From Bacillota bacterium (lineage in GTDB: Bacteria; Bacillota; TC1): a stretch of DNA of 36,730 nucleotides. Positions within the stretch are counted from its first letter, which is position 1. Each line of letters starts with the position of its first letter. Below are positions 1 through 36,730 of this stretch, piece after piece. The stretch lies in contig JAQUGR010000011.1 of NCBI GenBank assembly GCA_028683955.1, positions 1-36,730 of the forward strand. The letters are read 5' to 3'. The notes beneath the pieces were generated by a model. The model saw nothing but the letters and a program-made list of their open reading frames with translations. It had not been told where the DNA came from and did not search any database. The position numbers and the translations under genes were made by a program.

Positions 1-2
1 TT

Positions 3-80
3 TACAACAATAAAAGGTACCAAGCTAAATACAAAGGCCTGGCTCCACTACAAGCGAGAAACCAGGCTTTGGCAGCATAA
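3..80 (+). CDS. IS3-family transposase OrfB, C-terminal fragment cut by the window edge
   Basis: Frame 3 reads from the window edge to a TAA stop at 78-80. The 25 visible residues include NNKRYQAKYKGLAPLQ, matching the YYNNKRI-x-x-KLKGLSPVQYR signature at the extreme C-terminus of IS150-type OrfB integrases, just after the DDE catalytic core. The DDE residues lie to the left of the window, so it cannot be said whether the transposase is intact. It is one of only two genes on the plus strand. Confidence 0.75.
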   Translation, partial: YNNKRYQAKYKGLAPLQARNQALAA

Positions 81-100
81 TATTAAATTTTTCATTTTTC

Positions 101-127
101 ACTGTCTACTTGACAGGGAGCAGTTCA
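101..127. repeat. Right terminal inverted repeat of the IS3-family element
   Basis: The repeat lies 20 bases after the transposase stop and ends in GCAGTTCA at 127. The next 16 bases (128-143) equal part of the groEL terminator (1326-1341), which places the element end at 127. The partner repeat is outside the window. Confidence 0.65.
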
Positions 128-143
128 TAATAGGGGGCTTTTT
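128..143. terminator. Half of an intrinsic terminator, probably split by the IS
   Basis: TAATAGGGGGCTTTTT at 128-143 is identical to the 3' arm and T-tract of the complete terminator at 1312-1341. The complementary CCCCC arm is missing here, because the IS end abuts the loop position. Read on the minus strand, this would be the ascending arm of the terminator for the small-gene operon at 180-1188, with its other arm expected left of the IS. The single arm is seen directly; the split is inferred. Confidence 0.55.
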
Positions 144-179
144 AATTAAATAATTTATCTGTTTTTTAAATTACTAATC

Positions 180-323
180 TTAACCTTTTCTTCCACTAAG
201 CAATTGTACCACAAGCACTATTAATGCTATAACTAATAGAATATGAATTAATCCTCCACCAATTGAAGTAAGAAATCCTAAAAGCCATAATACTATCAAA
301 ATTAATACTATTGTCCATAACAT
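180..323 (-). CDS. DUF5670/lmo0937-family small membrane protein
   Basis: This 47-residue gene is too short for most callers. It begins MLWTIVLILIVLWLLGFLTS and continues with a GGGLIHILLVIALIVLVVQLL helix and a basic tail, SGRKG. That is the pattern of the lmo0937 family: a first helix with LWLLG, a short polar turn with IHILLVIA, and a second helix. The family is widespread in Gram-positive and other bacteria, has no known function, and often sits near stress genes. The ATG at 321-323 has a GAGAGG ribosome binding site about 10 bases upstream. It is the last gene of a run of four minus-strand small genes, and the IS lies about 50 bases downstream of its stop. Confidence 0.75.
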   Translation of the reverse strand: MLWTIVLILIVLWLLGFLTSIGGGLIHILLVIALIVLVVQLLSGRKG

Positions 324-342
324 CTGTCATCATCCTCTCTTT

Positions 343-735
343 TTATAAATTTTTATTGTCATCTACTTCCTCAATAATTTCTTGTTTTTCAGACTTACTA
401 TTATTATTTGATTTGATTATCATAAGTACAATCCAAGCAATAACACCTATAACCACCATTGCAATTAATGTGGCTGGTTCAAATACTGCTGTTGTTTCTA
501 GACCTTTTGTTGTCGCATCTGAAAATATTCCTTCAAACGCTCCTACAAATAATTGACTCACATAATAGATGCCTTTAACAAAAACGTTTCCAAAATTTGC
601 ACCTGCTAGTTTTAGAATAAATCTAAATCCTAGAATAACTTCAATTATTATAAATATTATTCCTGTTATCCTTTGGACTTTATGATTATCTTTTTTTGAA
701 TAAGTTCTTTTAGTCTTTTTAATTTTCTCTTCCAT
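343..735 (-). CDS. YGGT-family membrane protein
   Basis: The protein has about 130 residues. A basic N-terminus is followed by a first helix (ITGIIFIIIEVILGFRFILKL), a central segment containing NVFVKGIYYVSQLFVGAFEGIF, a final helix (LIAMVVIGVIAWIVLMII), and a charged tail. A GFRFILKL stretch after the first helix, with a membrane-inserting FVxPFxGIF-like middle, is characteristic of the YGGT family, an integral membrane family linked in various bacteria to osmotic tolerance or envelope and division functions. I start at the ATG at 735 because GAGG sits six bases upstream. A GTG at 756 would add seven residues but has no good ribosome binding site. It is the third gene of the small-gene run. 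Confidence 0.7.
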   Translation of the reverse strand: MEEKIKKTKRTYSKKDNHKVQRITGIIFIIIEVILGFRFILKLAGANFGNVFVKGIYYVSQLFVGAFEGIFSDATTKGLETTAVFEPATLIAMVVIGVIAWIVLMIIKSNNNSKSEKQEIIEEVDDNKNL

Positions 736-764
736 ATTATACCTCAATTTCTTCACTGCTTTTA

Positions 765-1010
765 TTAATCTTTTTTACGCAGTTTTTCTTGAACTTTTTC
801 TAGGTTTTTATCTAGTTTATCTTTTGCTTTTTCTTTTGTTTCTTCAATATTATTCTTGACATCATCAATTTTTTTATCAACATTTGTTTTTATATCTTTA
901 CTTTTTTTGTTAACATTTTCGTTTATTTCTTTTATTTTCTCACCTGTATTCTTTTTGATATTTTTTGTATCTTCTGCTATTTTTTTCATATCGTCTTTAA
1001 ATTCTACCAT
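765..1010 (-). CDS. Small highly charged helical protein of unknown function
   Basis: The 81 residues are almost entirely Lys, Glu, Asp and Asn with regularly spaced Ile, Val and Leu, for example KIKEINENVNKK and KDKLDKNLEKVQEKLRKKD. This is the composition of a long amphipathic helix or coiled coil, resembling LEA-like or YtxH-type stress proteins. There is no signal peptide, no cysteine and no membrane segment. The ATG is preceded by AAGGAGAG. It lies between the two-helix peptide gene and the YGGT gene, so it probably works with them at the membrane or under stress (inference). Low complexity prevents a firm family assignment. Confidence 0.6.
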   Translation of the reverse strand: MVEFKDDMKKIAEDTKNIKKNTGEKIKEINENVNKKSKDIKTNVDKKIDDVKNNIEETKEKAKDKLDKNLEKVQEKLRKKD

Positions 1011-1032
1011 GATTTCTCTCCTTTATCCTTAG

Positions 1033-1188
1033 CTAACGGTCGAGTAATATTAGAGTTCCTGCTCCAATTGCTAAAAATGCCATTATTATATTTAGAAATG
1101 GAATTGGAATACTAATTAATTCTAGTAATCCTTTTAATAGAAGCCAAATACCTAATAGGATCATGCCTAAATGCTTCGTTCTTTTCAT
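1033..1188 (-). CDS. Small two-helix membrane peptide, unknown function
   Basis: This 51-residue gene begins MKRTKHLGMILLGIWLLLKG and ends MAFLAIGAGTLILLDR. Two hydrophobic helices are separated by a short LELISIPIPFLN turn, with a basic N-terminus that should stay in the cytoplasm. The layout, including LGxxLLGIWLLLxGL at the start, resembles small inner-membrane peptides found beside stress genes, but I cannot name the family. AAAAGGAGG is placed seven bases before the ATG at 1186-1188, a strong site that supports a real gene. It is the first gene of the small operon running leftward to 180. Confidence 0.65.
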   Translation of the reverse strand: MKRTKHLGMILLGIWLLLKGLLELISIPIPFLNIIMAFLAIGAGTLILLDR

Positions 1189-1222
1189 AGTACTTACCTC
1201 CTTTTTACTTTACCAATATTCA

Positions 1223-1246
1223 ATTATACTTTACATATTAAGTATA
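1223..1246 (-). promoter_or_regulatory. Candidate promoter and operator of the small-gene operon
   Basis: A TATAAT -10 (minus strand) lies at 1223-1228, about 35 bases upstream of the ATG of the first small gene. No clear -35 is visible. The -10 overlaps an inverted repeat at 1225-1246, TATACTT then 8 bases then AAGTATA, which could be an operator. Both are inferred from sequence only. Confidence 0.35.
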
Positions 1247-1311
1247 CTCCTTATCTAGGAATTAGCAAATTTATTTACTATCATAAAAGGTCTAAGATAT
1301 CATTGAACAAC

Positions 1312-1341
1312 AAAAAAGCCCCCTATAATAGGGGGCTTTTT
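1312..1341. terminator. Bidirectional intrinsic terminator after groEL
   Basis: An A-tract is followed by GCCCCCT, a short AT loop, AGGGGGC and a T-tract. The stem has about 7-8 bp. It ends groEL transcription on the minus strand, and the mirrored T-tract would also stop plus-strand transcripts arriving from the left. Confidence 0.85.
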
Positions 1342-1355
1342 ATATCAAATTTAAA

Positions 1356-3270
<1,915 letters not shown>

Positions 3271-3292
3271 GAATATTCCTCCTTATGTCTTT

Positions 3293-3319
3293 TTAGCAAT
3301 CAACTAAATCGAGTGCTAA
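3293..3319. promoter_or_regulatory. CIRCE operator for HrcA
   Basis: On the minus strand the site reads TTAGCACTC, nine spacer bases, then GATTGCTAA. This matches the CIRCE consensus TTAGCACTC-N9-GAGTGCTAA with one mismatch in the second half. It lies between the groES promoter and start codon, the usual place for HrcA repression. hrcA itself is not in this window. Confidence 0.92.
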
Positions 3320-3327
3320 CAATATGA

Positions 3328-3356
3328 ATAATAACAAAATCTATACAAAAAATCAA
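3328..3356 (-). promoter_or_regulatory. groESL vegetative promoter
   Basis: On the minus strand a TTGATT -35 (3351-3356), a 17-base spacer and a TATTAT -10 (3328-3333) stand directly upstream of CIRCE. The predicted transcription start falls at or in the operator, as expected for HrcA-controlled groESL. Confidence 0.7.
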
Positions 3357-3367
3357 CAATAAATTTA

Positions 3368-3865
3368 CTATTTAAGATCTTCTCTTGCACAATTATTTAC
3401 ACTACCAGTCAGTATCTCTAATCCATGACCAAGAACTGGCAATAAAAACTCTAAATACTCCCTACAAGCTATAGGACTACCAGGCATATTAATAATTAAA
3501 GTGCCACCCCTTATTCCAGCAGCACTCCTGGATAACATTGCTCGATTTGTCTTTTGATAACTCATAGACCTCAAAGCTTCAGGTATACCAGGAACAACTC
3601 TATCCACAACATCAAGTGTAGCCTCAGGAGTAATATCCCTAGGAGAAAATCCAGTACCACCAGTTGTCATAATCAAATCCAACTTCAACTCATCTGACCA
3701 TTTCCTTAAAACCTCAGAAATATCAGCACGATTATCAGCAACCATTATATACTCAACAACTTCACCAATAGGTTTAATCATCTCAATAATAACTTGACTA
3801 CTCACATCCTCACGTTCTCCTTTTGAACCAGTATCACTAGCAGTCAAAACACCAACCTTAAACAT
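3368..3865 (-). CDS. mog: Molybdenum cofactor biosynthesis MoaB/Mog-family protein
   Basis: Proteins of this family bind molybdopterin and, in the Mog branch, adenylylate it before molybdate insertion. The protein reads MFKVGVLTASDTGSKGEREDVSS, then TTGGTGFSPRDITPEATLDVVDRVVPGIPEALR (substrate-binding loop), and SRSAAGIRGGTLIINMPGSP, all hallmark blocks. I use the ATG at 3865 because GAGG sits six bases upstream; a TTG at 3871 would add two residues. It overlaps the end of the MOSC gene by 8 bases. MoaB and Mog cannot be separated here with certainty. Confidence 0.9.
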   Translation of the reverse strand: MFKVGVLTASDTGSKGEREDVSSQVIIEMIKPIGEVVEYIMVADNRADISEVLRKWSDELKLDLIMTTGGTGFSPRDITPEATLDVVDRVVPGIPEALRSMSYQKTNRAMLSRSAAGIRGGTLIINMPGSPIACREYLEFLLPVLGHGLEILTGSVNNCAREDLK

Positions 3866-4295
3866 ACTCAACCTCTATATTATCTTCTGCCTTAATAATT
3901 CCATGCTTAATAACCTTAGCAAAAATACCATCAGTAGGCATAACACACTTCCCAGCCTTTTGCATAATAACACAACCAGAATGACACTCCTTGCCGATTT
4001 GAGTAACTTCCAAAACCACATCATCACCTATTAATAATTTAGAACCAATTGGTAAAACTTTAAGATTAATACCCTCAGTAACAATATTTTCTGCAAAATC
4101 CCCATTTTCTAAAGTTATACCCTTAGCTCTCATTTCATCAACACTCTCTTTAGCTAATAAGCTAATTTGTCTGTGCCAATTACCACCATGGGCATCCCCC
4201 TTAAAACCAAAATCTACAATGCATTCAGCAAAATCTATCTCTTTTTTTTGCTCTCCTTTTTTAAGACTAATGCAAACAGCCAAAACTTTTGCCAT
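3858..4295 (-). CDS. Stand-alone MOSC-domain protein
   Basis: The 145 residues form a single MOSC domain, the fold that handles sulfur for molybdenum cofactor enzymes. GFKGDAHGGNWHRQISLLAKES near residue 30, the NGDFAENIVTEGINLKVLPIG core, and the CHSGC segment with its conserved cysteine are visible. Its place between moaC and mog fits a role in cofactor sulfuration or delivery. In Clostridia, MOSC proteins of this size commonly sit next to or are fused with MoaC or Mog. It has a GGAG ribosome binding site and lies 2 bases after moaC. Confidence 0.88.
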   Translation of the reverse strand: MAKVLAVCISLKKGEQKKEIDFAECIVDFGFKGDAHGGNWHRQISLLAKESVDEMRAKGITLENGDFAENIVTEGINLKVLPIGSKLLIGDDVVLEVTQIGKECHSGCVIMQKAGKCVMPTDGIFAKVIKHGIIKAEDNIEVEYV

Positions 4296-4297
4296 AA

Positions 4298-4774
4298 CTA
4301 TTTACTCCTTTCATATATACCAGACTTCCCTCCGGTCTTTTTCTCTAATAAAATATCTGTAATAACCATTCCTTTATCTATTCCCTTGCACATATCATAT
4401 ATAGTCAATAATGCAACAGAAACACCAGTCAACGCTTCCATTTCAATACCTGTTTTCCCATCAACTTTAACTGTACACATAACTTCAATAAGTGAATTAT
4501 TCTCATCAACATTAAAATCAATCGAACAACTATTTATCAAAAGTGGATGACACATAGGAATCATACTAGAAGTATTCTTCGCTCCCATAATACCCGCTAC
4601 CCTAGCAACGCTTAAAACGTCACCCTTAGGAACAGAATCATCCATAATCGCCTTCATAATATTCTCTGGTAAAATAATTTTACCAACAGCATAAGCAGTC
4701 CTAGTTGTAATATTCTTATCACCAACATCTACCATTTTCGCTTTTCCTTGTTTATCTAAATGAGTAAACTCCAT
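4298..4774 (-). CDS. moaC: Cyclic pyranopterin monophosphate synthase MoaC
   Basis: MoaC turns 3',8-cyclo-7,8-dihydro-GTP, made by MoaA, into cyclic pyranopterin monophosphate. The 158-residue protein has the expected MVDVGDKNITTRTAYAVGKI start, GAKNTSSMIPMCHPLLI (active-site region), and GKTGIEMEALTGVSVALLTIYDMCK. It is one base downstream of moaA and probably cotranscribed. The ATG has GGAGG upstream. Confidence 0.97.
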   Translation of the reverse strand: MEFTHLDKQGKAKMVDVGDKNITTRTAYAVGKIILPENIMKAIMDDSVPKGDVLSVARVAGIMGAKNTSSMIPMCHPLLINSCSIDFNVDENNSLIEVMCTVKVDGKTGIEMEALTGVSVALLTIYDMCKGIDKGMVITDILLEKKTGGKSGIYERSK

Positions 4775-4775
4775 C

Positions 4776-5738
4776 TTAACCTCCTATTTGAGACATTTTC
4801 CTACGTTGATTTCCCCATCCATCTTCCATATTATGTCCCTCTGGTTTGCCTAATATAATTTTTTGAACAAATTCTCTTAGCTCTTCATCACTTGCACCCT
4901 TACGTATCAGGGATAAAACATCATATTCCTTATCAATATATAGGCATGGTCTAAATCGTCCATCAGCGGTCAATCTAAGCCTATTACAAGTGCTACAAAA
5001 CTTATGAGACAATGCTCCAATAAATCCTACAGATCCTACAGCCCCAACAATATTATAATTCTCAGCCGGACCATTAGTACGTATATGAGTGTTTTCTTCT
5101 AACTTATATTTAGTCTCAATCAATGTTTTAATATCATCTATCGGATAATGCTTTAATATAGCCTCTTCATCACTTTCACCAATCGGCATTAATTCTATGA
5201 ACCTTACCTGAACCTCCTTATAATAAGCAAAATCGATAAATTTAATAAATTCATCATCATTAAAACCTTTAATAGCTACCACATTTATTTTTACAGGATT
5301 TAGCCCTACTTCTATAGCCTTATCAATTCCCTTAAGGACTTTCTCTAAATTACCCCATCTAGTTATTTTTTTAAATTTATTTTCATCAAGTGAATCTAAA
5401 CTAACATTTACTCTAGACAATCCTGCTTGTTTCAACCCATCTGCCATCTCTTCTAGTAAAATACCATTTGTTGTTAAAGTAATATCCTCGATTTCAGGTA
5501 TACTTCTAATCATCTTTATTAATTCTTCTATATTTTGTCTAACTAAGGGCTCCCCTCCAGTTAAACGAATCTTTTTAATACCCAATGGTACTAAAGCCTT
5601 AATTAAGTTGTAAATTTCCTCAAAACTCATCATATCCTGATGTTTAAGTAATTCTACCCCCTCTTCAGGCATACAATAAACACATCTCAAATTACATCTA
5701 TCTGTAATCGATATTCTTATATAATCAATTTTCCTCAT
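4776..5738 (-). CDS. moaA: GTP 3',8-cyclase MoaA (radical SAM)
   Basis: MoaA performs the radical rearrangement of GTP that starts molybdopterin synthesis. The N-terminal radical SAM motif is C15-x3-C19-x2-C22, the SAM-binding LTGGEPL is at 59-65, and the C-terminal cluster ligands are C248, C251 and C265 in KFCSTCNRLRL...FRPCLY. The protein ends in the Gly-Gly dipeptide typical of active MoaA. Its ATG shares one base with the stop codon of the upstream gene, so the two are translationally linked. Confidence 0.97.
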   Translation of the reverse strand: MRKIDYIRISITDRCNLRCVYCMPEEGVELLKHQDMMSFEEIYNLIKALVPLGIKKIRLTGGEPLVRQNIEELIKMIRSIPEIEDITLTTNGILLEEMADGLKQAGLSRVNVSLDSLDENKFKKITRWGNLEKVLKGIDKAIEVGLNPVKINVVAIKGFNDDEFIKFIDFAYYKEVQVRFIELMPIGESDEEAILKHYPIDDIKTLIETKYKLEENTHIRTNGPAENYNIVGAVGSVGFIGALSHKFCSTCNRLRLTADGRFRPCLYIDKEYDVLSLIRKGASDEELREFVQKIILGKPEGHNMEDGWGNQRRKMSQIGG

Positions 5739-6250
5739 TATTCCACACTACTTTCTGCCGCACTTTTAACGTAACTATTTATTCCTACAGTATCATATGG
5801 TACATAAAAACATTTAATTAAATCACCATTACCATCACATAAAATGACCACAGGTAAACTTTCAATATTATATTTATCTATAAAGTATTCAGATTCCTTA
5901 CTATTCGCATCTTGTCTATAAGTAATATTAAAAACCATCATACTATCATTTGCATCTTTAACTATATTATTCAAATCATTTTTATTATCATTTGTCACTT
6001 GTGAAAAATCATCCCTAATTACAACTAAATATGGCAACTTATCTTGTTTTAAATTATCTAATCTTTCAAAAACACTATAAGAACTATCACCACTTGTACT
6101 TTTTACTGCAAAATAAATAAATAAAGCAACTAAAATAAAACCAAATAATCTAAAGAAAAAACTCACTTTAGATTTCTTTGGCTTATATTCACCTTTTCCC
6201 TCTATTTTACTATCATTTTTCTTTTTAATACGTTTTCTATTTTCTTCCAA
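5738..6250 (-). CDS. Membrane-anchored thioredoxin-fold protein lacking a CXXC motif
   Basis: The 170 residues comprise a very basic cytoplasmic tail (about 1-30), one transmembrane helix (VSFFFRLFGFILVALFIYFAV), and an extracytoplasmic domain of about 110 residues. The outer domain ends with YFIDKYNIESLPVVILCDGNGDLI, which has the cis-proline LPVVIL strand of thioredoxin folds. The usual redox CXXC is absent; LVVIRDDFSQVT takes its place. A redox function is therefore unlikely, and a binding or scaffold role is possible. Translation starts at TTG with AAGGAG seven bases upstream. Linkage to moaA is by a 1-base overlap, and the DnaA-box cluster lies just upstream. The family is not recognised. 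Confidence 0.6.
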   Translation of the reverse strand: MEENRKRIKKKNDSKIEGKGEYKPKKSKVSFFFRLFGFILVALFIYFAVKSTSGDSSYSVFERLDNLKQDKLPYLVVIRDDFSQVTNDNKNDLNNIVKDANDSMMVFNITYRQDANSKESEYFIDKYNIESLPVVILCDGNGDLIKCFYVPYDTVGINSYVKSAAESSVE

Positions 6251-6271
6251 AACTACTCCTTTTCTACCTAC

Positions 6272-6325
6272 TTATCCACATTTTCCACATACATCATGAT
6301 ATTAATCTGTGGATATTGTGGATAA
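6272..6325. promoter_or_regulatory. Cluster of four DnaA-box-like nonamers
   Basis: Four nine-base units abut in pairs: TTATCCACA at 6272-6280 (perfect DnaA box), TTTTCCACA at 6281-6289, then on the other strand ATATCCACA at 6308-6316 and TTATCCACA at 6317-6325 (perfect). The two pairs face each other across an 18-base AT-rich spacer. The cluster ends one base before the tsaD stop codon and fills the only real gap in the long co-directional block. It resembles DnaA-box clusters known outside oriC. Binding by DnaA is inferred. Confidence 0.6.
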
Positions 6326-7336
6326 CTACTTAATGTCACCACTAGAATAAGCATTAAGAAATAAATCTCCTTTTATACCAAACTGATTCAGATAATATGC
6401 AGCGCTGCCTATCATAACACCATTATCAGTACAATATATTCCCTTTGGTGCATAGACTTTTAACCCAATTTTCAAACCTTCTTCTTCTAATCTCTTGAGA
6501 AGATACTTATTTGATGTTACACCACCACCAAGAACAACATTTTTAATCCCATAATTTTCACTTGCTAACAAAACCTTTTCTACAACAGCTGAAACAATTG
6601 CATCTTGAACAGCGAAGGCCACATCCTCAATAATAATATTTTTACTTTGCTGATCCATTTTATTAATATAATTAATAACATTGGACTTTAAACCACTAAA
6701 ACTAAAATTATAGCTATCCTTACCTAATTTTGCTACAGGAAAGACAAGCTCAGTCTTAGAGCCATGAGTTGCATACTTTTCTATCAAAGGCCCTCCTGGA
6801 TAATCCAAGCCTAATTTTCGTGCTATTTTATCAAAGGCTTCTCCAGCTGCATCATCAAGGGTTTGACCTATTACCTCAATACTAAGGTGATTATGCCAGA
6901 TTGCCAATGATGTATGCCCGCCAGAAACTATTAAGGCTAATATAGGGAATTCATTTAATTCATGCTCAACAAGATTAGCATATATATGCCCCCTTAAATG
7001 ATGCACAGGAATAAGAGGTATATTTAAACTAATACTCAAACCTTTAGCAGCAGTTATTCCCACTAATAGAGCACCAATAAGACCTGGCTGATTTGTTACA
7101 CCAATTGCTGTCAAATCTTCTTTTGTAATGCCTGCTTCTTTTATAGCCAAATCAATTACACCTATAATCATCTCAAGATGTTTTCTAGAAGCAACCTCAG
7201 GAACAACTCCCCCATATTTTTTATGTATATCTATTTGAGATGAAATAACATTTGAAAGTACATCTTTACCATTTTTAACTATAGCAGCTGATGTTTCATC
7301 ACAACTTGTTTCAATTCCCAATATTATGCTATCCAC
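6326..7336 (-). CDS. tsaD: tRNA N6-adenosine threonylcarbamoyltransferase TsaD
   Basis: TsaD transfers the threonylcarbamoyl group to A37 of ANN-decoding tRNAs, working with TsaB, TsaE and TsaC. ILGIETSCDETSAAIV, the metal-binding HHLRGH, FPILALIVSGGHTSL, DDAAGEAFDKIARKLGLDYPGG and VLGGGVTSNKYL are all canonical. I place the start at GTG 7336 (VDSIILGIETSC) because GGAGG stands five bases before it. An ATG at 7348 overlaps that site and has no good site of its own. Partner genes are not in this window. Confidence 0.95.
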   Translation of the reverse strand: MDSIILGIETSCDETSAAIVKNGKDVLSNVISSQIDIHKKYGGVVPEVASRKHLEMIIGVIDLAIKEAGITKEDLTAIGVTNQPGLIGALLVGITAAKGLSISLNIPLIPVHHLRGHIYANLVEHELNEFPILALIVSGGHTSLAIWHNHLSIEVIGQTLDDAAGEAFDKIARKLGLDYPGGPLIEKYATHGSKTELVFPVAKLGKDSYNFSFSGLKSNVINYINKMDQQSKNIIIEDVAFAVQDAIVSAVVEKVLLASENYGIKNVVLGGGVTSNKYLLKRLEEEGLKIGLKVYAPKGIYCTDNGVMIGSAAYYLNQFGIKGDLFLNAYSSGDIK

Positions 7337-7359
7337 TATTTCCTCCATAAACTACATAA

Positions 7360-8157
7360 TTAACTAATTTGATCCATTAAATTTAATATCTGAACAGATG
7401 TTTGAATCTGTTGCTCAACTTTAGTTATTGTGGCATTACTAATATTTTCATAATTGGCAAAATATGAAAAATTGCCATTTTCTATTTGGACAAACATTGT
7501 ATCAATAGGTAATAATTTTTTACGCTCTTCATATAAATTTAGATTTATATTTTTATCTTCGGTACCTTTAATAGATACAACTTTCAAACCACTTTTACTT
7601 AAGTCAACACTCTCTTTAGGGTAAGAAGCTAAAAATACAGCCCCTTTAATTTTATCATTAGCTTTAATATTTTCAGACATTGCTTCACCACCACTACCAT
7701 GACCAACTACAACCCAGTTCTCCACAGTTTTATTATTATTAATAATAGTATTTATAGTATTACTACTAATACTAGGACTATTGAATAAAAACTCAGGTAT
7801 TACAACTAAATAACCTTTCTTAGCAAAAATAATACTAAGCGGAATATAGGCTTTAGGGGAAATCCCACCTGCTCCATAAATTATTATTCCCTTTGTAGGT
7901 TCTTTAAAATTAGGTTTAACAATATAACCATTACTTTCAATTATATCTAGGTCTTTTGATTCTGCACTGATTATTTGATCCACTTCCTCATTATCAACTT
8001 TAGCAGTTGTTGCAACCTCTTTATCAACTAAGTTGATTAAGAACCAAATACCTAATAAGATTACAATAATCAAAAATAAAAAAGCTTTTAAACTAGTTTT
8101 CTTCCTAGTTTTAGACTTTTTAGCTCTTTTACTAACATTTCGTGATCTTCTTCCCAT
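7360..8157 (-). CDS. Membrane-anchored alpha/beta-hydrolase-like protein with an altered nucleophile elbow
   Basis: This protein of 265 residues has a basic tail, one transmembrane helix (LKAFLFLIIVILLGIWFLINLV) and an outer domain resembling alpha/beta-hydrolase family 5: GIIIYGAGGISPKAYIPLSIIFAKKGYLVVIPEF, then NWVVVGHGSGGEAM and GAVFLASYPK. The expected G-H-S-x-G-G elbow reads G152-H-G-S-G-G157, so the usual serine position is glycine and a serine follows. Activity is uncertain. The ATG at 8157 has GGAG six bases upstream; a TTG at 8169 is less likely. It overlaps xdhC by 26 bases. A surface esterase-like or inactive role is possible. Confidence 0.7.
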   Translation of the reverse strand: MGRRSRNVSKRAKKSKTRKKTSLKAFLFLIIVILLGIWFLINLVDKEVATTAKVDNEEVDQIISAESKDLDIIESNGYIVKPNFKEPTKGIIIYGAGGISPKAYIPLSIIFAKKGYLVVIPEFLFNSPSISSNTINTIINNNKTVENWVVVGHGSGGEAMSENIKANDKIKGAVFLASYPKESVDLSKSGLKVVSIKGTEDKNINLNLYEERKKLLPIDTMFVQIENGNFSYFANYENISNATITKVEQQIQTSVQILNLMDQIS

Positions 8158-9064
8158 ATTTTTCTCCAATTATTTCAGCCATAATAGCTACAGCGATTTC
8201 TTCTGGTGTCTCAGCTCCAATATCTATACCAATAGGAGCATGAAGCTTGTTAATTTCATCTTTAGTATAACCTGATACAAATAAGTCTTCTAAAATCAAA
8301 CGTACTTTTCTTTTACTACCGATTAAACCTAAATATCTTTTATTTTTTCTTATAATACCTTTTACACAATTAGCATCTTGAAGATGTCCTCTAGTTACAA
8401 CCGTAACATACGTAAAATCGTTAAAATCATATGAATTAATTAATTCAAGATAATCACCTGAATCTAATCTTTTTGCATCAGGAAATCTTGATTTATCAAC
8501 AAATTCTGCTCTATCATCAAAAACAGTAACTTCAAATCCCAATATAACTGCTAATTCATAAATTGCATAACCAACATAACCTCCACCTAATATCAAAAGA
8601 TTATCAGCTGGTGCAATAAAATCATCAAAACAATTATCTTTCTTGGCTTCACCTATATCCACTAAAATAGAAATACCAGTTAATAAATCAGTTCTTACTT
8701 TAGCTCCGTGACCATTAATATTTATTTCTAACGCTTTTAAATAAGTTTCCTTTGTTCGATTATCTAAATATTGTAGCATCAATTTATTAACACCACCACA
8801 TATCATCAATGATTCATTAGGATCATCACCAAGTCTAGCAACATCCATTATTGTAAATTTTTTATTTGATAACACTGCTTGTGCTTCAATCAAACTATTA
8901 TATTCACCAATACCTCCACCAACAGTACCTTCAATTATTCCATCTTTAGAAATTATCATCTTACTACCATTATGTCTTGGTGCAGACCCTTTTGTCTCAA
9001 TTATAGTTACCAAGACCAAAGGCTCTTTTATATCTCTAATAGCTTCCAATATTTTCTTATTCAT
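8132..9064 (-). CDS. xdhC: XdhC/CoxI-family molybdenum hydroxylase maturation protein
   Basis: XdhC-type proteins bind molybdenum cofactor and help sulfurate and insert it into xanthine dehydrogenase-like hydroxylases. The N-terminal XdhC/CoxI domain includes LVTIIETKGSAPRHNGSKMII and EGTVGGGIGE. The C-terminal Rossmann domain has LLILGGGYVGYAIYELAVILGFEVTVFDDR, TVVTRGH and YLGLIGSKRK. The end HAPIGIDIGAETPEEIAVAIMAEII is the standard XdhC tail. It overlaps yqeB by 8 bases. Its setting with yqeB and yqeC points to the selenium-dependent hydroxylase system. Confidence 0.92.
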   Translation of the reverse strand: MNKKILEAIRDIKEPLVLVTIIETKGSAPRHNGSKMIISKDGIIEGTVGGGIGEYNSLIEAQAVLSNKKFTIMDVARLGDDPNESLMICGGVNKLMLQYLDNRTKETYLKALEININGHGAKVRTDLLTGISILVDIGEAKKDNCFDDFIAPADNLLILGGGYVGYAIYELAVILGFEVTVFDDRAEFVDKSRFPDAKRLDSGDYLELINSYDFNDFTYVTVVTRGHLQDANCVKGIIRKNKRYLGLIGSKRKVRLILEDLFVSGYTKDEINKLHAPIGIDIGAETPEEIAVAIMAEIIGEKYGKKITKC

Positions 9065-9872
9065 ATTTACCTACTCCAAATAATCCTTTACGTCGACCCA
9101 TTAATAAAGATCCTTCTACAGAAGCACGACCAATGGCCATTGCTTTTTCAGAAATCGTGAAACAAAATTGAGGTTCTATTCTAGGATCCACATCCCCAAT
9201 TTTCATAGCTTTTGGAACAATCATACCTTCAGTTATCATACCACGTATAACTCCTTTAAAAGGACTTGTTACCGGAATTTCTTCAACCTTTAATATTATA
9301 TCACCTTCATCAACTATATCGCCAATTTTTTTATAATGTTTAACCATTCCTTCCACAGGAGAATATAGAACTCTTTCCAAGCCTCTTCCTTCTACGATTC
9401 CAGGAATACCACTATTCTCAATAGCAGCACCCTTTTCAATAACTCTACCTAAATAATGTCCTCTTTTAGTTTCAATTACTAAATGACAATCTTCACCAGC
9501 AGAAAATCCTGGTCCGCAACCTATTACAATTGGTGCATCGTTTATAGTTGTTCCTATATTTTTTTTAGCCAAAATAGCATCCACTAAAACATCTGGCTTA
9601 TATTTATCCTTTATTGCCCCTTGTGGGTCAATTATTATTCCTATATTACCAGCATCTAAACATTCTTTGAAATTATCAGCTGTAACGTGTTTCCCTTTTA
9701 CACCTTCAATTTTAATCTCACCTTTAAATACACTTGTAGCAAAAGCTACAGTACTTCTAATAACTGTAGGTTGTTCCACCTCAGTCATTAAAACTTGAAA
9801 GCCACTTTTGTGAAAAGCCATAGCTACACCACTAGCCAAATCACCTGCTCCTTTAATTAAAACCTTAATCAT
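9057..9872 (-). CDS. yqeB: YqeB (EF2563 family), selenium-dependent molybdenum hydroxylase accessory protein
   Basis: The 271-residue protein reads MIKVLIKGAGDLASGVAMAFHKSGFQVLMTEVEQPTVIRSTVAFATSVF at its start and INDAPIVIGCGPGFSAGEDCHLVIETKRGHYLGRVI in the middle, followed by a biotinyl/lipoyl-like beta domain (VYSPVEGMVKH, ILKVEEIPVTSPFKGVIRGM). This is the EF2563/YqeB pattern. By comparative genomics the family marks organisms with selenium-dependent, labile-selenium molybdenum hydroxylases; its exact biochemical role is not established. It overlaps its neighbours by 8 bases on each side, so the three genes form one unit. Confidence 0.9.
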   Translation of the reverse strand: MIKVLIKGAGDLASGVAMAFHKSGFQVLMTEVEQPTVIRSTVAFATSVFKGEIKIEGVKGKHVTADNFKECLDAGNIGIIIDPQGAIKDKYKPDVLVDAILAKKNIGTTINDAPIVIGCGPGFSAGEDCHLVIETKRGHYLGRVIEKGAAIENSGIPGIVEGRGLERVLYSPVEGMVKHYKKIGDIVDEGDIILKVEEIPVTSPFKGVIRGMITEGMIVPKAMKIGDVDPRIEPQFCFTISEKAMAIGRASVEGSLLMGRRKGLFGVGKYE

Positions 9873-11157
9873 TGTAAACCTCCTTTATTTTTATATAATC
9901 ACTAAATGTATCAATATCAGCAATAATACCAGGATCATCAACATCTATAAAAAGACAACCCTTATCTTTAATAATATCTCTAGCGCCCTTATCACCATCA
10001 ATCAATTGAAAACTTGCCTGCATTTCAATAGGAAATATAACTGGATGGCCCTTTATCCCCATAAATCTTGGCACTAAAATACTTCCCCGGTTTTGTCTAT
10101 AAGTCTTAATTAACAAATCTATTGTATTCTCTTCAATCAAAGGTAAATCACAAGGTGTTACTAAAAAATAATCTGTGTTAAAATCTATTGCCTCTTTAAA
10201 AGAAGCACTCATTCCTACTTTATAATTTTTAATTTCTTGATATGTAAAACCTATTTCCTTAATATTCTCTTTGATTTCATCCTTATAGTAACCTAAAGTA
10301 ACAACTACCTCTTGTGCAAAAGAACTATATTTTTTAATAGTTTCTTCAAGAAATGTAGAACCTTTAAAATCCATCAACTGTTTAATACCACCCATGCGTT
10401 TTCCTTCACCAGCTGCTAGAATTAAAACCCCAATTTTATCATCAAATGATTGATAAACCTGTTTTTCTTTTATTGAAACTAAATAAGCTCCAATATTAAA
10501 ATCTTTATAAATACTATATAGTATTTCCTTAATTAAGTAATTATTTAATCCAAGATCACCTTGATTTATTATCACTTTTAAATTCCTGTAATTTATATCA
10601 GTTAGCCAACCCTCACTAATAATTTTTAATATGTTTTTCTTTGTATATACCATCTCACAATCCGCCAAAATCTCTTTGACTTTTTCTAAGTTATAAGTGT
10701 TCTCAGTAGAAATTTTTTCACCAATGACTTTAGCAGAAAAAAATAGAAAAGTCTTAACACTATTATCTGGTACTACCGGTTCATATTCATAAGGAACTTT
10801 AAAGGGTAATCTTTTAGAACCATCCCCCTCTATTAATATAATTGTATCTATAGGTATATTTGCTAAATTTTCAAAATCAATCTTTTTAAACCCTAGATAT
10901 TTAATCCCACTAGTACCTGAAACCAAAACATTTATATCATTATTCAAATCAATAATATTAAAATACTTCTTTATTTCGACCTTATAATCACTAAATTCCT
11001 CTATAGATATTTTAGTTGTAGTAGTAATAACTACTTTATAGCCTTCAAAAGACAATATATTAGCAACTTCTTTTATGGCTGATGTTTTACCACCTGCACC
11101 AATAAAAGAATATATATGCCCACCTTTAAACTGATCAAGTATAAATTGCTTATTCAT
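9865..11157 (-). CDS. YqeC-MocA fusion: selenium-dependent hydroxylase accessory and NTP-transferase domains
   Basis: The 430-residue protein joins two domains normally encoded separately. Residues 1 to about 230 match YqeC: P-loop IGAGGKTSAIKEVA at 19-32, VVITTTTKI, IILIEGDGSKRLPFKVPYEYEPVVP. Residues from about 242 form a MobA-like nucleotidyltransferase of the MocA/YgfJ type: VLILAAGEGKRMGGIKQLMDF, VTPCDLPLI, and HPVIFP. MocA-type enzymes transfer CMP to molybdopterin to make the cytosine dinucleotide cofactor used by hydroxylases. The ribosome binding site is weak, and the start overlaps mnmA by 8 bases, suggesting translational coupling. Confidence 0.88.
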   Translation of the reverse strand: MNKQFILDQFKGGHIYSFIGAGGKTSAIKEVANILSFEGYKVVITTTTKISIEEFSDYKVEIKKYFNIIDLNNDINVLVSGTSGIKYLGFKKIDFENLANIPIDTIILIEGDGSKRLPFKVPYEYEPVVPDNSVKTFLFFSAKVIGEKISTENTYNLEKVKEILADCEMVYTKKNILKIISEGWLTDINYRNLKVIINQGDLGLNNYLIKEILYSIYKDFNIGAYLVSIKEKQVYQSFDDKIGVLILAAGEGKRMGGIKQLMDFKGSTFLEETIKKYSSFAQEVVVTLGYYKDEIKENIKEIGFTYQEIKNYKVGMSASFKEAIDFNTDYFLVTPCDLPLIEENTIDLLIKTYRQNRGSILVPRFMGIKGHPVIFPIEMQASFQLIDGDKGARDIIKDKGCLFIDVDDPGIIADIDTFSDYIKIKEVYND

Positions 11158-12247
11158 CTTCTAGCACCTTAATGATTCTACCACCGCCAATTAACCTATC
11201 AGGTTCTATTTTACTATATAAAACAGCAGATTGACCTGTAGTAACAGAAGAAGTAGGTTCTATAAAAATCAATTTGAAGCCATATTCTAAATTATAATAT
11301 TTAGCCTTTGTAGGCTTGCTCCTGTATCGAACTTTTACATATACTTCACTACCGTCTTCAATATTTTGATTAGAAATATAATAAGCAGAACTTGCAGTCA
11401 AGCCATAATTGTATATATCTTTAGCATCTCCCACAATTATTTTATTTTCTTCTCTATTTATTTTTATAACATATACTGGAGTACCATAAGCAACAACTAA
11501 ACCTCTTCTTTGACCAATTGTATAATAGTATATTGGTTTACCTTTTCCTAAAAATTTACCATTTTTGTGAAATATTAAGGCTGGTTCGCTTTCAAGATCT
11601 TTATATTCATCGATGAATTTACCATAATTACCATCAGGAACAAAACAAATATCCTGACTTTCTTTCTTACTAGCAACAGGTATATTATTTTCTTCGGCAA
11701 TTTTTCTCACTTGTTTTTTTGTTAACTTACCAAGAGGGAAAAGTAAATGTTTAAGTTTTTCCTGATTTAACTGATATAAAAAATAACTTTGATCTTTTGT
11801 TTGATCCAAACCTTTTTTCAGCTCAAATTCTTTAGTCTTTTCATTAAATTCATTAATTACATAATGTCCTGTTGCTAAATAATCAAATCCCATGCCTAAA
11901 GCCTTATCTAGTAAGTCAATAGATCTTATATATAAATTGCAATCCATACAGGGATTTGGAGTATTGCCAGAAAGATATTCGTCACAAAAGTTATCAATCA
12001 CCTTATCTTTAAATAAATCTCTATAATTAAAAACATAATGTTTAATATCTAACATACTTGCAGTTGTACGAGCATCATCAATCGCATCATTTCCACAGCA
12101 AGACTTTGTAGACTCAATATTACAAATGTCATTTAACCAGATTTGACAAGTAACTCCAACAACCTCAAACCCTTGTTTTTGCAGGAGAAGAGCTGTTACT
12201 GCACTATCAACGCCACCACTCATGGCAACTAATACCTTTTTATTCAT
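11150..12247 (-). CDS. mnmA: tRNA-specific 2-thiouridylase MnmA
   Basis: MnmA thiolates U34 of tRNAs for Lys, Glu and Gln using ATP and sulfur from a cysteine desulfurase. The PP-loop VAMSGGVDSAVTALLL is at the N-terminus. The catalytic cysteine lies in NTPNPCMDCNLYIRS near residue 100 and the second in ESQDICFVPDG near residue 200. The C-terminal TGQSAVLYSKIEPDRLIGGGRI barrel is complete. It overlaps ppk1 by 4 bases and the yqeC-mocA fusion by 8. Confidence 0.96.
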   Translation of the reverse strand: MNKKVLVAMSGGVDSAVTALLLQKQGFEVVGVTCQIWLNDICNIESTKSCCGNDAIDDARTTASMLDIKHYVFNYRDLFKDKVIDNFCDEYLSGNTPNPCMDCNLYIRSIDLLDKALGMGFDYLATGHYVINEFNEKTKEFELKKGLDQTKDQSYFLYQLNQEKLKHLLFPLGKLTKKQVRKIAEENNIPVASKKESQDICFVPDGNYGKFIDEYKDLESEPALIFHKNGKFLGKGKPIYYYTIGQRRGLVVAYGTPVYVIKINREENKIIVGDAKDIYNYGLTASSAYYISNQNIEDGSEVYVKVRYRSKPTKAKYYNLEYGFKLIFIEPTSSVTTGQSAVLYSKIEPDRLIGGGRIIKVLEDE

Positions 12248-14235
12248 TTTACTTCTCCATTCATAAGAAATTTATGAGCATCAAATTTATTATTATCAAT
12301 ATCATGTTCATATTTACCATTTTCTTTTAGATAATAACTATTAGCTCTATCTTCATCTAATATATCTAAAATATTCAATAATCTTTTTTTTATATCATCA
12401 TCCTTGATTGGACATAAAACCTCAACTCTTCGGTCAAAATTTCTATCCATAAGATCCATACTTCCTATCAACATAATTTCCGAACCTCCATGATAAAAAT
12501 AATATAACCTACTATGTTCTAAAAACTTACCTACTATACTCTTAATTTTTAAATTTTCATTTGGCACTAACCCACATATACCTCTAACTATTAAATTAAT
12601 GTCAACTCCACCATCAGCTGCTTCATAAAATTTATTTATCATTTCTAAATCAATAAAGGAATTCATCTTTGCCCTTATTAATCCTTTTCTCTCATTTTTA
12701 ACTTCATTAATTTCAAAGTCTATCAATTCATGAAATATCTTTCTAGAATTGAAAGGACTTATTATTAGTTCTTTTGATTGATCAATAGCTTTTCCACTAG
12801 CCAAGAAATTGAAAATTTTAATTAAATCTTCGCCAATATTCTTATCTGCAGTAAAAACTCCAATATCTTCATAGGTCACAGCTGTTTTTTCATTATAGTT
12901 ACCTGTGCCAATATGGCAATATGTATTAATTTCTTTATCATGTTCTTTTCTTACCACTAAAATTAATTTAGCATGAGTTTTTAATTTCAGTGGGCTAAGG
13001 ATAACTTGTACCCCAGCTTTTTCGAGCCTTTTGGCCCATGCTATATTATTTTCTTCATCAAATCTAGCTTTAACTTCTAAGAGAACTGTAACATTTTTAC
13101 CTTTATTTGATGCTTTGATTAATGTTTCAACAATAGGACTTTTGTTACTTACTCTATAAAGAGTTTGTTTTATTGCAATAACTTTTGGATCATTGGCGGC
13201 TTCTTCTAAAAAATCAAGTATACACCTAAAATCATCATAAGGTAAATGACACATGTAGTCCTTTATTTTAAGTTGTTTAATTATACTCTCTTTATGTTTA
13301 ATATAATTATGGGTAATTTCTTCTGACTTTAATTTACTAAACCACTTCTTCTTGTAAATATTGTCTAGATAAGTTAAATCTAAGTCGTTATTAAGAATAT
13401 ATATTTCCCTATCACTAATTTGAAACTTTTCTTTAAATATATGCATAAGCTTTTTTGAGGGCTTACTCATAATTTCTAATCTTACAACTTGTCCCCAACT
13501 TCTTTTTTTAATTGATCTTTCAACTTTCAATAGCAAATCTTCTGCATCTTCATCATCATAATTCAAACCAGCGTTTCTAATAATACGAAAAATACCACTT
13601 TCTAATATTTCATAACTATCAAAAAGAAAATTTAAATTACTAGAGATCAATTGCTCTAGTAAAATAAATTTTCTTTCTTTCTTCTGCCCTATAGATACTA
13701 ACCTATTTATGTTTTCAGGTATTTGTATATTACCAAGATAATTATCACCATCTTTAAACAATCTTAAGAAAATATTTATAGTTTTATTTTTAATTAAAGG
13801 AAATTTAATATCCAGCTTAAATGCTCTAAATGTTAAAAATGGATATATAGAATTTTTAAAATAAATGTCTAATTCCGTTTTTTCTGATTCTTTCAAATCT
13901 TGATAATCAATAATTTGAATACCTTCTATGTAAAGATTTGTTTTTAAATTATCATATCTTTCATAACAGGCTTTATACATCTCTTTTACATTAATATTGA
14001 TCAAGTCAATTTCTTCATTTACAGATAATCCAGATAATTCCGAACTATCTGGAAAACTTTTACTTTGGTCCCAAAGTGATCCAACCCTTACCATGAAAAA
14101 TTCATCTAAATTATTATAGAAAATACTTATAAATTTTAGTTTTTCACCTAATAAAAGGTTTTTTCTATCATATATTTCTAATACTCTTCTATTAAATTCT
14201 ATCCAACTTAATTCTCTATTAATGTATTTATTCAT
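12244..14235 (-). CDS. ppk1: Polyphosphate kinase 1
   Basis: Ppk1 builds long-chain polyphosphate from ATP. The 663 residues start MNKYINRELSWIEFNRRVLE and contain FFMVRVGSL (N-terminal domain), the catalytic-histidine segment KTHAKLIL (H421), the second conserved histidine in CHIGTGNYN (H441), and YYFYHGGSE with IGSMDLMDRNFDRRVEVLCPI near the C-terminus. Length is slightly below the usual 690. It lies 3 bases after the guanine deaminase and overlaps mnmA by 4 bases. No ppx exopolyphosphatase is visible nearby. Confidence 0.96.
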   Translation of the reverse strand: MNKYINRELSWIEFNRRVLEIYDRKNLLLGEKLKFISIFYNNLDEFFMVRVGSLWDQSKSFPDSSELSGLSVNEEIDLININVKEMYKACYERYDNLKTNLYIEGIQIIDYQDLKESEKTELDIYFKNSIYPFLTFRAFKLDIKFPLIKNKTINIFLRLFKDGDNYLGNIQIPENINRLVSIGQKKERKFILLEQLISSNLNFLFDSYEILESGIFRIIRNAGLNYDDEDAEDLLLKVERSIKKRSWGQVVRLEIMSKPSKKLMHIFKEKFQISDREIYILNNDLDLTYLDNIYKKKWFSKLKSEEITHNYIKHKESIIKQLKIKDYMCHLPYDDFRCILDFLEEAANDPKVIAIKQTLYRVSNKSPIVETLIKASNKGKNVTVLLEVKARFDEENNIAWAKRLEKAGVQVILSPLKLKTHAKLILVVRKEHDKEINTYCHIGTGNYNEKTAVTYEDIGVFTADKNIGEDLIKIFNFLASGKAIDQSKELIISPFNSRKIFHELIDFEINEVKNERKGLIRAKMNSFIDLEMINKFYEAADGGVDINLIVRGICGLVPNENLKIKSIVGKFLEHSRLYYFYHGGSEIMLIGSMDLMDRNFDRRVEVLCPIKDDDIKKRLLNILDILDEDRANSYYLKENGKYEHDIDNNKFDAHKFLMNGEVK

Positions 14236-14238
14236 TAT

Positions 14239-15504
14239 TTATTCCTTAAAAGGTTTGTCTAATTTTTTACCTTGAAGATATCTTTCTGTAATATTATTTT
14301 GGCTACCTATATATAAGTACTTTTCTAATCTTTCGATTGGGCTCCTTTTTTCACGTGGTGCCATAATACTTGTTGTGTCAATAACTAGAAAGTCTCCACT
14401 ATAACCCTCTTCAAAACTGCCAGTATCACCAAAGAATGAACCTCCTGACTTTGTAGCCATATAGAAAACTTCTGATAAGTTCAACACTTTAGATAAGTCA
14501 TCTTCCATTCTAGCTTTCATCTTTGATAATTGTATAGCAAGTATAATCTGTTTTGGCATATATATATTGTGACCACCACTTATATCTGATCCTAAAGATA
14601 CTGGAAGTCCAGCAGCTAACATCCCTTTCACATCCATAATACCACTAGTTAAATTTGTATTCGATTCAGGACAATGTACAGGATAGAAATTTCTTTTTTT
14701 CATCAATTCAAGTTCATGTTTTGTATTATGAATACAATGAGCCATAATTGTCTTACTATTACTTCCAAAGAGTCCATATTTTTCAAATACATCAGTTGAT
14801 GTTTTATCATCTGGGTGTAACTCTGTCACCCAGGCATTTTCGGCTAGACTCTCATTCATATGACTTTGTACTGGAACGTTATATTTTTTAGCCAAAGATC
14901 CTTGTCCCTGCATCGATTCGACTGTACAATGAGGTACAAATCTAGGAGTAATAATTGGTTTTACCAAATTATTGTTACTAAATTCCTTAATTAAATCTTC
15001 GCTGAATTTAATACTATCTTCCGTGGACTCTATATAGAAGTCTGGAACATTTCTATCCATATTAACTTTTCCTACATACGCGCTCAAACCTGCTTCAGCA
15101 ACCAATTTGAACATTAGTTCTGATGCATCTTTATACAAACTAGCAAAGATAACTGATCTCAAAGACCCGGCTTCCCATAATTTAATTAAAACTTCTTTAA
15201 ATATTTCCTCAGCATAAGCTAAATCTTTAAATTTAACTTCCTCTGGATAAGTATATTTTTCAAGCCATGTCAACAATTCTTCATCATATCCAAGACCACA
15301 ATTTGCATATTGATTGGCATGTAGATGTAAATCAACAAAGGCTGGAATTATTAACTTCCCTGCTCTATCAATTACTTCTTCATCGCCTGTATATAGTTTT
15401 TGAACAGCTTTAACCTTGCCATTTTTGATAACAAGAAACCCATTTTCATAAATCTCAAAATCATCTTTATTTTTTGTGAATAAAATATCGCCTTTAATAA
15501 CCAT
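14239..15504 (-). CDS. guaD: Guanine deaminase (amidohydrolase family)
   Basis: The enzyme converts guanine to xanthine and ammonia. The metal ligands appear as FVDLHLHANQ near residue 60, PRFVPHCTVESM and QSHMNES mid-protein, MAHCIHNTKHE, and SLGSDISGGHN near residue 305. The LTWLEKYTYPEE segment is typical of guanine deaminases rather than other amidohydrolases. The 421-residue length fits the family. The product, xanthine, is the expected substrate of a molybdenum hydroxylase of the type served by the xdhC-yqeB-yqeC genes downstream. The start has a GGAGG site. Confidence 0.9.
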   Translation of the reverse strand: MVIKGDILFTKNKDDFEIYENGFLVIKNGKVKAVQKLYTGDEEVIDRAGKLIIPAFVDLHLHANQYANCGLGYDEELLTWLEKYTYPEEVKFKDLAYAEEIFKEVLIKLWEAGSLRSVIFASLYKDASELMFKLVAEAGLSAYVGKVNMDRNVPDFYIESTEDSIKFSEDLIKEFSNNNLVKPIITPRFVPHCTVESMQGQGSLAKKYNVPVQSHMNESLAENAWVTELHPDDKTSTDVFEKYGLFGSNSKTIMAHCIHNTKHELELMKKRNFYPVHCPESNTNLTSGIMDVKGMLAAGLPVSLGSDISGGHNIYMPKQIILAIQLSKMKARMEDDLSKVLNLSEVFYMATKSGGSFFGDTGSFEEGYSGDFLVIDTTSIMAPREKRSPIERLEKYLYIGSQNNITERYLQGKKLDKPFKE

Positions 15505-15506
15505 AA

Positions 15507-16736
15507 TTAATCCTCCTTAAGTTTTCTAAAAATTTCAAACAGGATAAATTTAACTACTTTGTTTTTAATCTCCAGCCTATTACCGCTGAATATTCTTGTC
15601 ACAACCGATATTTGCTCTTTATACTTAAATGCTATATATACCAAACCAACTGGTTTATCAATTGTTCCACCAGTAGGTCCAGCAATACCTGTTATGCTAA
15701 TGGCCAAATCAACATTAGTTTTAGAAAATACACCTTCAGCCATTTCTATAGCTGTGTTTTCACTTACAGCGCCATACTGTTCCAGTGTACTTTTTTTCAC
15801 ATTTAATTCTTCTATTTTCGCTTGATTATTATATGTTATATATGCTCTGTCAAAAAAATCTGAACTACCAGATATATTAGTAAAAGTATTGCTTAATAGT
15901 CCACCTGTACAAGATTCTGCTACAGCAATCTTTAATTTTTTTTCAGTAAGTTTACCTGCAACGAGACTTTCAAGTGTTTCATCATCATTACCAAAGTAAT
16001 AGTCTTCTAATCTTTCAATGATTTTCATTGACACTCCAGAAACAATGTTTTCCAGTTCTTCTCGATTTTCTCCTTTTGCTGTTACCCTAAAATGTATTTC
16101 TCCATCTTTAATGGTAGGTGCTACTGTAGGATTACTGGCTCTTATTAAATCTCTTATCTTATCTTCTGCTTTAGACTCGCCTATACCTGCAAATTTTAAA
16201 GTCCTTGAGTGAATTTTTTCTACGCCCAGCATATTTTCTTTTAAATATGGTATTATTTTGTTTTTCATTAATATAGATAATTCTTCCGGTGGTCCTGGTG
16301 TTAGAAAATAGTGCTTACCATTTTCTTCTACTACAGATCCTGGTGCTACACCTGCGTCATTATAAAAAGCTAATCCGCCTTCTGGTATTTCAGCTACTTT
16401 CAAATCACCAGGTAATCCTTTTTTACCAACTCTTTTTAAAATCTTATCTAATGTAGGTTGATCATAAACAGTTTTTAGGCTTAAATATTCTAATAAAGCT
16501 TCTTTTGTTACATCATCTTCAGTTGGACCTAGTCCTCCATTTAAAAAGACTATTCCCACATCTTTTGGTACTTCGTTTAAAGCTTCAATTATCCTATTTA
16601 TATTATCTCCAACAGTAACAATCTTATGCAAGTCTATTCCTAGTTCTGCAAATATACTAGTTAGTAACTGGCTGTTGGTATTTAGAGTTTTACCTAATAA
16701 TAGTTCAGTACCAGTAAAAATTAAATAGCCCTTCAT
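15507..16736 (-). CDS. cinA: CinA-family protein (nicotinamide mononucleotide deamidase)
   Basis: The protein has two domains. An N-terminal MoCF-like domain (MKGYLIFTGTELLLGKTLNTN, VFLNGGLGPTEDDVTKEALLE, LTPGPPEEL) is followed by a C-terminal CinA/PncC amidohydrolase (KIAVAESCTGGLLSNTFTNISGSSDFF, SITGIAGPTGGTIDKPVGLVYIA). The PncC domain deamidates NMN in NAD salvage, which links it functionally to nadE at the other end of the window. I use the ATG at 16736 because AGGAG lies six bases upstream; an in-frame codon at 16769 falls inside the palindrome at 16764-16787. Confidence 0.93.
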   Translation of the reverse strand: MKGYLIFTGTELLLGKTLNTNSQLLTSIFAELGIDLHKIVTVGDNINRIIEALNEVPKDVGIVFLNGGLGPTEDDVTKEALLEYLSLKTVYDQPTLDKILKRVGKKGLPGDLKVAEIPEGGLAFYNDAGVAPGSVVEENGKHYFLTPGPPEELSILMKNKIIPYLKENMLGVEKIHSRTLKFAGIGESKAEDKIRDLIRASNPTVAPTIKDGEIHFRVTAKGENREELENIVSGVSMKIIERLEDYYFGNDDETLESLVAGKLTEKKLKIAVAESCTGGLLSNTFTNISGSSDFFDRAYITYNNQAKIEELNVKKSTLEQYGAVSENTAIEMAEGVFSKTNVDLAISITGIAGPTGGTIDKPVGLVYIAFKYKEQISVVTRIFSGNRLEIKNKVVKFILFEIFRKLKED

Positions 16737-16763
16737 TTTATCTCCTATTACAAATAAAGGAAA

Positions 16764-16787
16764 TAACAATGCTTTAAAGCATTGTTA
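16764..16787. promoter_or_regulatory. 24-bp perfect palindrome between ferritin and cinA
   Basis: TAACAATGCTTT is followed directly by its exact reverse complement, with no spacer. It sits between the ferritin stop codon and the cinA ribosome binding site. As RNA it would form a 9-10 bp hairpin, but no run of five or more Ts follows on the minus strand, so it could be a weak terminator, an RNA stabiliser or an operator. Confidence 0.55.
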
Positions 16788-16809
16788 ATCTCCTTTTTAT
16801 GCTTATTTT

Positions 16810-17322
16810 TTAAGTTTGTGATGTTATTCCTACAGTAGTTCTAGCACCAAGTTCTTTATCAATTTGATATAAACCATTACCATCATTACCGATTAACTTC
16901 AAACTTCTAATAATTGTTTCTGCATTTGATTCTTCTTCTACTTGTTCATTAACAAACCAATTTAAGAAATTAATAGCAGCATAATTCTTTTCTTCTGTAG
17001 CAAGTCCCATTAAAAAATTAATTCTATCAGTAACAAATTTTTCGTGTTCTAGACCTTGTTCAAAGATACCTAGAATATTATCAGCTTTAATATCTGGGTC
17101 TTCAAAACCAGTTATATTAACTTCTCCACCAGTTTCAAGAATATAGTCAACTATTTTTAAAGCATGAACTCTTTCTTCTTCTGCTTGAGTTCTCATCCAA
17201 GTAGCTGCTCCAATAAAATCTATACTTGCTAACTTAGCAGACATAGCTAAATAGAGATGACTTGAATAGAATTCATAAGTAATTTGTTGATTAAGTTCCT
17301 CATTTAAATGTTTTGATATCAT
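16810..17322 (-). CDS. ftnA: Ferritin
   Basis: The 170 residues form the four-helix ferritin fold that oxidises and stores iron. The N-terminal helix has LNQQITYEFYSSHLYLAMSA with the first ferroxidase glutamate (YEFYSS), the second helix has TWMRTQAEEERVHALKIVDYI with the E-x-x-H pair, and NWFVNEQVEEESNAETIIRSLKLI carries the third site. Length and motifs match non-haem bacterial ferritins, not Dps or bacterioferritin. It appears monocistronic, with a -10 upstream and a palindrome downstream. No Fur or PerR box was recognised. Confidence 0.95.
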   Translation of the reverse strand: MISKHLNEELNQQITYEFYSSHLYLAMSAKLASIDFIGAATWMRTQAEEERVHALKIVDYILETGGEVNITGFEDPDIKADNILGIFEQGLEHEKFVTDRINFLMGLATEEKNYAAINFLNWFVNEQVEEESNAETIIRSLKLIGNDGNGLYQIDKELGARTTVGITSQT

Positions 17323-17359
17323 TTTTTATTCCTCCTTATTACTTTCGTAAACACCATAT

Positions 17360-17365
17360 ATTATA
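17360..17365 (-). promoter_or_regulatory. Ferritin -10 element
   Basis: A perfect TATAAT on the minus strand stands about 38 bases before the ferritin ATG and just after the thiT stop. The matching -35 is poor, so the full promoter is uncertain. Confidence 0.45.
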
Positions 17366-17374
17366 TCATGTTTT

Positions 17375-17884
17375 CTACTTTTTAAAAATAGGAGAGAAAT
17401 TTTTAAGGATTAAAATAACTATCAATACAACTCCTGCTTCAACTAATGCAAATGAATTATAAACTAATGAATAAATAATTGGATTTTGATCTCCGGCATA
17501 ACTACTAAATACCACTACACCAGATAGTACATAACTTAAATATCTTAAAATAAAAACTAAAAAAAATCTAATAATAAACTTGAAATTTGAACTTTGATAT
17601 ATAATCAAGCCCAATATAGCTCCAACTAAAAGATAATCACATATGATTGATATTGGATGCACAGAATAAATAGGCCCCATTATCATTTGTAATATTCCAT
17701 AAACTAACCCGACTAATACACCTGATTTCCATCCATTTCGCATAGAAAATATTACTATTGGTAATGTAGCTAAAGAAATACTTCCACCTTGTGGCATGGT
17801 AAATAAACTAAATAATCCTAATACTATAGCAAGACCCAAGCATATTCCACCCTCGACTAAAATTTTAACCTTTTCATTTTTCAT
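17375..17884 (-). CDS. thiT: Thiamine ECF transporter S component ThiT
   Basis: ThiT binds thiamine and works with the shared ECF energising module. About 169 residues form six hydrophobic segments. The tell-tale features are GGSISLATLPIVIFSMRNGWKSGVLVGLVYGILQMIMGP and IICDYLLVGAILGL, matching the thiamine-binding helices of ThiT (Trp in the RNGWK loop, D-Y-L in helix 4). The start is the ATG at 17884 with AAGGAAGG upstream. The TPP riboswitch and terminator directly upstream confirm thiamine control. Confidence 0.92.
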   Translation of the reverse strand: MKNEKVKILVEGGICLGLAIVLGLFSLFTMPQGGSISLATLPIVIFSMRNGWKSGVLVGLVYGILQMIMGPIYSVHPISIICDYLLVGAILGLIIYQSSNFKFIIRFFLVFILRYLSYVLSGVVVFSSYAGDQNPIIYSLVYNSFALVEAGVVLIVILILKNFSPIFKK

Positions 17885-17903
17885 TTCTTTTTCCTTCCTT
17901 TCA

Positions 17904-17938
17904 CAAAAAAAATCTATTACCACGCAAGTAATAGATTT
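17904..17938 (-). terminator. Riboswitch-controlled intrinsic terminator ahead of thiT
   Basis: On the minus strand AAATCTATTAC, a 7-base loop and GTAATAGATTT form an 11-bp stem followed by a run of Ts. It lies between the TPP aptamer and the thiT ribosome binding site, the expected position of an expression platform. It would also stop readthrough from clpC. Confidence 0.9.
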
Positions 17939-17951
17939 ATTTCTAAATATA

Positions 17952-18036
17952 TTTCCCTACGCTAGTATTACCTAGATCAGGTTATGGGTCGTGAGTTACA
18001 CTCACCTCTCAGCCGATTTTTCAGCTCCCCTTATAA
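17952..18036 (-). ncRNA. TPP riboswitch (thi-box)
   Basis: On the minus strand the conserved blocks are in order: GGGGAGCTG near the 5' end, GGCTGAGAGGTG, a short P3 hairpin (GTGAG with CTCAC), GACCC, AACCTGATCTAGGTAATACTAGCG and TAGGGA. These are the pyrimidine-sensing CUGAGA and pyrophosphate-sensing ACCUGAUCUGG-like motifs. A terminator follows before thiT, so binding of thiamine pyrophosphate should switch the gene off by attenuation. Confidence 0.96.
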
Positions 18037-18043
18037 CTATTTA

Positions 18044-18072
18044 ATAATAACATATAACTAAATGTTTTCCAA
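18044..18072 (-). promoter_or_regulatory. thiT promoter with -35 inside clpC
   Basis: TTGGAA (18067-18072), a 17-base spacer and TATTAT (18044-18049) place a transcription start at about 18037, exactly at the 5' edge of the aptamer. The -35 lies in the final codons of clpC, whose stop is at 18058-18060. Confidence 0.55.
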
Positions 18073-20520
18073 TACCACTTTACCATTCTTATAATCTAAA
18101 GCCACACCTTTATTTTCATCAATAGCTCTACTTAAAATTCCATCTGCTAAAGGATCTTCTACATACTTTTGAACAGATCTTTTTAATGGACGTGCACCAA
18201 ATTCAGGATTAAAACCATCCTCTAGCAACTTTTTCCTTAAATTATCTTTAACAATTAATTCAATAATTCCAATTTCTTTAGCTCTGACTTTAACTTCAGA
18301 TAAGATTAAATCTAGAATTTCACTAGTTTCCCCTTTTGTTAGACTATGAAAGACAATAATATCGTCTAATCTATTAATAAATTCTGGTCTAAAGGCTTTA
18401 CGAGCTTCTCCTAGAATTTTTTCTTCATTATCTTGCCCAACATTACTTTCAGAAGCTTTAAATCCAAGTTTATTAGCACCCTTAATACTATCAACCCCAA
18501 TATTAGAAGTCATTACAATTACAGTATTTTTAAAATTGACAGTTTTTCCTTGACTATCAGTTAACCTACCATCATCCATAACTTGTAGCAATAAACTAAA
18601 AATATCGGAGTGAGCTTTCTCTATTTCATCAAATAATATAACACTATAAGGTTTTCTCTTTATAGCCTCAGTTAACTGTCCTGCTTCCTCATAACCAACA
18701 TATCCTGGAGGAGCACCTATTAATTTTGAAACAGTGTGTTTTTCCATAAATTCTGACATATCAAAACGAATCATATCTTCTTCTTTACCAAATAAATATG
18801 AAGCTAAGGTTTTAGCTGTTTCAGTTTTACCAACTCCGGTAGGACCTAGAAATAGAAAGCTACCTGCCGGTTTTTTAGGATTTTTAAGACCAGCTCTTGC
18901 TCTTCTAACAGCTTTGGATAAAGCACTTATTGCTTCATCTTGTCCAATAACTCTCTCATGAAGAATTTCTTCTAGATGCATCAATTTTTCTTTATCTTCT
19001 ATAGATATATTTGCTAAAGGTATTCCCGTCCACTCTGAAACTATTTTCGATATATCTTCAGGTACTAATTTTATCTCTCTAGCATTATTTTTTTCTTTCC
19101 ATTGTGTTTTCATATCAGCTACTTTTTTCTTCATTGCTTCAATTTCATCTCTAAGAACTGCAGCTTTTTCGAAATCTTCAGCACCTACAGCTTCATTTTT
19201 TTGCAATTCTGTTTTGGCTATTTCTTCTTCAAGATTAATAAAATCTTCAGGCATTTTCCTGTTGACCAACTTTAATCTTGAGGCACCTTCATCAATTAAA
19301 TCAATTGCTTTATCAGGTAAAAATCTATCTCCAATATACCTTGTTGATAATTTTACTGCTTCTAAGATTGCTTCATCAGTTATAGTTATACCATGGTGTT
19401 TTTCATAAGTTTCTCTAAGACCTTTAAGAATAGCTACCGCTTCATCATTTGTCGGCTCCTTTATAAGGATACTTTGAAATCTTCTCTCTAGAGCAGCATC
19501 TTTTTCAAAATATTTTCTAAATTCTTCTAGTGTTGTTGCTCCAATACACTGAAATGACCCTCTTGCTAAAGCAGGTTTAAGAATATTGGCACCGTCTATC
19601 GTACCTTCTCCACCACCAGCTCCAATCAAGGTGTGTATTTCATCAATAAACAGTATTATATTACCTTCTCTTTCAATTTCACCTATAACATTTTTCAGTC
19701 TTTCTTCAAATTCTCCTCTGTATTTAGAACCAGCTACCATACCTGATAGGTCTAAGGTTATAAGTTTTTTATCTAATAAGAAATCTGGTACATCCTTAGC
19801 ATAGATTTTTCTAGCCAAACCCTCAACTATCGCTGTTTTACCTACACCAGGCTCACCGATAAGAATAGGATTATTTTTGCTCTTTCTACCTAATATCTGT
19901 ATCATTCTGTCAACTTCTTTTTCTCTACCAATCACTGGATCTATAGCTTCTTTTTTAGCTTTTTCTATTAAATCTAATCCGAACTTATCAACATATGGAG
20001 TTTCTCCCTTACCTTTTGGAGATTGATAATCTAAATCTAACTCTTGCTCCAAAATTTCTTCACTATTCTCTTCTTGTTCAGAGCTACTATTTATTAAGTT
20101 TTCTACTAATTGGAGTGTTTGCCCTGGGGATCCTTCATATCTTCTAAGAATTTCAGCTGCCATTCCTTGCCCTTCTTCTAGTAGAGCATAGAGAATATAA
20201 ATAGGTTCTATCCTTTCTGAATTAACTTGTTTTGCTATTTTTTCAGAAATTATTAAAATACTATTTATTCTAGGTGATGTTTTTAAGACTTTTTCATGAG
20301 GCTCACCTTTACCTACTATATTTACTATATCTTCATAAACAGCCCCATAACTAAGTCCTAGAGCTTGATCAAAATAACCTCCAGTTATATTCTTGTCTTC
20401 AATTAAAAAGGCTAACAATAAATGTTCAGTCCCAATTACTTGATGTCCTAAGAGTCCTGCTTCTTTCCCAGCTATTTGCAGTATTATTCTACTTTCATCT
20501 GCTAATTTATCCCAAATCAT
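18058..20520 (-). CDS. clpC: AAA+ chaperone-protease subunit ClpC
   Basis: ClpC unfolds substrates, including arginine-phosphorylated proteins marked by McsB, and feeds them to ClpP. The 820 residues comprise a Clp N-domain (1-140), AAA-1 with Walker A GEPGVGKT at 222-229 and Walker B ILFIDEIHTLIGAGG, a UVR-containing middle domain (around EKAAVLRDEIEAMKKK), AAA-2 with GPTGVGKTETAK and VILFDEIEKAH, and a C-terminal domain. The IGAPPGYVGYEEAG pore loop is present. It is the last gene of the ctsR operon, 4 bases after mcsB. No clpP is in the window. Confidence 0.98.
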   Translation of the reverse strand: MIWDKLADESRIILQIAGKEAGLLGHQVIGTEHLLLAFLIEDKNITGGYFDQALGLSYGAVYEDIVNIVGKGEPHEKVLKTSPRINSILIISEKIAKQVNSERIEPIYILYALLEEGQGMAAEILRRYEGSPGQTLQLVENLINSSSEQEENSEEILEQELDLDYQSPKGKGETPYVDKFGLDLIEKAKKEAIDPVIGREKEVDRMIQILGRKSKNNPILIGEPGVGKTAIVEGLARKIYAKDVPDFLLDKKLITLDLSGMVAGSKYRGEFEERLKNVIGEIEREGNIILFIDEIHTLIGAGGGEGTIDGANILKPALARGSFQCIGATTLEEFRKYFEKDAALERRFQSILIKEPTNDEAVAILKGLRETYEKHHGITITDEAILEAVKLSTRYIGDRFLPDKAIDLIDEGASRLKLVNRKMPEDFINLEEEIAKTELQKNEAVGAEDFEKAAVLRDEIEAMKKKVADMKTQWKEKNNAREIKLVPEDISKIVSEWTGIPLANISIEDKEKLMHLEEILHERVIGQDEAISALSKAVRRARAGLKNPKKPAGSFLFLGPTGVGKTETAKTLASYLFGKEEDMIRFDMSEFMEKHTVSKLIGAPPGYVGYEEAGQLTEAIKRKPYSVILFDEIEKAHSDIFSLLLQVMDDGRLTDSQGKTVNFKNTVIVMTSNIGVDSIKGANKLGFKASESNVGQDNEEKILGEARKAFRPEFINRLDDIIVFHSLTKGETSEILDLILSEVKVRAKEIGIIELIVKDNLRKKLLEDGFNPEFGARPLKRSVQKYVEDPLADGILSRAIDENKGVALDYKNGKVVLENI

Positions 20521-20524
20521 TAAT

Positions 20525-21580
20525 TTATCCTCCGATTTTCAATATTTCTTTAAATAATCTAGTTCTTTTTCTTTCTCTCTCTTCTGGAGACATTGATTTA
20601 CCGAAATAACTTTGTAACCCGGCAGGATGTGATAGAACAATCAAACTATTAAGCTGTTTATAATTAATTACTTCATCAAAAGACAGCCCTCTTTCAACAC
20701 CCAATCTTATAAGACTAACATTATTCATGCCTTCTTTAGTTGTTAGTAATACAGAATATTTTAAATTACCGAATGCTCTATATATCATGTCCTGCATTTC
20801 GAAAGGTTTTTGTTTAAACAATCTCTCTCTACTTTCTTTTTCTTTGACTATTATATCATTTATCCTTTTTTCTAATCCTAACATAATTTCCTGTTCTTTA
20901 ACACCGATTGTAAATTGATTAGATATTTGATATAAACTACCATAACCTTCACTACCTTCTCCAAAAAAACCTCTGATAACAAACCCTTCCGATTTAAGAC
21001 TTCTTTGGATATCTTTTAGACCACCAGTCATAGAAAGAGCTGGCAAATGCATCATTACAGAAAATCTTACACCAGTACCAATATTAGTTGGACAAGAAGT
21101 TAAATATCCATACTTTTCATGGTAGGCATAACTATAGAATTTTTCCAGAGCATCATCTACTTTATCAGCAATAACAAAGGCGTCTTCCAAATTCAAACCA
21201 CTAAAAAAACTTTGTATTCTAAAATGGTCTTCTTCATTTATCAAAATACTAATACTTTCATCAAGCCCTAAAACAATAGCTCTATTATGATAATTATCCA
21301 GCATGTTAGGGCTAATTAAATGCTTCTCTAATAAAAACTCTCTATCAAGTCCTGATAATTCATCAAGCTTTAATAATTTCATGTCTCCCACTTCTTTTTT
21401 AAAACTTGATGATGCTATAGTTTCACCAATTGAATCTATAAGTTTATCTTTTTCATCTACATTCATGCAATGAGGAAATAGCAGATTATCAATATTTCTG
21501 GCTAGCCTAACTCTACTTGAAATAACTATATCACTTGCATGACCTTTAGCATCTAACCAATTAGGAAGTTTGTTTATCAT
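20525..21580 (-). CDS. mcsB: Protein-arginine kinase McsB
   Basis: McsB phosphorylates arginines on damaged proteins and on CtsR, marking them for ClpCP. The 351-residue protein contains DIVISSRVRLARNIDNLLFP (nucleotide and phosphagen-kinase signature), the central SCPTNIGTGVRFSVMMHLPALSMTGG catalytic segment, and the C-terminal YFGKSMSPEERERKRTRLFKEIL. It overlaps mcsA by 20 bases, suggesting coupled translation and matched amounts of the kinase and its activator. Confidence 0.97.
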   Translation of the reverse strand: MINKLPNWLDAKGHASDIVISSRVRLARNIDNLLFPHCMNVDEKDKLIDSIGETIASSSFKKEVGDMKLLKLDELSGLDREFLLEKHLISPNMLDNYHNRAIVLGLDESISILINEEDHFRIQSFFSGLNLEDAFVIADKVDDALEKFYSYAYHEKYGYLTSCPTNIGTGVRFSVMMHLPALSMTGGLKDIQRSLKSEGFVIRGFFGEGSEGYGSLYQISNQFTIGVKEQEIMLGLEKRINDIIVKEKESRERLFKQKPFEMQDMIYRAFGNLKYSVLLTTKEGMNNVSLIRLGVERGLSFDEVINYKQLNSLIVLSHPAGLQSYFGKSMSPEERERKRTRLFKEILKIGG

Positions 21581-22040
21581 TAGAACAATCTCCCTTCAAT
21601 CCTTTTATTTCATCCCTTATAACTGCAGCTTCTTCATACTTTTCTTCAGATATTAACTTTTTCAAGTGGCTTTCTTTTTCTTTTATTAGATTGATAACAT
21701 ATAGTTCTTCTTTATTATTTCTTGGTATTTTACCATTATGTATTATATCAGAATCAATAAATTGTGCACAATCTTTACAATTCAAAGTATTGCTCTCTTG
21801 CCATTCCCTTTTCGTTTGACCGCAAGTTGGGCATATTTGATTATTATCAACTTCTAATGTATTCCCAGCTTTAAAGAATGTTTCAAACATGGGACTTAGT
21901 AATTGATTAATACTTCCTATTAGTTTATCTTCCATTTGGCTGGCACATGTAGGACAAATATAAACTGTGTCCTTCTTATTATTAGTCATTTTTACCATAC
22001 AAATAGTTGCTTCATTTTTTTTGCATATTTGACAAATCAT
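21561..22040 (-). CDS. mcsA: McsB activator McsA
   Basis: McsA is the zinc-binding activator of McsB. The 159 residues carry C3-x2-C6 and YICPTCASQ as the first zinc pair, ICPTCGQTKREW with LNCKDCAQF as the second, and a C-terminal UVR motif (KKLISEEKYEEAAVIRDEIKGL). All four CxxC pairs are intact. Its ATG overlaps the ctsR TGA stop by 4 bases. Confidence 0.95.
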   Translation of the reverse strand: MICQICKKNEATICMVKMTNNKKDTVYICPTCASQMEDKLIGSINQLLSPMFETFFKAGNTLEVDNNQICPTCGQTKREWQESNTLNCKDCAQFIDSDIIHNGKIPRNNKEELYVINLIKEKESHLKKLISEEKYEEAAVIRDEIKGLKGDCSNDKQTS

Positions 22041-22510
22041 TTAATTTCCTCCTCATTAGCTATAAATGCTATAAGATTTTTAATCATTTTCCCTCTTTGA
22101 TATCCTTTTTCCTCTTTATTACATGGTAGGCTTTCATCTTTCAATAATTGCCATATCAAATTCTTTTCTCTTTCATTTAAAATCTCTTCTTCTACTAATC
22201 TATTTAAGAAATTTTTAGTCTGTTCAGATCCAATATAGTTCTTTGTTCCTTGATTTATTCTATCTAAATATATTTTAGTTTGAATAACAGGAATTTTCAT
22301 TATTTTTAGAAATCCACCTTCTCCACGTTTACTTTCTACTAGAAAGCCTCTTTCTATGGTGAACCTAGTCTTTATAACATAGTTTATTTGAGATGGTACA
22401 CATGAAAATCTGGCAGATAAATCTGTTCTTTGAATATGTATTATACCATCTTCACTATTTTTCACTATATTTAGTATGTATTTTTCAACTAAATCACTTA
22501 TAGTTGGCAT
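22037..22510 (-). CDS. ctsR: Class III heat-shock repressor CtsR
   Basis: CtsR represses the clp genes and its own operon until heat or McsB-linked inactivation. The 157 residues hold the winged helix-turn-helix (RTDLSARFSCVPSQINYVIKTRFT), the wing at 60-70 reading SKRGEGGFLKI, and a C-terminal dimer and degradation domain. The family usually has four glycines in the wing tip (RGGGG); here residue 64 by direct count is glutamate, in the loop implicated in heat sensing in Bacillus subtilis. The ribosome binding site AGGAG lies 8 bases before the ATG and overlaps the last operator half-site. Confidence 0.95.
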   Translation of the reverse strand: MPTISDLVEKYILNIVKNSEDGIIHIQRTDLSARFSCVPSQINYVIKTRFTIERGFLVESKRGEGGFLKIMKIPVIQTKIYLDRINQGTKNYIGSEQTKNFLNRLVEEEILNEREKNLIWQLLKDESLPCNKEEKGYQRGKMIKNLIAFIANEEEIK

Positions 22511-22520
22511 CTAATTCACT

Positions 22521-22577
22521 CCTGACTATCTCTGACTATCTCTGACTATATCTGACTATATTTGACCATATCTTACC
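22521..22577 (-). promoter_or_regulatory. Expanded CtsR operator array
   Basis: Heptads repeat with exactly 10-base spacing. From the promoter toward the gene on the minus strand they are GGTCAAA (22561-22567), AGTCAGA three times, and AGTCAGG (22521-22527). A degenerate sixth, GGTAAGA, lies at 22571-22577. The consensus CtsR site has just two heptads of A/GGTCAAA with a 3-base gap. Five clear half-sites phased on one DNA face suggest several dimers binding side by side. The last overlaps the ribosome binding site. Confidence 0.85.
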
Positions 22578-22588
22578 CGATTTGTCAA
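22560..22588 (-). promoter_or_regulatory. ctsR operon promoter
   Basis: A perfect TTGACA -35 lies at 22583-22588. With a 17-base spacer the -10 is TCAAAT (22560-22565), a 4/6 match embedded in the first CtsR half-site, so bound repressor would block polymerase. Confidence 0.5.
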
Positions 22589-22600
22589 CAGTTTATAAAA

Positions 22601-22633
22601 AATAAATAGCAAGCTTCACACTTGCTATTTATT
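22601..22633 (-). terminator. Intrinsic terminator after the dedA gene
   Basis: A 13-bp stem (AATAAATAGCAAG and its complement) with a 7-base loop is followed on the minus strand by TTTTTAT. It separates dedA from the ctsR promoter. Confidence 0.8.
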
Positions 22634-22668
22634 ATATAAAATTTCGAGTATGATAATTTATTAGTTTA

Positions 22669-23313
22669 TTACTTTTTATTTTCAAATTTATTTTTAAAAA
22701 ATGTAACTACTCCAGGAATAAAACTTATAAATATTATACCTAATATGACAAAACTAAAATTATCTTTAACTAAAGGTAAATTTCCAAAAAAGTATCCAGA
22801 AAACAAAAAAGTTGTTACCCACATAATTCCACCTATAATATTAAAGCTTATAAATGTTTTATATGGCATTTCACCTACTCCTGCAACAAATGGAGCAAAT
22901 GTCCTTATAATTGGTATGAATCTCGCAATAATGATTGTTTTTTTACCATATTTATTGAAAAATTCTTGAGTCTTATCAATATATTCTATTTTTATTAACT
23001 TAATTTTTTTATGTTTTAATACTTTACTTCTTAATAAATGACCAATCTGATAATTTGAGGTATCACCCAAAACTGCTGCTAAGCTCAATATTATAAACAT
23101 TGAAAATATATTTATTGAGCCAATAGCTGCGATAGCACCCGCTGCAAAAATTAACGAGTCACCAGGAAGAAAGGGTGTAACAACTAATCCTGTTTCACAA
23201 AATATTATTAAAAATATTATTACATATATATATATACCATATTGATTTGCATATGTATTTAAATGTTTATCTAAGTGTAAAAATATATCAATTAAATTAT
23301 TAATAGATCCCAT
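22669..23313 (-). CDS. DedA-family membrane protein
   Basis: This 214-residue polytopic protein belongs to the SNARE-associated/DedA family; some members flip undecaprenyl phosphate or phospholipids. Visible signatures are the re-entrant FCETGLVVTPFLPGDSLIFAAGAIAA near residues 38-65, YQIGHLLR, and the ARFIPIIRTFAPFVAGVGEMPYKTFISFNIIGG segment with its conserved arginine and prolines. About five hydrophobic segments are present. It is monocistronic between two terminators. Confidence 0.93.
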   Translation of the reverse strand: MGSINNLIDIFLHLDKHLNTYANQYGIYIYVIIFLIIFCETGLVVTPFLPGDSLIFAAGAIAAIGSINIFSMFIILSLAAVLGDTSNYQIGHLLRSKVLKHKKIKLIKIEYIDKTQEFFNKYGKKTIIIARFIPIIRTFAPFVAGVGEMPYKTFISFNIIGGIMWVTTFLFSGYFFGNLPLVKDNFSFVILGIIFISFIPGVVTFFKNKFENKK

Positions 23314-23354
23314 TATTTGCTCCTATTCAATTTTATCATTTAATTTTAAATTAT

Positions 23355-23360
23355 ATTATA
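23355..23360 (-). promoter_or_regulatory. dedA extended -10 promoter
   Basis: TGCTATAAT on the minus strand is an extended -10 about 42 bases upstream of the dedA start, just after the gcvPB terminator. A matching -35 is not evident. Confidence 0.45.
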
Positions 23361-23375
23361 GCATATTTCAAAATA

Positions 23376-23405
23376 AAAGGAATGAACTAGAAAGTTCATT
23401 CCTTT
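23376..23405 (-). terminator. Intrinsic terminator of the gcv operon
   Basis: A 13-bp stem (AAAGGAATGAACT and its complement) with a 4-base loop is followed by TTTTATTTT on the minus strand, 22 bases after the gcvPB stop. Confidence 0.85.
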
Positions 23406-23426
23406 ATGTTAATTTGTCTTATACTA

Positions 23427-24917
23427 CTATTCAACTACAGGTCTTCTGTATCTTAAGTTAGGTTCTCTAGCCGCTTTTACTTCGTCTAGTCTTTTAACAT
23501 AAGTAGTATGTGGTGCTGTTTTAACCATTTCCGCATTTGTTTTGCACTCATTAACTATAGCTCCAACAACTTCAGCAAACTCTTTTAAAGTTTCTATACC
23601 TTCAGTTTCTGTTGGTTCTATCATCATTGCTTCTTCAACAATCAATGGGAAATAGATTGTTGGTGGATGATAACCATAGTCTATCATACGTTTAGCTATA
23701 TCTAATGTATGAACACCAGTATCATGAATATTCTTTGGAGTACAAATAAATTCATGCATACAGAATCTATCTGGAGCTTCAACAGATAAATGTTTTCCAA
23801 CTAATTTTTTCAAATAGTTAGCATTTAACACTGCGTATTCAGAACTTTTCTTTAAACCATCGTAGCCAAGGGCTCTAATGTAAGTATATGCTCTAACAAT
23901 AACTGGGAAGTTACCATAAAAACTTTTCATTCTACCAATTGTTTCAGGCACATCATAATTAAATACATATTTATCTTTATAATCAATATATTCTACTGTA
24001 GGAATTGGCAAGAATTTAGCTAAAAATTCTTTAACTCCAACTGGTCCTGAACCAGGTCCACCACCACCGTGAGGTGTTGCAAATGTTTTATGTAAATTTA
24101 CGTGTACTACGTCAAATCCCATGTCACCAGGTCTAGTTATTCCCATGATAGCATTAGTATTAGCACCATCATAATATAATAGTCCTCCAGCGCCATGAAT
24201 AATTTCTGCAATGGCCTTAATATTTCTTTCAAAAAGACCCAAAGTACTAGGATTTGTAAGCATAAACCCTGCAGTATCGTCTCCCACAACAGCTTTTAAA
24301 GCATCCAAGTCAATATCACCTTGAGGTGATGATTTAATTTCTACAACTTGGAATCCGGCCATTGTTGCTGTAGCTGGATTAGTACCATGTGCTGAGTCAG
24401 GAACTATAATTTTAGTTCTTTTAGTATCTCCTCTGCTGTCATGATAAGCTTTTATAATTTTAATTCCAGTTAATTCGCCATGTGCACCAGCCGCTGGTTG
24501 TAAAGTTACCTTGTCCATTCCTGTAATCTCAGCTAATGAAACTTGCAATAAGTACATTAATTGTAAAGCGCCTTGAACTGTTTCTACAGGTTGGTAAGGA
24601 TGTAACCATGAAAATCCTGGTAGTCTAGCTGTATTTTCATTTAATTTAGGATTGTATTTCATAGTACAAGATCCTAATGGATAAAATCCAGTATCAACAC
24701 CAAAATTCTTTGTAGATAAATGTGTAAAGTGACGCACTACGTCAATTTCACTAACTTCTGGTAAGTCAGCACATATTTTTCTGATTAAATGACTAGGTAA
24801 CACTTTATTCTTGTCTAACTTCTTAATATTCATTTCAGGCAAGAAATATGCTTTATGACCTGGTCTACTCTTATCAAAAATCAAAGCCTCTGTTTGACTA
24901 AATAAATCTTTGCTCAT
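23427..24917 (-). CDS. gcvPB: Glycine dehydrogenase (decarboxylating) subunit 2, GcvPB
   Basis: GcvPB is the PLP-bearing half of the P-protein, which decarboxylates glycine and passes the methylamine to the lipoyl group of GcvH. The PLP lysine is K277 in [22 protein letters not shown], with [16 protein letters not shown] at 174-189 and [16 protein letters not shown] at 244-259. The 496-residue length is normal for the two-subunit form found in Firmicutes and archaea. It overlaps gcvPA by 20 bases. Confidence 0.97.
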
Positions 24918-26256
24918 TGATAATCACCTCCACAGCTGTTGCTAAACGATCCATATCGTCTTTTGAACGAATCTCGCTTACGAAGAATAAGCCTACATTA
25001 GCTAACTCATCTTCAAAAATACCCATATCTACTGGGCCTAATATATCATGTTTCAATAAATGTTTTTGTAAAACTCTAGCAGGAATTGGCAGTTTAACTG
25101 CAAATTCACTATAAAATGGTTGGTCATATAACATTTCTACACCATCAATCTCTAAAAGTTTATCTTTACAGTAATGTGCATTAGTCAATGTGTTCTCAGC
25201 CATTTCTTGCAATCCATATTTACCAAGAGTTGAAAGTGTAATATTGTTAGCCAAAGCATATAAAGCTTGGTTAGAACAAATATTTGAAGAAGCTTTTTCT
25301 CTTCTAATGTGTTGTTCTCTTGCTTGCATAGTAAGTACAAAAGCTCTTTTACCTTCAGTATCTTCAGTAATACCACAAATTCTACCTGGTAGTTTTCTAG
25401 ATAATTTAGTTGTTGTAGCTATTAAACCAATACTTGGACCACTAAAACTTAAAGGTCCAGCAAAAGGCATACCATCACCAACAACTATATCAGCGCCTAG
25501 ATTACCTGGTGCTTCTAAAATACCCATTGCTGATAAATCACTAACAGATACAATCAACAATGCGTTTTTCGCATGTGCTGATTCAGCAATTTTTTGTACG
25601 TCTTCAATACATCCATAAAAGTTAGGATACATTACTACAAAAGCAGCAGTTGCATCAGTAGCTTGTGCTTCAAAAGCCTCTACAGGTGTAATACCATCTT
25701 TTAATTCTGCATATTTAATTGTAAATCCCATACCATGTGCATAAGTTTCAACAGTTTCTCTATATTCTTTGTGTAGCCCCATTGAAACTACTATTTCAGT
25801 TTTTTTCTTATCACAAGCCATAACCATAGCCTCTGCTACAGCAGTTGCTCCATCATAAACAGATGCATTTGAAACATCCATTCCAAATAATTCACAAACT
25901 ATAGTTTGAAATTCATATATATTTTGTAAAGTACCTTGGCTAATTTCTGGTTGATATGGTGTATAAGCAGTATAAAATTCTGATCTGCTTAGCAAATGAT
26001 CAACTAAAGTCGGCACATAATGATTATAAGCTCCAGCTCCCATAAAGTTTGCTAATTCATTCATATCAGTATTTTTCTTGGCTAGTTTAATTAATGCTTT
26101 TCTTGTTTCATATTCAGATAAACCTTTGGGTAATTTTAAATCACCTTTAAAGCGTAAATCTTCAGGAATATCTCTGAATAATTCATCAATAGAACTAATG
26201 CCTATTTCTTTAAGCATAGCTTCTTTTTCAAGATCTGTAACAGGTATATAATTCAT
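24898..26256 (-). CDS. gcvPA: Glycine dehydrogenase (decarboxylating) subunit 1, GcvPA
   Basis: GcvPA is the non-PLP partner of GcvPB. Its 452 residues show the expected [19 protein letters not shown] start, [41 protein letters not shown], and [19 protein letters not shown]. The end lies within the start of gcvPB, a common arrangement that keeps the subunits equimolar. It lies 29 bases after gcvT. No gcvH or lipoate gene is present in the window. Confidence 0.97.
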
Positions 26257-26285
26257 AAAATCTCCACCTTTCTAAATATTTAATT

Positions 26286-27380
26286 TTAACCTCTTTTATA
26301 GAATGGAGTCTTAACAATTTTAGCTTCAATATCTTTGCCTCTAATCTCCACTGTAACTACATCATCAATTTTTAATTCTACAGGAACTATTGCTAATCCT
26401 AGGTTTTTACCTAAAGTTGGTGCATAGCTACCAGATGTAATTTCACCTACTAATACTCCATCTTTTTTAACAGGGAAGTGATCTCTTGCTACTCCTCTGC
26501 CAACCATTTCTATACCCACAATTTTTCTTTTTCTACCTTCAGCTTTTTCTTTAGCTAAAGCTTCTTTACCAATAAAGTCACCTTTAGTATCTAGTTCAAC
26601 GAATTTACCTAGACCAGTTTCTAATGGTGAAATTTTATCAGATAGTTCGTGACCATATAAAGGCATTTTCGCTTCAAACCTTAATGTATCTCTTGCGCCT
26701 AATCCACAAGGAATAATATCTTCTGCTCCTGCTTTTAAAATCGCATTCCATACTTGGCTTGTTTTGTCTGCAGCTACATATACTTCAAATCCGTCTTCAC
26801 CTGTATAACCAGTTCTAGATATAATTGCATCAATACCGTCCACTTTTCCTTCAGTGTAATAATAGTATTTAATACTTTCTAGATTAGTCTCTGTCAGTTT
26901 TTGTAGGATTGAAACTGCTAGAGGGCCTTGAATGGCTATTTCACCCATATTAGCTGATTGGTTATCAATTTCAACGTCAAAAGATCCTTTTTGTTCTAAA
27001 ATCCAGCTATGATCTTTATCTGTATTAGATGCATTAACAACTAATAAATATTTAGTATCAGTGTACTTATAAACTAAAAGATCATCAACCGCTTTACCTG
27101 TAGGCATCATTAAAACACCATATTTAATTTGTCCGCCAACCATCGGTGAGATGTCGCTTGAAACTAAATAATTGATAAATGCAGTGGAATCCTTTCCAGT
27201 AATCCAAATTTCACCCATGTGGCTTACATCAAATAATCCACACTTTTCCCTTACAGCTTTATGTTCATCAAGGATTCCTGTGTATTGTACTGGCATATCC
27301 CAGCCACCGAAATCCACCATTGTAGCTCCTAAATCATAGTGATCTTGATTTAGAGGAGTTTTTTTTAAATTTTCAGACAT
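26286..27380 (-). CDS. gcvT: Aminomethyltransferase GcvT (T-protein)
   Basis: GcvT releases ammonia from the aminomethyl-lipoyl H-protein and transfers the one-carbon unit to tetrahydrofolate. The 364 residues include MVDFGGWDMPVQYTG, EHKAVREKCGLFDVSHMGEIWITG, SRTGYTGEDGFEVYV, CGLGARDTLRFEAKMPLYGHEL, and the C-terminal GEITSGSYAPTLGKNLGLAIVP. All are standard. It is first in the gcvT-gcvPA-gcvPB operon, with its own promoter and a short leader and no recognisable glycine riboswitch. Confidence 0.97.
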   Translation of the reverse strand: MSENLKKTPLNQDHYDLGATMVDFGGWDMPVQYTGILDEHKAVREKCGLFDVSHMGEIWITGKDSTAFINYLVSSDISPMVGGQIKYGVLMMPTGKAVDDLLVYKYTDTKYLLVVNASNTDKDHSWILEQKGSFDVEIDNQSANMGEIAIQGPLAVSILQKLTETNLESIKYYYYTEGKVDGIDAIISRTGYTGEDGFEVYVAADKTSQVWNAILKAGAEDIIPCGLGARDTLRFEAKMPLYGHELSDKISPLETGLGKFVELDTKGDFIGKEALAKEKAEGRKRKIVGIEMVGRGVARDHFPVKKDGVLVGEITSGSYAPTLGKNLGLAIVPVELKIDDVVTVEIRGKDIEAKIVKTPFYKRG

Positions 27381-27462
27381 ATGGCACCTCCAATATTAAA
27401 AATAAATTGCATAATTATCCGGGATGTTCAGTCCTCCTACATACTAAAACAACCCATTTTTA

Positions 27463-27491
27463 AGAATATACCAAACTAATATAAAATGCAA
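27463..27491 (-). promoter_or_regulatory. gcv operon promoter
   Basis: TTGCAT (27486-27491), a 17-base spacer and TATTCT (27463-27468) fit a sigma-A promoter. The predicted leader of about 75 bases holds a GGG...CCC hairpin candidate and a GGAGG not linked to a long frame. It is too short for a tandem glycine riboswitch. Confidence 0.5.
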
Positions 27492-27504
27492 TGATTTAAT
27501 TTAT

Positions 27505-28023
27505 CTAAACGTTTTCATAATCGTTTTTAAACCCAATTCTTTTCAAAGCATAGTATAAAGGTATACCTAAAACATAAATAACTAGTGTTTGACCTATTGC
27601 TACCGCTACGCCACTCCAGAAAAATGGAATCTTAAAAAATATTTTCAATTCAAGAGCCACTAATAATGCATTGAAAAATACCCCAGGTGTTAACGTTATA
27701 AAAATATTAATATTTTTCAATCGATAAATTCCATATACCGCCAGCGCACTACCTAAAGTTCCAAATATCATATCAGGCATCATAAAAGGACTCCAGAAAT
27801 TAGCAATAAAACAACCTAAAACAAGTCCAGCTGGCGCACTTTTTCTAAACAATACCAAAACTAATAATGCCTCTGAAATTCTTAATTGAATTGGAATTGG
27901 TAAAAACGGAACATTTATTCCAAAACTTAATGCACCTAAAGAAATTGTTAAAATTACATATATCGATGCTATAATTGCTACCTCAGCTAGATATTTGCTA
28001 TTAGACTTAAAATTAAGATCCAT
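27505..28023 (-). CDS. queT: QueT-family transporter (queuosine precursor, ECF S component)
   Basis: The 172 residues form about five membrane helices. IPIQLRISEALLVLVLFRKSAPAGLVLGCFIANFWSPFMMPDMIFGTLGSALAVYGIY and FFNALLVALELKIFF...AIGQTLVIYVLGIPLYYALKRIG are the distinctive QueT pattern (FRxSEALxxLP, GxxxANF, IVYVLGIPL). Such proteins bind preQ0, preQ1 or queuine for tRNA modification. No preQ1 riboswitch could be recognised upstream. It is divergent from the aquaporin gene. Confidence 0.88.
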   Translation of the reverse strand: MDLNFKSNSKYLAEVAIIASIYVILTISLGALSFGINVPFLPIPIQLRISEALLVLVLFRKSAPAGLVLGCFIANFWSPFMMPDMIFGTLGSALAVYGIYRLKNINIFITLTPGVFFNALLVALELKIFFKIPFFWSGVAVAIGQTLVIYVLGIPLYYALKRIGFKNDYENV

Positions 28024-28088
28024 GTATATCCTCCAAATAAATTATTTACCTCTTAATTCTACCATAAAGTTACTGAATTTTATGTGAT

Positions 28089-28122
28089 ATTATAATTTTT
28101 TATAAATTTATTATGTTATAAT
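28089..28122. promoter_or_regulatory. Divergent -10 elements for queT and the aquaporin gene
   Basis: A plus-strand TGTTATAAT (extended -10; hexamer 28117-28122) precedes the aquaporin gene, and a minus-strand TATAAT (28089-28094) precedes queT. Neither has a good -35 in this very AT-rich stretch. Confidence 0.45.
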
Positions 28123-28156
28123 TGAGCCTATAAAACATAAGAAAGGTGTTGAGAAA

Positions 28157-28912
28157 ATGAAAAAGTATATTTCAGAATTAATCGGAACATTCGCTCTAGT
28201 ATTTATCGGCTCAGGTACTTACATTTTAGCTGGTAACATGGTTGGTCAACTTGGAGTAGCAATAGCCTATGGTCTTGCTATCATTGGTATCTATAGTGCT
28301 ATCGGAAGAGTTTCAGGAGGCCACATTAACCCGGCTGTTACTCTTGGAGCATTAGTAACTAAAAGAATCACTCCTATTGATAGCATATTTTACATAGTAG
28401 CCCAATTCGTTGGAGCAACTTTAGGTGCTATAGCTGTTTGGTTGATTGCTATTGGTAATGCTGATTACAAACTAAGTTACGGCTTAGGACAAAATGGAAT
28501 AGGATCACATACTTTAGGTAGTTATACCATAACCTCTGCAATTATTTTTGAACTTATTGCTACATTCCTATTTGTTTATATCTTCCTATCAGCTACAAGC
28601 AGTTTCCTTAATGGAGCTGAAGGTAAAAAAACACGTCACAATGCAGGACTTGGAATTGGTGTATTCTTTGCATCAGCTTATTTAATGGGTCTTCAAGTTA
28701 GTGGTGCTTCATTAAATCCAGCTCGTAGTTTTGGACCAGCTTTCATCGTTGGTTTTGTTGAAAGATATGCTTGGCAAGAATTATGGATATTCATAGTATT
28801 CCCTGTGATTGGTGGATTACTAGCAGGATTAGTTTACAACTTACTTCATAACAAATCAGATAATGACGAAATTGATGTAGATATTGTTGAAATTGATGTT
28901 GTTGAAGAATAA
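28157..28912 (+). CDS. Aquaporin/MIP-family channel with acidic tail
   Basis: This six-helix channel of 251 residues has both half-helix motifs: SGGHINPAVTLG (NPA 58-60) and SGASLNPARSFGPA (NPA 187-189). By manual alignment to AqpZ the selectivity filter would be S47, Y175, A184 and R190, in place of Phe, His, Thr and Arg. That is neither a standard water filter nor a standard glycerol (GlpF) filter. The C-terminus is a very acidic tail (about 17 residues, DNDEIDVDIVEIDVVEE). It is the only complete plus-strand gene in the window, with GAAAGGTG upstream and a shared terminator downstream. Confidence 0.93.
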   Translation: MKKYISELIGTFALVFIGSGTYILAGNMVGQLGVAIAYGLAIIGIYSAIGRVSGGHINPAVTLGALVTKRITPIDSIFYIVAQFVGATLGAIAVWLIAIGNADYKLSYGLGQNGIGSHTLGSYTITSAIIFELIATFLFVYIFLSATSSFLNGAEGKKTRHNAGLGIGVFFASAYLMGLQVSGASLNPARSFGPAFIVGFVERYAWQELWIFIVFPVIGGLLAGLVYNLLHNKSDNDEIDVDIVEIDVVEE

Positions 28913-29020
28913 AATCAATATCTATTCTTAAAGGCTTTAGATTAACCAAGGCTTTTATTATTACAAAATATATTTAAATTTATAGTCATACTTATATCAA
29001 TCAAAAATATTTTAATAAAC

Positions 29021-29060
29021 AAAAAGAGCTTGAATAGTTCAAATAATTCAAGCTCTTTTT
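29021..29060. terminator. Bidirectional terminator between the aquaporin and rubredoxin genes
   Basis: AAAAAGAGCTTGAAT, a 10-base loop and the exact complement make a 15-bp stem ending in a T-run; the A-run on the other side serves the minus-strand rubredoxin gene. Confidence 0.88.
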
Positions 29061-29069
29061 TTATTTAAA

Positions 29070-29651
29070 TTAATTTTCTTCTTTAACGAAATAATCCTTC
29101 ATCATCATACAAATTGGACAAAACCAATCTTCCGGCAAGTCTTCAAATGCTGTTCCTGGTGCAACTCCTGCTTTAGGATCACCAACTCTTGGATCATAGG
29201 TATAAAAACATGCCTTACATTTATATCTAGCTAAATCAGTGTGCTTATTTAAAGGCTCATTGTTTTTTATACTTTTAGCAATTTGCTCAGTTAAAGAAAC
29301 TTTAACAAATGAATCCTTGGTTAACATACAAATAGGGCAGAACCAATCTTCTGGTAAATCTTCAAATGCTGTTCCTGGTGCAATACCTGCAACAGGATCA
29401 CCGATTCTAGGATCATAAATATACCAACAAGACTTACATTTATATCTATCTAACTCTTTATCTTCAGGAGTAAATCCTTCAACCTTAACTTCTTCCTCAG
29501 GTTCAAAAGCACTTTTATCCCTCATACAAATAGGACAAAACCAATCTTCTGGCAAATCTTCAAATGCTGTTCCTGGATCAATACCTGCCTTAGGATCACC
29601 AACAGCAGGATCATAAGTATACCAACAACTTTTACATGTATATTTTTTCAT
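29070..29651 (-). CDS. Triple rubredoxin-like domain protein
   Basis: The 193 residues contain three rubredoxin modules (about 4-50, 70-116, 143-189), each with two CxxC pairs: C6/C9 with C39/C42, C72/C75 with C105/C108, C145/C148 with C178/C181. Each should bind one iron. [17 protein letters not shown] is identical in all three, pointing to tandem duplication. Canonical rubredoxins read CxxCGY and CPxCG. Here the glycines are Trp or Phe (CKSCWY, CKACFY) and Met (CPICM) in every module. The acidic first linker and longer second linker are distinct. A role in electron transfer or oxidative-stress reduction is likely. Confidence 0.88.
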
Positions 29652-29691
29652 TATTTTACCTCTTTTTCTCTATAATATTTCTATGATGTTG

Positions 29692-29720
29692 ATTATATCA
29701 AAATCATTCTAATTTGTCTT
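29692..29720 (-). promoter_or_regulatory. Promoter of the triple rubredoxin gene
   Basis: AAGACA (29715-29720), a 17-base spacer and a perfect TATAAT (29692-29697) on the minus strand, about 40 bases upstream of the ATG. The -10 sits in a small TTGAT-ATA-ATCAA palindrome that might bind a regulator. Confidence 0.55.
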
Positions 29721-29767
29721 ACAAAAATACTTATTTAAAAAATTTATTTCTACATATTATGTAATAC

Positions 29768-30238
29768 TTATCCTCTTAAAGAAGCTCTTAATCTAGTAGG
29801 ATTTAATAACAAACCTAATGCATCATAAATATCCTTTACTACTAAATCAGCAATATTGAATAAAATTGTGGCACATCCCTCGTTACCCATAACAGCTATA
29901 CTGACCTTAACCTCTTTAAACATTAATTGATCATTATAACCATTACCTATACCCATAGTTACTTGTGAGCCTAATTCTCTAATGAAATCTCTTTTTTCAA
30001 CCAATTCATTTTCACCCTTAATAACTTGAACCTTCACTGGCAGTTCGCTCATTTCCTTTTCAACTGAACCATAAGTGTCTGCTGTTAAAACATAAATGTC
30101 CACTATTTGAGCTAAATTATCAATTAATTCCTTAAGCCCCTCAATTAACTTTCCATCTTTTGCAATAGTTCCGTTATAATCTAAAATAAGATTCTTAATT
30201 TCTAATTTACCATAACCTGGTATATCTAGATTGAACAT
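29768..30238 (-). CDS. HAD-superfamily protein similar to soluble P-type ATPase domains
   Basis: The 156-residue HAD fold shows motif I as LILDYNGTIA (nucleophile D20, N22), motif II in YVLTADTYGS, and motif IV as MGIGNGYNDQLMFKEV. The D-x-N-G-T form with Asn where most HAD phosphatases have the acid-base Asp, and the GNGxND with VSIAVMGNEGCA tail, resemble the phosphorylation domain of P-type ATPases as stand-alone proteins. Substrate and activity are unknown. It has its own promoter that overlaps the tRNA terminator. Confidence 0.8.
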   Translation of the reverse strand: MFNLDIPGYGKLEIKNLILDYNGTIAKDGKLIEGLKELIDNLAQIVDIYVLTADTYGSVEKEMSELPVKVQVIKGENELVEKRDFIRELGSQVTMGIGNGYNDQLMFKEVKVSIAVMGNEGCATILFNIADLVVKDIYDALGLLLNPTRLRASLRG

Positions 30239-30266
30239 ATAATCACCCCTTTATTTTTATACTCTT

Positions 30267-30295
30267 ATTATACATTATTTTTTTGTTTATGTATA
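30267..30295 (-). promoter_or_regulatory. Promoter of the HAD-family gene
   Basis: TATACA (30290-30295), a 17-base spacer and TATAAT (30267-30272) on the minus strand. The -35 lies just past the T-tract of the tRNA operon terminator. Confidence 0.5.
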
Positions 30296-30298
30296 AAA

Positions 30299-30325
30299 AA
30301 ACCTCCAGTAAATTACTGGAGGTTT
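30299..30325 (-). terminator. Terminator of the tRNA operon
   Basis: AAACCTCCAGTAA and its exact complement form a strong hairpin followed by a seven-base T-run on the minus strand, immediately after tRNA-Leu. Confidence 0.9.
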
Positions 30326-30327
30326 AT

Positions 30328-30416
30328 TGGTGCCTGAGGCCGGACTTGAACCGGCACGGACTTTAACATCCGCAGGATTTTAAGTCCTGTGTGTCTGCCA
30401 ATTCCACCACTCAGGC
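30328..30416 (-). tRNA. tRNA-Leu (UAA)
   Basis: The GCCTGAG acceptor pairs with CTCAGGC, A73 is followed by an encoded CCA, the anticodon loop is CTTAAAA (anticodon UAA), there is a long class II variable arm, and the T-loop is GGTTCAAGTCC. Confidence 0.97.
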
Positions 30417-30445
30417 AATTGACACCAAAAATATTAAGTTTTTAA

Positions 30446-30520
30446 TGGAGGCGACGCCCGGATTTGAACCGGGGATGGAGGTTTTGCAGACCTCTGCCTT
30501 AGCCACTTGGCGACGTCGCC
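30446..30520 (-). tRNA. tRNA-Cys (GCA)
   Basis: The acceptor is GGCGACG/CGTCGCC with U73 (typical for tRNA-Cys) and encoded CCA. The anticodon loop is CTGCAAA (anticodon GCA) and the T-loop is GGTTCAAATCC. Confidence 0.97.
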
Positions 30521-30525
30521 TTATA

Positions 30526-30600
30526 TGGAGCGGAAGACGGGATTCGGACCCGCGACCCTCTCCTTGGCAAGGAGATACTCTACCACTGAGCCACTTCCGC
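30526..30600 (-). tRNA. tRNA-Gly (GCC)
   Basis: The acceptor is GCGGAAG/CTTCCGC with U73 and encoded CCA. The anticodon loop is TTGCCAA (anticodon GCC) and the T-loop is GGTCCGAATCC. Confidence 0.97.
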
Positions 30601-30624
30601 CTATGTGACCCCAAATAAAAAAGT

Positions 30625-30700
30625 TGGTGGGCGTTGACGGGATCGAACCGCCGACATCTTGCTTGTAAGGCAAGCGCTCTCCCAGCTGAGCTAAACGCCC
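30625..30700 (-). tRNA. tRNA-Val (UAC)
   Basis: The acceptor is GGGCGTT/AACGCCC with A73 and encoded CCA. The anticodon loop is CTTACAA (anticodon UAC) and the T-loop is GGTTCGATCCC. It is the first gene of the tRNA operon. Confidence 0.97.
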
Positions 30701-30723
30701 TTGCTTTCATATCACGCTTAATT

Positions 30724-30752
30724 ATTATATAAAACTATATAAATATTGTCAA
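30724..30752 (-). promoter_or_regulatory. Consensus promoter of the tRNA operon
   Basis: TTGACA (30747-30752), a 17-base spacer and TATAAT (30724-30729) on the minus strand match the sigma-A consensus at all twelve positions, fitting strong stable-RNA transcription. It lies just downstream of the flavoprotein stop codon. Confidence 0.88.
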
Positions 30753-30772
30753 TAGAATTATTTAATTAAAAT

Positions 30773-31435
30773 TTAAAATTCTTTACTTGCATTCAAAAGA
30801 TCTTCAATGAATGAATTATCATCCTTTAAATCATACATATCCATTGGTTTGGAGAAATAACTACCTTTAAGAACTGAGTTAGTATCAACACAAAAGTACT
30901 TTATAATTCTTTGCACTGATTCAAGGACTGGATTGATTGAATTCCCATGACTCACTATTAAAAAAATATCTCTAGTATTTTCCCAACGGCTCTTATAAAT
31001 ATTGTTTCCATCAATTTTTTCAAGTGAGGAAACAGCAAAAACCCTATCAATCATACACTTAAATTCACCTGGAATACTCCCATAATAAATTGGAAAAGCA
31101 ATTATGATTTTTTTGGCATTTTTAATTTTATCATAAAGAGCAGTCATGTCATCTTTTGGCTTACAATCCCCATCATTTGATTGACAATATAAACAACCTT
31201 GACAACCCTTTATTTCTAGATTATTAACATATATATATTCAGCTTCAATATTTTTAACTTTTAAAAAGGCTTCGACCAATTTACCAGTGTGACCGTTTTT
31301 TTTAGGACTACCAAATAATACTAATGCGTTTTCACCATATCCATTAGATAAATCTTGAAGTTCGTGCTTTTCATGTTTATCACTTGATTTATGTTTATCA
31401 CTCTTCTTCTTTTTCCCTTTATCCTTGTCACCCAT
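30773..31435 (-). CDS. Iron-sulfur flavoprotein-like NAD(P)H-dependent oxidoreductase
   Basis: The 220 residues form a flavodoxin-like FMN domain: LVLFGSPKKNGHTGKLVEAFL binds the FMN phosphate, with IIIAFPIYYGSIPGEFKCMIDR later. The compact cluster motif C78-x2-C81-x2-C84-x6-C91 (KGCQGCLYCQSNDGDC) resembles the 4Fe-4S site of the Methanosarcina Isf family. The N-terminal 25 residues are an unusual Lys/His/Asp-rich stretch (MGDKDKGKKKKSDKHKSSDK and on). It follows rnpB with about 20 bases between and no terminator. Electron transfer in anaerobic metabolism or oxidant reduction is the likely role. Confidence 0.85.
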   Translation of the reverse strand: MGDKDKGKKKKSDKHKSSDKHEKHELQDLSNGYGENALVLFGSPKKNGHTGKLVEAFLKVKNIEAEYIYVNNLEIKGCQGCLYCQSNDGDCKPKDDMTALYDKIKNAKKIIIAFPIYYGSIPGEFKCMIDRVFAVSSLEKIDGNNIYKSRWENTRDIFLIVSHGNSINPVLESVQRIIKYFCVDTNSVLKGSYFSKPMDMYDLKDDNSFIEDLLNASKEF

Positions 31436-31456
31436 ATTTTTACCACCTATTTAATT

Positions 31457-31822
31457 GACTGGAATTACATTAAGCCTGATTCTGTCTTAGGATAATCATC
31501 TATCTAATCCATTTCTGGATTCCCGCCGCCAGTTCTTAATTCCCTTAAGCAGGTTCCCCTCTCAGAGGGTTTCTAGCAAGATGGGGTTTACGTCGTCTCA
31601 CTCCTTTTATTACTAAAAGGCATCGTCACTATAGCACTTTTACAACCTACTAGTTCCATTTAGGAAACTTTCGGTAGCCGTTAGGTTACCCTCCCAAAGG
31701 TTGCCCTTTGCACCTTTTCTACAAGCAGGCTCCACGCCTTGTGTAAATCACATCACAGCTTGTGCCAGCCAGGACTTTCCTCAAGGATTATTAATCCCCG
31801 CGATTATCTTGTAATTCCAATC
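31457..31822 (-). ncRNA. rnpB: RNase P catalytic RNA
   Basis: On the minus strand the 366-base RNA carries GAGGAAAGTCC near its 5' end, AAAGTGCTATAGTGACG and GACGACGTAAACCCC mid-molecule, and CAGAATCAGGCTTA near its 3' end, all landmarks of bacterial RNase P RNA. The ends pair as helix P1 (GATTGGAATTACA with TGTAATTCCAGTC), which fixes the boundaries. The 5' end is only 5 bases from the stop codon of the upstream gene. Confidence 0.95.
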
Positions 31823-31827
31823 ATTTA

Positions 31828-32331
31828 TTATTTTACCACACTATAGTCCCTTTTCAAAGCATCTCCCAAATACAAACCATTATTGAAAAATTCAACAACC
31901 TTGCCATCAAAAGTAAATTTAATACTATCATAATCAGTAAAATCACCAATAGTATTTACTATAGACATTATATATAGATAATTAACTTCCAAACCATAAT
32001 TAACTGCTAATACGTTTTTAGATAAATCAACTATTAATATATTATTTTCCTTATCAACTTTACTTGAATTATATTTAACATCTACTGGGAATAAATTATC
32101 TAAACTTTGGTCATCTGTACCTTTAAACAAGTTAGTTAATAGAATTTCCAAATCAGCATTACCATCAACTGTAACTATTTTTTTTTCTAAGACATAATCT
32201 GTTGGGTTTATATAATATAAAGTTAAGTCTGTCTTTTTCACATCAGACCCACCAAATACTAAGATAATTGCTAGCACAAATAATAATCCAAACACTAAGC
32301 CAAGTCCAGCAAACACTCTTTTATCAACCAT
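31828..32331 (-). CDS. Membrane-anchored GerMN-domain protein
   Basis: The 167 residues have one N-terminal transmembrane helix (VFAGLGLVFGLLFVLAIILVF, no lipobox cysteine) and a GerMN domain: TDLTLYYINPTDYVLEKKIVTVDGNADLEILLTNLFKG, NNILIVDLSKNVLAVN, and SIVNTIGDFTDYDSIKFTFDGK. The domain is known from spore germination protein GerM and from lipoproteins of Firmicutes; it probably binds cell-wall or surface ligands. It overlaps mobA by 8 bases. Its last codons contain the rnpB promoter. Confidence 0.85.
   Translation of the reverse strand: MVDKRVFAGLGLVFGLLFVLAIILVFGGSDVKKTDLTLYYINPTDYVLEKKIVTVDGNADLEILLTNLFKGTDDQSLDNLFPVDVKYNSSKVDKENNILIVDLSKNVLAVNYGLEVNYLYIMSIVNTIGDFTDYDSIKFTFDGKVVEFFNNGLYLGDALKRDYSVVK
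31830..31857 (-). promoter_or_regulatory. rnpB promoter inside the GerMN gene
   Basis: TTGAAA (31852-31857), a 16-base spacer and TAAAAT (31830-31835) predict a start at 31822-31823, exactly the P1-defined 5' end of rnpB. The -10 overlaps the stop codon of the GerMN gene by one base. Confidence 0.65.
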
Positions 32332-32926
32332 TAAACACCTCTAATAAACTATTATAATCAACTTCATCATTAATATTAAATAACATTTCTTTTCCAAATT
32401 CTTTAATTATTAATTCTCTATCGATTGTTTTAACTAAATTCAATTTATCCATAAATGAAATAAAACCATTAACACTTTTCTTATTATCTTTGATAAATTC
32501 AAATGCATATGGTAAAACTTGCGTTGAATACAAGCTTAACATTGGTTCAAAACCCATACTTGATAAAGGAGCCACAACATATCCATCAATGTTTTTAACT
32601 AATACATTAATAATACCACCATTAATTAATGGCATATCACAAGATGTAATAAAAGACCATGTTGTATCAACTGCACTAATACCAGAAATCAAACCAATTA
32701 AAGGCCCTTGGTCTTTTTCTATGTCAGGAACAAATCTTACATTATTTAAAAAACTATATTTTTCCTGTTCATTTGTAACTATTAGTATTGATTTAACATA
32801 TGGTCTTATGGACATGATAACATGTTCAATTAAAGTAATATTCCCTAGTCTTAGTAAACTTTTATCCCTACCCATTCGACTACTTTTACCTCCAGCAAGG
32901 ATAATAGCTGTAATTTCAGTATTCAT
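32324..32926 (-). CDS. mobA: Molybdenum cofactor guanylyltransferase MobA
   Basis: MobA attaches GMP to molybdopterin to make the guanine dinucleotide cofactor. The 200 residues start ITAIILAGGKSSRMGRDKSLL (nucleotide-binding loop), followed by FVPDIEKDQGPLIGLISGI and FITSCDMPLINGGII. Unlike the MocA-like domain at 9865-11157, this one has the full MobA signature, so the organism may make both cofactor forms. It lies 8 bases after ruvB, far from the moa genes, in the ruv operon. Confidence 0.92.
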   Translation of the reverse strand: MNTEITAIILAGGKSSRMGRDKSLLRLGNITLIEHVIMSIRPYVKSILIVTNEQEKYSFLNNVRFVPDIEKDQGPLIGLISGISAVDTTWSFITSCDMPLINGGIINVLVKNIDGYVVAPLSSMGFEPMLSLYSTQVLPYAFEFIKDNKKSVNGFISFMDKLNLVKTIDRELIIKEFGKEMLFNINDEVDYNSLLEVFNG

Positions 32927-32934
32927 TTTATCAC

Positions 32935-33936
32935 CTATTCAATAAATGGATAACCTAAATGTTTATAAGCTAAACTTGTCGCTACCCTTCCTCTTGGTGT
33001 TCTATTAATAAAACCAAGTTGTAACAGAAAAGGTTCATAAACATCTACTACTGTTGCAGATTCTTCACCTACCATCGCAGCAATAGTATCTAATCCAACT
33101 GGTCCACCAGCAAACTTAGATATTAAATTATCAAGTATTTTCCTATCTATATCATCTAATCCAAATTCATCAACTTCCAACATATTTAATGCCATTTTTG
33201 AAACTTCTGTATCTATGTTGCCTTCGCCCTTTACTTGGGCAATATCCCTAACTCTTTTTAAAAGTCTATTAGCTATTCTAGGTGTTCCTCTAGAACGTCT
33301 TGCGATTTCCAAAGCACCTTCATCATTCACCGGTACTCCTAATTTACTTCCATTAATTTTAACGATAGTTGATAATTCTTCCGGACTATAATAATCTAAT
33401 CTACTAATAACGCCAAATCTATCTCTTAAAGGATTACTAAGGAGACTTATTCTAGTAGTAGCTCCAATTAAAGTAAATTTTGGTAAATCTATTCTTAATG
33501 ATCTTGCACTAGGTCCTTTACCAATTATTATATCCAATGCAAAATCTTCTAACGCTGGATAAAGAACCTCCTCAACAGTACGATTCATTCTATGTATTTC
33601 ATCAATAAATAGAACATCACCATCAGAAAGATTTGTTAAAATCGCAGCTAAATCGCCAGCCTTTTCTATTGCTGGTCCTGAAGTTACTTTAATTTGTACT
33701 CCTAATTCTTCCGCTACAATATTTGCTAAAGTAGTTTTACCTAAACCTGGAGGTCCATAAAGCAAAATGTGATCTAGACTTTCTTTTCTACCTTTAGCAG
33801 CTTTAATAAAAACATTAAGATTCTCCTTAACTTTTTCTTGACCTATATAGGCCGATAAAGTTTTAGGTCTTAAACTAACTTCAATTTCAATGTCTTCATT
33901 TATAAATTCTCCATCAATCAAACGTTCTTCCATCAT
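32935..33936 (-). CDS. ruvB: Holliday junction branch migration motor RuvB
   Basis: RuvB is the hexameric AAA+ motor that drives branch migration with RuvA. The 333 residues show [18 protein letters not shown], Walker [22 protein letters not shown], Walker [26 protein letters not shown], sensor LIGATTR, and the winged-helix end [16 protein letters not shown]. Its start overlaps the ruvA stop by one base. Confidence 0.98.
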
Positions 33937-34538
33937 TATTTACCTAATTCCTTTAAAGCATCTCTTATTAAATTATCAAGAGTATACTCTTTGTTCTTTT
34001 TAACTAATTTCCTTATAGCCTCACTGATTTCTTTTTTACTGTAACCTAAAAATGTTAAAGCAGATTCAGCATCACTAATAATACTAATATCACCTTGATC
34101 ATTACTACCGTAATTTGCAATACCAACATTACCATATATATTTTGAAGTTTATCTTGTAATTCCAAAACAACTCTACCAGCAGTTTTATTACCTATACCA
34201 GGTAATTTTACTAACGAAGTTATATCACCAGAAACAATTGCTGAGATAAGATCTTCTTCACTAATGTGTGATAATATACCTAAAGTAGTTTTAGGTCCTA
34301 AACCACTAACACTTGTCAATAATTCAAATAGTTTTTTAGTGGTTTCTTTTCTAAAACCAAAAAGAGCTACCATATCTTCCTTTTGATGATGGTAGGTAAA
34401 AACTATTAATTTTTCTTTTTCTTTTAAATTAGATAATTCCAGACTTGTCATAAAAACTTCATAGCCCACTCCTCCTACATCTAATAGCAAGGATTGGTCT
34501 CCAATTTTAAATATCTCTCCTCTTAAAAAGCCTATCAA
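33936..34538 (-). CDS. ruvA: Holliday junction DNA-binding protein RuvA
   Basis: RuvA binds the four-way junction and loads RuvB. The 200 residues carry the N-terminal OB domain ([31 protein letters not shown]), two helix-hairpin-helix motifs ([17 protein letters not shown] and [19 protein letters not shown]), and the C-terminal domain that contacts RuvB ([19 protein letters not shown]). Translation starts at TTG with GAGG upstream; no ATG is available nearby. Confidence 0.97.
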
Positions 34539-34542
34539 GATA

Positions 34543-35040
34543 CTACCTCTTTTCTTTTAAACTATCATTTAGTTTATATGAGTGTCCATGACATATAGCT
34601 ACTGCAATAGCATCTGCTGCATCGTCTGGTGTAGGTATTTTCTCCAATTTCAATATAATTTTCACCATTTCTTGAACTTGTTTTTTATCTGCTCTTCCAT
34701 AACCTACGACGCTCTGCTTAACTTGTAAAGGAGTATAAGATGATACAGTCATCCCTTGTTTTGCTCCTAATAGCAGTATAACACCTCTAGCATGTCCAAC
34801 TGATAGCGCTGTTTTTGCATTTGTATTAAAAAATAAGTCCTCAACTGCCATTGCATCAGGACTATATTTATCTATTAAAGTTTGTATTTCATCATAAATT
34901 GTTAATAATCTATCTTTAAGTTCAGTATGAGCAGGTGTTCTAACAACACCATAAGATACTAATGAAAATTTATTTCCTGTATAGTCCAAAATGGAAAAAC
35001 CACAAATGGCAGTTCCAGGATCTATACCTAAAATTCTCAT
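34543..35040 (-). CDS. ruvC: Holliday junction resolvase RuvC
   Basis: RuvC cuts the junction held by RuvAB. The 165 residues hold the RNase H-like acidic residues in MRILGIDPGTAICGFSIL (D7), AVEDLFFNTNAKTALSVGHARGVILL (E near 67), and TPDDAADAIAVAICH (paired aspartates). VVGYGRADKKQVQEMV is the other conserved block. It shares one base with yebC and is 4 bases before ruvA. Confidence 0.97.
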   Translation of the reverse strand: MRILGIDPGTAICGFSILDYTGNKFSLVSYGVVRTPAHTELKDRLLTIYDEIQTLIDKYSPDAMAVEDLFFNTNAKTALSVGHARGVILLLGAKQGMTVSSYTPLQVKQSVVGYGRADKKQVQEMVKIILKLEKIPTPDDAADAIAVAICHGHSYKLNDSLKEKR

Positions 35041-35786
35041 TATAACTTACCAGCTATCTCATCTGAAAAGTCAAAATTACTATAAGTATTTTGCACATCA
35101 TCATCGTCTTCTAATAAATCCATCATTTTGACAAGTAATTTAGCCTGTTCGAGATCTAAAATTTCTATATTATCTCTAGGTATCTTTGTTAATTCTGCAG
35201 TATCAGCTTCTTGTGCAATTTCTTCAAGAGCATTTTTAACATTGTCAAAATCCTTGATTTCTGTGTATATATTTAACATGCCATCTTCAGCCTCAACATC
35301 AACTGCACCATTATCAATAGCAACCATTGTAATTTCATCTTCATCTATATTATCTAAACTATATGAAATTACTCCTCTGGTATCAAACATCCAGGAAACA
35401 CAACCTGATTCACCCATATTGCCACCACATTTGTCAAAAATATGTCTAATTTCACCAGCAGTTCTATTTCTATTGTCTGTCATAACATCTACAATAACAG
35501 CTGCTCCACCAACTCCATAACCTTCATAAACAAGTTCTTCATAATTGGTATTATTATCATCTCCAGCAGCTTTTTGTATTAATTTTTTAACATTATCACC
35601 TGGCATATTAGAAACTTTTGCTTTTTGTAATGCTAATTTCAATCTTGAATTATTATCGGCATCTGGACCACTTAGTTTTACTGCTACCATAATTTCTTTA
35701 CCTATTTTAGTAAATACTTTTGCTCTTTTATTGTCTAATTTTTCTTTCTTATGTTTAATAGTTGACCATTTGGAATGTCCTGACAT
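35040..35786 (-). CDS. yebC: YebC/TACO1-family protein
   Basis: The 248-residue protein begins MSGHSKWSTIKHKKEKLDNKRAKVFTKIGKEIMVAVK and contains YEGYGVGGAAVIVDVMTDNRNRTAGEIRHIFDKCGGNMGESGCVSWMF, the hallmark of the YebC family. Members act as translation factors relieving ribosome stalling or as transcription regulators; in many bacteria yebC precedes ruvCAB, as here. Confidence 0.96.
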   Translation of the reverse strand: MSGHSKWSTIKHKKEKLDNKRAKVFTKIGKEIMVAVKLSGPDADNNSRLKLALQKAKVSNMPGDNVKKLIQKAAGDDNNTNYEELVYEGYGVGGAAVIVDVMTDNRNRTAGEIRHIFDKCGGNMGESGCVSWMFDTRGVISYSLDNIDEDEITMVAIDNGAVDVEAEDGMLNIYTEIKDFDNVKNALEEIAQEADTAELTKIPRDNIEILDLEQAKLLVKMMDLLEDDDDVQNTYSNFDFSDEIAGKL

Positions 35787-35801
35787 TATCTCACCTCAAA
35801 T

Positions 35802-36545
35802 TTATTCTAAATAATTTTTTCTATCTAATTTAAGCATAACTGGCCCAATTATCTTGTGCCTGCTTTGATTATATAGTTTCATGATTTTAGATTTTGTTTG
35901 TTCTTTGCCTTCACCTGTTCTTATAAACTCATCAAGTTCTTCATAGGTGAATCCCATTTCACCTTCATCTGTTTGATTAGGCATTAAATCGGCTGTGGGT
36001 GCTTTATTAATTATATTTTTTGGTATATCTAACTTTTCAGCTATTTTATAAACCTCTTCCTTAAGTATATCAGCAATTGGTTCTATATCAACACCACCAT
36101 CACCATACTTTGTTAAATAACCAGTAATCAATTCACTCTTATTACTTGTACCAACAACCAAATAATTATTTAAACTTCCATGAAAATATAAAGTTGTCAT
36201 TCTAAGTCTTGGTTTTATATTACAAAAGGATAGGTTGCATTGGTTTTCCATTTTATTATCCTTTAAAAATTCTAAATAAGTATTTGTCAGATCTATAATT
36301 TTGTATTTAATTCCTAATTTCTTTGCTAATTCAATAGCATCATTCATATCCTCATTTTTACTTTCACATGGTAAAATAAGTCCTAAAATATTTTCGCCAC
36401 CAATGGCTTTTACTGTTAGAGCAGCTACTACTGCAGAATCAATTCCTCCGGATATGCCAATTACTGCTCCCTTTGAACGTGACTCAACTATATAGTCTTT
36501 AATAAACTTAATGATTTTTTCTTCAATTGAATTCAAATCTAACAT
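35802..36545 (-). CDS. nadE: Ammonia-dependent NAD+ synthetase NadE
   Basis: NadE amidates nicotinate adenine dinucleotide to NAD+. The PP-loop GISGGIDSAVVAALTVKA, MTTLYFHGSLNNYLVVGTSNKSELITGYLTKYGDGGVDIEPIADI, and KAPTADLMPNQTDEGEMGFTYEELD are diagnostic. There is no N-terminal glutaminase domain, so ammonia is the nitrogen donor. I use the ATG at 36545, six bases after GAGG; in-frame codons at 36548 and 36566 are also possible. It is the first gene after the rRNA operon. Confidence 0.95.
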   Translation of the reverse strand: MLDLNSIEEKIIKFIKDYIVESRSKGAVIGISGGIDSAVVAALTVKAIGGENILGLILPCESKNEDMNDAIELAKKLGIKYKIIDLTNTYLEFLKDNKMENQCNLSFCNIKPRLRMTTLYFHGSLNNYLVVGTSNKSELITGYLTKYGDGGVDIEPIADILKEEVYKIAEKLDIPKNIINKAPTADLMPNQTDEGEMGFTYEELDEFIRTGEGKEQTKSKIMKLYNQSRHKIIGPVMLKLDRKNYLE

Positions 36546-36567
36546 CATCCACCTCATAATATACACT

Positions 36568-36595
36568 AAAATTTACCTTAATAAAGGTAAATTTT
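36568..36595. terminator. Hairpin between 5S rRNA and nadE
   Basis: AAAATTTACCTT, a 4-base loop and its exact complement give a 12-bp stem. On the minus strand only TTTT follows, within the stem itself, so it may be a second, weak terminator of the rRNA operon or a leader structure of nadE. Confidence 0.5.
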
Positions 36596-36607
36596 GTAAT
36601 AAAAAAA

Positions 36608-36723
36608 AGCTGGCAACGTCCTACTCTCCCAGGACCTACATCCAAGTACCATCGGCGCTGAAGAGCTTAACTTCTGTGTTCGGTATGGGAACAGGTGTGG
36701 CCTCTTCGCTATCGTCACCAGCT
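36608..36723 (-). rRNA. rrf: 5S ribosomal RNA
   Basis: The minus strand reads AGCTGGTGACGATAGCGAAG at the 5' end, CCCATACCGAACACAGAAGT (the universal loop) in the middle, and GGGAGAGTAGGACGTTGCCAGCT at the 3' end. The ends pair as helix I. A T-run follows directly. The upstream 23S and 16S genes would lie right of the window. Confidence 0.97.
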
Positions 36724-36730
36724 ATTTTAA

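Follow-up and report, generated by a model that had tools for sequence, protein, structure and literature searches.

A mirrored cluster of DnaA boxes behind tsaD, probably an old replication-control site of the Bacillota

Introduction

Why should a compact set of DnaA boxes lie directly behind tsaD, within a run of housekeeping genes and away from the replication origin? The question is raised by one contig of a member of the Bacillota (GTDB lineage Bacteria; Bacillota; TC1; assembly GCA_028683955.1, contig JAQUGR010000011.1), all 36,730 nucleotides of which are referred to here as the window. The original prediction, made from the letters of the window, described four nonamers abutting in pairs around an 18-base spacer and offered three functions for them: titration of DnaA, a tie between transcription and replication, or a block to polymerase within the operon. 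A genome-wide scan for such pairs, the distance to oriC and conservation in related species were named as checks.

The gene tsaD was formerly called gcp. Among the regions of B. subtilis DNA that DnaA binds in vitro, the one downstream of gcp and ydiF ranks fourth in strength; it has 10 boxes, and the apparent Kd is 0.15 uM for ATP-DnaA and 0.33 uM for ADP-DnaA (PMC4447404). The removal of all six non-oriC clusters from B. subtilis led to early initiation, which was partly relieved by re-adding one of them (PMC5295017). In E. coli, datA, DARS1 and DARS2 adjust the availability or the nucleotide state of DnaA (PMC5295017, PMC4585315).

The element and its neighbors

The window holds the following features at the locus:

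6272..6280, plus strand: outer DnaA box 1, TTATCCACA, perfect
6281..6289, plus strand: inner DnaA box 2, TTTTCCACA, adjoining box 1
6290..6307, no strand: spacer of 18 bp, fixed in length and variable in sequence among relatives
6308..6316, minus strand: inner DnaA box 3, ATATCCACA, one mismatch
6317..6325, minus strand: outer DnaA box 4, TTATCCACA, perfect, adjoining the tsaD stop codon
6326..7348, minus strand: tsaD, tRNA N6-adenosine threonylcarbamoyltransferase (Pfam TsaD, E=9e-91)
5738..6250, minus strand: next gene, TTG start, small membrane-anchored protein, start codon 21 nt from the element

Positions 6272-6325 thus hold a mirrored set of four DnaA boxes (9+9 / 18 / 9+9) in 54 bp, and the coordinates, the two perfect outer boxes, the abutting pairs and the spacer are all as originally described. 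The element can also be described as an inverted repeat of 21 nt around an 18-nt spacer. Read along the minus strand, the tsaD stop codon TAG is followed by TTATCCACA-ATATCCACA-18 nt-TGTGGAAAA-TGTGGATAA, then by 21 nt that contain a ribosome-binding site, and then by TTG. The inner box TTTTCCACA is a full match to the looser DnaA-box consensus TTWTNCACA (PMC7561715).

Among the neighbors named at the outset, tsaD, the TTG start and moaA (downstream of the 5738-6250 gene; Pfam Radical_SAM/Mob_synth_C) stand. The label "thioredoxin-fold" for the product of 5738-6250 found no backing, as searches of Pfam and NCBIfam gave no match; by eye, the C-terminal part of this protein recalls a thioredoxin fold without the CXXC motif. 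The window takes up all of contig C9 and ends at a 5S gene, probably an assembly break at an rRNA operon. It also carries these RNA features:

17937-18041, minus strand: TPP riboswitch
30331-30700, minus strand: four tRNAs
31467-31815, minus strand: RNase P RNA class B
36608-36722, minus strand: 5S rRNA

Chance and a twin locus in the same genome

Single boxes occur at about chance frequency, both in the window (20 with at most one mismatch, 14.9 expected) and in the genome (26 perfect boxes, 22 for the reversed control), so that the case for a cluster rests on its arrangement. The 54-bp geometry was found exactly twice in the 1.59-Mb genome (15 contigs), and the reversed pattern not at all, which bears out the earlier statement that the arrangement would be improbable by chance. 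The two matches are:

C9, 6272-6325: element 1, at the tsaD 3' end, 54-bp geometry pattern
C15, 142108-142161 (L029, 4109-4162; genome G000): element 2, its twin, between comFC (comF-family) and hpf, identical geometry

At another place in this genome, a direct tandem of boxes 1 nt apart, TTATCCACANTTATCCACA (three mismatches), is a match at chance level only. As had been supposed, the tsaD element is far from dnaA, which is on another contig (C7:85455) together with its upstream boxes (C7:85315-85455). In the DnaA of the host an N-terminal domain, an AAA+ domain and a C-terminal HTH domain were recognized, and its domain IV is normal.

A DnaA-box cluster has been defined by at least three DnaA boxes with a mean spacing below 100 bp, the Mackiewicz criterion as it is cited in PMC7561715. 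The element has four boxes (at most one mismatch to TTATCCACA) within 54 bp, it lies outside oriC, and its boxes are above chance and conserved in the surveys of the genome, the class and the phylum. Judged by sequence, its assignment as a non-oriC DnaA-box cluster is supported.

Conservation in the family and the class

At least one match to the 54-bp geometry was present in all six family genomes searched, and relatives in which both loci are assembled have boxes at tsaD and at comFC-hpf alike. The spacer is always 18 nt among family relatives while its letters vary; there is hardly any variation in the outer boxes or in the right inner TGTGG. At the tsaD locus, the genus and the sister genus keep both the sequence of the boxes and their exact phasing, with one inner box lost in the relative G004. 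In the class sample of 10 genomes, boxes begin 0-10 nt past the tsaD stop codon in all nine full-length tsaD loci, which belong to two GTDB families. The second of these (G006-G009) has a plus box, about 26 nt and two abutting minus boxes, with a differing layout in G006. It also has inverted boxes upstream of hpf, which in G008 take the form of two perfect-box pairs about 73 nt apart. The loci are thus kept while each family has an exact spacing of its own, which is what one would expect of sites bound by a protein. The check for conservation in related species is therefore passed, since boxes and phasing hold in the genus and sister genus and clusters extend beyond the genus.

Boxes behind tsaD across the phylum

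Of 398 Bacillota genomes, 393 gave a TsaD locus. At 32 tsaD loci with long flanks, nine of them from the class, 125 boxes with at most one mismatch lie 0-250 nt after the stop codon, against 2-8 in every other 250-nt bin. This amounts to 15.6 boxes per kb, against 0.3-1.0 per kb in neighboring bins, in a count made by simple mismatch rules and not by a binding matrix. Most of the boxes after tsaD (107/125) point against the gene. At 50 further loci, one per family, at least three boxes were found in 27 (control, 0/50), with 133 boxes in total (control, 9) and 58 perfect ones (control, 0). Outside the class, about half of the families sampled have no recognizable cluster behind tsaD, in samples that favor TsaD sequences close to the query. 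No cluster was found behind tsaD at the TsaD loci examined from non-Bacillota records. The layout of a plus box, 26-27 nt and two abutting minus boxes recurs in families f1, f2 and f39, which may reflect either common ancestry of the clusters or repeated origin.

In some of these clusters the boxes have a companion. The motif GAACNNNNGTTT/C, a putative LexA/SOS-box-like site that resembles the LexA operator of Gram-positive bacteria, adjoins the boxes in eleven tsaD clusters from at least seven families:

L125, L126, L127, L128, L161, L162, L167, L168, L171, L173, L178: tsaD 3' flanks with GAACNNNNGTTT/C, in other families than that of the window

Anywhere in the clusters, it occurs in 12 of 51, against 0.65 expected from shuffling and one for the reversed motif, and it is absent from the window's own family. 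It sits at a fixed place relative to the DnaA boxes. This fixed position would be in keeping with a common descent of the motif-bearing clusters, and the motif might connect the DnaA cluster with DNA damage.

A second hot spot at comFC-hpf

The perfect abutting pair TGTGGATAATGTGGATAA was found in 136 of 398 genomes, with none in the control. Among the 150 pairs listed, 82 are in genomes with a listed tsaD position, and 33 of these 82 are found 3' of tsaD at a distance of 27-1285 nt, every one in the same orientation. The genome-wide scan proposed at the outset has thus yielded a concentration of pairs behind tsaD in a single orientation. Likewise, 64 of the listed pairs belong to genomes for which an hpf position was listed; 20 of the 64 are 215-3102 nt 5' of this gene, and each of the 20 is oriented opposite to it. 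Where ComFC is recognizable, this second site lies roughly 100-370 nt after comFC, even with genes inserted before hpf. The region 3' of comFC and 5' of hpf is, for the Bacillota, another hot spot of perfect pairs that abut. The idea of a class-specific comFC-hpf cluster, based on 450 nt upstream of hpf that are empty in other classes, was given up, as the pair scan placed the cluster 3' of comFC, at distances from hpf of as much as 3.1 kb. No pair lies within 4 kb of dnaA in those complete genomes that were checked.

Some pairs lie elsewhere. In family f74 (L264, L265) a perfect abutting pair directly precedes a gene of the DnaB/DnaD replication-initiation family (PF07261). In family f21 (L260, from a 6.4-Mb genome) the pair is 3' of an ABC-F gene, with no tsaD within 1.5 kb. 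Because the B. subtilis cluster lies between gcp and ydiF, the f21 cluster may have remained beside a ydiF-like gene.

Comparison with known clusters

The element resembles the B. subtilis gcp-ydiF cluster (region 4) in that its boxes lie directly downstream of tsaD and outside oriC; it adjoins the tsaD stop codon. The original prediction had drawn a general analogy to B. subtilis, which turns out to be closer than proposed, as the same gene, tsaD (gcp), is involved. Both clusters also fall on the origin-proximal half of the chromosome (B. subtilis, 627,955 of 4.2 Mb; PMC4447404). In contrast, the B. subtilis cluster has 10 predicted boxes between convergent genes and measured DnaA binding, whereas here there are four predicted boxes in a strict 54-bp mirror, co-directional genes and a twin at comFC-hpf. 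The B. subtilis clusters at sda/yqeG, ywlC, trmE, ywcI/vpr and yydA are likewise multi-box and non-oriC, and those are DnaA-bound (PMC4447404). Unlike the element here, the other B. subtilis clusters are mostly upstream of genes that they regulate, and none of the eight strongest B. subtilis regions is at comFC-hpf (PMC4447404).

As non-coding clusters of DnaA boxes away from oriC, the elements are also comparable to E. coli datA, DARS1 and DARS2. E. coli datA differs in its need for IHF and in its genes and layout, and B. subtilis is without IHF, Hda, Dam and SeqA (PMC13220808). A limited literature search found no report that the gcp cluster is conserved beyond B. subtilis or throughout the phylum, none of a comFC-hpf cluster, and no paper linking DnaA boxes to tsaD or comFC. 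To our knowledge, no nucleotide-switching activity has been described for Bacillota clusters.

Discussion

What do these clusters do? The simplest reading is that they titrate DnaA or assemble it locally, and among the three functions offered earlier titration fits best with the analysis. We consider it likely that the element is a compact and mirrored variant, particular to its lineage, of an ancestral cluster 3' of tsaD in the Bacillota, which binds DnaA and limits the free initiator. More probably than a local oddity, it is a replication-control site of long standing. For the host organism, we infer both DnaA binding and a titration role. DnaA would bind the outer perfect boxes, and the inner abutting boxes would be bound cooperatively. 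The elements at tsaD and comFC-hpf would then take up DnaA away from oriC soon after their loci are replicated. Duplication of these sites soon after initiation would presumably take up new or ATP-bound DnaA; free or ATP-bound DnaA would be lowered and premature re-initiation restrained.

Where the sites lie bears on this mechanism. The tsaD element is on a separate contig from dnaA, and the distance could be read from the sister genus: in its one chromosome contig that starts at dnaA (G001), the tsaD cluster is 298 kb from dnaA, at 18.8% of the contig, and the comFC-hpf cluster is at 29.5%. Where dnaA could be placed, in 31 genomes, the origin-proximal half usually holds tsaD, at a median of about 20% of the chromosome (range 8-47%, with some lengths rounded). 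Against this reading, four boxes are few for a sink compared with the 10 in B. subtilis, the inner boxes are imperfect and one of them is lost in G004, and about half of the families sampled beyond the class have no recognizable tsaD cluster. A more far-reaching proposal is that tsaD and comFC-hpf form a Bacillota-wide replication-control pair, a counterpart of datA/DARS, in which the paired boxes build a head-to-head DnaA complex that would change the activity of DnaA instead of merely soaking it up, with the LexA-like site as a link to DNA damage in several families. We regard this as unlikely.

Could bound DnaA instead repress or block the following gene (the membrane-protein gene with moaA, or hpf at the twin) in step with the replication state? 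Each element is closely followed by a ribosome-binding site, with a distance to the start codon of 21 nt in one case and about 24 nt in the other, and B. subtilis DnaA regulates genes such as sda and ywlC via such clusters (PMC4447404, PMC8203912). A weak TTGAAA -35-like hexamer was seen by eye upstream at hpf in most of the genus, but no promoter-like site stands above background at the window element. Across the Bacillota, moreover, the gene after tsaD belongs to many unrelated groups while the cluster stays, and a cluster that inserted genes separate from hpf remains with comFC, about 3 kb away from hpf. The B. subtilis gcp-ydiF cluster lies between two 3' ends (PMC4447404). Because the following gene varies while the cluster stays with tsaD or comFC, its regulation is unlikely to be ancestral, and a transcription-replication tie or a polymerase block is less favored as the primary role. 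Transcription control is thus rather unlikely as the explanation; given the position of both elements before a ribosome-binding site in this lineage, a secondary effect on expression is possible.

An inverted repeat that is transcribed could also act as RNA, as a processing site, a weak terminator or a structure ahead of the ribosome-binding site. For the minus strand a fold of -21 kcal/mol (z = -2.8) was computed, and two pairs are changed on both sides in the family alignment, a count reached by 18 of 500 shuffles. Yet 5 of 10 sequences do not keep the pair C15-G40, among them each of the four distinct hpf sequences from the genus, and changes such as A to T at box position 3 equally follow the DnaA consensus. 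The element has no T-run terminator, no Rfam match and no stem with consistent covariation that leads into a T run, and the hairpin and terminator readings were rejected. Since the clusters of the phylum are mostly one-directional (107/125 boxes, as above), they cannot form such a hairpin, and an RNA role is very improbable. Coincidence of AT-rich nonamers, or a small transposed repeat, would agree with the chance frequency of single boxes. It would not account for a geometry confined to two loci, the same two in relatives, with variable spacers and a control of zero, nor for the positional enrichment across the phylum and the 100% orientation bias of the pairs; we give it next to no weight.

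Titration of DnaA by conserved clusters would bear on how DnaA is limited in Bacillota, which are without homologues of Hda, SeqA or an IHF-dependent datA. The B. subtilis clusters were already known, and their generality is not evident from the literature searched. A caution follows for annotation: such clusters should not be read as regulators of whichever gene comes next. Present across many families, the clusters at tsaD and comFC are candidates for a general and ancient device of initiation control.
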